From: Cliona cf. orientalis
Lineage: Eukaryota > Porifera > Demospongiae > Clionaida > Clionaidae
Assembly: GCA_963930775.1 (NCBI GenBank)
Contig: OZ005691.1
Location: forward strand, 9,483,000 to 9,546,999
DNA: 64,000 nt
Direction of reading: 5' to 3'
Shown here: positions 1 to 64,000 of the stretch, in pieces
Layout: each line of letters opens with the position of its first letter
How positions within the stretch are numbered: position 1 is the first letter of the stretch
Position numbers and translations under genes: made by a program
The notes under the pieces: generated by a model
What the model was told of the DNA's origin: nothing
The model's input: the letters and a program-made list of their open reading frames with translations, nothing else
The model's database searches: none

Positions 1-299
1 GTTGCTGTAACAATAAGATAAACATGATCACCAAATTTAAACTTCACCAACATCAAAGGGATGCTATTTTGCCAAAATATGCTCGCCAAAGGCCAAAGTT
101 ACCCACTATATTGGGTAACTGAAAAAAAGGCCAGCACAGCTACATGTACATGTACATGTATGCCTTTGCACTACGGAAATATTCGGTAGAATTATTTTTA
201 TCCAAATTAATTATGAGGTAAAAGTCACTATATCTTGCATGTATAATCATTAATACAGAAGCATTCACTGATAAAAAAGTTCACCAATGAGAGCAGATG

Positions 300-485
300 G
301 CTAAATCAATAAAAAAAAATCCCTCCCAGAAAAAGTACACACTATACTGTCACTCCCTTTACCCTGTGAAAGTAGATGTAGTCTCAGTAAAAAAAAAAAA
401 AAAAAATCCCTCCCGGAAAAAAATATCCATGTTATATAAACACATACTGTCACTCCCTTACCCTGTGAACGTAGATGTAGTCTTT
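300..485. repeat. Tandem duplication around the TRAPPC8 exon 13 donor
   Basis: Two imperfect copies (about 307-386 and 402-483) each begin with a TCCCTCCC-type stretch. Both contain ACTGTCACTCCC followed by the exon 13 donor context (CCCTGTGAA..GTAGATGTAGTCT). The right copy holds the real minus-strand exon end at 462. The left copy has the donor altered (CTTTACC) and lies inside the intron as a decoy. Confidence 0.7.
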
Positions 486-3400
486 GAGGTAGAGCAGCTG
501 CTGTGAAGGAGAGTGAGATCCCTCGTGACAGAGGAGGCTCTCAAACGCCATTCTAGCATCGAGCAGTCGGTGGAGACTGAAGGAGTGTCTGGCCAGACTG
601 AAGTGGATATAGTCCTCGGCTAGCGTCCAGCCGTGACCCTTGTACACAGCCAGAGCTTGCTTGTAGGAACGAGTACTGTGCACTCTCTAGAGGTAGGAAA
701 TAAATACATATAAAATGTAAACAAATTTTTGTTGTCAAAGTTTGTGGGCAATGCGTATTTTTGGCTAAATGTGTACATTATACACGAACACCATAATTGG
801 CATGTTAACAAGCACTAGGCACTAATAGAAAGACCATTGTTAATGTACCAGCTACAATTATTTGCGGGTACAAATTTTAGCGAATTTTGGAAATAGTGCG
901 TTTAGTGGGTACTCATTTTAGTGAGTTTTCAAAACTAACATTCTATTTAAATACAAAAATGTTGAAAATTTCAATATTCATGGTAAGCTTACAATTTTTA
1001 GCCAAAATTAGGCAAATCACTAATTTCACTAAATTTAGTACCCACAAACAAAAGTGTCCTTAAGATATGTACATGTACCGTAGATCGGGATATTTTCGCC
1101 GGTAAAATATTTCACTTGTAAATTTTTCGTGTAGTCTAATTTTCGCCGCCAGGCTGAACTTGGTATAGGTCGTCATACATTACCCAAATATTTCACGCGT
1201 TTAATTTTCGCCACCTAAGCAACTGGCGAAAAATTTTTAACGATAAAAATTTCCCGATCTACGGTATAATAAGTACTGTATATATATACACCCTACCTGT
1301 GCAACTCTGGCATATCTGTGTCCGGCCAGTATGAGGTGGAGGGCATACTTCCTAGCCATGGAGGGCTGTATCCTCAGGAAGGCATGGGCTGCCTGCTCAA
1401 CACACACTGCACTACGAAGATCATCATCCTGAAGGAACAAAAAAGCACATTTGTAGGTACACATGTATATGAATATCCAGGTAAATATTTCATGCACACA
1501 GAAATCTAGTAATAGTCTGTGCATTGGTCATTGTACATGTACCGTAAATCACGAATATTTCGTGTCTAAAATATTTTTGGACAAACGACCCTGTACCACA
1601 TTATCGTCAATATTGGGCATATACATGTATTTTCGTGCATTTAATTTTTGCACAAGCCAGGCTGTCCGAAAATATTTTAACAAACGAAATATTCGCGATT
1701 TACGGTACATGTATGCTTTCAGTATTAGTGAGGACCTTTATAATGGTTGACACCGTAAAAAGCCTGCAGTGGATTTTGCATGGTGAAATGGCTCACCTCA
1801 GCTGTCATCTTGATGTAGAGCTGTGTGAGGTCGCGATAGAGACCTCTCTCCTTCTGGATCTCTGAGAGGACAAGGGACACACGAAGGCCATAGTGAGGGG
1901 CTCTGAGGGAGAGAGAGAGAGAACAGAAACATATTATTTCAAATTCAGCACGTGAGATTTCAATAACTAAATATTAATAGTAGGGGCTCTGAGGGAAAGA
2001 GGGAGAGGGGAGAGAGAGAGTGAGAGAGAGAGAGAATGAGAGAGAGAGAGAGAGAGAATAGAAATATATTTCAAATGCAGTGAAATTTCAATAACTAAAT
2101 CTTAATAGAATTGTCTAACTTACTTGCAAGAGCTGTAGTAGACTGATATAGCTTCTTCCAGATACGAGACCACTTCCCTCCTGGTTGATGACATGAGATA
2201 GGTGGACATACCAATCATTTCGACGACCCCAGCGTAGTAGAGCCATGCACTGGCTCCCTGGAAATCCTTCTTGAGGTGCTGGTAGCTCTGCATGGCTAAG
2301 TCGTAGTTCTGGAGCAGGAACGCCATGTCAGCCAACTGGCGAAGCTGGAGCTCTATCGAGTTATGAGTGTAGCTGAAGAGATAAAGAACGAAAGTTAAAA
2401 AATGTACATTATATCGTTTTAAAAAATAAGTACGCAAGTGAAACAGTAAAAAGCCATGTACATGTAATGTGCAAGCTGTGCATATCATGTATGGTAATCT
2501 CTCCAACTACATGTACACTGTACATGTACCACTCTACATGTACTGTATGTATATACACATGTGCATATGTACATGTACATGTTGTATGAAAGGATCCCCA
2601 TCCCTCCAAAAGTACAAGTACATATAAATTGCAGGAAAACAGATTTCCACTCCATATACAATCCTATGTAGATCTATGTGTATCTGTAGCTAGGAGCTAC
2701 CTTGGTTCATCTGAGACAGCGTTGTTAGGTCCTTGGAACATCTTCAGGAACTTATTCCCCATGTAGCTGATGCTACGACGCATCGTACGACGACTCACAA
2801 GCTGAGAATGATTAAAAACAAGTATCAATAATTTTGTATGTAGACTCGTTTACAACTAATTGTCTATAGTGGAGATATTAAATCACTAAAATTTCATAAC
2901 AGCGAAAAATGAGTTCCTTACATGTAAATATGGAAATATTGAGATAAGATTTTGAATTCATTTCCAAGCAATCATGCATACATGTAGTATGGAAATAAAT
3001 GTCGTTTCAGTGAAAAATTACACATACATGTACTGCTTGAGTATTGTTACATGATGCATATGTGAACGCATTGAGTAAAATCAACCATTTGTTGCACTTC
3101 ACCAGTTCTATCCCCCAAAGTTGGAAATAAGTGCAAATTATGCTTCAAAATTCACATTCTTAAACTTTCAGGCTCATCATAGAGGGAATCATGATGGTAT
3201 TTAGGCCATTTCCCATATTGAAGTGTGACAAACTTTAATTTTTACTCAATGCATTCACATATGCATCGATCTTTCTTACCCATTCGTTGAGACTCTTGAG
3301 TGCCTCATTGAGATGGGGGAGTAGCCTCTTGCCAACCAGCTCATTCACAAACGCCCTCAAGTGGGCGTGGTCTCCACTGCTAAGATACTCCCCATACCGG

Positions 3401-6400
3401 GCACCGTCACTAGGGCAATGCAGTAGAGCATTCATCTGATGACCTACATGTACATGTGTACATGTATAATTGAGAGGAATATGGAAAACTGATAACTAGG
3501 AAATCGCTAGGCAAAATTGTTTAATGTAACAATATTTCATATGGATAGCTAGGAAACATTTGAATCACATATAATTCCATGCAATTTCACCCTAAAAGGC
3601 AAACATTTGGCATCACTCAAGGATAATAACATTTTCATATGGATAGTCAGGAAACATTTGAATCACATAACAATTCCACGCAATTCCACCCTAAAGGATA
3701 AACATTTTCAGTTTCATGCTGGTATTTTGGTAAAATTAAAATATTGACGATTACAAAATTACTGTCAAGGAATCGTATTGTGAACACTAAGAGGTAGGGC
3801 ACTGCTTGCTCACTGCTCACCAGAGTCTGATTTCCTGACAGAGTTGTTTCCTCCCTCCCCTCTCCCTCCTTCTCCAGAGGCAGAGAACTGAGAGAGAGGG
3901 TCGTTGCCCGGCTCTACCTCTAGAGAGGTGCTCGAGTTACTGGACAGTGGACCTTTGCCTTCACCATCACCTGGAGAGAGAGCATGGTAGAATGGATATT
4001 ATTAGTCTAGAGAGCTACAAATTAATGTATAATGTTATACATGTACATGCATATACACACACGTACTGTAGTGTCCCAGGTAAGCGCCCATGGGCACTTA
4101 CATGTAAACATAACTTGTAATTATGGCCCACATGGACGCTTACCCAGGATTAAAATCCCATACGTTTGTATAGAAGCTGCTACAGTGGCCCCTTGAAAGG
4201 GACACTACAGTAAACATCTGGTAAAATCAATCTTAAGCAAATACAGTTTTGCACAATACTAAATTTATTTTGTCAACAGTGGCACCCATAGTCATTCCAT
4301 GTGTGTACACCCATACCTGTTGGTTCAGCATCCATGAGTTGTGCTTCTTCCCTGACGTTTGGAGCAATGATCCCAGGGGAGTTAGGGGTTTCCCCTTGGT
4401 GGGCATTATTTGGAGAGATGGGCGTGGTCTCAGTGGGTGTGTTTGCGGATGGTTTTCTCTTGGATTTCTTTCCCACATGGAACTTGAGCTTAAATCGACC
4501 ATCGACATCATCCTACAAAGAAACAGCCAGCTTACGCCTCCCTCGCCCCACCTCCAACCCATTACTTCAACTAGCTAAAATTTATACTCCATACTGCTTG
4601 ATATTTCTCGTAAGTGTGCAAGTTGGTCTATCTTCTACGAATAATCCCCCTTACAGTAATGACTGCCCCCTTTGCTACAAGTACCCCCCCCCCCCCCCCC
4701 AGTAGAAAAAATTATGTGCCTAGAGAAGATTGTTCTTATCGTATACAGTTCACTAATGATGACTAATCACTACTTTGACAGCGGCTGCCAAGGCTACACG
4801 TGCAACATGTAAGTGAACATGTGGACAAATCCTTTTAAGTGCCTCAACGTACAATGTACATGTACACGTACATGCATATTCAGGATCAATGCAGGATTGT
4901 CAGTAACACCACCCCCACCCTCCCTTGAAGGATGAAAGAAATCCTAATGCAACCCTGGCTCCCTCTACTCCTTGGTCCTAAGTAATCAGCCCATACATGT
5001 ACATGTACATGCACATTAATTTTTTTGTAAGTCAGGTTTTGAGGTACATGTACATGTACAGTAGTTCACCCCCCCCCCCCCTCTCTAAAAGTACATGTGC
5101 TGCCTACATTTACCTCTCCCTGTTCCCTTGGTCCTAGGTAGTCAGCCCATAGGTCAGGTCCTGGAGCAGTTGATCCCCCTCCACCTGCTGAGTTGATCTT
5201 GAGTAGGTAGCAGCTGCTTGCCCCGTACTGAGCCTTCACCTTCTCATAGTTGTCCTCAGCCCTGAACAAAAGGACATTACATGTTAATTTCCATTCTATA
5301 TGTACCGAATAATTGTAAAATGCAATGGTAACTAGGCTTGGCAATTTTTGTCCAATAAAATTTTTTTGTCTATAATACAAGTAGCATGCTATGTGATCAA
5401 GAAAATTTGAGGGGATATCAGTGAACTTAATAGAACGACGCTTTGCTGCAATATATATGTTTGGCTGCTATCAATAGATACAATATGTATGAAGGGGGCA
5501 AAATATCTGTCCATGGTGCTCTAGTACAGTTTGGCTGCTATCCATACAGATACATGTAGGATTTATGGTGAAGCTAGGCCTCAAACTGTATTGGTCTAAG
5601 CTTGAACTACTAAGTATCTCAAAAGCTTCAACAAACAGTAAAATTATTGACAAAGCTCATAATGAGAATTATGATGATGATAGCTGACCTTGCCTCAGGG
5701 CAGCTTGTAGAATCATGAAGCAGGACATGATAGTAGTAGACATGAGGAGTGATCCACTTGGGGTATTTCCCCTGCTCAGACTGCTTCTGCTTAGTGAAGA
5801 GTTTCGAGAAAGATTCAAGAGGGTCTGGGCAGGAGCTGGATACAACTACGACAACTGGAGGGACATACAGAGGGGAGGGAGGGAGAGAGGAACAAAGGGA
5901 GAGAGGGAAGGAGGGAGAGAGAGAGTGAATGTTGGTACAGTACAGGATCACCGTGCGTACATCATGTCATGTATATACGTGTATATAGGAGTAAGAAATA
6001 TTGGCGGATTGTAAAAATACAAAAAGCAACAATTATAGAGAAAGATCCAATGAAAATGCATGCTATCTAAATATCATCCAATTCTCAATTCAAGCACTGA
6101 GAATTTGTTGGTAGTTACCTAGCAACCTACATGTAAGTTTTTATAGGCAATTTGCTGGCTATGGGAAGGGGGGTGGGTCATCATAAAGTAGGCCAATGAT
6201 GAACAGAGTAACAAAATAGTTATCTGACAGTAATTGGGGTGCATTCGACCATGCATCTCATGCACCCCAATTACTGTCAGATATGTGAAATATTGCAGTG
6301 ATACAAACACACATTGTATACACACATAACTAGGATTGTCCAAGGTACACATGCACACTTTGTCCAAGAGAGCACATGACTACAAGTTGTTGGGTCAAAA

Positions 6401-7994
6401 GTTAATTAGCAAGCCTCATTAACATACCACAGACATAGTGCTTGATGGTCTCATGCTCAGACTGCTTCAAGTGCTCCAGGAAGACGTCTCGATAACCCTC
6501 GTACCAAGGGGTGGAGGCTGACAGGGGAGGGAGGGAGGGAGGGAGGGTGAGAGAGAGAGGGGGGAGGGGGGAGAGAGAGAACAGAGAGGGAGGAATGGAG
6601 GGGAGAGAGAGGGAGAGAGAGAGGGAGAGAGAGAGAGAGAGGGGAGGAAGGGAGAGAAGGATGAGAGAGAGAAAGATGTAACTGAAAATCTGCATGTACA
6701 CATTGTCATCAGTACAACCCAAATGCACAATGACGATATGAATGCTTTTTTTGATGGACTAATGCAACTTGACATTCAAAGATAAAAGAAGTGTTTGCAA
6801 ATTAAACAAATTTTTGCACTTTCACAACTTGCAGAAATGAGTGGCTCTTAAAAAGCAAAGTCTTCTCCCTGATCGAAACTTTCCTGCTATACGGTCTAGT
6901 ACATGTACATGTCTCTCTTACCCTGAGCCTTGATGTTCCCAACTTCAATGGTGGAGGGCACTTTGCCATTCTTCAGTGATGTCATATTACGTACGACATT
7001 AGCCAGCTCCATGCGTAGCTTGGCGTCTGGAATAGGCTCGTTCTGCGGCTCGGAGAAACGCACTGTCGCGTTGACCAGGTTGTAGAGGTGGCCTTGGACA
7101 TCTTTGAGTTGGACTGCATGTGCAAGTGTATAGAGAGGGAAGGAGGAATTAGTGTACATGTACTGTACAAGAAGAGGACGACTACTTTAAGGAAGAGGTA
7201 AGAACGGCGGAGACAGAGGTTGAAGAGAGAATGAGAGAGGGAGGGAGAGAGAGAGGAGAGGGTGAAAGTAAGAGAGGAGAGGGAGGGAGGAAGTAAGGGA
7301 ACAAGAGGAAGAGAAAAATTATTCACTCTGACATGTACTTAACAAGATACTGTAATGCACATGTACATGTACATGTGCATTACTGACCACGTTTATTTAT
7401 AGCCCTAAGGCCTACTAACCCCTAAACTATGTCACCTTTCTTCATAAAAAGCCAGCCCATTGTTTCACCATACAAAGCAATCGTGAGAACATGCATACAC
7501 AAAATTCTATGCAATGTTACCACATTCACACATACATATACATGTACATGCATATACACAATGGATATTTTAATGAAAATAGCATAGAAAGAATGGTATG
7601 CCAATATGCAGTCACTAGGACATAACAAACTGCAATGGCTATGAAAACATGCATGCACGGTATACAAGTCAAGCACACCGAATGGAAGGTGCACACTAAT
7701 TAGAATAAAATCACATACAAATTCTTGTAGATTCTCACTACTACTATACGCTCTACACTTCAATTTTAACCAAATTTTACCCAGTTAAACATGATACTAT
7801 ACATACACTAGATAAATAGCTTGATGGCCACACTTACTTTTATCACTGACTACGCTAAAAGGTCGTAGGAGGTCGGGAAACGTCAGATGGTTCTTTTTGC
7901 AAATCTGCTCAGCATCCTCGCTGCACCGTGTTGCTATCTGGAGGGCATAAGTCAGCTTGACTAAGGACTCCACACTGCGTGTAGACTGTGCCAT
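462..7994 (-). CDS. TRAPPC8: TRAPPC8, 5' half (13 exons, 3' end beyond window)
   Basis: TRAPP-III specific subunit (yeast Trs85 family) that helps the Rab1/Ypt1 exchange complex act in ER-Golgi traffic and autophagy. Exons on the minus strand: 7838-7994, 6922-7113, 6428-6517, 5689-5854, 5114-5261, 4317-4512, 3830-3970, 3280-3443, 2701-2801, 2124-2372, 1797-1902, 1297-1428, 462-686. They join in frame to 689 codons, about half the vertebrate length. Recognisable blocks against the human protein are a start MAQSTRSVESL (human MAQCVQSVQEL), STPWYEGYRDVF, YPKWITP..YYYHVLLHD, YGASSCYLLKINS, LRSAVCVEQAAHAF, RKYALHLILAGHR and YKGHGWTLAEDYIHFSLAR. The start at 7994 is chosen because it aligns with the human start; an upstream in-frame ATG at 8057 exists. 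The exon 8 acceptor (3443) was set by reading frame, since the nearer AG would give a stop. It is divergent from VAP. The family call is secure; exact ends are inferred from splice signals. Confidence 0.9.
1076..1266. repeat. MITE with TACCGTAGATCGGGA ends
   Basis: Inverted repeat ending TACCGTAGATCGGGA on the left and TCCCGATCTACGGTA on the right. It sits in TRAPPC8 intron 12. It shares the 7-bp TACCGTA/TACGGTA termini with the other MITE families of this window, but its inner sequence (TTTTCGCC) is different. No coding capacity. Confidence 0.75.
1540..1707. repeat. MITE with TACCGTAAATC ends
   Basis: About 168-bp inverted repeat, TACCGTAAATCACGAATATT on the left and AATATTCGCGATTTACGGTA on the right. 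It is in a TRAPPC8 intron, noncoding. Confidence 0.75.
4064..4212. repeat. MITE, GTGTCCC/AAGCGCCCATGGGC family, copy 1
   Basis: Starts TACTGTAGTGTCCCAGG and ends GGGACACTACAGTA. The interior carries AAGCGCCCATGGGCACTTAC and an inverted counterpart. Related copies are at 23512-23619 and 50493-50598. It lies in TRAPPC8 intron 6. Confidence 0.7.
6222..6282. repeat. Perfect 22-bp-arm hairpin
   Basis: Arms 6222-6243 and 6261-6282 are perfect complements (ATCTGACAGTAATTGGGGTG followed by CA, and its reverse) around a 17-nt loop. It lies in TRAPPC8 intron 3. The size is that of a small RNA hairpin, but the perfect arms could equally be a tiny young inverted repeat. Confidence 0.6.
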
Positions 7995-8846
7995 GAGCAG
8001 AAAACAGTCACATGGATTCTGCAGCAGCTGCTTAGTGTAGTTCTCTAGCCTTTTCAAAGAGCGAGTGATAAATGGCCTAGGAGGCTTGATGAAGTACTGT
8101 CCACTGGTTTAGTACAGTCTCCGACACGTTAGTTCAATCTTTAATAGACTTAGAGAAAGACTTGAGGATTGATTCCAAGTATTCTCCTCTCCTCCCTAGC
8201 AGATGTTCTCAAGACAGCTCGGTGGTCTGGCGCACAAGTTGGTCCAACAGGACGAGAGAGCAGCCTTCCTGCCTGCAATCGTCTGTGGCACTCAGGGCGG
8301 CTACCTTGCAGTAGATCCCAGACCTAGCGCAGCAGGTTAGCTCTAACTTGGATAGAACTGCAATGGAGACCACCTCCCATAAAACTCGTGTATGTATACG
8401 TATGGAGTCTCGTGACCAGTCACGTGTTCACTTTTGCCAGTTTCTTAACAGCACATCACAAAAGAGGAATACATGGAATAGTTTGTCCAAGCTACTGAAG
8501 CGTGCGACGTGTCTGCTGGAAGGATACTGGACCATCACTACAAAACCTAAACCCTACTCTTCTTTTCTCTCTGTCTCTCTTTCTCTCCGCGGAGCCCATT
8601 GCAACGTGTAAAAAAGTACCGGCAAGAGCTACCTTGCGTAGGGGCTGTATCGATGTTAGTCTCGACTCCTTTCCCGCAGCGCTGGATGTATTGCATCACC
8701 TTCCGCGTGCTGGTGATGCAATACATCCAGCGCTGCGGGAATTTAAAGGAGGGGTCTGGATTCGAGACTATATCGATGTAAAGCGTCATTTATTCTTCTA
8801 CTGCTAAATCTCTATTTTTGGCTCTACCGGCAAGGTACTGGTTAAA
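7995..8846. promoter_or_regulatory. Head-to-head intergenic region of TRAPPC8 and VAP
   Basis: The two start codons (7994 minus, 8847 plus) are about 850 bp apart, so a shared or bidirectional promoter is likely. The stretch 8202-8334 looks exon-like on the plus strand: CTAG before it, an open frame containing RQLGGLAHKLVQQDERAA, then a GCAGCAG/GTTAGC donor. It is nearly unchanged in the second copy (about 14240-14375). It could be a 5' noncoding exon or an unrecognised one. No TATA box was identified. Confidence 0.5.
8653..8783. repeat. Long palindromic insertion upstream of VAP copy 1
   Basis: The core is a perfect 28-bp-arm hairpin (8673-8700 with 8712-8739, 11-nt loop), extended by weaker matches out to ATCGAT on both sides. 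The paralogous site near 14670 reads straight through (GGCTGTATCG then TCATTTATTC), so this is an insertion or a loss between the two copies. Confidence 0.75.
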
Positions 8847-11800
8847 ATGTCTGGAGAGGACGAGAAGCCTCAACAAATACTCGAGCTAAACCCCTCGACC
8901 GACCTGGAATTCAAAGGTGGGCATTAATTAGAATAAGTCTGCTGGAGTACCCAAGATGCACTAGGTCTAAAGACACAATTATTTTGCACATGAATGCATG
9001 CTAGTATATATTAAGTTAAGTACACCCACCAGGCCATTCTCTACCAATTTGTCTCTCAACATCGACTTAATGTACGTTGAAATGTAAATAGTTTGCTGGC
9101 GACAAGATATTATATTTTTTAAAAGTATGCTAACACTGTACATGTAACTACTAAGTGGTGTATTGTTGATCACATGTGCTTAATTCATATTTTTAATAGC
9201 TGCACGTACATGCACGTTGTCTTGACTGGCTAGATTGCAGATTTATTGACCGAAAGTGCTCCGTACTCCAAATTGTTCTACATGTACCACACAATATAGT
9301 ATTTTTAATATCATGGCTACTCTTTCAATTTGTGAGAAAAATAAAAGTATATGCACATGTGTACGTATAACGTATGTGACCCTATTCCAAAAGCGTAAAT
9401 AAACGTCATCCGTACACACAAAGCCGCCAGACCATTGCTGAATACCTCGACATTAGCCAAATAAGGCCACTGAAGGTGATTGTATTGGTGCCCATGTTTA
9501 CAATAGGTGGCTTATATTTATTCGTGTGCTTCGAAGGTATTAGTATGTGACAGAATGTAACGTGGACTTGTATGTACTGTATGGCAGAATTTATTTCCAG
9601 GGGGGGCAGTGGGTGATTTGCCCCCCTCCCCTTTAGGTAATGGTTTTCCATACCTTAGTCCCTCCCCACCCCCAAAAGTTTTGAACAGGGTGTTTCGCTA
9701 ACTTTCGAAATAAACATGATATGAGGGGAGAAAGAGAGAGAAGGGTTTATTACAAGCATGTTCAAGCAGAATAAGCTAATACAAATATATACATTTATAA
9801 TGACACACGTGTTCGCTTTAAAGATGCACCTGATAGACCATACAATATACATGGAATACAGACTTGCGGTGTACTGTGTGTTTATGTGTGTATGAGTAAT
9901 CTCAGGAAGAGTAGATAGTAATACACACACATGTTGATATTCAACCCCGGCCCGTGTGTGTCCCGTGATGAAATGATTTTCTTTTATCCTAAAATAGACT
10001 GGTTGCATAATGTATCCACCAAATTAGTTTGCAAGTCACATGTAAATAGGCTTCATGGATTTCTTGTGTTATGCAAGTGTTGAAGAGATTTTTAGATGCT
10101 CAATAACATTTAGGAGTACAAGTGTTGGTAGAATGTGCATGTGTTTATTGATGGTTGGGATTGTGTACAGTTTGCTATTTCACAGTTTTATGCCAACTAT
10201 GCAAATATTTGGAGACAGAGATGGCAGTTGACATTACTCATTCTCTACTCCCTCCCCCCCCCTCTCTCTCTCTCTCCCCCTTTCGCTTCCCCTCTCTCTC
10301 TCAACATCCTCCAGGTCCATTCTCAGATGTGGTGACCTCTCACCTCCATCTTCGAAACCCCACCAATGACACTGTTATCTTTAAAATGAAGACCACTGCT
10401 CCACGGCAGTACTGTGTCCAGCCAAACAGCGGCGTCTTAGGTCCTCAAGAAGATACTAGCATCTCAGGTAAATAGCTACATGTACATGTAGTAACTATTA
10501 CATGTATGTGTGTAGTAGTAGTACCCCCTCCTACATGTATACTGTATAGCTGGAAAATTTGGCGATTTGGTGGTCTATATCATAACCGCCAAATTAAAAT
10601 CTGCCATAATTTCCTACTCGCATATATACGTATGGCGATCCCATACCGAACCGCCAAATTTAAATCCGCTAATATTCTTGCAATAGCAATTTTGGGCTCA
10701 ACCGCCAAGTTTAATTCCTGCCAATATTCCGGCTATACGGTATATATTGCACCAAGATTTCTAATGTATAGTAATTTCTCAGTCGCAGTGCTGATCCTTC
10801 TCTCTCTTCTCTCTCTCTCTTCTCTCCCTCCGTCCGTCCCTCTCTCTCCCCAACAGTAATGCTTCAGCCATTTGATCCTAACTCTGCTGACAAGAACAAG
10901 CACAAGTTCATGGTCCAGACCATGTTTGCCCCTCCAGACTTCCAATTAGACCAGCTCGACATTGTCGTAAGTGCTCAAATCCAAGCTAGCCACATAATGC
11001 ATACATGTAATTATCATAGAGTCAAGTAGGGATGGCACGGATATGCCATATATCTAATACATTACAAATACCCAAATATCTCAAAACAGGTAACTTTATG
11101 AAATTTCTAAGTGTGAAAATCAGAATTTCCAGCGAAATATCTATCTAATAAGACCAAGATCATCCATCAACTCAATTGTATATGCCAGAACCAGATATTC
11201 AAAAAATGGCCATTTGTCAATGTTTCTTTCTTTTTAGTTTCCAGGGCTAGCTCAAGATTGCCTTGACCTCTCATCTTTGTTTGAGTACAAATCCATTCCA
11301 TTTAGTAGCGCGCAGTGCAGTGGCACGCTAATTTCGCGTTATCTTGACATTTACTTAATAGTGGGTGTGTATGGCGCATTGACAACATCTGATACGCCAT
11401 TTTGTGATATAATGTGCATGCTCAGAATGTGTTGCCATGGTGAAGTCATGTGACGGCTCCCTAGGCCCTCAGCGATTCCCTAGCGCATGCAGCGCTTGTG
11501 CTCTGCTGGATCGATCGATCGTGGATATGAAAACGCAAGGCTCGAGGAACGGTAAGGCGCTAGGCATAAGCGAGCTACTTGCTTGCGCGTGCAGCGCTAG
11601 TGCCGCTTCGCTGAATAGATCATGGATGCCGGCATGGAGCCATGGAGCCTGCGCAAGGTTCGAGGAGCGGTAACATCACGGTACAGATCAGCTGCTGCCA
11701 ACAATAAAACTTAGAACTTGGTTTTCTCCCTAAACGGGAGAGTCTCGTCGCTACTTCGGCCGCCTAAAGTTGCCTTCTTTGTCAGTCTGCTTCAACACAT

Positions 11801-12613
11801 AGGCATAGGGGCGTGGCTACGAATTTTGAGCGGATATCATCTTCAGTACCTCCCATCTTCTACACTGGAATATTGACCTATAATAATGAATTATACAGAG
11901 CAATAAAAAAAGAACAGAAACAAGTTTGAATAAAATTAAAGGATGAAGTAGGGATGGCAGGGTCAAAAAGTACATAAACAAGATTTGTAGGGATAATCAC
12001 ATCCACTATACATCCCTACACTTGCTTTTTGAGAGGTGCAAAAACAGTAATATCTTCCACACGCAAGTTAAGAGTGCTTAGTAAACAAGTTAGGTGCATG
12101 ATAATCGAGAAAAGCAAGCGTAGGGATGGATAGTGGATGTAATTATCCCTACAAATCTTGTTTATGTACTTTTTGACCCTGCCATCCCTACTTCATCCTT
12201 TAATTTTATTCAATTGTTTTTATACTTGTATATAATATTATGTTGCGTGTATTTATCTTGGGTTGCGAGGCTAAGAGACAATAGTAGATTACGTAAAGGT
12301 CAGAGGTCACTAGTCAGCATAGACAATGACTTACTCCGGTCCATGCCCTAGTGAAATTCATTTCTGGACTATGTCTCTGTGCATTGAACTGTGTCTTAGT
12401 AGTATGCATTTTATTTGAATGGCTGATTAGAAAGTCCAGCAACAGCAATAGTGCTTTTTTACTCTAATGTTGCTCCTGAATTTGGAGTTGCATATACAAT
12501 AATTTTTCTCTATGCAGTGGAAATCAGCTCCAAAGAGCAAGGTGATGGACTCCAAACTTCGGTGTGTGTTTGTGGAGGGAGAGCCAACAGAACATTATTG
12601 CAGTATTGCATGA
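8847..12613 (+). CDS. VAP copy 1, truncated MSP-domain-only protein
   Basis: Duplicate 5' part of the VAMP-associated protein gene. Exons 8847-8916, 10315-10467, 10857-10966 and 12518-12613 join to 142 aa. It keeps the start [14 protein letters not shown] and most of the MSP fold ([52 protein letters not shown]). After EPTE it runs into duplication-junction sequence and stops (HYCSIA). It lacks the acidic linker, coiled coil and membrane anchor of the full copy. The FFAT-facing loop differs: [17 protein letters not shown] here against [17 protein letters not shown]. Intron 3 holds a 1.2-kb insertion. If expressed it would be a soluble MSP protein, comparable in layout to the human VAPC splice form. 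It may instead be an untranslated leftover, since no clear 3' end is visible. Confidence 0.7.
10540..10742. repeat. MITE, TAGCCGGAAA/CCGCCAAATTTAA family, copy 1
   Basis: Left end ACTGTATAGCTGGAAAATTT, right end ATTCCGGCTATACGGTA, with internal AACCGCCAAATTTAAATCCG blocks. It lies in intron 2 of VAP copy 1; the matching intron of copy 2 has a shorter relative at 16434. Confidence 0.75.
11024..12193. repeat. 1.2-kb insertion in VAP copy 1 intron 3 with nested hairpin
   Basis: Left end AAGTAGGGATGGCA (11024), right end TGCCATCCCTACTT (12180-12193), and a third copy of the terminus near 11945. The right part (about 11938-12199) is a large hairpin whose arms include GTACATAAACAAGATTTGTA. The same intron in VAP copy 2 is only about 340 bp and lacks it. 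Pieces related to its interior recur near 39600 and 50350. No transposase ORF. Confidence 0.7.
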
Positions 12614-12619
12614 AGCACG

Positions 12620-14150
12620 TTACTAAATAATTTATTTTGTCAACAGTGGCACCCATAATCATTCCACGTATGTACACCCCTACCTGTTGGTTCAGCAGAT
12701 TGAAACCTTCCCGCTATACAGTCTAGTACATGTACATGTATATACATATCTCTATATCTCATCTTACCCTGAGCCTTGATATTCCCGACTTCAATGGTGG
12801 AAGGCACTTTGCCATTCTTCAGTGATGTCATATTACGTACGACATTAGCCAGCTCCATGCGTAGCTTGGCGTCTGGAATAGGCTCGTTCTGTGGCTCAGA
12901 GAAACGCACTGTTGCATTGACCAGGTTGTAGAGGTGGCCTTGGACATCTTTGAGTTGGACTATATGTGCATGTGTAAGGGGAGGGAAGGAGGAATTAGTG
13001 TACATGTACAAGAAGAGGACGACTACTTTAAGGAAGAGGTAAGAACGGCGGAGACAGAGGGTGAAGAGAGAACGAGAGAGAGAGAGAGAGGAGAGGGTGA
13101 GAGTAAGAGAGGAAAGGGAGGGAGGAAGTAAGGGAACAAGAGAAAGAGAAAAATTATTCACTCTGACATGTACTTAACAAGATACTGTAATGCACATGTA
13201 CATGTACGTACATCTGCGCATGCTCCTCACATGTACTCATTAACTAGTTCACATTACACCGCTCTACACTGACCACGTTTATTTATAGCCCTAAGGCCCA
13301 CTAATCCCTAAAGTATGTCACCTTTCTTCATAAAAAGCCAGCCCATTGTTTCACCATACAAAGCAATCGTGAGAACATGTATATACATAATTCTATGCAC
13401 ATTCACACATACATGTATACATATACTATGGATATTTAATGAAAATAGCATAGAAAGAATGGTATGGTATGCCAATATGCAGTCACTAGGACATAACAAA
13501 TTGCAATGGCTATGAAAACATGCATGCACGGTATACAAGTCTAGCACCGAATGGAAGGTGCACACTAATTAGAATAAAATCATATACAAATTCTTGTACA
13601 TTCTCACTACTACTATACATTATTATACGCTCTACACTTCATTTAACCCAGTTAAACATGATACCATATAGATACACTAGATAAATAGCTTAATGGCCAT
13701 ACTTACTTTTATCGCTGACTACACTAAACACAGTGTCTAGAGTGCCGGCAAATTTATGTACAAATTTATATTGCCATATGCAGGAGGGGGCGGGGACTAG
13801 GGCTACGTAAGAGTACAGTATTTTATATGGACTTACCGGCACTATAACGCTTAAATTGCGGTGCCGGTACCGGCACTGTAGACACAGCGTACACTAAAAG
13901 GTCGTAGGAGGTCGGGAAACGTCAGATGGTTCTTTTTGCAAATCTGCTCGGCATCCTCGCTGCAGCGTGTAGCTATCTGGAGGGCATAGGTCAGCTTGAC
14001 CAGGAACTCCACACTGCGTGTAGACTGTGCCATGAGCAGAAAACAGTCACATAGGCACTGCAGCAGCTGCTTTAATAGTAGTTCTTTGGCCTTTCAAAAG
14101 TGACTGACAAGTGGCCTAGGAGGCTTGATGGAGTACTGTCCACTGGTTTA
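12620..14150 (-). pseudogene. TRAPPC8 fragment from the tandem duplication
   Basis: Second copy of the TRAPPC8 5' region. It keeps the last bases of exon 6 (about 12690), then jumps by an internal deletion (copy-1 positions about 4333-6870) to exon 2 (about 12770-12957) and exon 1 (ending about 14030). Exon 1 is split by a transposon insertion at 13739-13890, and exons 3-5 and 7 onward are missing. It cannot make TRAPPC8. Its left boundary is fused to exon 4 of VAP copy 1. Confidence 0.85.
13731..13898. mobile_element. hAT-like MITE with 8-bp target duplication
   Basis: The element (13739-13890) starts CACAGTGTCTAGAGTGCCGG and ends CCGGCACTGTAGACACAG plus a few bases. It is flanked on both sides by ACACTAAA (13731-13738 and 13891-13898). 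The undisturbed paralogous exon reads ACGCTAAAAGG once, confirming an insertion. An 8-bp duplication is the hallmark of hAT transposases. It interrupts exon 1 of the TRAPPC8 pseudogene. Confidence 0.8.
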
Positions 14151-14736
14151 GTACACTCTCTGACACGATAGTTCAATCTTTAATAGACTTAGAAAAGACT
14201 TGAGGATTGATTCCAAGTATTCTCCTCTCCTCCCTAGCCAGATGTTCTCAAGACAGCTCGGTGGTCTGGCGCACAAGTTGGTCCAACAGGACGAGAGAGC
14301 AGCCTTCCTGCCTGCAATCGTCTGTGGCACTCAGGGCGGCTACCTTGCAGTAGATCCCAGACCTAGCGCAGCAGGTTAGCTCTAGCTTGGATACACGCTG
14401 AACTGCAATGGAGACCACCTCCCATAAAACTCGTGTATACACACGTATGGAGTCTCGTGACCAGTCACGTGTTCATTTTTGCCAGTTTCTACAGCGCATC
14501 ACGAAGAGGAATAGTTTGTCCAAGCTACTGAAGCGTGCGACGTGTCTGCTGGAAGGATACTGGACCATCACTACAAAACCTAAACCCTACTCTTCTTTTC
14601 TCTCTGTCTCTCTTTCTCTCCGCGGAGCCCATTGCAACGTGTAAAAAAAGGCACCTTGCGTAGGGGCTGTATCGTCATTTATTCTTCTACTGCTAAGATC
14701 TCTATTTTTGGCTCTACCGGAAAGATACTGGTTAAA

Positions 14737-16168
14737 ATGTCTGGAGAGGACAAGAAGGCTCAACAAATACTCGAGCTAAACCCCTCGACCGACCTGGAAT
14801 TCAAAGGTGGGCATTAATTAGAATAAGTCTCACTCTGGTTGCTGGAGTACCCAAGATGCACTAGGTCTAAAGAGACAATTGTTTTGCACATGAATGCATT
14901 CTAGTATATATTAAATTAAGTACACCCACCAGCCATTCTCTACCAATTTGTCTCTCAACATTGACTTAATGTACATTGAAATGTAAATAGTTTGCTGGCG
15001 ACAAGATATATTTTTTAAAAGTATGCTAACATTGTACATGTAACTACTAAGTGATGTATTGTTGATCACATATGCTTAATTCATATTTAAGTGCTGTACG
15101 TACATGCACGTTGTTGGCTAGATTGCAGATTTATTGACCGAAAGTGCTCTGTACTCCAAATTGTTCTACCACACGATATAGTATTTTTAATATCATGGCT
15201 ACTCTGTTTCAATTTGTGAGAAAAATAAAAGTATATGTACATGTGTACGTATAACGTATGTGAGCCTATTCCAAAAGCATAGATAAACGTCATCCGTACA
15301 CACAAAGCCGCCAGTCCATTGCTGAATACCTCGACATTAGCCAAATAAGGTCGCTGAAGTTGATTGTATTAGTACGCACGTTTACAATAGGTGGCTTATA
15401 TTTATTAGTGTGCTTGGAAGGTAGGAGTATGTGACAGAATATAACGTGGACTTGGATGCCTGGCAGAATTTATTTCAGGAGGCAGTGGGTGCTTTACCCC
15501 CCCCCCCCCTTTAGGTAATGGTTTCCATACCTTAGTCCCCCCACCCCCAAAAGTTTTGAATAAAGTGTTTCGCCAACTCTCAAAATAAACATGATATGAG
15601 GGGAGAAGGAAGAAAGGAGAAAGATAGAGAGGGGTTTATTACAAGCGTGTTCAAGCAGAATAAGCTACATGTAATACAAATATATACATTTAAACTAGCA
15701 CACGTGTTCGCTTTAAAGACGCACCTGATTGACCACACAATATACATAGAATACAGACTTATGGTATACTGTTTGTGTGTGTGTATGAGTAATCTCAGGA
15801 AGTGTAGATAGTAATACATACACATATTGATATTCAACCCCGGCCCGTGTGTGCCCCGTGATGCAATGATTTTCTTTTATCCTAAAATAGGCTGGATGCA
15901 TAATATATCCACCAAATTAGTTTATAAGTTACATGTACATGTAAATAGGCTTCGTGGATTTCTTGTGTTGCATGAGTGTTGAAGAGATTTTTTACATGAG
16001 CACTCAATAACATTTAGGAGTACAAGTGTTGGTAGAATGTACATGTGTTTATTGATAGTTTGTTGGGATTGTGTACAGTTTGCTATTTCACAGTTTTACG
16101 CCAAGTATGCAAATATTTGGAGACAGAGATGGCAGTTGACATTACTCATTCTCTACTCCCTCCGCTCT

Positions 16169-16212
<44 letters not shown>

Positions 16213-19171
16213 ACATCCTCCAGGTCCATTCTCAGATGTGGTGACCTCTCACCTCCATCTTCGAAATCCCACCAATGACACTGTTATCTTTAAAGTTAAG
16301 ACCACTGCCCCACGGCAGTACTGTGTCCGGCCAAACAGCGGCGTCTTAGGCCCTCAAGAAGATACCAGCATCTCAGGTAAATAGCTATATGTAGTAACTA
16401 TTGTGTGTGTAGTAGGACCCCCTGTTACATGTATACCGTACAGCTGGAAAATTTGGCGATTTGGCGGTCTATATTACAGCCGCCAAATTAAAATCCGCCA
16501 AAATTTCCTACCGAACCGCCAAATTTAAATCCGCTAATATTCTTGCAATAGCAATTTTGGGCTCGACCGCCAAATTTAATTCCCACTATACAGTATATAT
16601 TGCACCAAGATTTCTAATGTATAGTGGTTTCTATAGTGCTGATCCTTTTCTCTCTCTTCCCTCCCTCCCTCCCTTTCTCTCCCAAACAGTAATGCTTCAG
16701 CCATTTGATCCTAACTCTGCTGATAAGAACAAGCACAAGTTCATGGTCCAGACCATGTTTGCCCCTCCAGACTTTCAATCAGACCAGCTTGACATCGTCG
16801 TAAGTGCTCAAACCCAAATTAGCCACATAATAATACCAATAATTATTGTATGTATTTGTCTTGGTTTGTGAGGCTAAGAGACAATAGTAGATTACGTAAA
16901 GGTCAGAGGTCACTAGTCAGCATAGACAATGACTTACTCCGGTCCATGCCCTAGTGAAATTCATTTCTGGACTACATGTATGTATATCTTTGTGCATTGA
17001 GCTGTGTGAGTATGAATTTTATTTGAATGGCTGATTAGAAAGTCCAGCAATAGTACTTTTTACTGTAATGTTGTCCCTAAATTTTTTGGAATTGCATGTA
17101 TATATATAATTATGTTTACCTAATTTTCCTATCTGCAGTGGAAATCAGCTCCGAAAAGCAAGTTGATGGACTCTAAGCTTCGGTGTGTGTTCGTGGAGGG
17201 AGAGCCAACAGAACAGGCGGAGCAGGAGAGCACACTGCTCGCGTCTGACACACAAGAGAGGGTAAGACCCTACTAGTTAGGGGGTTTAATTACTGCACAC
17301 TGCTCACGTCCGACACACAAGAGAGGGTAAGACCCTACTAGACAGAAGGCTTATTGATTTGTGAGAGGGGGGGCGTCCTTAAAAATTGGCTTTCCCTCTT
17401 TAGTAAGTGGTTTGGGGAAACCCCTGATGATGTGATTTACTGGAAAGAACCTGAACCCCTCCCACATTAGTAGATCCCTGTAAGAAAAAAAAATTATTAT
17501 TCACTTTTTGTCCCCCACCCCCAAATCACCATCACGTTCAGACTCCTGTGGAAGAGGAGGAGGCATTCAAGAGTGTGATTGTACCAAACCCTCAGCCTGT
17601 CCGAACTGAGGTAAGCAGTACAACTTTATATCACCGCACATTTAACGTGTTCTAATTGTGTGCCGTATAGCCGGAAATATTGGTGGGGAATTAAATTTGG
17701 CGGTTGAGCCCAAAACTGCTATTGCAAGAAGGAAGGAAATTTTGACGAATTTTAATTTGGCGGTTGTAATATAGACCGCCAAACCACAAAATTTTCCGGC
17801 TATACGGTATGTTAGTGCATCAGTGGATGTCAAAAGATATTAGGTCCCTATAGTTGCACTAGTACATGTGCATACATCTTAAGTTCAGATAGGAGGGGCT
17901 CATCTAAATTTTTGTAGGGATGGGGGGAGGGACCTAATGTCCCCGCCCGGTGAAACCCTGGACAGGGCTTATGTGTAGTAAATCATTTGTTGTCGTGGAA
18001 ATTAACGTCTGTGCCATTTATACTTTTTTGTTTGTTATAGGAGACGCCGAAGGCTCCTGCGTCGTCAGTTGAGCAGCCAACTGCTGGGTCCACCCCAGCA
18101 CATCCTGGAGTTAGGAGGGTAAGAGCATTTTGTGAAACAGGATGTGATTTTTTTATGGACTGTGGTGCTAGCTTCATGTTAGGTGTTTTATACCTGAATG
18201 TGTCTGTAGAGCCATAAAACCACTAAGATTGTCTGTTTAATGTCCATCCATGAAGTTCTTGAGTGATATTGTATTCCCCAAAAAGTTCATATTTCTACCG
18301 TTCTTGTTTCAATATTAGATGGTACTACTTTTAAGTTCATTGTATTATTGGTCCCTCCCCCCAAAAACACACACAAACATTCTTACCATAGAATGATGTT
18401 GAAAAGGAGACTACAGAATCGGTAAGTATCTAATAATTATCTCTCTCTACTAAGTGGCCTCGGTTTACTAGATACACGCATCTCCCTGTGCACACACACA
18501 CACGCACACACACACACGGCATGTACCTTCTGGCCTTGTGTTTTACAGAAGCTCAGAAACCTCCAAGATAAAGTGGACAAACTCTCTTCTGAAAACACAC
18601 AATTGAAGGTACATGCTGTGTACAGTGAAATTCTGCCTGCTTCCTGAGAATCAGTGAAATATTAGCACTTTCTTGATTATTTTAGGTGTATATTCTTTCT
18701 ACCACAAATCTGGAAATTTTTGTTGTAAAAATATTTTCGTAGTCAATGGCGGTTACGAAAATTAGCAAGCACTATTAACGCTAATGTGGTAAGGGGTCAT
18801 TTCTACGAAATTTTTTTACACGAAAATTTATCATACGAAAGTTTCTTTACACAAAAATTTCTAGATCTACGGTACATGGTTAGGTATGGGCATGCTGCTT
18901 GATTACAGGAGTTTTTGCCTTCACCTTACTAATTATTGTGTTGGTCAATCTGCAAAAATTATCTTGTTTCTTTCTCTCCCCTCCTCAGAGTGAAACCAGC
19001 AGGCTAAGGCAGCGACTGACTACCACTGGAGCAGCAGCAACATCAAGCCAGATCAGCAGGCCTGGAAAAACCACACCCCCTCAGCAAAGCTCCTCCCCCC
19101 TGAGCCTCATAGCAATTGTGTTGATATTAGTTGCCATTATACTTGGGTACTTGGTAGGAAAATGGCTTTAG
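14737..19171 (+). CDS. VAMP-associated protein (VAP), complete
   Basis: Tail-anchored ER protein whose MSP domain binds FFAT-motif lipid-transfer proteins at membrane contact sites. Exons 14737-14806, 16224-16376, 16690-16799, 17139-17261, 17542-17610, 18041-18118, 18392-18421, 18549-18608 and 18989-19171 give 291 aa. The MSP domain (about residues 10-130) contains [37 protein letters not shown] and MDSKLRCVF, almost identical to the vertebrate signature. Next come an acidic linker (TPVEEEEAF), a short coiled coil ([20 protein letters not shown]) and a C-terminal membrane helix ([22 protein letters not shown]). The ATG context is duplicated from copy 1. AATAAA at 19434 is a plausible poly(A) signal. 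Animals have VAPA and VAPB; I do not assign one. This is the only copy here able to make a membrane-anchored VAP. Confidence 0.95.
16434..16594. repeat. MITE, TAGCCGGAAA family, copy 2
   Basis: Starts TACCGTACAGCTGGAAAATT and carries the AACCGCCAAATTTAAATCCG block. The right end is damaged (CCCACTATACAGTATA). It lies in intron 2 of the full VAP gene and was inherited with the duplication from the same ancestor as 10540-10742. Confidence 0.7.
17225..17345. repeat. Tandem duplication of the VAP exon 4 end and its donor
   Basis: The end of exon 4 plus donor (GCACACTGCTCGCGTCTGAC ... AGAGGGTAAGACCCTACTAG) is repeated about 70 bp downstream, with two base changes at the start (CACGTCCGAC). The second copy contains an identical AGAGAGGGTAAGACC donor, giving an extra possible 5' splice site. 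Confidence 0.8.
17662..17809. repeat. MITE, TAGCCGGAAA family, copy 3
   Basis: Starts GCCGTATAGCCGGAAATATT and ends AATTTTCCGGCTATACGGTA, with opposing GGCGGT and ACCGCC blocks. It is in VAP intron 5; the duplicated VAP segment at 22.4 kb retains its right half (to 22513). Confidence 0.8.
18700..18874. repeat. MITE in VAP intron 8
   Basis: Ends TACCACAAATCTGGAAATTT and AAATTTCTAGATCTACGGTA. The paralogous intron at about 23665 lacks it, reading from TTTTAGGCCTACTTACTGC straight into CATGGTTAGG, so this site has a natural empty counterpart. Confidence 0.7.
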
Positions 19172-20340
19172 CTCGAGCAAAACTTTGCTGCCTAACTCAC
19201 AGATGTTTATATAGAAAAGAATTAAAGAAAGAGGGAGAGAGATATAGACTTGGTGATCGTTTGTGTAACCCTGTTGTAATTATTATTAATGTGCAGTATG
19301 TACTGTTAAGTGGTTATAATAAGTTTTTGTTTCCTGCCTGGCCACTGTCGTTTATCTGCTGGCTTGTGCACAGCATTGATTGTATTGTAACAGGAGGATT
19401 TGCATGATCGAGAAGGATGTTATAGGGCCAACTAATAAATTAATGACTGCTGGGGACTGACCCTTAGCTCTGTTCACTAATTAACTGCTGAACAGTGACC
19501 ATTATTACCGGCCGGGGTATTGAGGTGCCAGCACTCAGGGTTTACTGCATCCAAGAGTATACTCTTGCTGCATCAGGCCCGTGTCTAATATTTACCCTAT
19601 TCGCTAGACGACCTTTACCTACTCCATGAGAATGAACGTTGGTAATGGTCGTCGGATATAAAAAAATTTTTGGAAAAATTATGCACCACTACCCCCCTCT
19701 ATCCCGGGCACTATATGTAGGAGGCAACACAGGGGGATTGACATAGAAAACCAAGCCCAGACAGGGGCATTTGACATGCATGTATTCGATATTAATTAAT
19801 ATTAAATTTTGTCAAATCCCCTATCATTTCCCCAAGTTTACTACGAACACCATCTTCACATATCTCCAGCTTCTCCAGCACAACAGGTGACTATGATTAA
19901 CTCGTCAACTTCCCGTAAGGTGGGGCAAAGCCTCGCGAGACTAAACTGATCCCCACTCTAGCTATCCCCATGCGTCCAGAATAACCTGGCTGACTCCCAT
20001 TTGGGGGAGGTTTTTGGGGGTACTTTATGTGATCATGGAAAGGAATGCACAGGGTGCTCCACCATCCTCACCCCACCTATGTAGTCCATTGTGCTCTATG
20101 CCATATCTTTGTAAAGCTGTAATAATAAAATTATTATGATGTTACTTATTGAATTTTGTTTCATAAAACACTGGCATGCATGCATTCTTGGTTGACAAAG
20201 CGGGACATATCCAATATTGGGACTGTCCCGCCAGTTTCGGGACAGTTGGCAACTAATATGACGTTATATTCGATTAAGTACGATATTATTCTAAAATTAT
20301 GTCGGCATAATTAGGACAAGCCAATTAAGTCAGGACCATG
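19172..20340. other. Intergenic region between VAP and the secreted-protein gene
   Basis: It holds the VAP 3' UTR and a short imperfect stem (GACGACCTTTACC near 19607, GGTAATGGTCGTC to 19653). That stem also occurs at 37908 and 61756. I see no ORF with coding character. Confidence 0.6.
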
Positions 20341-20349
20341 GTATAAAAG
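20341..20349 (+). promoter_or_regulatory. TATA box of the secreted-protein gene
   Basis: GTATAAAAGG lies about 70 bp before the start codon at 20414, the usual spacing for a TATA box plus a 40-nt leader. Confidence 0.7.
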
Positions 20350-20413
20350 GAGAGAATTTGCGTGTGTAGTCTATACACATTGGAGAACTCACATAAACAT
20401 CAATTTTGTAACA

Positions 20414-21238
20414 ATGCTCAAGTGTCGAAATATGATCATCAATGTGATACTGGCCGGACTTTGTATTGCAGCCACTGTGATTGAGGGGCAGAGAGAAATT
20501 TCTCCAGTGATAATACCTGGTACAAATGATGGATGCCCATCTGATGACAGCAGGCAAGCTTCTCGCAGCTTCTTGCAAAATGCAACACGTGAGATCATCA
20601 ACTTGAACACTCTTACCAATCCAATTTGTGGCCCTGGATTTTGGAGAAGGGTGTTCTACTTGAATGCCAGTAGATCTGATCAGTCATGCCCTGGTGATTG
20701 GAATCTAGTCACTAGTCCAGACAGAGGATGTGTTGGAGCCGATTCATCTTGCCGCTCTGTTTTTAGTGACGACAATCATGTTGCATTTAACAAGGTGTGT
20801 GGAAGGATCATTGGAGAGGGTATGTCGACACCGGATGCCTTCTTCCGGTCCAGTCCCACCATTGAAGATAATTATTTAGATGGAGTGAGTATAACACATG
20901 GAGCTTCTGGATCACGCACACATATCTGGTCCTTTGGAGCTGGACATCAAGGGAGTTGTCCTTGTGATAATAACATCAATCCTAATATAGCACTGCCTCC
21001 ACCACCTGAAATAGGTAACAACTACTTCTGTGACAGAGCTGATGAAATCGACAGGCTCATTTGGACTGGAGAAAACTGTTCAAACAATAATCCATGCTGC
21101 TCATTACACAACCCTCCATATTTCAGTGTACAGCTACCAGCAGCAACCACCGACAGGATTGAGCTACGAATCTGCAGTGATCAACACCACAGTGATGAAA
21201 CTGTGCTGGTCTTGTTTGTAGAGATTTATGTGCAGTAA
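20414..21238 (+). CDS. Secreted cysteine-rich protein, single exon
   Basis: 274 aa without introns. Residues 1-26 form a signal peptide (hydrophobic IINVILAGLCIAAT, cut near EGQ). The mature part has about 16 cysteines in pairs and triplets (NPICGPGFW, DQSCPGDW, SCPCDN, NPCCSLHNPPYFSVQLP) and N-glycosylation sites (NAT, NAS, NCS). A short proline run (LPPPPEIG) separates two halves. The C-terminal half ends DRIELRICSDQ...VLVLFVEIYVQ, consistent with a beta-rich extracellular module. I recall this layout from lineage-expanded secreted proteins of sponges and cnidarians but cannot name a domain. Its own TATA box (20341) and an AATAAA near 21364 mark a compact, probably inducible gene. It has no paralogue in this window. 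Confidence 0.85.
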   Translation: MLKCRNMIINVILAGLCIAATVIEGQREISPVIIPGTNDGCPSDDSRQASRSFLQNATREIINLNTLTNPICGPGFWRRVFYLNASRSDQSCPGDWNLVTSPDRGCVGADSSCRSVFSDDNHVAFNKVCGRIIGEGMSTPDAFFRSSPTIEDNYLDGVSITHGASGSRTHIWSFGAGHQGSCPCDNNINPNIALPPPPEIGNNYFCDRADEIDRLIWTGENCSNNNPCCSLHNPPYFSVQLPAATTDRIELRICSDQHHSDETVLVLFVEIYVQ

Positions 21239-22412
21239 TTAATCCTCTGCAGTAACTAGTTGGACTCTTGAATCATTTATCATTGAATACACTGTAGATT
21301 GGCATTAAATTATATAGCATATTCAGTCTGTGCTGCACGTAGCTAATACATAATAATTATAGTGAATAAACGAAAAAAAATTGAAAATTGCCCATTATGT
21401 TTTGATTACAAGTCAAGTTTGTAATAATTTTTGTGCCTGTACCACATAGTACATCCATTACTAGGTCTCACATAATTTTGTAATTGTTTAAGTTAATGTA
21501 ATGATGGCAAAAAACTTTCAGCTGTGGTCAAGTCTCTCTCCTTGTGCAAAAAAATACAAGAAAGACTTGCATGCATGATTTGTCCATTCAAGGCATATAA
21601 TATAATTATAGTAAATTATGAGATTATAATTTAAAATTGATGGATAAGAGGGGAGCATATGCAAGTTGTTAAGCTTCTTGACTATGGCGATAGCGTGACT
21701 TAACGTATAAATAGAACGTTGTGTGTTGCGCGCTATATACGTTATGTCTCTGGCTTGTATGCATGCGTGGCATTATACAGTGCTTGAACCCAAGTGAGTT
21801 GCGATACATGCAATATTGCTCAGTGTAGCTACTTCAGTCTTGTGCCAAGGCTTTGCATCATAGTCCTTCAAGTTAAGATGTGGCTAGCTAAGTCCCCAAG
21901 AATTGGAGGTTAGGCTACAGTGATCGAGGGAAGTTGAGTTGATGTCAACACCACAGTGTGGAGTTCGAGGAAATCTCATTGTCTGAATATTCCAAATTCC
22001 TAATTGTAAACAACTTAATTTGCATTTTCTGGAACAGTAGTTAATCATGCAGAGGAGTCAGATACAATCATAGAATTCAATATAACTATATTATACATTA
22101 AAAGTGTGTATATATACCTTAGGTTTAACCAGCCATTAAGAATAATTTATCCTCCTCTGCATGTATTCATACACTCTGCTTACTGAAAAATAAACAGTAA
22201 CCAGTGAGTCTCCAATGAACTTTGTTATGTCGAAATGAAATTGAGATAACCAATAATTATTGGATTGAAATGACTGTTTATTTTTTACAGTGCGCGCGCG
22301 TGCGCGCGTGCATGCATGCATGCATGCATGCAATTGCTACTGGACTGAATTACTGCTGATTGTTCTGTACCTTAACTTGTAGCTGCTGCCAATTGCCATA
22401 CATATAATATAT
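21239..22412. other. Intergenic, AT-rich, no gene seen
   Basis: It contains the poly(A) signal at 21364 and a (TGCGCG)/(TGCATGCA) simple repeat at 22290-22332. No convincing coding frame. Confidence 0.5.
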
Positions 22413-23730
22413 ATGTGAGTAGGAAATTTTGGCAGATTTTAATTTGGCGGTTGTAATATAGACTGCCAAACCGCCAAATTTAATTCCCCGCCAAATTTTC
22501 CGGTTATATGGTATGTTAGTGCATCAGTGGAGGTCAATCAAAAGATGTTGGGGCCCTATAGTTGCACCAATACATGTGCATGCATCTTAAATTCAGACAG
22601 GAGGGGCTCATCTAATTTTTGTAGGGATGGGGGGAGGGACCTAATGCCCCTGGTGAAACCCTGGACAGGGCTTATGTGTAGCAAATTATTTGTTGTGCAG
22701 CAAATTAATGTCTGTGCCATTTATACTTTTTTATTATAGGAGATGCCGAAGGCTCCTGCGTCGTCAGTTGAGCAGCCCACAGCTGGATCCACTCCGGGCC
22801 TGCTCATCCTGGAGTAAGGAGGGTAAGAGCAAACTTTTCGTGAAGCACGAAGTAATTTAATTGCTAGCTAGCTTCATGTTTGGTAGTCTAACCCGCTCTG
22901 CCATTTTGCCCTCCACCACTCCGGGACCCTTGAAAGAAATAAATACAATTATCTTAGAGTCACAGAACCACCGAGTTTGTCTCCTTAAAAGAGTTACTGT
23001 TCGTCCATAGAGTTTTATTTAAAAAATGTGTAACGTGCATCTAGCTACTTGGAAACTGGTGAGGGTGCCACCTACATGTAGTCTAGAAACATATTACCGT
23101 TCTTAATTGTTTCAATACTTTTGGTGCAATCCTTACTTCTCACTTGTGCTATAATATTCGTTGTATTATGGTTCTCTCCCTCCCTCTCCTCACACACACA
23201 CTCACTATAGAATGATGTTGAAAAGGAGACTACAGAATCGGTAAGTATCTAATAATTATCTCTCTCTATATACCAAGTGGCCTTGGTTCATAAGATGCAT
23301 ACATCTCCCTGTACACACACACACACACACACATGGCATGTACCTTCTGGCCTTGTGTTTTACAGAAGCTCAGAAATCTCCAGGATAAAGTGGACAAACT
23401 CTCTTCTGAAAACACACAATTGAAGGTACATGCTGTGTACAGTGAAGCACGTATTCTGCCTGCTTCCTGAGAATCAGTGAAATATTAAGCACTTTCTTGA
23501 TATTTTAGGCGTACCGTAGTAGCTATCTCAGGCAAGCGCATGTACCTCACTTCTAGGGAATAAGCGCCCATGCGGGCCAAAAGTGCAGTGTATGTTTAAG
23601 CGCACGGGACACTATGGTACTTCCTACGTGAGGTAACTTATTAGCCCTTTCTTGATTATTTTAGGCCTACTTACTGCATGGTTAGGTATGGGCATGCTGC
23701 TTGATTACAGGAGTTTTTGCCTTCACCTTA
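22413..23730 (+). pseudogene. Third, partial VAP copy (exons 6-8)
   Basis: Matches the full VAP gene from intron 5 (including half of its MITE) to intron 8. Exon 6 (from 22740) starts [19 protein letters not shown], then an altered stretch (GGGCCTGCT) shifts the frame to a stop. Exons 7 ([10 protein letters not shown], about 23211-23240) and 8 ([12 protein letters not shown], about 23366-23425) are intact. There is no MSP exon and no anchor exon. The homology stops exactly at the terminus of the TTAA-flanked element at 23732. Confidence 0.85.
23512..23619. repeat. MITE, GTGTCCC/AAGCGCCCATG family, copy 2
   Basis: Starts TACCGTAGTAGC, ends GGGACACTATGGTA. It sits in intron 8 of the third VAP copy; the full VAP gene lacks it at the matching place. 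The duplication around it (CTTTCTTGATTATTTTAGG on both sides) suggests local rearrangement. Confidence 0.65.
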
Positions 23731-24576
23731 AGGTACTCAGCGCTATTAAGGCCTGGGTCAGTGTGGGATGCATGGTATTTACTGACAACTTGAATGCTGT
23801 ATATTTCAGCATCAGTACATCCTATGAACTTCTGTTATGCATCAACAGAAAGTTTGATCTTCACCCTTTCTTGTAATTAAATTATGTTAATTAATTCCGA
23901 GCCATGACGTCACAGTGGGCGTGGTCATGAATGTATGTTCGTAAACAAAATCGAAAAAAGCGCCATATATGCACGGGTCTGAGGCCGACCTTAACTATTC
24001 CATGCAGTTCATATCATAGTGTACTAACATCTCACAGTATAGATTAGCTAGATATTACTTACGTTTCGAGAAATGGCGTGAAATGTACATTCTTGGGTGT
24101 ATCCAACAGCATAGTTCGTATTGAAACTCAGCGATAGTAGGTTCTTTCACAAATCTACACTGTGATATTATAAAACTACTTGATCTTAACCTATCTAGCC
24201 TCTCAACTTGATCTCCAGTCCTCTCTTTATATGCCGCCTAGCTGTACTACTACTAACTAGCTAACTGCAGCTCATTCGTCATGTGACCGAGTGGCCACGC
24301 CCACTTCAATAATTCAGTTTTTGAACAATTCTGGTCAAAATCGAGCAAGTCATACGGTCTCTACTGCTGAAATCAACACAGGTAAGCTACTAAACATAGT
24401 GCATGTCACAATAATAGGATAATACAGCAATAAGAGCGAGAATATGATCGCTCGCTGTTGTTTACTTGGCACGGTCGGTCATATGACCACCGTAGTTACC
24501 ATAGAAACAAGTTCATGAATATGATTAACCCTTGCCCGTACGTGACCCAGGCCTTAACTGCGCTGAGTACCATTAA
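23728..24576. mobile_element. TTAA-associated inverted-repeat element, about 840 bp
   Basis: Left end GGTACTCAGCGCTATTAAGG (23732 on), right end CCTTAACTGCGCTGAGTACC (to 24571); with the adjoining CCTGGGTCA the arms are about 29 bp with few mismatches. TTAA precedes the left end; ATTAA follows the right. The TTAA context suggests a piggyBac-type origin. The interior has TGACGTCA at 23905 and no long ORF, so it is non-autonomous. It lies at the break between the third VAP copy and Ig copy 1. Confidence 0.7.
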
Positions 24577-24769
24577 ATTGCGTGGGCGTGAGGTGGGGGA
24601 TATGACACCTAAACCACATCAAAGTCATTAGTGAGGTGCATGTTGTGTAACCACGCCCTTTTAATTGCACAGGTCTCAGGGGTGTGGCTGCTAGAGCCGG
24701 AAGTGTTCATTTAATATCCTCCATGGACCGGAAGCCGAGCCGGAAGGGAGGGGCCAGGCCACGCCCAAA

Positions 24770-26590
24770 GTGAGTTTGCTACTCATTGCAACTAGTACAT
24801 GCATGCGTACCAATAAGGCCATACCTATATTCAATAATATTATTATGTTGTGCGGGCCCGACCGACTCTGATTTTCTGCTCCAAGGATTAAAAATGATAA
24901 TTAGTGTTTACATAATATTTCATCATGCTCAGGCATGTGAGTGACAACATGTGCTCAGCAGGCCAGCGAAAATGTCTGCTAGCTTCACTTGTCTGAAGTA
25001 TTGTAAAAAGGGGTGATTAGCAATCAATCTAGTTGAATGTCACGTGCAACTCGGAAGACTCTTTTGGATAAGTGAAAGGTTATAATTTCTGACTTTCATT
25101 GAAATCACTGGTCACACGACTAACTATCATTTTTTTTTCTTAAACCGACCTATATACTGACCTGACTTGCAAGCCATTTCCACCCGCGCAACAGAAGATC
25201 AAATAATATTATAGGTATAATAATTGTTCTCCATAAATAATATCCCATATACAGTGAATTTTGGATTCTCTTTTAATGTTGATCATGTAATGATCTCTCC
25301 CTCCACTGGCTCCACTGCCACTACTGCTGGGGAGAGAGACTACTCACTGAACTGCTCAGCAACTCTCTTTAATCCCAATCATCTACCCTCTGGTGTACCT
25401 TCACCAAACTTTCAGTGGTCATTTGGTGGCAGTACCTCACTTCCCTCTGGTGTAACTGCTATGCCAACTGTTATGAGCAGCAGCAACTCCACTGGCGAGA
25501 CCTACACCAGTACTCTGCAGTTTTCTCCACTGAGTCAGTCTCATGCAGGAATGTACACATGTCGACTTGGGGCTGGAAGACTGGTGAACAGTGTTATGGT
25601 TACTGTGAATGATAAGTATTCTGTAGAGGATTTGAACATGTTAGTTGATAATCCCCACAGTGACGACTGAGGATGGTTCTAAATGATCTGTAAGCTTATT
25701 CAGTAACGATAATCTACAAGATTTAAGTACACATACAGAAGCATAGATAAAAGAGTATTTTTTGTAGTTTGAAGCCATTCAAACTCAAATTTTCAAGTTC
25801 TTTCATGCATACAGAAGCATAGCTATAATTAGCCCTCCAAGTTCCAATAATTATTACCTTTGTATTGATTAATAATAGGAATTCCACCAACTCAAAGTCG
25901 AGGAAATGCAAGTAAGGAGTTCAGTAGTAGTATATAGTATACCTGCATACTTGAGTTATTACCTGTAAGAGCCAATCAAAGCATAATAATTCCATTATTA
26001 TTATAATATTATAATATATTATAGAAGTCATCATAGTTACTGTAACAACCCCCTCATACTATTAGTTACTGCAGTGGGACAAAGTAGAATAATGTATACA
26101 GAGTGCACAAAGGCAGTATGTCATTGCATGAATGAATATTATCATCACACAGTTTAATACACATACATAATCATAATAACATTATTGCTCCATTTGTGTA
26201 GGATGCTACAGTGGAAGTGACATAGCCATTGCTGTGGTGGCATCCACTCTGATTGATTGCCTGCTAGTAGCTCCAGTCATCATTGCTGCCCTGGTATTCT
26301 GCTGGAGAAATCAAAGGTACCGTATGTGTTTGTAGCTACCATCCTTTTCAGAATCTAATAGATTAATTTTGTTATTGAAGCCATTACATAATGAAAGTAT
26401 GATAATTATTAATTGTCATAGAAAGCTATCACAATACAAGAGTACTAGGATGGTTGTGTATGAAGATCCAGACAAAGTAGCTGCCACCACCACCCGAGGA
26501 GAGTTGAAGCTGACTAAATGTCCTGCCTATGTGACCACTACTGCCAGCTCTCCTGAAGCTCAGCTCCAGAGTGGGTACTATGAGCTGTGA
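24770..26590 (+). pseudogene. Ig-domain receptor, copy 1 (5' exons missing)
   Basis: Homologous to the gene at 59.2 kb from that gene's intron 2 onward; the signal peptide and first Ig exon are absent. Remaining exons: 25255-25614 (Ig domain: LNCSATL, FQWSFGG, MYTCRLG), 25879-25911, 26202-26316 (membrane helix, AIAVVASTLIDCLLVAPVII region, then FCWRNQR) and 26422-26590 (cytoplasmic tail ending SGYYEL). The donor after the Ig exon is changed from CGTAAG to GATAAG, so splicing there should fail and the frame would read to DNPHSDD and stop. The transmembrane and tail exons are open, unlike in copy 2. Without a start exon this is probably dead, unless an unseen upstream exon is used. Confidence 0.75.
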
Positions 26591-26767
26591 ATGATAACAT
26601 GTTGCCTAAAATCGTTGTGTGTTAGTGGTTTTGTTTTTCTTCATCAATTTTTGATAATATATTATTTAGATTATCAGTCAGCTTATTATTACTTTATTAG
26701 CTAGCTAGTATCGATCAGATCCTATAAGGTTACTATAAGATTATGTCTATATCACACTATAATAATT

Positions 26768-26870
26768 ACAGTGGACTCTCCGAATAACGGACACCTTGGT
26801 ACATAGACTTCTGTCCTTTATTCAGGGTATGTCCTTTATTGGGGTGTTTTACTTTACTACGGGCCTGCAC
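26768..26870. repeat. Fragment with a CAGTGGACTCTCC terminus
   Basis: CAGTGGACTCTCCGAATAAC followed by repeated GTCCTTTATT phrases. Similar termini occur at 39673 (CAGTCGAGCCTCCAAACAAA), about 49036-49110 and 52549. The pattern resembles pogo/Tigger-type ends; here only one end is visible. Confidence 0.4.
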
Positions 26871-27048
26871 TATATATAATATACTACAAGTATATAATAT
26901 TATGTTGATAATGGGGCTAATACGCATGAGCTAAAATTAATTTTTATTATTATAATTATTAGCATGGACAATAATATTATCATCTCCAATGTCTCCATGA
27001 CAAGGCCTCAGCCTGGGCCAAACTGCTGGCTCATGTACTCAACATTGT

Positions 27049-27061
27049 CACTGTCAAAAAA
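27049..27061 (+). repeat. Left terminal inverted repeat of the CACTA element
   Basis: CACTGTCAAAAAA; preceded by TGT. Confidence 0.9.
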
Positions 27062-27432
27062 ATGGAATTTCCTATGTTATAGTGCAAAGGAAATATGCAG
27101 GAAATTTTAACTCTAATATTTCCTACCAATTTCATGGACTTGAGCATATCAGCTTTCCTGCTGTATTTCCTAACTCATAGGAAATGTAACATGAAATGCA
27201 TGTTTACTTCGTTTGTGCGCATGAGCTTTCCTTTAGCAATTGTAATTGACAGGAAATGTCATAAGTTAGGCTATGTTTCCATCATCATTAAATTTAGGTA
27301 AAATTTAGTGATATAATGACAATCCGTATTCATACAGCTTTCCTTAAGTCTGACACAAGAACTTTAAGTGCATCATGCAAACACCATGAATCAAGTACAT
27401 TTCCTTATCATCAAAGTTATAGGAAATTTCAC
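27062..27432. promoter_or_regulatory. Left subterminal motif cluster
   Basis: About a dozen occurrences of TTTCCT or its reverse AGGAAA in both orientations (for example ATTTCCTATG, AAGGAAATAT, CAGGAAATTT, CTTTCCTGCT). In plant CACTA elements such subterminal repeats bind the element-encoded TnpA-type protein; the same role here is inferred. Confidence 0.6.
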
Positions 27433-27611
27433 ACTATAACATATTATATGCCACATCCATATTAAACACACTGCCATATTATTATATTATATCAAAACTA
27501 ATGCAGGGAATAAAAACGTGCATGGGCATGAGTGCAAAGGTACACACTTTAGAAAGCCTGACATGAACCATGTGCAGCAGCTGGTCAAAAACTATAACTA
27601 CTATTAAACGT

Positions 27612-29380
27612 GATAGCACACCCTCACCCCCTTGCGAGATGCTTGTTCCACATCCCCAGGCAACGAAACTCAGAAGTAGGGATAAGTACATGATATCGAA
27701 CTTCCTGAACGGGTTTGAGGACCGACGGTTGGGGTATGTACATATTAGCTTAATAAAGCTTCAAACAATCACATAGCCGAGACACATGATAGCACACCCT
27801 CACCCCCTTGCGAGATGCTTGTTCCACATCCCCAGCCAACAAAACTCAGAAGTAGGGATAAGTACATGATATCGAACTTCCTGAACGGGTTTGAGGACCA
27901 ACGGTTGGGGTATGTACATATTAGCTTAATAAAGCTTCAAACAATCACATAGCCGAGACACATGATAGCACACCCTCACCCCCTTGCGAGATGCTTATTC
28001 CACATCCCCAGCCAACGAAACTCAGAAGTAGGGATGAGTACATGATATCGAACTTCCTGAACGGGTTTGAGGACCGACGGTTGGGATATGTACATATTAG
28101 CTTAATAAAGGTATTCAAACAATCGCATAGCCGATACACATGATAGCACACCCTCACCCCCTTGCGAGATGCTTATCCACATCTCCAGCCAACGAAACTC
28201 AGAAGTAGGGATGAGTACATGATATCGAACTTCCTGAACGGGTTTGAGGACCGACGGTTGGGATATGTACATATTAGCTTAATAAAGGTATTCAAACAAT
28301 CACATAGCCGATACACATGATAGCACACCCTCACCCCCTTGCGAGATGCTTATTCCACATCCCCAGCCAACGAAACTCAGAAGTAGGGATGAGTACATGA
28401 TATCGAACTTCCTGAACGGGTTTGAGGACCGACGGTTGGGATATGTACATATTAGCTTAATAAAGGTATTCAAACAATCACATAGCCGATACACATGATA
28501 GCACACCCTCACCCCCTTGCGAGATGCTTATCCACATCTCCAGCCAACGAAACTCAGAAGTAGGGATGAGTACATGATATCGAACTTCCTGAACGGGTTT
28601 GAGGACCGACGGTTGGGATATGTACATATTAGCTTAATAAAGGTATTCAAACAATCACATAGCCGATACACATGATAGCACACCCTCACCCCCTTGCGAG
28701 ATGCTTATTCCACATCCCCAGCCAACGAAACTCAGAAGTAGGGATGAGTACATGATATCGAACTTCCTGAACGGGTTTGAGGACCGACGGTTGGGATATG
28801 TACATATTAGCTTAATAAAGGTATTCAAACAATCACATAGCCGATACACATGATAGCACACCCTCACCCCCTTGCGAGATGCTTATTCCACATCCCCAGC
28901 CAACGAAACTCAGAAGTAGGGATGAGTACATGATATCGAACTTCCTGAACGGGTTTGAGGGCCGACGGTTGGGGTATGTACATATTAACTTAATAAAGCT
29001 TCAAACAATCACATAGCCGATACACATGATAGCACACCCTCACCCCCTTGCGAGATGCTTATTCCACATCCCCAGCCAACGAAACTCAGAAGTAGGGATG
29101 AGTACATGATATCGAACTTCCTGAACGGGTTTGAGGGCCGACGGTTGGGGTATGTACATATTAACTTAATAAAGCTTCAAACAATCACATAGCCGATACA
29201 CATGATAGCACACCCTCACCCCCTTGCGAGATGCTTATTCCACATCCCCATCCAACGAAACTCAAAAGTAGGGATGAGTACATGATATCGAACTTCCAGA
29301 ACGAGTTTGACGACCGATGGTTGGGGTATGTACATATTAGCTTAATATAGGTATTCAAACAATCACATAGCTGATACACA
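27612..29380. repeat. Ten-copy satellite, 176-178 bp units, inside the transposon
   Basis: Units begin at 27612, 27788, 27964, 28142, 28319, 28497, 28674, 28852, 29028 and 29204 (phrase GATAGCACACCCTCACCCCC). In the centre, units alternate between two types (TTATTCCACATCCCC and TTATCCACATCTCC), making a 355-bp higher-order repeat. Every unit has the conserved phrase GAACTTCCTGAACGGGTTTG. It lies just past the 3' end of the transposase gene. Open frames in it are by-products of the period being near a multiple of three. Confidence 0.9.
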
Positions 29381-29536
29381 TGCATCGAACTCTCCAAAGT
29401 ACGGATTGCACATGTACATGTATGAACTATTATCAGATTCTGTTGTTCGTTAGATTTCTGTTCACATTAATTCTTATATCACTAAGGTTTGCATTTATTG
29501 ATATTAATTCGTTGGAGAGACATAATGACATACAAT

Positions 29537-32500
29537 TCATACACTAGATGGAAATTGAATGTTCTGCACAGGACAAAGTAACAATACAGACTGTTCCTCA
29601 TATTTAATATCTCTATAAGCACATTCACCAAGAATATACTGAATAGGAATAAACCTAAACATGTTAGATTGAAAGAGATCTTTCCACCATATTTCTAAAG
29701 GTTTACCAAAGGCATCAAAAGCTGTATGATTTTTAAGCCATGACACACAAAGTAAAATATGTTCATATACTTGATCATGGTACGTTACACAATGTTTCAG
29801 AAAAAAATGAACAAAAACTGGTGCTGCTTTTAAAAGTGAAGGATTGTTTTGATGAACAATGACTATCGAACATTCACCAGACAGACCATGGCACAATTGA
29901 GATCTGTACTTTGTACCACAGAATTCAAGCTTAGAATATTTACGATATGTTGAGTGAATTATCATGTCTGAAGCTGTGAAGTTAGGATAAAGGAAAGAGT
30001 ACAATGACTGTAGTTCAGAAATGCAAGTTTGATCAAAGGCAGAAAGAATATATGAAGGTGGTAGTACAACACTAGTTGGCTGTGTCCAGTCAGTTATTTC
30101 TTGCAAACATACATTGTTGTGATGCAGTGGTTGTAACGTAGCTCTTAAAGAACCTTGAACAACGGGATCAATACACTGTAGTAAGGCACTGAAGTCTGAA
30201 CGATGCTCATGTGGTAAGTATGTTGTAGTTATAGTAAACTCGCGTATAAACCTCTGCATGCATTGCACTTCAAGTGAACAGCTGTTGGTTGGAAAACTTT
30301 CAAAGATTCCATTATAGCGTTCGAAAGAAAAAAGCCAAAAACCGTAAATGGATCCATAATCCAAAATGCACTCCTTCAGATGACAATGCATGTGCATGTT
30401 AGGCGAGATAATCGCTGTTCCATACATACGTTCTACCCGTTTACAGAACTGTAGCAACAAGGCATCAGCTAACTGAATGTCAGATAGAGATAGTTGCATC
30501 TGATTTAGGAGTCGAGATGCTAAAACAAAGTGCCTCCAACACTCAAAATCCTCAGGTGATAGGATATCGTGTAATGCAAACAGAGAATAGATATTTGTCC
30601 AATTCTTGAATTGGTCAGCTGTGAAGCTAGAAAAAGAGCTGGCAATCTTCGATGGTATTCTCCCAAGCTTAGCAGGAACATGTACAGAATCAACACAACC
30701 CTGGATTATATCAAATTGCTTTGTGTTAATCAAATTTTGCTCGATCCAAACTTTCTTTAGGATACGCTTTGCTGTACCAAGGTAGAAATTGTGCATGGGG
30801 TCTATTATAGTCATTCTAATTGGGTCAAAGTAAGGCAATTTTAGCAATATAGAATAGCGACAACCCAGTTCTGACTCCTTTCTTTCACGATGAGTTTTGA
30901 TAGCACATTTACGTATCAATTCCACGTCACTACGGTGCTTACTATTTGATCGAGAAGGCCATTGAGATCTATCAAAACCAGAATAGTCCCTTTTCTCCCC
31001 AAAACCGCCTGGAAAAACTTTTAAGCACCTTGTGCAAGCCAATTTGGCATTGTGTGAAAGAAATCCTGAGACTTTCCTGCTGGCAGGCATATCGCATGCA
31101 ACGCACAGAAGGGCACATTTAATAATTTTAGGGGTTGAAAATGAATACACCTTTAAGGGAACACCATCAAGAAATTCAAGAAGCTCATCAACCAAAGGGG
31201 ATAAAAAAGAATTTATGCTAATTTGTGGTTCACTGGGACCCGGTATCAACCCAACAAGTATCATGTTTTCCTGTCTGAAGCGCAATTCGCGTGGTAGGTT
31301 CATAACCGTAAGGTAAATCGCACCGATCTTGTACTCAAGGTGTTTATATGCCTTAAACCAGTCCACATTCATTGTTAGTCCAAAGGTTAATGGTTCACGA
31401 AGGAATGGCTTTCCATTGTAATCTTGAAACTCATGCCATATTTTGCCATCATAAACATCTGAAAGCATATTGGAATCTGGTCGATTTCTCCACTTTTCAC
31501 AATCCAAATAAAAATTAGGCCGGTCTAGAAGAAGTTGCAAAGATTGACGCAAGGGGCGATAACAATAGGTTCTAATAGGATGTAGCAACTGTGTTCCACT
31601 ACGAGTTTGCACTGCCTTTAGCAGTTGAGAACCACATGACTTGCATTTTTTACCCTTTTTTGCACTTCCACAGGTTTCAATGCAGTTATTATACTTGTAT
31701 ACTTCACTACATTCAGGACAAGTGACATAGCGAATAAAACTACCTTCCTGAATATTTAGGAGTTGACGCATACGATAAAGAGTTCCTGGAAATGAGTTAA
31801 CAACGGGTGAAATCTCAGGATAAAATCGGCATAGTACAGAGAAAAAAGTAGAAAGAAGCTTTAGGAGGAATTCTATCGCTGAGTCTGGTATGTAATGTTT
31901 TTTTTGCAAAAGTGCAAGTAGATGGATGAGCCAAAGTACGAGACTGTGTATATTAGAACCTTGTGGTGAGTCTGTAGCTGACGATGTATCCTCATCAATG
32001 AAACACCCGAGTTCATCATCAGAGATAGATTCAAGTACTTCAATTTCATCACCTATAGAAAAAGATAGGTGATGAGCATGACCCAACCCTACAAAATTAA
32101 ATTTTTGTGCTAATGGTAATATTAGGATCAACTAAATTGGACATGGGTGGGTCAAACGTCAGGGGTTTAATTGTGATGCAATAAACCATTATAGATGTGG
32201 CTTTAAGCGTATGTATAACATTTTTATGTACCATAGGCTGCTTTTCAAAAACAATGGGTGAGCTTTTTGTATGCATGTATGTGGCATTACACAATAGTAA
32301 TATCACACACCTGTGTATCAAGCCCCCCCCCTCCCCAAATAGCCACTGGCACTGTCATACCTTCAAAATGATTGTGACCCTCTTCAGTTTGAGATCCAGC
32401 ATTGTTCACTGCAGGATCAATATCATTACCTGAACAAAAATAAGAAAAAGACAGCCTATTAAACGATACCTAACCACTCACAAAAGGGTACTAAGAGATT

Positions 32501-32834
32501 AGATCATGATTTATCATACTAATGACTTACAGTGCGGCTCTTCAGTCACTAAGTCCATATCCGGAGCGAAATCAAAATCAATAAGAGGAGGTTCTTCCTT
32601 TTCAGATTCACGGGTCACATTCATTTCTATAGGCTCCTGATCCGCGAGGAAGTCTACTTCATCAAAAGCTTCATCATCACCTGCGGCTCGATACTGGGTA
32701 GTCCATTTTTTGGCCACATCGTCAAAATAGAGAAACTTATGTCTTCTATACGTTTTCTTCATAAGATAACGCTCACAATGAGGACAAAAGATCGCTCCTC
32801 TTGGCATCTTACTTGCTCGTTCCCTGGGGTCCAT
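29537..32834 (-). CDS. CACTA transposase (Tnp2-like)
   Basis: Three exons (32531-32834, 32361-32429, 29537-32088) join in frame to 974 aa. Start MDPRERASKMPRG is followed by a zinc finger (CPHCERYLMKKTYRRHK), then an acidic linker. The large exon has a zinc ribbon (CPEC..C..C..CKSC, ORF residues about 138-166) and the catalytic core: MNVDWF (D about 257), ENMILVGLIPGPSEP, CVACDMPASRK (D about 347), LACTRC and TIIDPMHNFYLGTAKR (D about 444). These blocks are typical of the Tnp2/Transposase_21 superfamily. The acidic residues are my candidates for the DDD/E site, not proven. No in-frame stop is present, so the protein may be active. It is divergently arranged with the accessory gene, starts about 245 bp apart. 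Confidence 0.85.
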
Positions 32835-32939
32835 TTTGTGATCCTGAAGTCTCAATCCTGCGCATGGTATATTACTTAATATTAAAGGGACTCCCTCGCA
32901 ACGATAACTGCGCTGCGCGCGCATTCATGTACTACCGTT

Positions 32940-32996
32940 CCCGCGCGCGGGCTCCTGTGTCCCGCGCGCGGGCCGGGAGAGGAGCCCGCGCGCGGG
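32940..32996. promoter_or_regulatory. GC-rich palindrome cluster between the two transposon genes
   Basis: The 12-bp palindrome CCCGCGCGCGGG occurs three times (32940, 32961, 32985). The first and third, with their neighbouring GCTCC and GGAGC, form a larger hairpin. It stands out in an AT-rich element and lies in the short gap between divergent start codons. A binding site for an element protein or a methylation-sensitive control region, as in the GC-rich leader of maize Spm, is inferred. Confidence 0.6.
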
Positions 32997-33079
32997 ACAG
33001 CAATTAATGAGTCGAGGCCTCAGTTGCAGTTTAAGTTCGTGAAGCTAACAGGTGACATAGCTACCCAAGGATTGAGACG

Positions 33080-36000
33080 ATGGCTAGGAGAGCTAAGCCT
33101 AGAAAGCTGGAGATCATGATGAAACAAGATAGTATATCGAACAATAGCTCAGACTCTGAAGCCGATTCAGAAGCCGAAACCACACGTGACTCACTACCAA
33201 AGAAAAAGCGCGCTATTTGTAGCGGTGCTTCTGCTGAAAGCAACGGTGTCGCTGATGATTCTCAACCAGGTCCTATTCTTGAGCGACCGAAAACCCGACG
33301 AAGCAAGAGAGGCCATGATCTCGACGACGTGCTAAGTGAGGAGTCAGAAACGGAGGACCTCGATGCAGCTAAGCTGTTCACCCTCTTGTATACCATTTGT
33401 GATAATGTCAAGAAGAACACTAGATGCCTAAAACAGCTTCAACTGGCTCAGGCTACTCAGCAATCGAGGTGTGTATAAATTAAATTTTTTATGGTTGACC
33501 TTTAATGCACCTATCAATGTATTGCCCCAGGTACCACCCCACGGGCAGGGGTGGGGGATTTGACCTATATGAAATCAATTGCCTCTCCCCTGGGGCGAAT
33601 GCTAGGATCAAATGCCCCCCTTAGGACTATATATTTCCCCCTACTACCCATAAATATTGATCAAATTCCCCTGATCTGGGGCACGTTTTATGGTCAAATG
33701 CGATCAAATCCCCACCTATTGCCAGTGGGGGGGTAGGTGGGGCAATACATTGATAGGTGCATAATATTGATTTTGAAGCCAGTGCATTATACACATTTGG
33801 AGGGATTGGTCGTCTAACGTAATACTCCCTTGGATCATTTTATACAATAATACAATAATAGGTTAGACTTCAGAATAGGTACTACGTATGTCACACTACC
33901 CTGAATTCCAGTGTTCAAATACAGACAAACTGCCCTCGAAACTAACCCTGGAGACTAACCCTTGAAACTAACCCTGCCATACAGACCCTGGAGACTAACC
34001 CTGACAAACAATCTTACCCGAAACCCAACCCCTGACCCCTCGCGTACATGGCCTTGTCCGAGGTAGTACCTATTCTGAAGTCTAACCCAATAATATTTTT
34101 AAGATTGAAAAAAGGTACCATAACATTATAGTGGGAAACTTGGGCAAGGTTTGACGAATTTGGTATAGATCACCAATGGTATATACTACTATTTTAGTAG
34201 ATGGCACTATCACGTGTGTATATTATTTAGTATCATCACATGAACCCCTCTTCCCTAACAGTGTATCATCTAGCTCTGACTCTTCGACGCCTAAGCGTCC
34301 AAAGATTTCCCCTGTTGTTCGTGTAAGTTTTATGACTATGCTAAATGGGTATTATGTTATTACTATATATTGTGCTTGTGTAGCAAGAGGTGAGAAATAC
34401 ATATCATGCTCTGCTTGATGAAGATGATGAGAATTTTCCTGGTTGGGACATTGGCCCTGGGTAAGTTGTGTGTACATAGCTATCTAAGTATTGATTTCAT
34501 AATAATTAGATTCCTAAGCCACAGTTTTTATCTTGTTGGGCAATATGAGGTATCCTATGGCAAAAATAATTCTAGTGTGCAATAGTGTACCCCTACTAGG
34601 GGATCTGGGTCAAGTCCCAAGTCCCCCCCCCCCCCCCCCCCAGAAAAATTTATAAGGCCACTCCAAATTAATTCATTGTTTCTCATCCCCCCTGAGCCAA
34701 AAACTAATGTGGGCAAGCGGCTGGAAATGGTCGTTTATTCACAAGTTTGATAGGAAATGGTGGTCAAAACCATAAGTTCAGCAGTCCAAAAAATTGAGGT
34801 GGCATACTTTTGTATTGTACTGGTGCTGATGGAAATACATGCGAGCGGAAATCAAGAGGGGATGAGAAACAACTAACTGATTTGGAGTGGCCTAACCTAC
34901 AAGACTTTCAGATGGCTTATAAGACCACATATGCAAACATAATACTTGGCAGTTTTTTGCAGGGGAGGGATCCTGGGGTGCCCCTTGCATTAATCCTTAC
35001 TAAGTTTGCCAATGGTAAAATAGTGGGTATTAGTAATTAACCCTCACCGCAAAGCGTAGGCGGAGGGTTACTGCAATCGTTTGGCGATTTTTGTCTGTCC
35101 GTCCATCCGTTGCAACCCTCTTTTCTAAATGGTAAGAGTCGTCATAGAGAAAGTACACGCTATAGGTATACCTGGCATAAAGGAAGAGTGGTCACAGTTA
35201 AGGAGTAGTAGTGTGCAGCTGTTGCAAATTGCCAGTCTGTGTTTACATGGCTCCCACCTCAATTACATTACTGATTGCCATTCTGTGCTTTGCTGATCAG
35301 TTGTTAATGCAGTGACAGTGTAAACAGCAGAAGTGGCTCTCAGGTGCATAATTCAGTTAAAGTATGTCACAGAGGGTTTCAGTTTATATAGTGGCATAGC
35401 CAGGTCAACTCTGAATATATAGAACAGTACCAGAACCCTGTTCAGGTGCAGGGTATGTAGTTCAATACTCCTGATATTGAACATGCACAGTAGTATACAC
35501 AGTGAGCCATGCTATAATATGCATGCGTGTAGTGGTGAGGGTTCTGCACTCCTGTGCGTTCATTTCTGGTGCAGTTTTAAGTAACAATCTGTTTATTAAT
35601 TTTTAGCAAAACTATCAACAGTCGAAGCAATCAGGTAGTGATGACCAAGCTTGTGAAAGAGGTCAGGGGACTGAATCCATCAATGGATGCATCTGACATA
35701 CGTAGTAAGTTTAGCATGACTGTAGTATAATAATATTATAGTAGGCATGTGATTAGGGAATTTTTTAATTCTACATGGGTGATTTCTGATTTAGATGGCA
35801 TGTAACGACACAAATGCGATCCCGACCCGTTCGCGATACGCCGGTACGTACGCCGCCGCGATCGCTGGACGATGTGGATGGGAGGGGCTGGAAGGTCAGG
35901 GGATGGGTTGCGAATGGTTAGCAGGGTTAGTGTGGGAGGGGCTGGAAGGTCTGGAGATGGGTTGCGAATGGTTAGCAGGGTTAGTCTCTAGGGTTTGCGT

Positions 36001-36913
36001 ATACGTGGACTGGAGAGGCTGGGTTGTGAATGGTTAGCAGGGTTAATGTGGGAGGGGCTGGATTGTGTAGGGTTTGTCTACAAAATAGTTGAAATAACGG
36101 CTGCCAGCAGCGATAACAGTGGTGGCCGAGTGCTGGGGCTCTTATGGGACGGAATGGAGCGGGTTCAAATCTTGCTGTACACTTTGACTTTTTTTCCTGT
36201 TGAATTTTTCTAAGTGTTGATATATAGATCGCATTTGCGTTAGATCGCATTTGCATCGTAACATGGCATCACCTGAGTTGAATGAGTGGTACAGATGAAT
36301 GGTTTCTATTTGGGGTGGTATCTTGTAGAATCAACCCTTGACACATGACATTGTGCCGTATGTAATATTATCACTATAGCTGCATTAATTTTATGCAAGG
36401 TGCTATTATGTACTATAGGTGCTGCCCACCGCTTTTATAGGAGTAAATGTGAAGAAGAGTCTAGAATCCGCCGTGGATTGGCAGAATCTCAGAAACAGGT
36501 TAAGAGGCGACGTGAAAGGATAGCCAGGGTAAGTTATCATAAAATGTATAATAATATTATGTGGATGTGTGTTCATAACAATAATTTTATACTCACAGAA
36601 GAGGAAGGAGCGTGCTTCAGCAGTGGCGGAGAATCCTAAATTGACCGAGGACCAAAAGAAGAAGTGGCTTAGCGTCATAACACACGATTTCATGTCTTCT
36701 GAGGAAAGTGGTAGTGATGACGAGAATATAGTGCATCCCCTCGTATGGAGGAGCAAGTATGTCAGTACAATGTTTGAGAAGATAGATGCCTATGTTGAAC
36801 GTAAGAAAACTCCACAAGCTCGTCGCCAAATGAAAAAACGTGTTAATGGATCCAATTCCTTGCGCCCAGAGCCATTAGATTGTCCCGGGTGGGCAAAGGA
36901 AACAACAGAGTGA
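33080..36913 (+). CDS. CACTA accessory protein (second transposon gene)
   Basis: Six exons (33080-33468, 34262-34322, 34384-34460, 35607-35704, 36419-36528, 36599-36913) give exactly 349 codons and a stop. The N-terminus is basic then acidic (MARRAKPRKLEIMMKQ, SSDSEADSEAE, KKKR). A central part reads LLDEDDENFPGWDIG and DIRSAAHRFYRSKCEEESRI. The C-terminus has MSSEESGSDDENIVHPLVWR and KTPQARRQMKKRVNG. I recall the last two phrases in predicted proteins of cnidarian and fish genomes, always unnamed. Inside a CACTA element the parallel is TnpA, the DNA-binding partner, but no known DNA-binding fold is visible. It is transcribed away from the transposase. Introns 3 and 4 carry other insertions. 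Confidence 0.75.
35039..35566. repeat. Insertion with AACCCTCACCGC / GGTGAGGGTT ends
   Basis: Left AACCCTCACCGCAAAGCG, right GTAGTGGTGAGGGTTCTGCA. Relatives: part at 52245-52390 (reversed) and 55354-55650. It lies in intron 3 of the accessory gene, nested in the CACTA element. Confidence 0.6.
35791..36268. repeat. Nested element with internal minisatellite
   Basis: Ends GATGGCATGTAACGAC and GTAACATGGCATC, each with an adjoining AAATGCGAT/ATCGCATTT, form imperfect inverted arms of about 28 bp. The centre (35871-36090) holds four degenerate units with GGAGGGGCTGGA and GGTTGCGAATGGTTAGCAGG. It is in intron 4 of the accessory gene. Confidence 0.6.
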
Positions 36914-36927
36914 CTTGTTAACGGTTT

Positions 36928-37205
36928 GAACCAATTGCAACACCATGCAAGCATTTACCTTCCATTACTATAACTGCGGGTTGATTGTTACTATATATTA
37001 TTATGATCCATTATTAAATTTTATTTGTTGAACCAATTGCAACACCAAGCATTTACCTCCCATTACTATAACTCAAGGCTAAGTCATAATGATTATTATT
37101 ATTGTGATCCATTATTTATTTGTTGAACCAATTGCAACACCAAGCATTTACCTCCCATTACTATAACTCAAGGCTAAGTCATAATGATTATTATTATTTT
37201 ATGAC
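36928..37205. repeat. Three-copy tandem repeat, about 100-bp units
   Basis: Starts of GAACCAATTGCAACACC at 36928, 37030 and 37125. Units two and three are nearly identical (CAAGCATTTACCTCCCATTA). It begins just after the accessory-gene stop, so it would be in the 3' UTR. Confidence 0.8.
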
Positions 37206-37554
37206 TTTTATTGGCTGTGATTAATCCTTATGATCATGATCATTTTCTGAATTGTGACAATATTTTATTATTACCATTGCCAAAAAATATATGTGATTTC
37301 CTGAATGTTGACTGGGTTGGTGCATGTCACTTGTAGTTGCCTTTCCTATTCTGGTGAAATGTGAAATGTGATGTGGCTGTTATGTAGGAATACAATGATG
37401 GTTCATGTCGCCTGTGATGGGCTTTCCTGTATGTGTTTAAGAATGGAAATGTGGAGTGATGAGTGGCAATACTGCATGCATACCATATGATCTGTAAGCT
37501 AGTGATCAGGTAAAATTTTTAACTCAGTGCATGTGGTATGTCTTGCATCAGAAA

Positions 37555-37710
37555 TTTGGTGTGATGGTACAGGAAATTGCGCCCTGTACTATACCACCCT
37601 GTAGCAGGAAATGCATAGGATAGTTACTAATTTCCTGTGCTTGCACACACAAATGACATAAGGAATTTCATACACAATTCAGCCACCAATCCTGTAAAAG
37701 GAAACACAGC
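37555..37710. promoter_or_regulatory. Right subterminal motif cluster
   Basis: AGGAAATTGC, AGGAAATGCA, AATTTCCTGT, AGGAATTTCA and AGGAAACAC repeat the left-end motif within 160 bp of the right terminus. Confidence 0.55.
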
Positions 37711-37723
37711 TTTTTTGACAGTG
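37711..37723 (-). repeat. Right terminal inverted repeat of the CACTA element
   Basis: TTTTTTGACAGTG, followed by TGT. Confidence 0.9.
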
Positions 37724-37739
37724 TGTATCGTAGCAGGAG

Positions 37740-38300
37740 GGCTTGCATGATATGATCATGTGACCAGTATATGTAACCATATTATTGAGGGCCCATCACT
37801 ATTATTAAAATTAATATTCGACAATGGATCAGATAGGGTTGACTAGCTGGCCTGTGTCTCATCTTTATGGTATAGAGGGATGTGGTCTACAAAGTGACGC
37901 TTTGCCAGACGACCTTTACCTACTATATGACATTGTGGATAAAGTGGGTAATGGTCATCGGATATAAAAAATTAACAGGAAATAAGGATAACGACCTATA
38001 CCAGTCCATGCCAGCTATGTTCAGTTCCGTGTACTTCGTGGTTCCCAAATGGCTGAATCACAAATAACTACTTTAAATTAATGTACCTGTACTATAAATC
38101 TAGAAGCTAGCTACATATCCACACATTCCGTGGTAATCGTGTGAGCATGCATGCACGTGCTATGCATGCTCAATTGCAGTGTAGCTCATGTATAATATCC
38201 AGTGGCATGACATTATGATGAAAATTGTGACCAATAATTTAATATTGCCTGTTTACATTGTCACTGCATTGACAACTGATCTATAAGTTGATCAATTGTC
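37740..38300. repeat. Right part of the Ig-gene duplication (paralogous to about 61600-62060)
   Basis: Shared phrases include GATATGATCATGTGACCAGT, ATCAGATAGGGTTGACTAGC and CACACATTCCGTGGTAATC. In copy 2 this follows the Ig gene directly, so the CACTA insertion splits copy 1. No coding frame. Confidence 0.8.
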
Positions 38301-40005
38301 AATGCAGTGACAATGTGAACAGGTAATGGCTCTCAAGAGTTTAGGTAGCTAGTCACAGAACTGAGCTTTCAGTTTGTATAGTGACATACAGTCCCATAGC
38401 CAGATTTTTAAAAAGGGGGGTGCACATTGAGGTGTGATGTTAATTAGCTGCACTAAGTGTTGTTTTGTCAAGTAGATATATAGAGAGGACAGCATGCAGC
38501 CTCAGTCTATTGCTCATCATGCAGTTAAGAACTTCTGTGAAATGACATGCAATTATTAGGCTGAAAAAAGGGGGTGCACGTGCACCCCCCTGCACCTCCC
38601 CCCTGCCTACGGGCCTGACATACGTAGCCAGGTGCCTTCTCCTTCAGGATAGCCAGATCTCTAAAGGGACTTGAACATGCAGTACCATAAACAAGTTCAA
38701 GTGCCGGGTATGTAGTATTCCTGATATATACAGTGAACAAGCATACACAGTGAGCCATGCTATACATGTACTTAGATCCTAGTTGTAACAAATACTGTTA
38801 TCTGATTGGTCAGGAGCAGGTATCTACTTCTCATATAAATCTGTAAAAAGCTCATATAAACCTGTAAATTTTTCATATAAACCTGTAAAAAAATTGTTGC
38901 CTATGGTTAGGATTGTTGCTAGGCAGCAGGTTCAAGTGCAGTATTCCTGATATATATACATACAGTGAACAAGGACAAGATATGCAGCTACACTTGCCAC
39001 AGGACACGTGTGTGTATGCATGTGATGTGTGTATGCATGTGATATGTGAATTAAAATTAATACTGTTTGTATGTTTTATTCTATTAGTGTACACACACTG
39101 TCAGGCACATATTAATGAGATCAGTGCTGAGATGGTATACTACTGTTACAGTACAGTACACCTACACTGATAGGACTTCGTGATCAGGTGCAGGTGTTGC
39201 ATAATCACATACCATAGTATCCGCTGCTTACCCAGAAGTGGTGATCCATGCATTTCTTCACTCTTTGTGGCTTTCTTATCAAAGTGTGTGTGAACATGAC
39301 TCTATTGTATCATTGGGAAGAAGGTATGTTTATAACTATTCAAGTGTGGATATAAATTTGGATGAATACGAGATTGGCAATGTTTCTCCCATCAGGTTTC
39401 AGAAAAAAACACACCTTAAAAAATCAGCCGATATCATAAATAAGGGGATCACGAGCAGGTAAATGCATGGTTACAAGACCATAATTAGGGTATATTTGCT
39501 TTCGATTCTGATCATTCACCCAATTAGGTTATCTTGCAATTATGTGACTAGATCATGAAACTTTCATTGAATTACTTGTAAAAATTAATAATATGATTGT
39601 GTATCTTCACTTGCTTTTTGAGGGGTACTAAAACAGTGATATCTTCCACATGCAAGTCAAGAGCACCTATACAGTCGAGCCTCCAAACAAAGGACACTTT
39701 GGGAACGGGGGCCTCTTGTCCTTTGCTTGGAGGTTGTCCCTATCTCGAAGGTTCATGATTTTTCAACCCATTTTGAGAAGAAACTACTTTTTAGCTTGGA
39801 TCGAATGGCTTCCTTACTGAGTAGTTGTACATTATAAACAGTAGTGACAGAAAATGTAATTACCTATATACAAGATAGCTACGGCCACGCAACAATTTAA
39901 TCTTATATGTGTTGTAATTAACAACTATCAACAAATCAGCAAGTTTGCTAAGTTAAATTACTGGTAGCTATTTCTGTCTTCGTAGGAGTGATATACAGTT
40001 ACATA
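38301..40005. other. Intergenic stretch with repeats and two exon-like pieces
   Basis: Contains an inverted-repeat element near 38770-38930 (TAGATCCTAGTTGTAACAAA; relative at 51121-51288). Two exon-like plus-strand pieces at about 39281-39330 and 39396-39460 join in frame (SLGRR then FQKKTHLKKSADIINKGI) with acceptor and donor sites. I could not extend them into a gene. Near 39673 is a CAGTCGAGCCTCC terminus. Confidence 0.4.
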
Positions 40006-41759
40006 TTAGTTACTGAGTTTCTTTGATTTAATCCTTTCGAGTACTTCTTTGGTTGTTTGATTCCGATTTTCGAATCCACATTCCTGATTGATATGGAATG
40101 CCTGCAGAGCATATTTTTCTGCATCGTTTAATTCACTAATCTCAAGCATCAGCTGGGAGTATGCTGTATAGAAGAAAGCCTTGTCACCTTCAGTCAGCCA
40201 TGTCTCATCCACGTCATTGAGAGTATCTCTTGCTCTATACTGAAGCTGTTCAATTGTATCTTCACATTTTCCATGTTTTCGGAAGATCTCTATCATATCG
40301 AGATGAAATTTCCCCTTGCTAATTTTGATACGCTCTGTAATAAGCCTCTTCCAGTTAGGTTGTCGTCGTGACTGATCCATTGCCAGCTGAAATTGCAGTT
40401 CAGCTCCTTTCCGAGCCTCCTCACTTCCTGTCGTTTTGTACTCCTCGAACAGCAACAGAGCTTTAAGCCTGAAGGTGTAGACTGAATCAATATCAGGAGA
40501 CATCTGTTTCGCAAGTTGCAATGCTGTGACTAAATGCTCATTGGCTTCCTCAATATCTCCATTTCGATAATGGAGTCCAGCAATTCTGCGATGTAGCCTG
40601 CACTTAAGTATATGCTTATTTTCACATTCAGCCCTGTCAGTATATGCTAATGCTAATAGGAGCATTTTTAGATCACGCTCTGTATTCACTGTGTGTACCA
40701 CCTCCATGCATACAACCTTTAGATCTGCTGCTACGGATGACTTCCTTCGAAGTCGCTTCACAAAAGTCACAGCTTCTTTATCTTTTCCATTCCATGCCAT
40801 TTTGAAGAGTTTTGTGTACACTTGGGAATGGTAACGCTTCTTAAGTACTCCTGTTGGACAGATCATACTTAATGCTTTATCAACATGTGCACCATCAGAG
40901 CACTGTTCCTCTTCGTCACTATCTTCAGCTAATAGCTTATTAAGCTCTTCAATTTCAGGGGAAGTCTCCATCTGAGTCTCGTTAGACTGTAGTGAATTGG
41001 CCATGGGAGTGTGTATGGGAAGATCCTCTGCCTCTGCAAGCCGCTCAAGAATAAGAGGCAACTGACATACTCGTTTAGACCTTGTTGGTCTTCCATTGTG
41101 TCCTCCAGTGGTCAGCTCTTGAACTTTGTCATCTGTAATAATGCGTTACTAATTACTGTGTCTGCTAGTTGTAGTAATTAGTGTCCTACATGTGTAGTGA
41201 TTCTGACGAACAGCCACAATAGCTTGCTAGTACAGTATAACTACCGCCAACACCATAAACAAGGGACTTACCCAGGGGCTTCCCCATGCATTCATCCTCT
41301 GTATCTGATATTCTGTATTATGCATATACTTAATTTTCTCAATGTACCCTATTGGATTGAGGAAGTGTGTATCTATCACTTACTTGACTGCTTACCAAGC
41401 ATGTGCTCAATGCTGCCAGCAATGTTGGCTGTTGTACTGCTATGACTTTTTAGAAAAGCCATGAAATTAGCAAAGCATTTAGTACTAGTAGGGTCCAATC
41501 CAATATTCGATTTTACACCTTCTAGTAGCATTGATATTATTTTGGAAATTGGAATTCCCACTGTTTTAGAATCCATTAGAACCATGTTTGTAATCAGTTT
41601 TCTTGAATAGAGCTCTGCACCAAATTGGTCAGGATCAATGATTCCCACACGGAATTGTTCATGGTGTGCGTCTAGCACCTCCAATTGTGCTTGCAACTCG
41701 TACATTTCTTGTATCGGTTCAACATTTTGCTCACAAGTGATACCATCCAACTCATAATC
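40006..41759 (-). CDS. Helical-repeat protein with possible death-fold domain (5' end not found)
   Basis: Two exons (41396-41759, 40006-41132) join in phase to 496 residues; the true start must lie in an exon further upstream, not identified. The first exon (YELQAQLEVLDAHHEQF, LITNMVLMD, ISKIISMLLEGV, CFANFMAFLKS) has the helix spacing of CARD/death-like modules, which I infer only from pattern. After an acidic linker (LLAEDSDEEEQ) the second exon is entirely helical with TPR-like pairs (HRRIAGLHYRNGDIEEANEH, FYTAYSQLMLEISELNDAEK) and ends KEVLERIKSKKLSN. A CARD-like plus TPR layout would fit a signalling or immune adaptor, but no family is recognised. No signal peptide or membrane segment. 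Confidence 0.7.
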
Positions 41760-42375
41760 CTATAATTATTATTGTGATTATCATGAGATAACTTATAATA
41801 TAAATAGTTTGTATAGCCTCGCGCCAGGCTCTCCAGTGCGAGAGCCTAAAGTGAGGCTACGGTTTGTATGTGACGTACATATCAAGTATCAGCAATGCTT
41901 GAAATTAAAGTGCGCGTGCATGAATGTATTAATACTGTTGGTTGCATGTCAACAGCTACTCATCCATGATAAAAGATGAATACCTTTATGCAATACCTCT
42001 AAGTTATCTATAGTTCAAAGTTCTTATATACAGTGTCACAAACATGTTTGGCTGATCAACATTATGGAAGGGGGTGGAAGCTCAAGTATTGGGAATTTGG
42101 GACCAAAATTAATGCAGCAAGATATGAACTTCAGGGTGTTGTGGACTGCACAAATGATATGGCTGAGTGCAAACACTAGCACATATTATTATATTGTATC
42201 TCATGATCACTGAAAGTATCATTATTGAATTAACTGAATTATGGGGTATTGCCCTTCACTCAATAAGCCCTTGATGAGTACAAAGTGATAAACTACAAAG
42301 CAGGCAGTGCAGATCGAGCTAGATAACATAATATTTTCTCGTGCAACACCATGTGATCAAATTTGGTACTTAATA

Positions 42376-42643
42376 CATAATATTATGTGACCAGCTATGA
42401 GGAAAGGGACCATTTGAGAGTGTTTTTGTTCGTAGTATGTGGCTTGTTGCACATATGGAGTAATGTACTGTACATGTATATAGCTGATCTGCTCTGTTTG
42501 TGCCTATACACGCATAGGCTGTAGCTACTCACTACCAGCTACATAATTCTATTGAAAGCAAGCTAATTGAGCATAAAAATTGAATACTATCGCTGTCCGC
42601 AAATGGTCCCTTTTCTCATAGCAGGTCACATAATAATATTATG
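42376..42643. repeat. MITE with about 40-bp inverted ends
   Basis: Left arm CATAATATTATGTGACCAGC continuing TATGAGGAAAGGGACCATTTG; right arm CAAATGGTCCCTTTTCTCAT continuing to ATTATG. Arms match except for a few bases and a small insertion. Confidence 0.75.
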
Positions 42644-43076
42644 CTGTGATACATATATATACACATGCACACCAGAATAACCTAATGTGACAATGCTGGA
42701 TGGAGGGTGAAAAATCTGATGATAATATTGTGAAATCATCACTATGGACCAACAGCAAAATATATAATATTATAGTCTAGTGCATAAATTCGTAAGTCAG
42801 ATTTCAATAATAATAAAGCTATAGCGAGTGGAATGCACAATTAATCTTGTCCTTTGCTTAGCTACTGCGTTGAAGTACCACACGAGCAAAAAATTTGCTT
42901 GACTGTCATCATTCGCTAATAATATTATCAGTCACCAGAAAATGGTGCATAAAATTACAGGGAGCACATTTAGAGCTTGAAATTGCCACCGCTACATATC
43001 CTTGTTTTCCCTCAGGTATAACATGTGCACATTGCTTTAATTAACAACCACTGAAACAGTGAAAATAATTTTAATA

Positions 43077-43421
43077 AGGCCATACCAATTTGTTTCTCAG
43101 ACAAACAGGAGGTGGAAACAGACCAGGGTGATTGGCATGAAATTAATTAATAGGAGGTGTGGCCTAGCAAATCGTAAACATCACCAATCCACAGACAGCC
43201 AGCTATCATTTTAGTAGTGAATCCTTGCATTCTAGAGCAGTTTTTGATGATCATTTAATTTAGCTTACAGCACAGACCAAGAGTGCTTTTTCTAATGTAC
43301 TCCTGGCTTATCACTATAATTAATAATATAATGTGAGAAATGTTAATTAAAAAAAAAATTTTTAATCAGCCAAAAACAGACCTGCTGAATCCGAGAACAA
43401 AAAATTAACTTGGTATGGCCT
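43077..43421. repeat. MITE with AGGCCATACCAA ends
   Basis: AGGCCATACCAA at 43077 and TTGGTATGGCCT ending 43421, perfect 12-bp terminal inverted repeats. Confidence 0.65.
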
Positions 43422-43879
43422 AATCAATAGTTTATAGCTACCATGCACCCTGTTTGGGGGAGGAGTGTCTGAGCATAGATAGTAGAAGGGGTCTGAGGAA
43501 CAGAGTCTGATTATCTTCTGATACCGGGAGTGACTCAGAGGTGACCATCAAGGTATAAGAGAATAGTGGACTATAAACCTAATGATCTGATCATCATGCG
43601 TATAAATAACCTAGACCGCGGATTAGAGCGTCGCGATCGATCGATCTGGCCGCACAAGCGTGTGTAGCTAGCTACCACTGGCTCATCACGCCCGGTATCA
43701 TAGTTTTGAAGCTATTTTTGCTTCCTAGTTTATATTAAATAGGCCTAATTATAAAACTTACAATTGTAGCTTGCATGATGAGATAAATTAGCTCCTCAGG
43801 TAAGGCGATTAGGTGTCCTTGCAGATCGTGGTACTAACTGCGCATGCGTAAATTATATGGCTCGTGGATCGCGATCCTG

Positions 43880-44518
43880 CAATATTGAAAATCTGGGAAT
43901 GGGACCTGCTGCTGTAGCCCCTCCCCAACTGCTAGGAAACTTTACAACAAACCTGGCCGAGTCTTGGATGCATATCAGAAGCAAATTCAATGGAGGGAAG
44001 GTGATATAAAATCGATCTCAGAATGGGTCCTGGCAGAGTCGTTGTATGGCATGGGAGTTGGTTTACAACAAAATTTGGGAAAAGCATGGGGACCTACAAT
44101 TTCAAGTTAGAGATCAAGAGATCTGACTACCTCTGCACCAAACCAGATTTTTTTGTTGATGTTGCAAACACCACGCGCAACAAGGCTGACCAAACAAGAA
44201 AACAAAAATCCACTGACAGGTCGCTCCAAAGAGAATCACCGCAAAAACAAATTAAATACACACGTACTGACAATAGCACACGGGCATGAAAGGCATACAG
44301 TTGACATGACAATGTTACTTGCTCAGAAGAGGTAGCAGTAGCTAGATGTCCCACCACACTACTGAAAGAAGGATTTTATGCAACAAAGGTCAAAGTGTCA
44401 GAAGAAGAGGCTATTGCAATTGAGGAGGATACCCGAGAACAACATGCAAATGAAAAGTGGGAAAGTGAGAGAACAAAACATAGAGACGTAGTTCAGTATC
44501 CTGCCTGGGCAAGATAGT
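43880..44518 (+). pseudogene. Relic of a YqaJ-type transposon ORF
   Basis: Fragments in shifting frames read TTNLAESWMHIRSKFNGGK, NRSQNGSWQSRCM, SDYLCTKPDFFVDVANTTR, KADQTRKQKSTDRSLQRE, ALLKEG-like LLKEGFYATKVKVSEEEA and HANEKWESERTKH. I recall this order from N-terminal parts of animal transposon proteins carrying a YqaJ-like recombinase domain. At least one frameshift and three internal stops (TAA near 44008, TGA near 44287 and 44303) show decay. The recombinase core itself is missing; the frame ends at TAG 44518. It lies just upstream of the channel gene and is unrelated to it. Confidence 0.5.
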
Positions 44519-44688
44519 ACCGTGCGCATGCGCAGATTGAAGCGGTTGCGGAGGCCACACCCCTCATAGCAAGCAACTGCTATGCGCGATATGGCCATGA
44601 CTGTTGCATGCATGCAGTCATGGCAACGAACTAAACGCGAGGCCAATGTTTGAAAAAAGTGAGGTCTTCGTGCAAATTCATGATCGAG

Positions 44689-47600
44689 ATGTCGTCCGGT
44701 GTCAACATTAAGGACCTTGAAGGCAGGAAAGACAACGATGGAGAAGGAGGGACACTCAAACCGAGAGACTTCTTCTGGGATAGCGTTGCTCTCTTTGTCA
44801 TCTCTGCCATTGTTGGCCTCACAGGGCTAGATATCATCACTGAATTCGTCAGGGGAAGTAATGTGGAGTGCTATCTTCCAGGAGGAATTGGAGATAATAT
44901 TATATCACAGGAATACATCAATACATTCTGTTCTGGTAATCTGCCATTCATGCAATACTTTCCGGTGTACATAATGATCACAGGGGCCCTCATTGCCATT
45001 CCCCACTACCTGTGGTTGAACCACTACCGTGGGAATTTTGAGTTTTTCTTCTCGCAAGTGAGCAACCTGAATCGTTTGACGGATGTCGAAATTGCCGGAG
45101 TACACAGTGATCATCAGAATATTCAAATCGTGGAGCTACTTACCACTGTGTTTGCAACACAGAAACGATCGACAATATTTCTCTTCTATGTCATAAAACT
45201 TACTTTTCAGTGGCTATTCACCGCCGGAAGTATTGTAGCAACCATCCTTCTCTTTCAAAACGGTAACTTTATGGACGGTTTCCTCTGCCCAAGTGGCAAT
45301 CAAACATCGGATGAATTTTGGCCTTTCAATGACAAAGCACTCTGTATTTACAACACGCTGGTACTGATCTCATACTTACGAGTTGCCTATCTCTGCTTGG
45401 TATGCCTTCTACTGGTGTGTCTGACGTGGGCAATTCTTTGGTGCTTCTTTACTCATGCCACAGAGCTGGGGCACAAGGACATTGCCAAGTTTTGCTATCT
45501 CACTGGTCTGCCCGCTAAATACTACGTAGCTCAATTGCCAATCCCAGGATGGAGTTGCTGTAGATACCTGCGTAGCTGTGTCCTTAAGTATGTTACGACT
45601 ATTCCGTGGTTTACATTTGGAGGTGGACCACGAATTATTCGCTCTGACTTGGACTTCATGGTGATGCAGCTGTTTCGCACAGACAGTGGGTTGGGCTACA
45701 CCTTTAAGGATATTCAGACGAGTCTGGCACTGAAGGATCTGTTGGAGGATGACCAGAGGAGGCTTCATGTGCACTACCGCAAGCATGCCCGCATGATGGA
45801 AAAGGACGGTATGGTGTTTGTGAGTGTGGTCAAGAGTATTATAATAATAATATATACTCTTGGTGTGGTAGACGGCATTATGTTACGATCTAAATCCTTT
45901 AAATCCGAAACTGATAGAGAGATTTCTATGGAGGTGGGGAGGGAGACATGATGCAACATACGTCAGTGTTCTCCCCAGGCCCTTTCAGCAGAGCGGCCCC
46001 CTATGCCTTTTTCACTAGATTCCCTTTGTTGTGGGAACAAAATCCTTTGATGTGGTCACAGGCTCCGCCCAAACCACGCCCACCCGCTCTGCCTTAATTT
46101 ATTACTGGGGAGAACCCTGTACGTGTAGTACATCCTTTTGTCATTACCTCAACCAATGATCACCTAGTCTAGTCCCCTCCGGTAGCCAATACTTTGTCTA
46201 TTATACTTTATGTGCTATATCCAGCAAAGAATATAATTATTACAATAACAATATGAATTCCTTGCAGAAGAGGCCTCCAAGAAACAAGGGGACACGTCTG
46301 AGGAGTACCTGAAGTGGAAGTTCAGCAAAGAAGGAGGAAAGAAGGGAATCTACCTCGAATACAAACCTGTATCAACTGAAAATGCATTGGTATATTATAT
46401 TATGAAAAATTTGTAGGACTGTCCCATACCATATTCATACTAATAGTGTGGTTACACATAATTAGATTTGAAACTAACTGTAATTATCATACTGAACTAT
46501 AATTATACAGAAAATCCCTGATACTCTGTTGGGAGCCGTGCTCGGCTATGCTGCTTGCTCCCCAGTGCCCAAAGTCGGCCCTGACAATGAAGATTATAGC
46601 CGCTACCCCAGGATCATGAACGCCCTCTCCATTTCATTTGATGGTGTTGGGTATGGAACAACTCTAGCAAGAGTCTTCAACTGGGTATGTACAGAGCAGA
46701 TAATAATAATATTATTATTGAAAGTTGCCCTGACACTATGTCAGACCAACACCAATGTTGGCCAGACATGATCTGATATGGTGGGTAGTTTTGTATGTAC
46801 ATGTATTTGGTAGCAGTTACCATAGCAATAATAATCTTCAACCCCAAATTGTGGGGTAATTAGAGGTGATAAACGGTCATTAGTATGTTAATGGGTCAGT
46901 AGTTACTGCTACCAAAATACCGTATAGCGGGAAATTTTCGAGGGAGAAAACTTTCACAGATCGGTAGAAAAGGAGCATTTCGCGGAGAAAACTTTCACGG
47001 AATGCTAAAACTGGCCGCATAATGGGTGTGGCATGCCTAGAATTTCGTGGAGAAAACTTTCACGGATGGCTGAAAAATCGCGAAATTCGTGAAAGTTTTC
47101 TTCCTCGAAACTTTCCCACTATACGGTAGTTAGATGTTGGTTTCGCAATTCTACTCGCAGCTTCGCCACTTCGTAGAATATGCGAAACCAGTTAACTATC
47201 ATAATATAGCTAAATGGGACCATATTCTAACTTGAGATTGGTTGAAGTACTGTGTACATACCGTATAGCGGGAAACTTTTGAGGGAGAAAATTTTCACGA
47301 ATTTCGCAATTTTTTAGCCATCTGCGAAAGTTTTCTCCACGAAATTTTAGGCACGCCCCACCCATTATGCGACCAGCTTTAACATTCCGCGAAAGTTTTC
47401 TCCGCAAAATGCTCCCTTCCTACTGATCCGCGAAAGTTTTCTCCCTTGAAAGTTTCCCGCTATACGGTAGTGATAGTATCAGCTACATGTATATAGCCTG
47501 TCAGTGGTGTACTATTGATGGGGAATACCAGCTCACCTAGCAGTACAACCCATTGACCTCAGTCTGGCTATAGTATAAACTGTGCACTACAGTGCACACT

Positions 47601-50600
47601 GTATTGTGAACAGACATACTGTCCGTTCAGAAGATCAATTGATCAGACATGTGACCTTTTGACCCAGAAAACGGTCGTGTTCTCCATGTAAGACCTACCT
47701 TAGTGTCACTAAAGTTAATTACACCTTAATTTAGCGAATTTGGCGACCTTTACCCAATTCGCTAAATTAAGATGAGGCCAAATATTTTTCGAGATGTATT
47801 ATTCATGACATTGTATTGTGGTACATGCAAAATCGCTAAATTAAAGTGCAGCTAAATCCTCTCTCCTGAAAATCGCTAAATTAAAGTGCAGTTAACTTTA
47901 GTGACACTAAGGTATATTATCATTATTACGTTGTGGTCTTCCCACTTGGAGCACTGCAAGCTAAGCTCCTCAGTGAGTAATTTCCTTTGATGTCGGTGTA
48001 GGTGGAGCTTAAAAGCTATTATTGCATAGCGGGAAATTTTCGTATGGTGCTAATTTTCATATATTTCATATTATGCTCCATCCCTTATACGAAAATAAAA
48101 ACTGCGAAAATTTAAATGTTTGATTTTTTTTCCTTTCGCACGTGACCTTTGACATAATAATATTATGCCTACCACGGCTGCACGCGGTTGCTAGCGGCAG
48201 GTGCTAAATGCAAGGCTAGCTCACTGAACGATATCTCTTTATCGGTTCTTTGCCAAGGCGTTGAAACGGAGTGAACCTTCCTGATTCCAATGGACCGCTA
48301 TCAGCATCGATTAGCCCCGAGGAAGGTGGTGATGCTAGTGTTACTGTATACCGCACGTAAGTGCGAGCACTACCAGTTGCACATGCGTGCAATCTCCCAC
48401 AGCAAGCATACAAAACTATAAATACGAAAATTTATTCTAAGGGTGTTTTAGTCAATCATACGAAAATTAGCACCAACGAAAATTTCCCGCTATACGGTAT
48501 AGCTGTATACTCTCCTAAAATGTCACTAGTCAGTACGGTCACATTGTCTTGTACAGTTAAGCATTGATACACAATGTACATGTAACATGTATTGTACTGT
48601 AGTTACATATGGAATTTGAGATGTCCATAATAGTGGTATACAAAACATGCAGTCGATTATAATAATATAATATTATAGCAACTGCGATTTGCTAACTAGA
48701 GAGAACTATCTGTATAGTATGGTATTTTCTGTTTTATAGTGGTGCCTCATCACTCTATTAATATCGTATTTAATTTAGCTGCCTTTATTACCAGGGTTTT
48801 GAGTATACACATGTACATACCAGCCTGATGTTATATACACTACATGTATACATATTATTAGGTTGGTTCCATGAACTTCAGTTCCACCTTTGACCCTGCG
48901 GCTGGTGAGGAGCCTGCTCAGTGCAAGTTATTCTATCCCAACATGGTCTCCATAACCTGTAACGAGAACATACTGTCAGCTCCTTTAGAAACCAGAACCA
49001 AGGTCAGTCAGTCTTTGAATTACCACAATACCATATGAGCTAAGGACACCTCGCTACAGCGGACAAAATTTTTGGTCCCAGTGGTGTCCGCTTTAGAGGG
49101 GTTCCACTGTATATAATATTCATAATCTATGGTGATATTGCCATGGCATGTGGGGTATGTGCTCTACGTGATTTAGAAGACCTCAGGGCTCAGTAGAACC
49201 CTCGCTTTGCTCGGGATTCTACATAGAGCCCTTCAGTCTTCTAAATCTCGTACATGTAGAACCCTCTTAAACAGTGTCTAACTAATAATATTATTTTGTT
49301 TGACATACACGTACAGTTGGAAGGTCCTCTTCGGAATCTGTGGTTTCAAACTCCTGACGCAACCACGGCATACGAGACAAGTTTCATTGTTGTTGGACCA
49401 ATCCCTAACGACAATCCTGGACATCTTACAACAGGTTTGGACAATAATACAGTGTAGTTGTAGACAATGGGCTTACTATGGCCATACGGTATTCAACTAG
49501 AGTCCAACCATCCAGATTTTGGCGGGATTCTCCCACTTTATGGTGGATTCTCCTGCATCCCGACGTACCTCCAAGTAGGATAGTGTAAATCCTGCTCACC
49601 ATGGATCATAGAAAATGTAAACACTGATTAGCTAGATACATGTATATAGCTGGATTCAGAACCAAGAAACTAGATTGTACCTGATTCTGACTTCAAATAG
49701 TACTGAAATGTCCGCTTTCACTGACCTTTCTTTGGATCTGTGTCGGTTCATGGCAGTATGATTTTACTAAAGTGGGCGTGACCGACATATTAAATTTTGT
49801 GGCACATTTAAGTAGGCAGTGCTTCAATAAAAGGCCTTAAATCTCTCTCAACAGAATTATTTGGTTGGACAGTTTGAAGTCTAGAGGTCTAATTCTTTGT
49901 GCGTGACTGTACAATTGAACCTGTGTAAAATGGCCACAGTACAAGGCACAGCCGCTTAGTTCAGCTACCAGCAGCCACATCTCTATTACAGCCACTGATT
50001 TTCAGCCTATAATCATTGGGGCTAATGTGTGTACAGTGAAACATAACACTTGTTCGTACATTGTATATACATTTGTACACAAGTGTACTCATTAAGCCAT
50101 TGATGTCTTTATACTGATATACAAAGTATCATTGTGATAATTTTTTAGTTGACCTCCTTCTTGATGAAATCAGTGAATGTTTTGGAAAGGATGCTGTTCT
50201 CTTGACACTCACTCCAAAGACCATTGGTGGAAAGAATGTCAAGGGCCTATTCACTGAATATGTACCTCGAAAATCAAGGTTTGTTGAAGTGTTATGTTCT
50301 TGGTATGTGACTTGGCATTAAGTTGTAGTTATACCGTGGCTAGACTCTATAAGTAGGGATGGCCCAGACACTCCATGTACATAATACATTATCGCTCATG
50401 TTAGTTTGAGTATAAATCCACTCCATTTTGTAGCGTGCAAGTCCATGATATGTTGGTTTTGTGTTATCTTTACAGTTATGTGGGTTTGTATATACCGTAA
50501 CTAGTGTCCCGGGCAAGCACCCATTTACCGCATTTCATGGCGCCACTGTAGCAGCTATGTTTAAGCACCCATGGGCACTTACCTGGGACACTACGGTAAT

Positions 50601-53600
50601 GTATTATGTTTTGGCCTTTGATAGGTTTGTTGAGCATAGAGTAGCAGTTGAGAAAGAGCCAGGTATGATTGAGTGGCAGGCAAGAAAATCCATACAGGAG
50701 AAGGAGGCCCAAGAACAGGATGCAGCAGCCAAACAAACTGCCAGTGTGGCAGAGCACATGCCAAAAGAAGAGAATTTCAAAGATAAAGATATCCGTCTCA
50801 TGGAGATGGGTGGGGAAGAGGCATCTGGCCCTGAAACTAACTTAAAGACAAGAAAACACAAATACACTCACCACTTGAGGTGAGTGACATACCCATCGTG
50901 GGATTTTAAGAAATAAGTTGCATGCGAATGCATAGTTATAATCATGTACCACATGCATGAGCTACATGTACTAACATGTATACATGTACATATGGATGGT
51001 TCTAATGGGACAAACGAGCTTTTTAACCTACCCCCTAGCTATATGCAGCTAGGCACTCTGCACATTAATTTTTGCTGTATAGGTTAGCCTAGCTGAGCAC
51101 AGCAAAGATAGTTTATATTATTTTAGATCCTACTTGTAACAAATACAGTGATCTGATTGGTTGAACTGCAGCATCTATCCTTCATAAAAAACCTTGTAAG
51201 CCCCATAAAAAACCTGGTAAATTTTGTTTGCCTATGGCTAGTTTGTTGCTAGGCAGTTGTTTACATTGTTGCTAGGATCTAAAATAGTTAGACACTGTTT
51301 AGTCGGTTTCTACGTGATTTAGAAGACCTCAGGGCTCAGTAGAACCCTCGCTTCGCTCAGGATTCTACACAGAGCCCTTCTGTCTTCTAAATCACGTAGA
51401 AACCTCCTAAACAGTGTCTAACTATTATATCATTCAAGGGTGTATAGATATAATAATGGGAGGCCTAGGGGGCCCAGGCTGAAGCCCTCCAGATCATTTT
51501 TCTATCATGCATGAACTTGCATGAATTCACTACATGTGTGTATGTCCACACACCATTCAAAAAGAGGAATAAGCCATTAATTTTATTTATAACACAAAAT
51601 TTAAATGCCACGTGGTGATGCAGTTGATAATGAGTAGGTGTTGTCACAAAACAATCCAAGCAACACAAGCCCCCCTCCCCCAGCCCCCCCCCCCCCCCCC
51701 CCACTACGAAAAAGTTATCTACACCCCTGATATTACATATATATGATTGTGGGAGTAGTGAAACAGAAATAACTAGAGCTCATAGAGCACATACCCCGCG
51801 TGCCATGGCAATATCACCTATGGCCATGCCTCTTCTTAGAGGCCTCTATTCTTTGAATTTTAATCTCTTGCTACTCATGAACGTTTACGTTCCCTTCTGA
51901 GATCCATGATCACAATTTTGTGCTAGAAGCATGAAGCTCGAGCATGCGCAATAGACTTGATAAGGTACTAGGTGGGCGTGTCGGATGTGGGCGTGGTCGA
52001 TACATTTGCACGATTTGTAGCTTCCCTGGGTACTGCCTAGGGTTAAGAACGAGACAGAAGGTGTTTTTTCGCTGTCTTACATCATTTTATCCCATTTATT
52101 GACCCTACTTTCGCTTAGATGTTGAGATTTGCCGATTTTTATGCTGACAGACAACAGACCATGAACAGACAACAGACAACAGACGACAGACAAACCGATT
52201 GCTTTACCCCTTGCTGCGCATGCGCGCACGCGGGGTAATTAATGAATGCACAGGAGTGCAGAACCCTCACCGCTACATGCATGTATGACTCATGCACTTG
52301 TAGATCTATAGCATGTCTCATGTGTATGCCTGCTGAGGAGTATTGAACTAGCTAGCTACATGCCCTGTACCTGAACAGGGTTCTGGTACTAGAGTCAGTG
52401 AATGATCTAGGAGTTGGGGAAGGCACCGGCCAGGTCAACCTGCTACCGTATAGCCGGAAAATTTGGTGGGGAATTAAATTTGGCGGTTTGGCGGTCTATT
52501 ATTACAACCATCAAATTAAAGTCCGCCAAAATTTCCTACTCGCATATACAGTGGTCCCTCCTTTGAGAGACCCCTCTAGTGAGAGACCACCTCTTATTAA
52601 GAACCAAAAATTGCATGCACAAAACCACTCAACATACAAACAACCCTCTGATCAAAGACCACCTCTAGAACCCAACCAAAGACCACTAATTATATGGAAA
52701 TTAAAGACCATCACTGATCTCAACTAGAGCTCGATCTGTAGATCAAATACCCCACGTGCACATTGCACAATCTGTAGATCTACTTTGGAATGGAATTTTG
52801 CCACAGTAAAATAAATGCACCCCTGGAAAGAGAATAGGTCTCATATTGGAAGAGGAATGATTCATTGGGCTAAAAATATCCCTGTGACTGGAGATTGAAA
52901 AGTAGTAAACACTCATTTCTTTCTTGTGAATACGGGTACCAAGCAACTACATGTAATTTTCATATAAATTATGTACGGCATAATACAACCCACTCTTGCA
53001 AAGCTCCACCTATTGCTCCACCCTCCTCTGGTGGAAGACCACCTCATTTGGGAGACCATTTTTATTTGGATTCAAGTGCGGTCTCTCAAAAGAGGGACCA
53101 CTGTATACGTATGGCAATCCCGTACCGAACCGCCAAATTTAAATCCGCCAATATTCTTTCAATAGCGATTTTGGGCTCAACCGCCAAATTTAATGCCCGC
53201 CAATATTTCCGGCTATATGGTATGCTGAGTCAAAACAATATCATAATAATATTATAATAATGCATGATAATAAAATGCACTTTCCGTGAAAATCGTGACC
53301 AACCTCCTCTGGTATTACTATACACATCACCAGACTGCCTAATCTTTTTTTTTAACAACCATGTTAGTACATAAAATTAATAATCGTAATTATGGCTCTA
53401 TAGGTGTGGAGATACTAAAATTAAAATGAAATTTGCCACCTATCACTCGGTTGGTTTCAACTATCGAAGCAGACGACCGACCTTTAAACCCCAGAGGACA
53501 GAGGAAGCTATTGCCAGTGATGAGGGTGCTACAATACAACCACCACAAGCAGTCGAATTGATTATAGAGCAAAAACCATCAGTAAGTTTACATGCACCAT

Positions 53601-55716
53601 TAGCTACCTTATTGTAATAATAATATTATAATTATAATACCTTTAGATCCTACTTGTAATATAATTAATATTACGTCCAGAGTCCCAATTAACAAATCGA
53701 TTCGGCCTCGCGATGAGGTAATTATGATGAATAATGATGAAACCTATGATGAAATTATGATGTAATTGCTGTGAAACTGTTTCAAAATGTTTAGCGCTCA
53801 TGAAAGGTTGTTGGGACCCAGAATTCGAACCTAGCGTAGAAGAGATCGTGGACTATCCGATGATATCCTTTTGGCGTTTCTCTCAGTTCGCTTTCTCTAG
53901 CGAGCTCGCTTTCGGGGCAGGGGGATTTCCCTATTCAGTCGAGCACATGGCAGGTGAAGGTCAACCGGCTCAAGCCGCGCGCCCCAATATTGTACGCGTA
54001 TACGGAGCATGCGCAGTTTGTCGATGTGTCCTAGTTCGAATTTATGGCGGCGTATTCGTGAGGGACTCTGGACGTAGTCTCTAAGTTGTTCATTACGTCC
54101 AGAGTCCCAATTAGAAACTAAGAATTCGGCTCTCGCTATGATGAAATTATGATGAAATGATGATGAAACCTATGATGTAATTGCTGTGAAACTGTTTCAA
54201 AAAGTTTAGCTCACATGACAGGGTGTTGGGACCCAGAATTCAAACCTAGCGTAGAAGACATCGTGGACTATCGATGAGATATGGCGATTTTCTCGGTTCG
54301 CTTTCTTTGGCGAGCTCGCACTCGGGGGGATTTCCCTATTCAGTCGAGCACATGGCAGGTGAAGGTCAACCGGCTCAAGCCGCGCGCCCCAATATTGTAC
54401 GCGTATACGGAGCATGCGCAGTTTGTCGATGTGTCCCAGTTCGAATTTATGGCGGCGTATCCATGAGGGACTCTGGACGTAGTCTCTGAGTTGTTCATTA
54501 TCTCCCCAGTAGCAATTTACTTTTCTGTGGTTATGAGGTAATTATAGTGTAATTATGATGAAACCTATAGTGTAATCTATGAGGTAATTATGAGAAAATT
54601 CAGGGCCTCGCTGGAGCCTTTCTGAGACTTGAAAATCAGTAAATATGTAGAGTATCTTACGCGTGTATCCAGCGAATAGATTACAAGCTGAGCGCTACTT
54701 TCTCTGAGAAGTACTGTTGGTTGAACTTCACGTGTTTTTTTGGCTTACGTAATGCCATGGATAAATAAAGCTAGCCTTGCGCTATATATAGCACGCATCA
54801 CTGCCACAAGGGGCTGGCCCGCGCGCGACTGCAGCAGCGTGACCAACCTGAACTTCGGAAGGAATACTGTGTTGTCGAGTTTGTCTCTGTGATTGAAGCA
54901 TCGAAACTTGTCGCTATCAAGATTGGGAGTCGATCTTAGACGCCATCTCCATGATTTCTGGGGCCAGCATCGATCGATGTGCATTCTATTGACGACCTTT
55001 TACCACATGCACCATTACACTGTGCAGCTACTGGGGAGATGGTCAAGGGTTCATAATATTATACAGTGATCTGATTGGTTGAACTGCAGTATCTATCCTC
55101 CATTTAAAAAACCTTGTAAGCACTATATCTACTGATTGGTGTGCTTACAGCTCTCACAGATGCCTAGAACGCAAGACCTGGTGATTTTTGTGCCAATAAC
55201 GACAACGACAACAACGACAGACAGACAAACCGATTGCTTTACCCCTTGCGCATGCATGCGGGGTAATAATATGGCTTAATTAGTAATGATGGGCTGTTAT
55301 TTAACCACCCCCTTCCATCCACCCTCCCTCCCCCAATGATGTTTCACATTAATTAACCCTTGCCACAAAGAGGGATACTGCAATCATTGAGTGAATTTTT
55401 GTCCGTCATTCGAGGTATACTGGAACAGTAATTATGTTAAGTCCTGCCCAATCGTGTAGTAGTGTGCAGCTGTTGCCAGTCTTTAAATGGCACGTACAGG
55501 CTCGCCCCGAATTATTATAATTGAACAAGCGTAGCTACACAGTGAGCCATCAGTACTAGTGCTATCATAGATGCTATACACGTGCATGAGTCATGCATAT
55601 AATATTATGTAGCGGTGAGGGTTCTGCACTCCAGTGCATTAATAATTTTATTTGTCTTGTAGGAGATATCAGTACGACAGAGAAAGGTGGAGGAAACTAC
55701 GAAAGAGAAATTTTAA
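44689..55716 (+). CDS. Four-TM LRRC8/pannexin-like channel protein with a novel C-terminal region
   Basis: Nine exons (44689-45808, 46268-46389, 46511-46684, 48862-49002, 49317-49434, 50149-50278, 50625-50879, 53404-53581, 55663-55716) sum exactly to 763 aa. Two other in-frame ATGs (44650, 44680) could be used. The first exon holds four hydrophobic helices: VALFVISAIVGLTGLDII, YFPVYIMITGALIAIPHYLW, IFLFYVIKLTFQWLFTAGSI and AYLCLVCLLLVCLTWAILW. Extracellular loops carry cysteines (VECYLP, NTFCSG, GFLCPSG, ALCIYN), as in pannexin/LRRC8 pores. After TM4, DLDFMVMQLFRTD resembles the LRRC8 segment DFAFMLHLIDQYD. LRRC8 then has leucine-rich repeats; this protein does not. Its C-terminal 380 residues include ACSPVPKVGPDNEDYSRYPR, VLLTLTPKTIGGKNVKG and a charged tail with RKVEETTKEKF. 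The similarity is by eye only; a large-pore channel role is inferred. Introns are full of MITEs. Confidence 0.75.
46918..47128. repeat. MITE, TAGCGGGAAA family, copy 1
   Basis: TACCGTATAGCGGGAAATTT to AACTTTCCCACTATACGGTA, with internal GAAAACTTTCAC repeats. Channel gene intron 3. Confidence 0.8.
47259..47469. repeat. MITE, TAGCGGGAAA family, copy 2
   Basis: TACCGTATAGCGGGAAACTT to AAAGTTTCCCGCTATACGGTA; similar to the 46918 copy but in opposite internal orientation. Confidence 0.8.
47696..47914. repeat. MITE with TACCTTAGTGTCACTAAAG ends
   Basis: TACCTTAGTGTCACTAAAGT at the left is mirrored by ACTTTAGTGACACTAAGGTA at the right; internal AATCGCTAAATTAAAGTGCA occurs twice. Confidence 0.85.
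48021..48499. repeat. MITE-like element, TAGCGGGAAA ends, about 480 bp
   Basis: Left ATTGCATAGCGGGAAATTTT, right AAATTTCCCGCTATACGGTA, interior unlike the two shorter copies (GTGCTAATTTTC and GAAAATTAGCAC arms). Confidence 0.7.
49160..49287. repeat. Inverted repeat, TAGAAGACCTCAGGGC family, copy 1
   Basis: Contains CTACGTGATTTAGAAGACCT and its inverted counterpart AGTCTTCTAAATCTCGTA. A second, better kept copy is at 51288-51423. Channel intron 4. Confidence 0.7.
50493..50598. repeat. MITE, GTGTCCC/AAGCACCCATG family, copy 3
   Basis: TACCGTAACTAGTGTCCCGG to CTGGGACACTACGGTA. Lies just before channel exon 7; the exon acceptor is only about 25 bp beyond the element. Confidence 0.8.
51121..51288. 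repeat. Inverted-repeat element with ATTTTAGATCCTA ends
   Basis: ATTTTAGATCCTACTTGTAA at the left and TTGCTAGGATCTAAAAT at the right; contains two CATAAAAAACCT phrases. Related to a piece at 38770-38930. Confidence 0.6.
51288..51423. repeat. Inverted repeat, TAGAAGACCTCAGGGC family, copy 2
   Basis: Left TAGTTAGACACTGTTTAG and right CTAAACAGTGTCTAACTA. The next bases, TTTCTACGTGATTTAGAAGA and its complement, extend the stem to over 40 bp. It abuts the previous element. Confidence 0.8.
52444..53222. mobile_element. MITE, TAGCCGGAAA family, copy 5, split by a nested element
   Basis: Starts TACCGTATAGCCGGAAAATT, ends TATTTCCGGCTATATGGTA. The two halves match 10540-10742, and the interval is occupied by the nested element at 52549-53103. 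Confidence 0.8.
52549..53103. mobile_element. Nested 555-bp element with TA target duplication
   Basis: Ends CAGTGGTCCCTCCTTTGAGA and TCTCAAAAGAGGGACCACTG are near-perfect inverted repeats. TA flanks both sides (52547-52548, 53104-53105). The unoccupied sequence CGCATATATACGTATGG is seen in the related MITE near 10620. TA duplication and the CAGTGG.CC start suggest a pogo/Tigger-type (Tc1-mariner) source. Internal phrases GACCACCTC repeat; no transposase ORF. Confidence 0.85.
53671..54490. repeat. Two adjacent MITEs with ACGTCCAGAGTCCC ends
   Basis: Each copy (about 53673-54078 and 54095-54481) begins ACGTCCAGAGTCCCAATT and ends GGGACTCTGGACGT. Both contain GAATTC.AACCTAGCGTAGA and CGAGCACATGGCAGGTGAAG. 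The second is shorter by small deletions. They sit in the last intron of the channel gene. Confidence 0.85.
54498..55040. repeat. MITE with ATCTCCCCAGTAGC ends
   Basis: ATCTCCCCAGTAGC at the left and GCTACTGGGGAGAT at the right are perfect 14-bp inverted repeats. It follows directly on the second ACGTCCAGAGTCCC element. Confidence 0.75.
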
Positions 55717-55729
55717 TGAATCATGCATG

Positions 55730-56397
55730 TTAAGGTTACGGGATAGTATTCAACGCGCTATTTATAAATGATTGCGCACGGACACAATTTACGTATGTTT
55801 TAATGTGGTTTTGTCAGAAACGCGAACGAGTGTCGACCATTTCCAGAAGTAAACAAAAGTCAGAATTTCTGCGTCAATTTTTGAAGACCAGAGACTCGAA
55901 CGAACTGACTTCACTGTCGTTCACGCTAGTCCATCGATCGGAGCAGTGCCAAGTATAGCGCTTTTTCGAAAACTCTAAGATGGTGAGGGGTCAGACAAGG
56001 TTTTGTCCTGGAGGGCCGCCATTACGCGAGTCACATGGCGGCTGAGCAGTAAGTTTTTATGTTCGCTTTCTGTTCATGTAACTCGACAGAGTTCAAACGC
56101 TATACTTGGCACTGTAGAGACTTGTAAGCTATCGTTTCGTTTGTATATCATTACATAGAAGCGGTTTACCTTGGCAAAAATTGACGCAGAAAATTGCAAA
56201 ACTTACCCGCGCTTGCAGACAGACAGTGGCAGGTTTGCTTTTCGTTTTTGTGGACCATGGGGCAGGCATCAGGAGAGCTACTTACCTGTGCCTTGACTGT
56301 GCAGAGAACGTGGACAAAAACTGGAATACAACTGTCTCATTTATTATTCATGTGAACTTTGACCATGCGTGGGCGGAACACTATCCCGTAACCTTAA
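55730..56397. mobile_element. TTAA-flanked MITE, 660 bp
   Basis: GGTTACGGGATAGT (55734) and ACTATCCCGTAACC (to 56393) are perfect terminal repeats, flanked by TTAA on both sides. TTAA duplication is the mark of piggyBac. No transposase. Starts 14 bp after the channel-gene stop codon, so it likely lies in that gene's 3' UTR. Confidence 0.85.
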
Positions 56398-57737
56398 TCA
56401 CAGTAACAAATCATGCAAGTCACTATTATGACATTTATTAATAACAGTTTTCATGTGTCAAGAACAGTATTATAATAGAGAGGGAGGGAGAGGATCCTAC
56501 TTCACTATGGGCCTGTGTTACAACACTTTACGGGGGTCATGACCTTTGTAATGATATTCACAGGCTTGAGGCCTCAGTCCTAGCCGTTTGTGGGCATGCA
56601 GCTAAACCCCATGTACTATAGAGCACTAATTCAGGTATGATGCAGCTGCTATGTTTATATAATGTCATGTATGTAATGTCATTGACTCTCATAATGAAAA
56701 TAATTAATGGGTACATGGTATTCTATAAAAATTAATGTATACATGTACTGTGTATGATACGTATTATGTGGGACAACAAATTAATAGAATTAATTAACTA
56801 CATAATTATTGTATGCGTGAATTTGTGTGTATGAATTTATGCAATGTGGTGATATGTACTGGTTTTTTTGTCAAACTTACCTTTGGAGTAGTCATAGGAT
56901 TATCATACAACAGTTACTAGTAGTGGAGTAGTTTGCTAGTTGTTGGCTGAGCTACGTACATATTATTATAGTATGTGGAGAGGTATGCAATGAATAATCC
57001 ACAATCATTATGGTGGACACATGTTCTATTGGCTCTATCTGTAGCTTTGTAAATCTCTAATTGGCTGATTCCTTGAGACATTTTAAGGCCTATACAGTCA
57101 ATGAGATATCACTCTATAAACTGGTCATTCTCAGCTTTCACTCACTGTACTTGGCATCCAGCCCCCTCTCGCAACTATAAGTGCCATTCCTTGCCTGGAG
57201 CTAGTGTAAGTGGTGAAACTAATTCCTTTGTTAATCATCCATTCAGGCACACCGCCGACAGTGCTGTATCCCACATCGGGAATATAGCTGTCTGCAAGAG
57301 TATATGGCCACTGGCCTGAGGAGTTGTTAAAGGTAGCTACAGAATTTCCATTAACTTGTACAACCCAGAGTTCTAGCTAGGGTGGCGTTTTGACTCGGCA
57401 TCCAAGGTTGCTCACATCACTAGTGGTTAGACCAGCTGATGAGTCCCATCACCTTTTCAGTGGTTTAACTCATTCCTGCTGTCTCTCTGTGACACTTGTT
57501 GTGAGAAGGTCACTGATCAAATCAAGGGGACAAAAAAGAATGAAGAACTTGAACACTTGACATTAATTTTGTTATTTTTTTTATTAACTAATTATTCTCT
57601 ATTGACTAGCTATAATATTATTTATTCTTAGACATAACTTTTGTCTTTCATTTTGTCTATAATAAGACAAAGTTTTATGCTGTATAGTCTCATTCTATTC
57701 TGGTTTTGTGAGTTGAACCTTTGGTTCTTCCTCTTAG
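56398..57737. other. Intergenic, no clear gene
   Basis: AT-rich with short palindromes. The start exons of the following cysteine-rich gene must be here or further upstream, but none is evident. Confidence 0.4.
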
Positions 57738-58184
57738 AAGAGCAGTTACCGATTGGAGTGTTTGATCAAAAAGAAGGGACAGGAATGGCTGAAAATACTA
57801 GGAAGAAAGGGGTACATTATAATAATAATAATATTATAGTAACTTACAAGAGTGATCAACAGATAGTATCTCTTAAAGGTGCTAATAAGCTACTATTTCG
57901 AGGGGGGTATAATAATATTATATGGTATAAAAAATCAGCAGATCATTGATTGTACATAATTTTTCTAGGAATGTATTTGCTGCAAAATAAAGGATCAAGA
58001 ACTATACACTGGTCGTAGGTATCTCTGTCACAAGACTCACCCTGCCGACCGCCCTAAGCATGACAAGCTCTGCAAGACTTGTGCCACTGATTCAGACCAT
58101 CCTTATGTAAAGAGGGTCACCAACAACTGTATAGACCATTGCCGCTACCACGGTGGATTAGTGGGATGTGAGAGTGCCGCGTGA
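57738..58184 (+). CDS. Cysteine-rich protein, last two exons
   Basis: Exons 57738-57811 (EQLPIGVFDQKEGTGMAENT) and 57969-58184 join at phase 0 and end at TGA 58184. The last exon is packed with Cys and His: CICC, YLCHKTHPADR, DKLCKTCATDSDHP, NNCIDHCRYHGG, GCES. That spacing looks like a zinc-binding or disulphide module, but I do not recognise a family. The upstream exons are not found. A fusion to the channel gene was considered and does not fit in phase. Confidence 0.55.
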
Positions 58185-59215
58185 ATTTGACAATTTAACC
58201 CTATAATATTATTATAAGCTACTGACAGTATGTAATAGTGTTTGTACGTACAATGCATGACATGATAATAATGTTGTTACAATCAACCCATACAATACTT
58301 GCCTACATTAGCCTCGCCATAGATTCTTAATTTTTTATGCTCCCACTTTTCCGTGGGCATTGTTGGGAATTCACTCAAGCCCTTGGTGCCCTTGGTTTAC
58401 TGCCTTCAGGTCTCTAAATTGCGCAGAGATGTTGGACTCGTCCTCTATTCATGATCATTGAGGGTACAATAATATTATAGCCAGTAGCTATATGCCTGAT
58501 GTTTCTTAAGAAGACGAAACTTTACAATTATTATCTTGGAATCCATGCAGCACATAAATTAATACAGTACGTACTGCTTTCACACAATATACCACGCAGA
58601 TTCATGCTATTGCAAGCTAATAATATTATTGTATTACTTGTTAAGCCACTTCCATTCTGAGTTTCATAGTTCCTTCGGCACCAGCTGCAGCATACATCCT
58701 TTGTTGGGAAAGCATGAGACTAGTACGTATATGCCCACAGCCAGTAATAGGATGAGTAGTGAGTTGCGATTGATCATGCATGTGCACCACTCATTCGTTA
58801 GGGACATCCAATATCATGATGCTAAATTAATTGCCTCTTTGATTGGTTATCTTGGGAAATAACATTATCATCCGGCATACTGAACTTTTAATAATACAGC
58901 TTTGGTTGCCTATCTTGGGATGCAAACAGATTAGAGTCACATCAGATTCTACCGATTGGTTCTGCTTACAGCTCGCACAGATGCCTAGAACGCGAGATCT
59001 GGCGATTTTCGTGCCGACAACGACAGACAGACAAGCCGATTGCTTTACCCTTGCGCATGCGCGCGGGGTAATGAACATGCCATACAAGGGAGAGTGTGGC
59101 TAGACCTAATCATTGAAATCCCTGGCGTCAACAAAGGGATAAAAGGCTGCACCTGTCGTGCGTGTAGCTAGCGGAGAAGCTAGAGATTCTGCAGTGAAGC
59201 GGGTGGTTTGTGAAG
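58185..59215. other. Intergenic; 5' region of Ig receptor copy 2
   Basis: Contains an element piece near 58960-59075 (TTGCTTTACCCTTGCGCATGC), shared with 52200 and 55235. GGATAAAAGG near 59138, about 75 bp before the ATG at 59216, is a candidate TATA box for the Ig gene. Confidence 0.5.
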
Positions 59216-61533
59216 ATGGTGTTATTTCGTAGTAGACTTGGACGTATCTTATCCGCGGGACTGCTGTTGCTGGTGACTGCATGTGTTTCGATCATCAGAG
59301 GACAGCAAGGTACCGGAGGTAGCTATCTATGATACGCGGCTGTGTTCAGCATGCACTAGTATTAAACCACAGACTACAGTGTGCCATGAAGACCCTCAAC
59401 ACGCTATACTGCAGCTGATACTTTAATAATAATTATTATGCTGTATGCATGAATTTGGAACTTTCATGCCATGTAGTCGGTGTCTCTCTGGTTCTTAATG
59501 GAGAGACCATACCCAGTGACAGCTTTGTGGATCTTAATGATATTCGGATCTTTGGAAGTGGCAGTCCATCAAATGACAATTCGGATGGAGCATTGCTGTG
59601 TATAACTGATCTAATAGGCTGCTGTGCTTCACCTGCTCATGGTGATTGGTACTTTCCTAATGAGGGGAGAGTAGGAGAGAACGGTCACGGGTTTGTAGTA
59701 AACAGAGGTGCAAGTGACCAACAGAATAGTACTAGTGGCTCAGTTCGTCTGTTTCGAAGATTCAGTTATGCACCAGAAAGAGGTCGATTCCGCTGTGAGC
59801 TACCCAGTGCTGCTGATCCCAATACTGACCTGACCCTCTATGTTAACATTAGTGAGTTTGTTACTCATTGCAACTATATAGTACATGCATGCGTACCAAT
59901 AAGGCCATACCTATATTCGATATTATGTTGCGCGGGCCCGACTGACTCTGATTTTAGTATATATTATTATTATTTCATCATGCTCAGGTGAGTGACAACG
60001 TGCTCAGCCCAGCGAAAATTTCTGCTAGCTTCACTAGTTGTCTGATATTTAATATAATATTATTATTGTAAAAAGGGGTGACTAGCAATCGATCTAGTCG
60101 AATGTCAGGTGCAACTCGGAAGACTCTTTGGATAAGTGAAAGGTTTCTGACTTTCATTGAAACCTTGCACTGGTCACATGACTAACTATCATTTTTGTTT
60201 TCTTAAACCGACCTACTGACCTGACTTGCAAGCCATTTCCACCCGCGCAAAAGAAGATCGAAATTAATATAGGTACGGCCTAATATTGTTCTCCATAAAT
60301 AATATCCCATGTACAGTGAATTTTGGGTTCTCTTTTAATGTCGATCATGTGACCATCTCTCCCTCCATTGGCTGCACTGCCACTACTGCTGGGCAGAGAG
60401 ACTACTCACTGAACTGCTCAGTAACTCTCTTTGATCCCCATCATCTACCTTCTGGTGTACCTTCACCAAACTTTCAGTGGTTGTTTGATGGCCTGAGTAC
60501 CTCACTTCCCTCTGGTGTGACTGCTATGCCAACTGTTATAAGCAGCAGCAACTCCACTAGCGAGACCTACACCAGTACTCTGCAGTTTTCTCCATTGAGT
60601 CAGTCTCATGCAGGAATGTACACATGTCGATTTGGGCCTGGAAGACTGGTGAACAGTGTTGTGATTACTGTGAATCGTAAGTTTGCTGTAGAGGATTCGA
60701 ACATGTTAGTTGATAATCCCCTCAGTGACGACTGAGGATGGTTCTAAATGGAAATCATCACCAATGTTACCTGTGAGCTTATTCAGTATCGATAATCTAC
60801 AATTAAGTACGCATACAGAAGCATGGATAGAAGAGTATTTTTTGCAGTTTGAAGCCATTCAAACTCAAAATTAACAGTTACTGTATTATTTCCTTTCATG
60901 CATACAGAAGCATAGGTAATTAGCCCTCCAAGTTGATTTATAACAATAATTATTACCTTTGTATTAGGAATTCCACCAACTCAAAGTTGTGGAAATGCAA
61001 GTAAGAGTTCAGTATATTATAGTAGTAGTAGATCTATATACCTGCATACTTGAGTTATTACCTGAAAGAGCCATGCAATCAAAGTGTTATAATTTAATAC
61101 ACATGCATAATAATTATGCATTATTGCTCCAAATTTGTGTAGGATGCTAGCTACAGTGGAAGTGACATAGCCATTGCTGTGGTGGTGTCCACTCTGATTG
61201 ATTGCCTTCTAGTAGCTCCAGTCATCATTGCTGCCCTGGTATTCTGCTGGAGAAATCAAAGGTACCGTATGTGTTTGTAGCTACCATCCTTTTCATAATC
61301 TAATAGATTTGTTATTGAAGCCATTACATAATGAAAGTATGATAATATTGATTATCATAGAAAGCTGTCACAATACAAGAATACTAGGATGGTTGTGTAT
61401 GAAGATCCAGACAGAGTAGCTGCCACCACCACCCGAGGAGAATTGAAGCTGACTGAATGTCCTGCCTATGTGACCACTACTGCCAGCTCTAGCTCCTGAA
61501 GTTCAGCTCCAGAGTGGGAACTATGAGCTGTGA
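59216..61533 (+). CDS. Ig-domain receptor, copy 2 (now probably secreted)
   Basis: Exons 59216-59309 (signal peptide, ILSAGLLLLVTACVSII), 59477-59851 (first Ig-like module: ALLCITDLIGCC, DWYFPNEG, RFRCELP), 60317-60676 (second Ig: LNCSVTL, FQWLFDG, MYTCRFG), 60968-61000 (33-bp micro-exon, IPPTQSCGNA), then 61143 onward. Compared with copy 1, exon 5 has an extra 4 bp (GATGCTAGCTACAG against GATGCTACAG), giving a stop at 61148-61150 before the membrane helix. The predicted product is a 289-aa soluble two-Ig protein. The tail exon (from about 61361) also has an extra 4 bp (CTCTAGCTCC against CTCTCC), ending early at 61499 instead of the ancestral 61533. So the former membrane and cytoplasmic part is decaying. 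It could still be a functional secreted form. Ligand unknown. Confidence 0.75.
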
Positions 61534-62237
61534 ATGATACATAACATGTTGCCTAAAATCATTGTATGTTTTTTTACTTCATCAATAATCAATGATATGA
61601 TCATGTGACCAGTATACGTAACCATAATAATAATATTATTATTATTGATGGTCCATCACTATTATTAAAATTAATGTTCACTGGATCAGATAGGGTTGAC
61701 TAGCTATCATCTTTATGGTATAGACGGATGTGGTCTACAAAGTGACACTTTGCCAGACGACCTTTACCTACTATGATAAAGTGGGTAATGGTCGTCGGAT
61801 ATGAAAAAAATTGGTAGGAAAATTAAACAAATAAGGGTAACGACCTATACCAGTCCATGGCAGCTATGTTTAGTTCCGTGTACCTTGCAAATGGCTGAAT
61901 TACAAACAACTACTGTAATGTACACCTGTACTATAATATAAATCTAGAAGTTACATATCCACACATTCCGTGGTAATCATGTGCATGCATGCACATGCCA
62001 TGCATGCAGAATTGTAATGTAGCTATAATATCCAGTGGCATGACATTATGATGAAAACTGTACATGTGTCCAATAAAGGAAGTAGCTACAAATAATTGAA
62101 ACCAAAAATTAATACCGGTAATATCAATGTGCAAACATAACAATGCATTATGGTATAGTGTATTAAATATCAATTACATTAATAGCTAACAGCTAATGGT
62201 AATGTGCAAAAAAGTTAATAATAATTATTGTACTGTC
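61534..62237. other. Intergenic; right arm of the Ig-gene duplication
   Basis: About 61600-62060 matches 37740-38300. It includes the repeated stem GACGACCTTTACC / GGTAATGGTCGTC (61756-61796). No gene seen. Confidence 0.6.
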
Positions 62238-63557
62238 TTAGTGTACAACCTCGAAGAGGGACTTCAACTCTGTAAGAGAAACACCCTCTAAATTGGACAA
62301 AAAATGTTCCGAAATCAGCACAAGGGAAGCCACCACAACGTTTCGAGCTGACTCCAATCGCAGGATTTTATCGACCTCTGTCACATCGATTCGGTACTCT
62401 GGTGCATCTGGTTCTCCATCCATTGCATCCCATTTCAACACAGTTGGATCATGCTCACTGTACGACTTTGGTTTGATGTACGCTTTAATAAGCACACACC
62501 AGTCACCATCCTCTGCAGTTACACGGTCAGAGTAGCAAGCGTGTGAGGCATAAGTGATACTGGGTGAAAGAAAGATAGCGTTGGCCCAGTTTTTAATGCC
62601 AAAATGTGTGTCCCCAAGCTTGTAGTGATTGTTAGGTGGTTTAATCGAATGACCGTCCGGAAGCTTCGTTCCACTGGGCATAAGGCCATGACGCAGAATG
62701 GAAGAAAGATATTTAGATTTCGTTCCATGCCAAACGGTATGCCAAGTGGAAGTTATAAAACCCCAACTACGCTTTGTTTGCGAATCGAGGGTGTCAGGAT
62801 TTCGGATTATCTCTCTACCAACAATCTTGTCTTTGTGATGAATCAAGTGTACACGGGTTACCAGCTTTTCACCCATGAGGTCTGAAACGAGCTTGGAAAC
62901 TGGGTCTTTCTTGTAATTGACCATAGCTTGCCTTATTTCTTCGGTAGCTGCTTCGTTGACTGGCGTGTTACCCCACTTGTTCTTGATCGTAGCATCTGCA
63001 CCATAGCGAAGCAGTAGCCCAACGATAAGACGTTGCCCGTAGAACGAAGCACCATGGAGGGGCGTGCTACCATCCACTTGCTTTTCGTTAACAAGAGCAC
63101 CCAGTTTAAGCAGAGCCTCAGTTGTATCATAGAACCCCGCGCGAGCCGTTAGGTACAACAGTGTGTGGTTATGCTCATTGGTACGAGTAAGCAACGATTT
63201 ATCCCTCCTGATTTCAGCAGTCAATCTATCAGTGTCACCCGCGGCTGCAACAACAAAAACATCGGGTTTCTTTGCGATTTCATAGACGCCAGGTGCTTTC
63301 TGCTGAAATCTTGGAACCGTAGAGACAAGAATCATATACGATAATGATCCCATTACACGCCTTTGTCGATGATGATGTGTCGCCGCTTTCGAGTATGCTC
63401 CCTTGATTTCTTGTCGTGATGCATTTTGGGATACTCCTAGCTCTTCGTACGGCCTTATTGTCCTCGGTACCTTGACGCGTCCGCCACCGAAAGCGGTATA
63501 CTCGAATGCCCCGTTAGTTGGAGATAACGTGAGATCTTCTAAGAATCTTTTCAACAT
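62238..63557 (-). CDS. J-like / ankyrin / ADP-ribosyltransferase-like protein, single exon
   Basis: 439 aa, no introns. Residues about 35-62 (RPYEELGVSQNASRQEIKGAYSK) match the first helices of a J domain, but the HPD tripeptide needed to stimulate Hsp70 reads HHH, so it is not a working J domain. Residues about 96-215 are ankyrin repeats (HTLLYLTARAGFYDTTEALL, DGSTPLHGASFYGQRLIVG, NKWGNTPVNEA). Residues about 270-415 resemble an ADP-ribosyltransferase fold: VWHGTKSKYLSSILRHGLMP (H277), ANAIFLSPSITYAS (Y336), then GEPDAPEYRIDV (E382/E387) and ESARNVVVASLVLIS. H-Y-E is the PARP-like triad order. I recall cnidarian proteins with the same C-terminal block. A NAD-dependent modification activity is inferred. 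No signal peptide; likely cytosolic. Confidence 0.75.
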   Translation of the reverse strand: MLKRFLEDLTLSPTNGAFEYTAFGGGRVKVPRTIRPYEELGVSQNASRQEIKGAYSKAATHHHRQRRVMGSLSYMILVSTVPRFQQKAPGVYEIAKKPDVFVVAAAGDTDRLTAEIRRDKSLLTRTNEHNHTLLYLTARAGFYDTTEALLKLGALVNEKQVDGSTPLHGASFYGQRLIVGLLLRYGADATIKNKWGNTPVNEAATEEIRQAMVNYKKDPVSKLVSDLMGEKLVTRVHLIHHKDKIVGREIIRNPDTLDSQTKRSWGFITSTWHTVWHGTKSKYLSSILRHGLMPSGTKLPDGHSIKPPNNHYKLGDTHFGIKNWANAIFLSPSITYASHACYSDRVTAEDGDWCVLIKAYIKPKSYSEHDPTVLKWDAMDGEPDAPEYRIDVTEVDKILRLESARNVVVASLVLISEHFLSNLEGVSLTELKSLFEVVH

Positions 63558-64000
63558 CTTTCGTCATCTAGCTGATCAACAGTGTCACGAGTTGACTATA
63601 TTATTATAATATATGCATGCAATTCTGTGCAATATGGGGGGCGGGAGGCGAGCCCCAGCATAATTACATTGTATCACGAGTATAGCCTCGCGCGCCGCTA
63701 CCGCACCCAATGCTATTTTATACGCATGCGCGTAATTTAAAACTAGGAACGGGAAAGTATAGAGATAGCCGCACAATAAAAAATTAATTAATTTTTATTC
63801 AAAATCATACTATTAAAAAAAAAATCCTAGTCAAAGTTTGTGAACAAGAAAAATCAGCATCAATCTACCATAATAATAATAATCTATAGTCCGATTACTA
63901 AACTCAGGACTAGGAATTAATACTGATTGTAGTTAATTGTAGATCCTAGCGGTGTCGGAGTCTTGTCTCCTGAAGCTTGTCCTCATGGAGCTCTTGCCCA
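63558..64000. other. Promoter side of the ART-like gene; no other gene seen
   Basis: Upstream of the minus-strand start. AT-rich with a short GC-rich patch (GCCTCGCGCGCCGC, about 63687). No TATA box identified. Confidence 0.4.

Follow-up and report, generated by a model that had tools for sequence, protein, structure and literature searches.

A complete, recently transposed and probably autonomous EnSpm (CACTA-like) element with a head-to-head second gene in an animal genome

We consider it very likely that the window (the whole stretch of DNA analysed, 64,000 nucleotides) holds a complete, recently transposed and probably autonomous EnSpm (CACTA-like) element, in which a RAG1-shaped transposase gene (gene 1) is accompanied by an accessory gene (gene 2). 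Its boundaries, 3-bp target site duplication (TSD) and recent movement were observed directly, as were two open genes, a gene layout that recurs across the genome and ends conserved between families. Most of the detailed work on two-gene CACTA systems has been done in plants. The earlier note on this DNA assigned the element to an early animal lineage; ten matches to the Wnt family, distributed over three loci (on C4, C8 and C19), identify the host genome as animal, and the qualifier "early" is consistent with the data but stands no firmer than that. The sponge Amphimedon has three Wnt genes.

Boundaries, copies and insertion sites

The unit from 27049 to 37723 is delimited by 13-bp inverted ends beginning with CACTG and flanked on each side by TGT, just as the earlier note had read it, and the same ends were repeated in a second copy.

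27046 to 27048, no strand: left TSD, TGT, read from the sequence and identical to the right TSD
27049 to 27061, plus strand: left terminal inverted repeat CACTGTCAAAAAA, 13 bp, from the sequence and the second copy
37711 to 37723, plus strand: right terminal inverted repeat TTTTTTGACAGTG, 13 bp, from the sequence and the second copy
37724 to 37726, no strand: right TSD, TGT, read from the sequence

We queried the genome (216.8 Mb in 149 contigs, labelled G000) with the terminal 252 bp on the left and the terminal 254 bp on the right, which matched at least four and at least two genomic places, respectively. One other near-identical full copy was found, on the minus strand at G000:C1:9997595-10007660 (10,066 bp; hereafter the C1 copy), with the same ends, different flanks and GTT as the duplication on both sides. 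The two copies differed by three substitutions (two in a tandem array, one in a gene 2 intron), by one 1-bp indel and the length of a C run, both intronic, and by the lack in the C1 copy of two array units and a 259-bp stretch; the exons of both gene models were identical, every difference falling outside them. The remaining two left-end matches were old copies, approximately 90-95% identical, with coding pieces that contained stops and were broken by insertions. Thus two complete copies of the window family, and no short derivatives, were found among the matches of the 252-254-bp end queries, these counts being lower bounds. Copies with differing boundaries, which had been named beforehand as a refutation, did not turn up.

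A search with the joined flanks of the C1 copy identified its empty site in a paralogous segment, C1:10130209-10130475 (95% identity with gaps), carrying a single GTT. The alignment spanned the junction with one GTT, 254 of 259 aligned bases being equal and the two gaps both lying distant from the junction, so that the position of either end and the length of the duplication (3 bp) are established. The empty-site check therefore succeeded for the C1 copy but not for the window copy, for which no single-TGT site was found, its joined flanks aligning only to the two flanks they were taken from and to one partial repeat. Unequal TSDs and the existence of an empty site speak against segmental duplication as the origin of the two copies and in favour of transposition. 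Of the activity suspected earlier, recent mobility is supported by a near-identical second copy and that copy's empty site.

The transposase gene and its relatives

Both of the intact spliced genes proposed earlier were recovered as open models with GT..AG introns, transcribed divergently from the middle of the unit.

32531 to 32834, minus strand: gene 1 exon 1, with its ATG at 32834 and an in-frame ATG at 32924 as alternative
32361 to 32429, minus strand: gene 1 exon 2, open model, GT..AG
29537 to 32088, minus strand: gene 1 exon 3, with the Transposase_21 domain and D240, D330 and E587 (domain match, model and alignment)
30164 to 31954, minus strand: RAG1-like core, residues 43-639 (predicted model)
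29576 to 30076, minus strand: C-terminal part, residues 669-835, with a predicted fold that is possibly BAH-like
32835 to 33079, no strand: stretch between the starts, a candidate shared promoter (GC 56%, CpG observed/expected 1.27)
33080 to 33468, plus strand: gene 2 exon 1, open model
34262 to 34322, plus strand: gene 2 exon 2, open model
34384 to 34460, plus strand: gene 2 exon 3, open model, conserved in relatives
35607 to 35704, plus strand: gene 2 exon 4, open model, conserved in relatives
36419 to 36528, plus strand: gene 2 exon 5, open model, conserved in relatives
36599 to 36913, plus strand: gene 2 exon 6, with the stop codon and a conserved C-terminal domain (model, homology and alignment)

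Gene models were built from splice-site consensus and the homology of gene 2 exons 3-6; exons 1 and 2 of both genes were placed by splice consensus alone, save for a partial match to gene 2 exon 1 in an old copy. Gene 1 encodes 974 amino acids on the minus strand and matched Transposase_21 with an E-value of 1.1e-15 (57.9 bits against a cut-off of 28.6), as did 22 of the 23 members of set A1 at E<=10 (best 2.2e-20). Numbering residues from the codon at 32080, the catalytic D240, D330 and E587 were conserved, with a C(2)C motif (C349/C352) and an H(3-4)H motif (H563/H567, H3H) located between the second D and the E. The structure model has a RAG1-type transposase core fold, so the core of gene 1 is predicted to be RAG1-like. 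Within-family gene 1 pairs gave dN/dS values of 0.31, 0.57, 0.53, 0.88 and 0.47, all from small counts, and a sixth pair had no synonymous and two nonsynonymous changes; in three between-family pairs synonymous sites were saturated. Two relatives (L016 and L018) had open transposase frames in which the catalytic E was replaced by K. Elsewhere in the host genome, G000:C9:9853592-9854893 carried two BAH-domain stretches about 0.7 kb apart, as a DNMT1 gene might show.

The proposed CACTA/EnSpm identity holds in the broad sense: the element combines Transposase_21, CAC..GTG termini (CACTG..CAGTG), 3-bp TSDs (TGT; GTT with its empty site; and nine more elements), motif clusters and the conserved D-D-E, C(2)C and H(3-4)H residues. 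With maize En/Spm and plant CACTA elements it shares Transposase_21, 13-bp ends with a CAC start, a 3-bp TSD, clustered subterminal motifs and a second protein, all features of plant CACTA elements in the available excerpts of PMC1636069, PMC2613891 and PMC8195511. It is not a literal plant-type CACTA element, as its ends read CACTG rather than CACTA. In Spm, according to the same excerpts, tnpA and tnpD are produced by alternative splicing of a single transcription unit, whereas here the second gene is separate and head to head with its own introns, and, having no Pfam match, yields no Transposase_24 hit, unlike the plant second protein. SmTRC1 and other animal TRC elements share an animal host and Transposase_21; their identity was rejected because TRC ends start with CCC and the TSD is 2 bp (excerpts of PMC1636069), compared to CACTG ends, 3 bp and a second protein in ten families here. 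The excerpted 2006 paper on animal elements found no second protein common to those elements (PMC1636069). EnSpm elements of the CMCT clade share CAC..GTG termini, a 3-bp TSD and the C(2)C and H(3-4)H motifs, but in fungi the EnSpm families of the excerpted PMC12730594 have a TET/JBP gene, a different second gene from that found here.

It is highly improbable that the element is a RAG-like (RAG1L-RAG2L) or Transib transposon instead of EnSpm. A RAG1-like fold is shared with RAG-like, ProtoRAG and Transib elements, as are the first CAC triplet and an A-rich stretch near positions 8-10 of RAG-like ends (available parts of PMC8289069 and PMC7204232); CAC followed by an A-run, at around positions 8-13 here, is likewise reported for the TIRs of protostome RAGL elements (PMC7204232, in excerpt), and RAG1 and Transib depend on CAC (PMC8289069, in excerpt). 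Against this reading, the TSD is 3 bp instead of 5 bp, the domain match is to Transposase_21, and the two genes are divergent, whereas RAG1L and RAG2L of the ProtoRAG/Transib group are convergent in those excerpts. Gene 2 was also rejected as a RAG2L (kelch plus PHD) because it had no Pfam match at E<=10 and lies head to head with gene 1.

A second gene retained head to head

Gene 2 encodes 349 amino acids in six plus-strand exons (33080-36913), and the spliced protein had no match in Pfam at E<=10, hence no kelch, PHD or Transposase_24 hit. Its exon 6 matched 25 genomic places (40 candidates, all 40 scored). At these loci, tblastn (E<=0.1) recovered exons 5, 4 and 3 in 19, 15 and 10 cases, respectively, where loci extend 1.5 kb upstream only and the window and C1 copies are included for exons 5 and 4. 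When 17 of these 25 places were aligned, SSEE and PLPWRS-like motifs proved conserved, and the exon 6 domain derived from this alignment was folded with a pLDDT of 84.7 and a pTM of 0.68; the predicted domain had no convincing fold match.

Of the 25 gene 2 matches, 17 lay 2.1-5.9 kb from a gene 1 match, every one of them head to head, against a chance expectation of 0.19 such neighbours within 15 kb. The pairing recurs in ten families of one genome by our own grouping (window and C1 copies; L; A and B; D; C, E and P; H; G; M; F and N; I, J and K), and transposases of the eight families compared were 33-54% identical. In the window copy the two starts are 245 bp apart, or 155 bp if gene 1 begins at the ATG at 32924, and CpG observed/expected between them was 1.27 compared to 0.57 for the window; CCCGCGCGCGGG palindromes lie at 32939-32997 inside this CpG-rich stretch. 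Gene 1 and gene 2 distances across the eight families were correlated at r 0.45 over all columns, which was not significant (p 0.078); over the columns covered by the family H fragment the correlation was r 0.65 (p 0.002), and for the seven families without H it was r 0.82 (p 0.006). The column restriction was made because family H is a fragment, and was adopted only after the first correlation had been seen.

The remaining eight gene 2 relatives had no gene 1 match within 15 kb (C3:9327801, C1:26766381, C1:25970858, C18:4784451, C1:23533139, C13:2765094, C1:18805197 and C1:28326772), and are possibly relics, or host genes derived from gene 2. These eight of 25, together with the lack of Pfam and fold matches, would suit a gene 2 that is a passenger with no role in cutting, either a host gene that an ancestral element picked up on a single occasion or a suppressor of silencing. 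We consider this unlikely given that gene 2 was retained in ten families, invariably head to head and alongside transposases as diverged as those above, that its distances co-vary with those of gene 1 over shared columns, and that its two motifs are conserved. A long-term partner of the transposase is the reading we prefer.

Several other groups contained near-identical copies: those of the I/J/K group were 99.6-99.8% identical, those of the A group 99.4-99.8%, and L022 and L023 99.2%. The target duplications of J and K differ (ACA and ATG), so this family has also moved recently; for the A group and L022/L023, sequence identity alone would also be compatible with segmental duplication. The window element may conceivably be an inactive recent fossil, both copies having moved once and now being silenced or short of a needed activity, although we think this rather doubtful. 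Such a history would fit the two complete copies among the end-query matches (a lower bound) and the window CpG ratio of 0.57, a depletion that suggests a DNA-methylating host, but would fit less well with modelled exons that are all identical between copies, intact catalytic residues, and three other groups with copies at least 99% alike, J and K among them being flanked by different duplications.

Conserved ends, a possible mechanism and internal repeats

We searched for end pairs around 16 pairs of gene 1 and gene 2 loci, with 20 shuffles of each; the window pair was beyond the reach of this search. Nine loci (C, E, F, G, J, K, M, N and P) yielded paired ends that were flanked by equal 3-bp duplications and agreed at 11-13 of 14 bases, compared to 9-11 of 14 in their best shuffles, giving elements of 5.9-10.7 kb, while six of the 16 pairs yielded no end pair exceeding their own shuffles. 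The shuffle control is lenient, since for C and F the runner-up pairs (10 and 11 of 14) likewise beat a shuffle best of 9; end sequences common to copies and families provide better support. For this comparison, both ends of one copy per family were aligned (12 ends, six families), leaving out eight ends of E, K, N and P as near-repeats, with N1 one base shifted.

27067 to 27071, plus strand: left inner box, ATTTC inward or GAAAT toward the end, positions 19-23 (12-end comparison)
37701 to 37705, plus strand: right inner box, GAAAC (12-end comparison)
27049 to 27498, plus strand: left subterminal region, 12 AGGAAA/TTTCCT motifs
37274 to 37723, plus strand: right subterminal region, 7 AGGAAA/TTTCCT motifs

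Across the 12 ends, the terminal C-GTG and a T at -10 were invariant and A was present at -4 in 11; AAA occupied -22 to -20 in all 12, preceded by G in 10 and followed by T in 10. Between-family identity was 0.97 in the last five bases, 0.47 in the spacer, 0.88 at -23 to -19 and 0.27 further in, and the inner box played no part in the choice of ends. In its layout, this second conserved block resembles TR5 or the nonamer of RAG-like ends in the available excerpts, although sequence and spacing differ. The subterminal motifs described earlier were also substantiated: AGGAAA occurred 19 times on either strand in the two outer 450 bp, compared to an expectation of 0.55 based on the remainder of the window. 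Among motifs in 350-bp ends from the other elements, the top two included AGGAAA or ATTTCC in F, G, M and N; the top-ranked motif was AAATGT in C, E and P, and it was AAATAT in J, K and M. Among 300 random window pairs, motif clustering reached 1.8e-17 at the 1% level and 2.7e-26 at best, compared to 7e-19 for the window family, a broad null that is probably due to simple repeats.

In the mechanism that we infer, both genes would be expressed divergently from a likely shared, CpG-rich promoter. Gene 1 would recognise the CACTG ends with the help of the inner GAAAT box, excise the element and reinsert it at another site, duplicating 3 bp of the target. RAG1 and Transib nick the DNA on the 5' side of the CAC and then form a hairpin on the flank, and similar cutting chemistry may apply to a RAG1-shaped transposase. 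Gene 2 would be its long-term partner, most likely a DNA-binding accessory that loads onto the subterminal AGGAAA clusters and brings the ends together, or else regulates the CpG-rich promoter. This putative role is modelled on that of TNPA for TNPD in maize, where TNPA binds subterminal motifs and both proteins are needed (excerpts of PMC2613891 and PMC1636069).

More speculatively, and with considerable reservation, the families may represent a two-component, RAG-like EnSpm lineage of animals, with a RAG1-shaped transposase whose BAH tail would read chromatin, an obligate, co-evolving divergent partner and bipartite CACTG-spacer-GAAAT ends, several families of which would be mobile today in this one genome. 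If true, this lineage would be an independent counterpart of both RAG1/RAG2 and TNPD/TNPA. Ten diverged families that keep a head-to-head partner offer intact animal material on second-protein function, and in both the window family and J/K near-identical copies are flanked by target duplications that differ; the combination of a RAG1-like core with CAC and second-block ends provides a point of comparison for end recognition by RAG, Transib and CACTA.

The element also contains repeats of its own.

27605 to 29382, plus strand: array of roughly ten tandem units, each 176-178 bp; the C1 copy has two fewer
33506 to 33761, plus strand: nested MITE in gene 2 intron 1, 256 bp with TAA duplications, absent from the C1 copy

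One array unit had 31 matches, every one within the four copies of the window element (five candidates scored). The 259-bp stretch confined to the window copy (33503-33761) comprises the MITE and one TAA duplication; the MITE was found at at least 40 genomic places (40 of 210 candidates scored, its own included), mostly nearly full length, and its insertion in the window copy probably postdates the separation from the C1 copy, the alternative being loss from the latter. Four more inverted-repeat blocks in gene 2 introns (33849-34099, 34655-34893, 35039-35543 and 35794-36270) were present in both copies and look like older nested elements tolerated by splicing. Outside the element, two similar immunoglobulin-domain frames (25224-25667 and 60268-60732) flank it about 35 kb apart.
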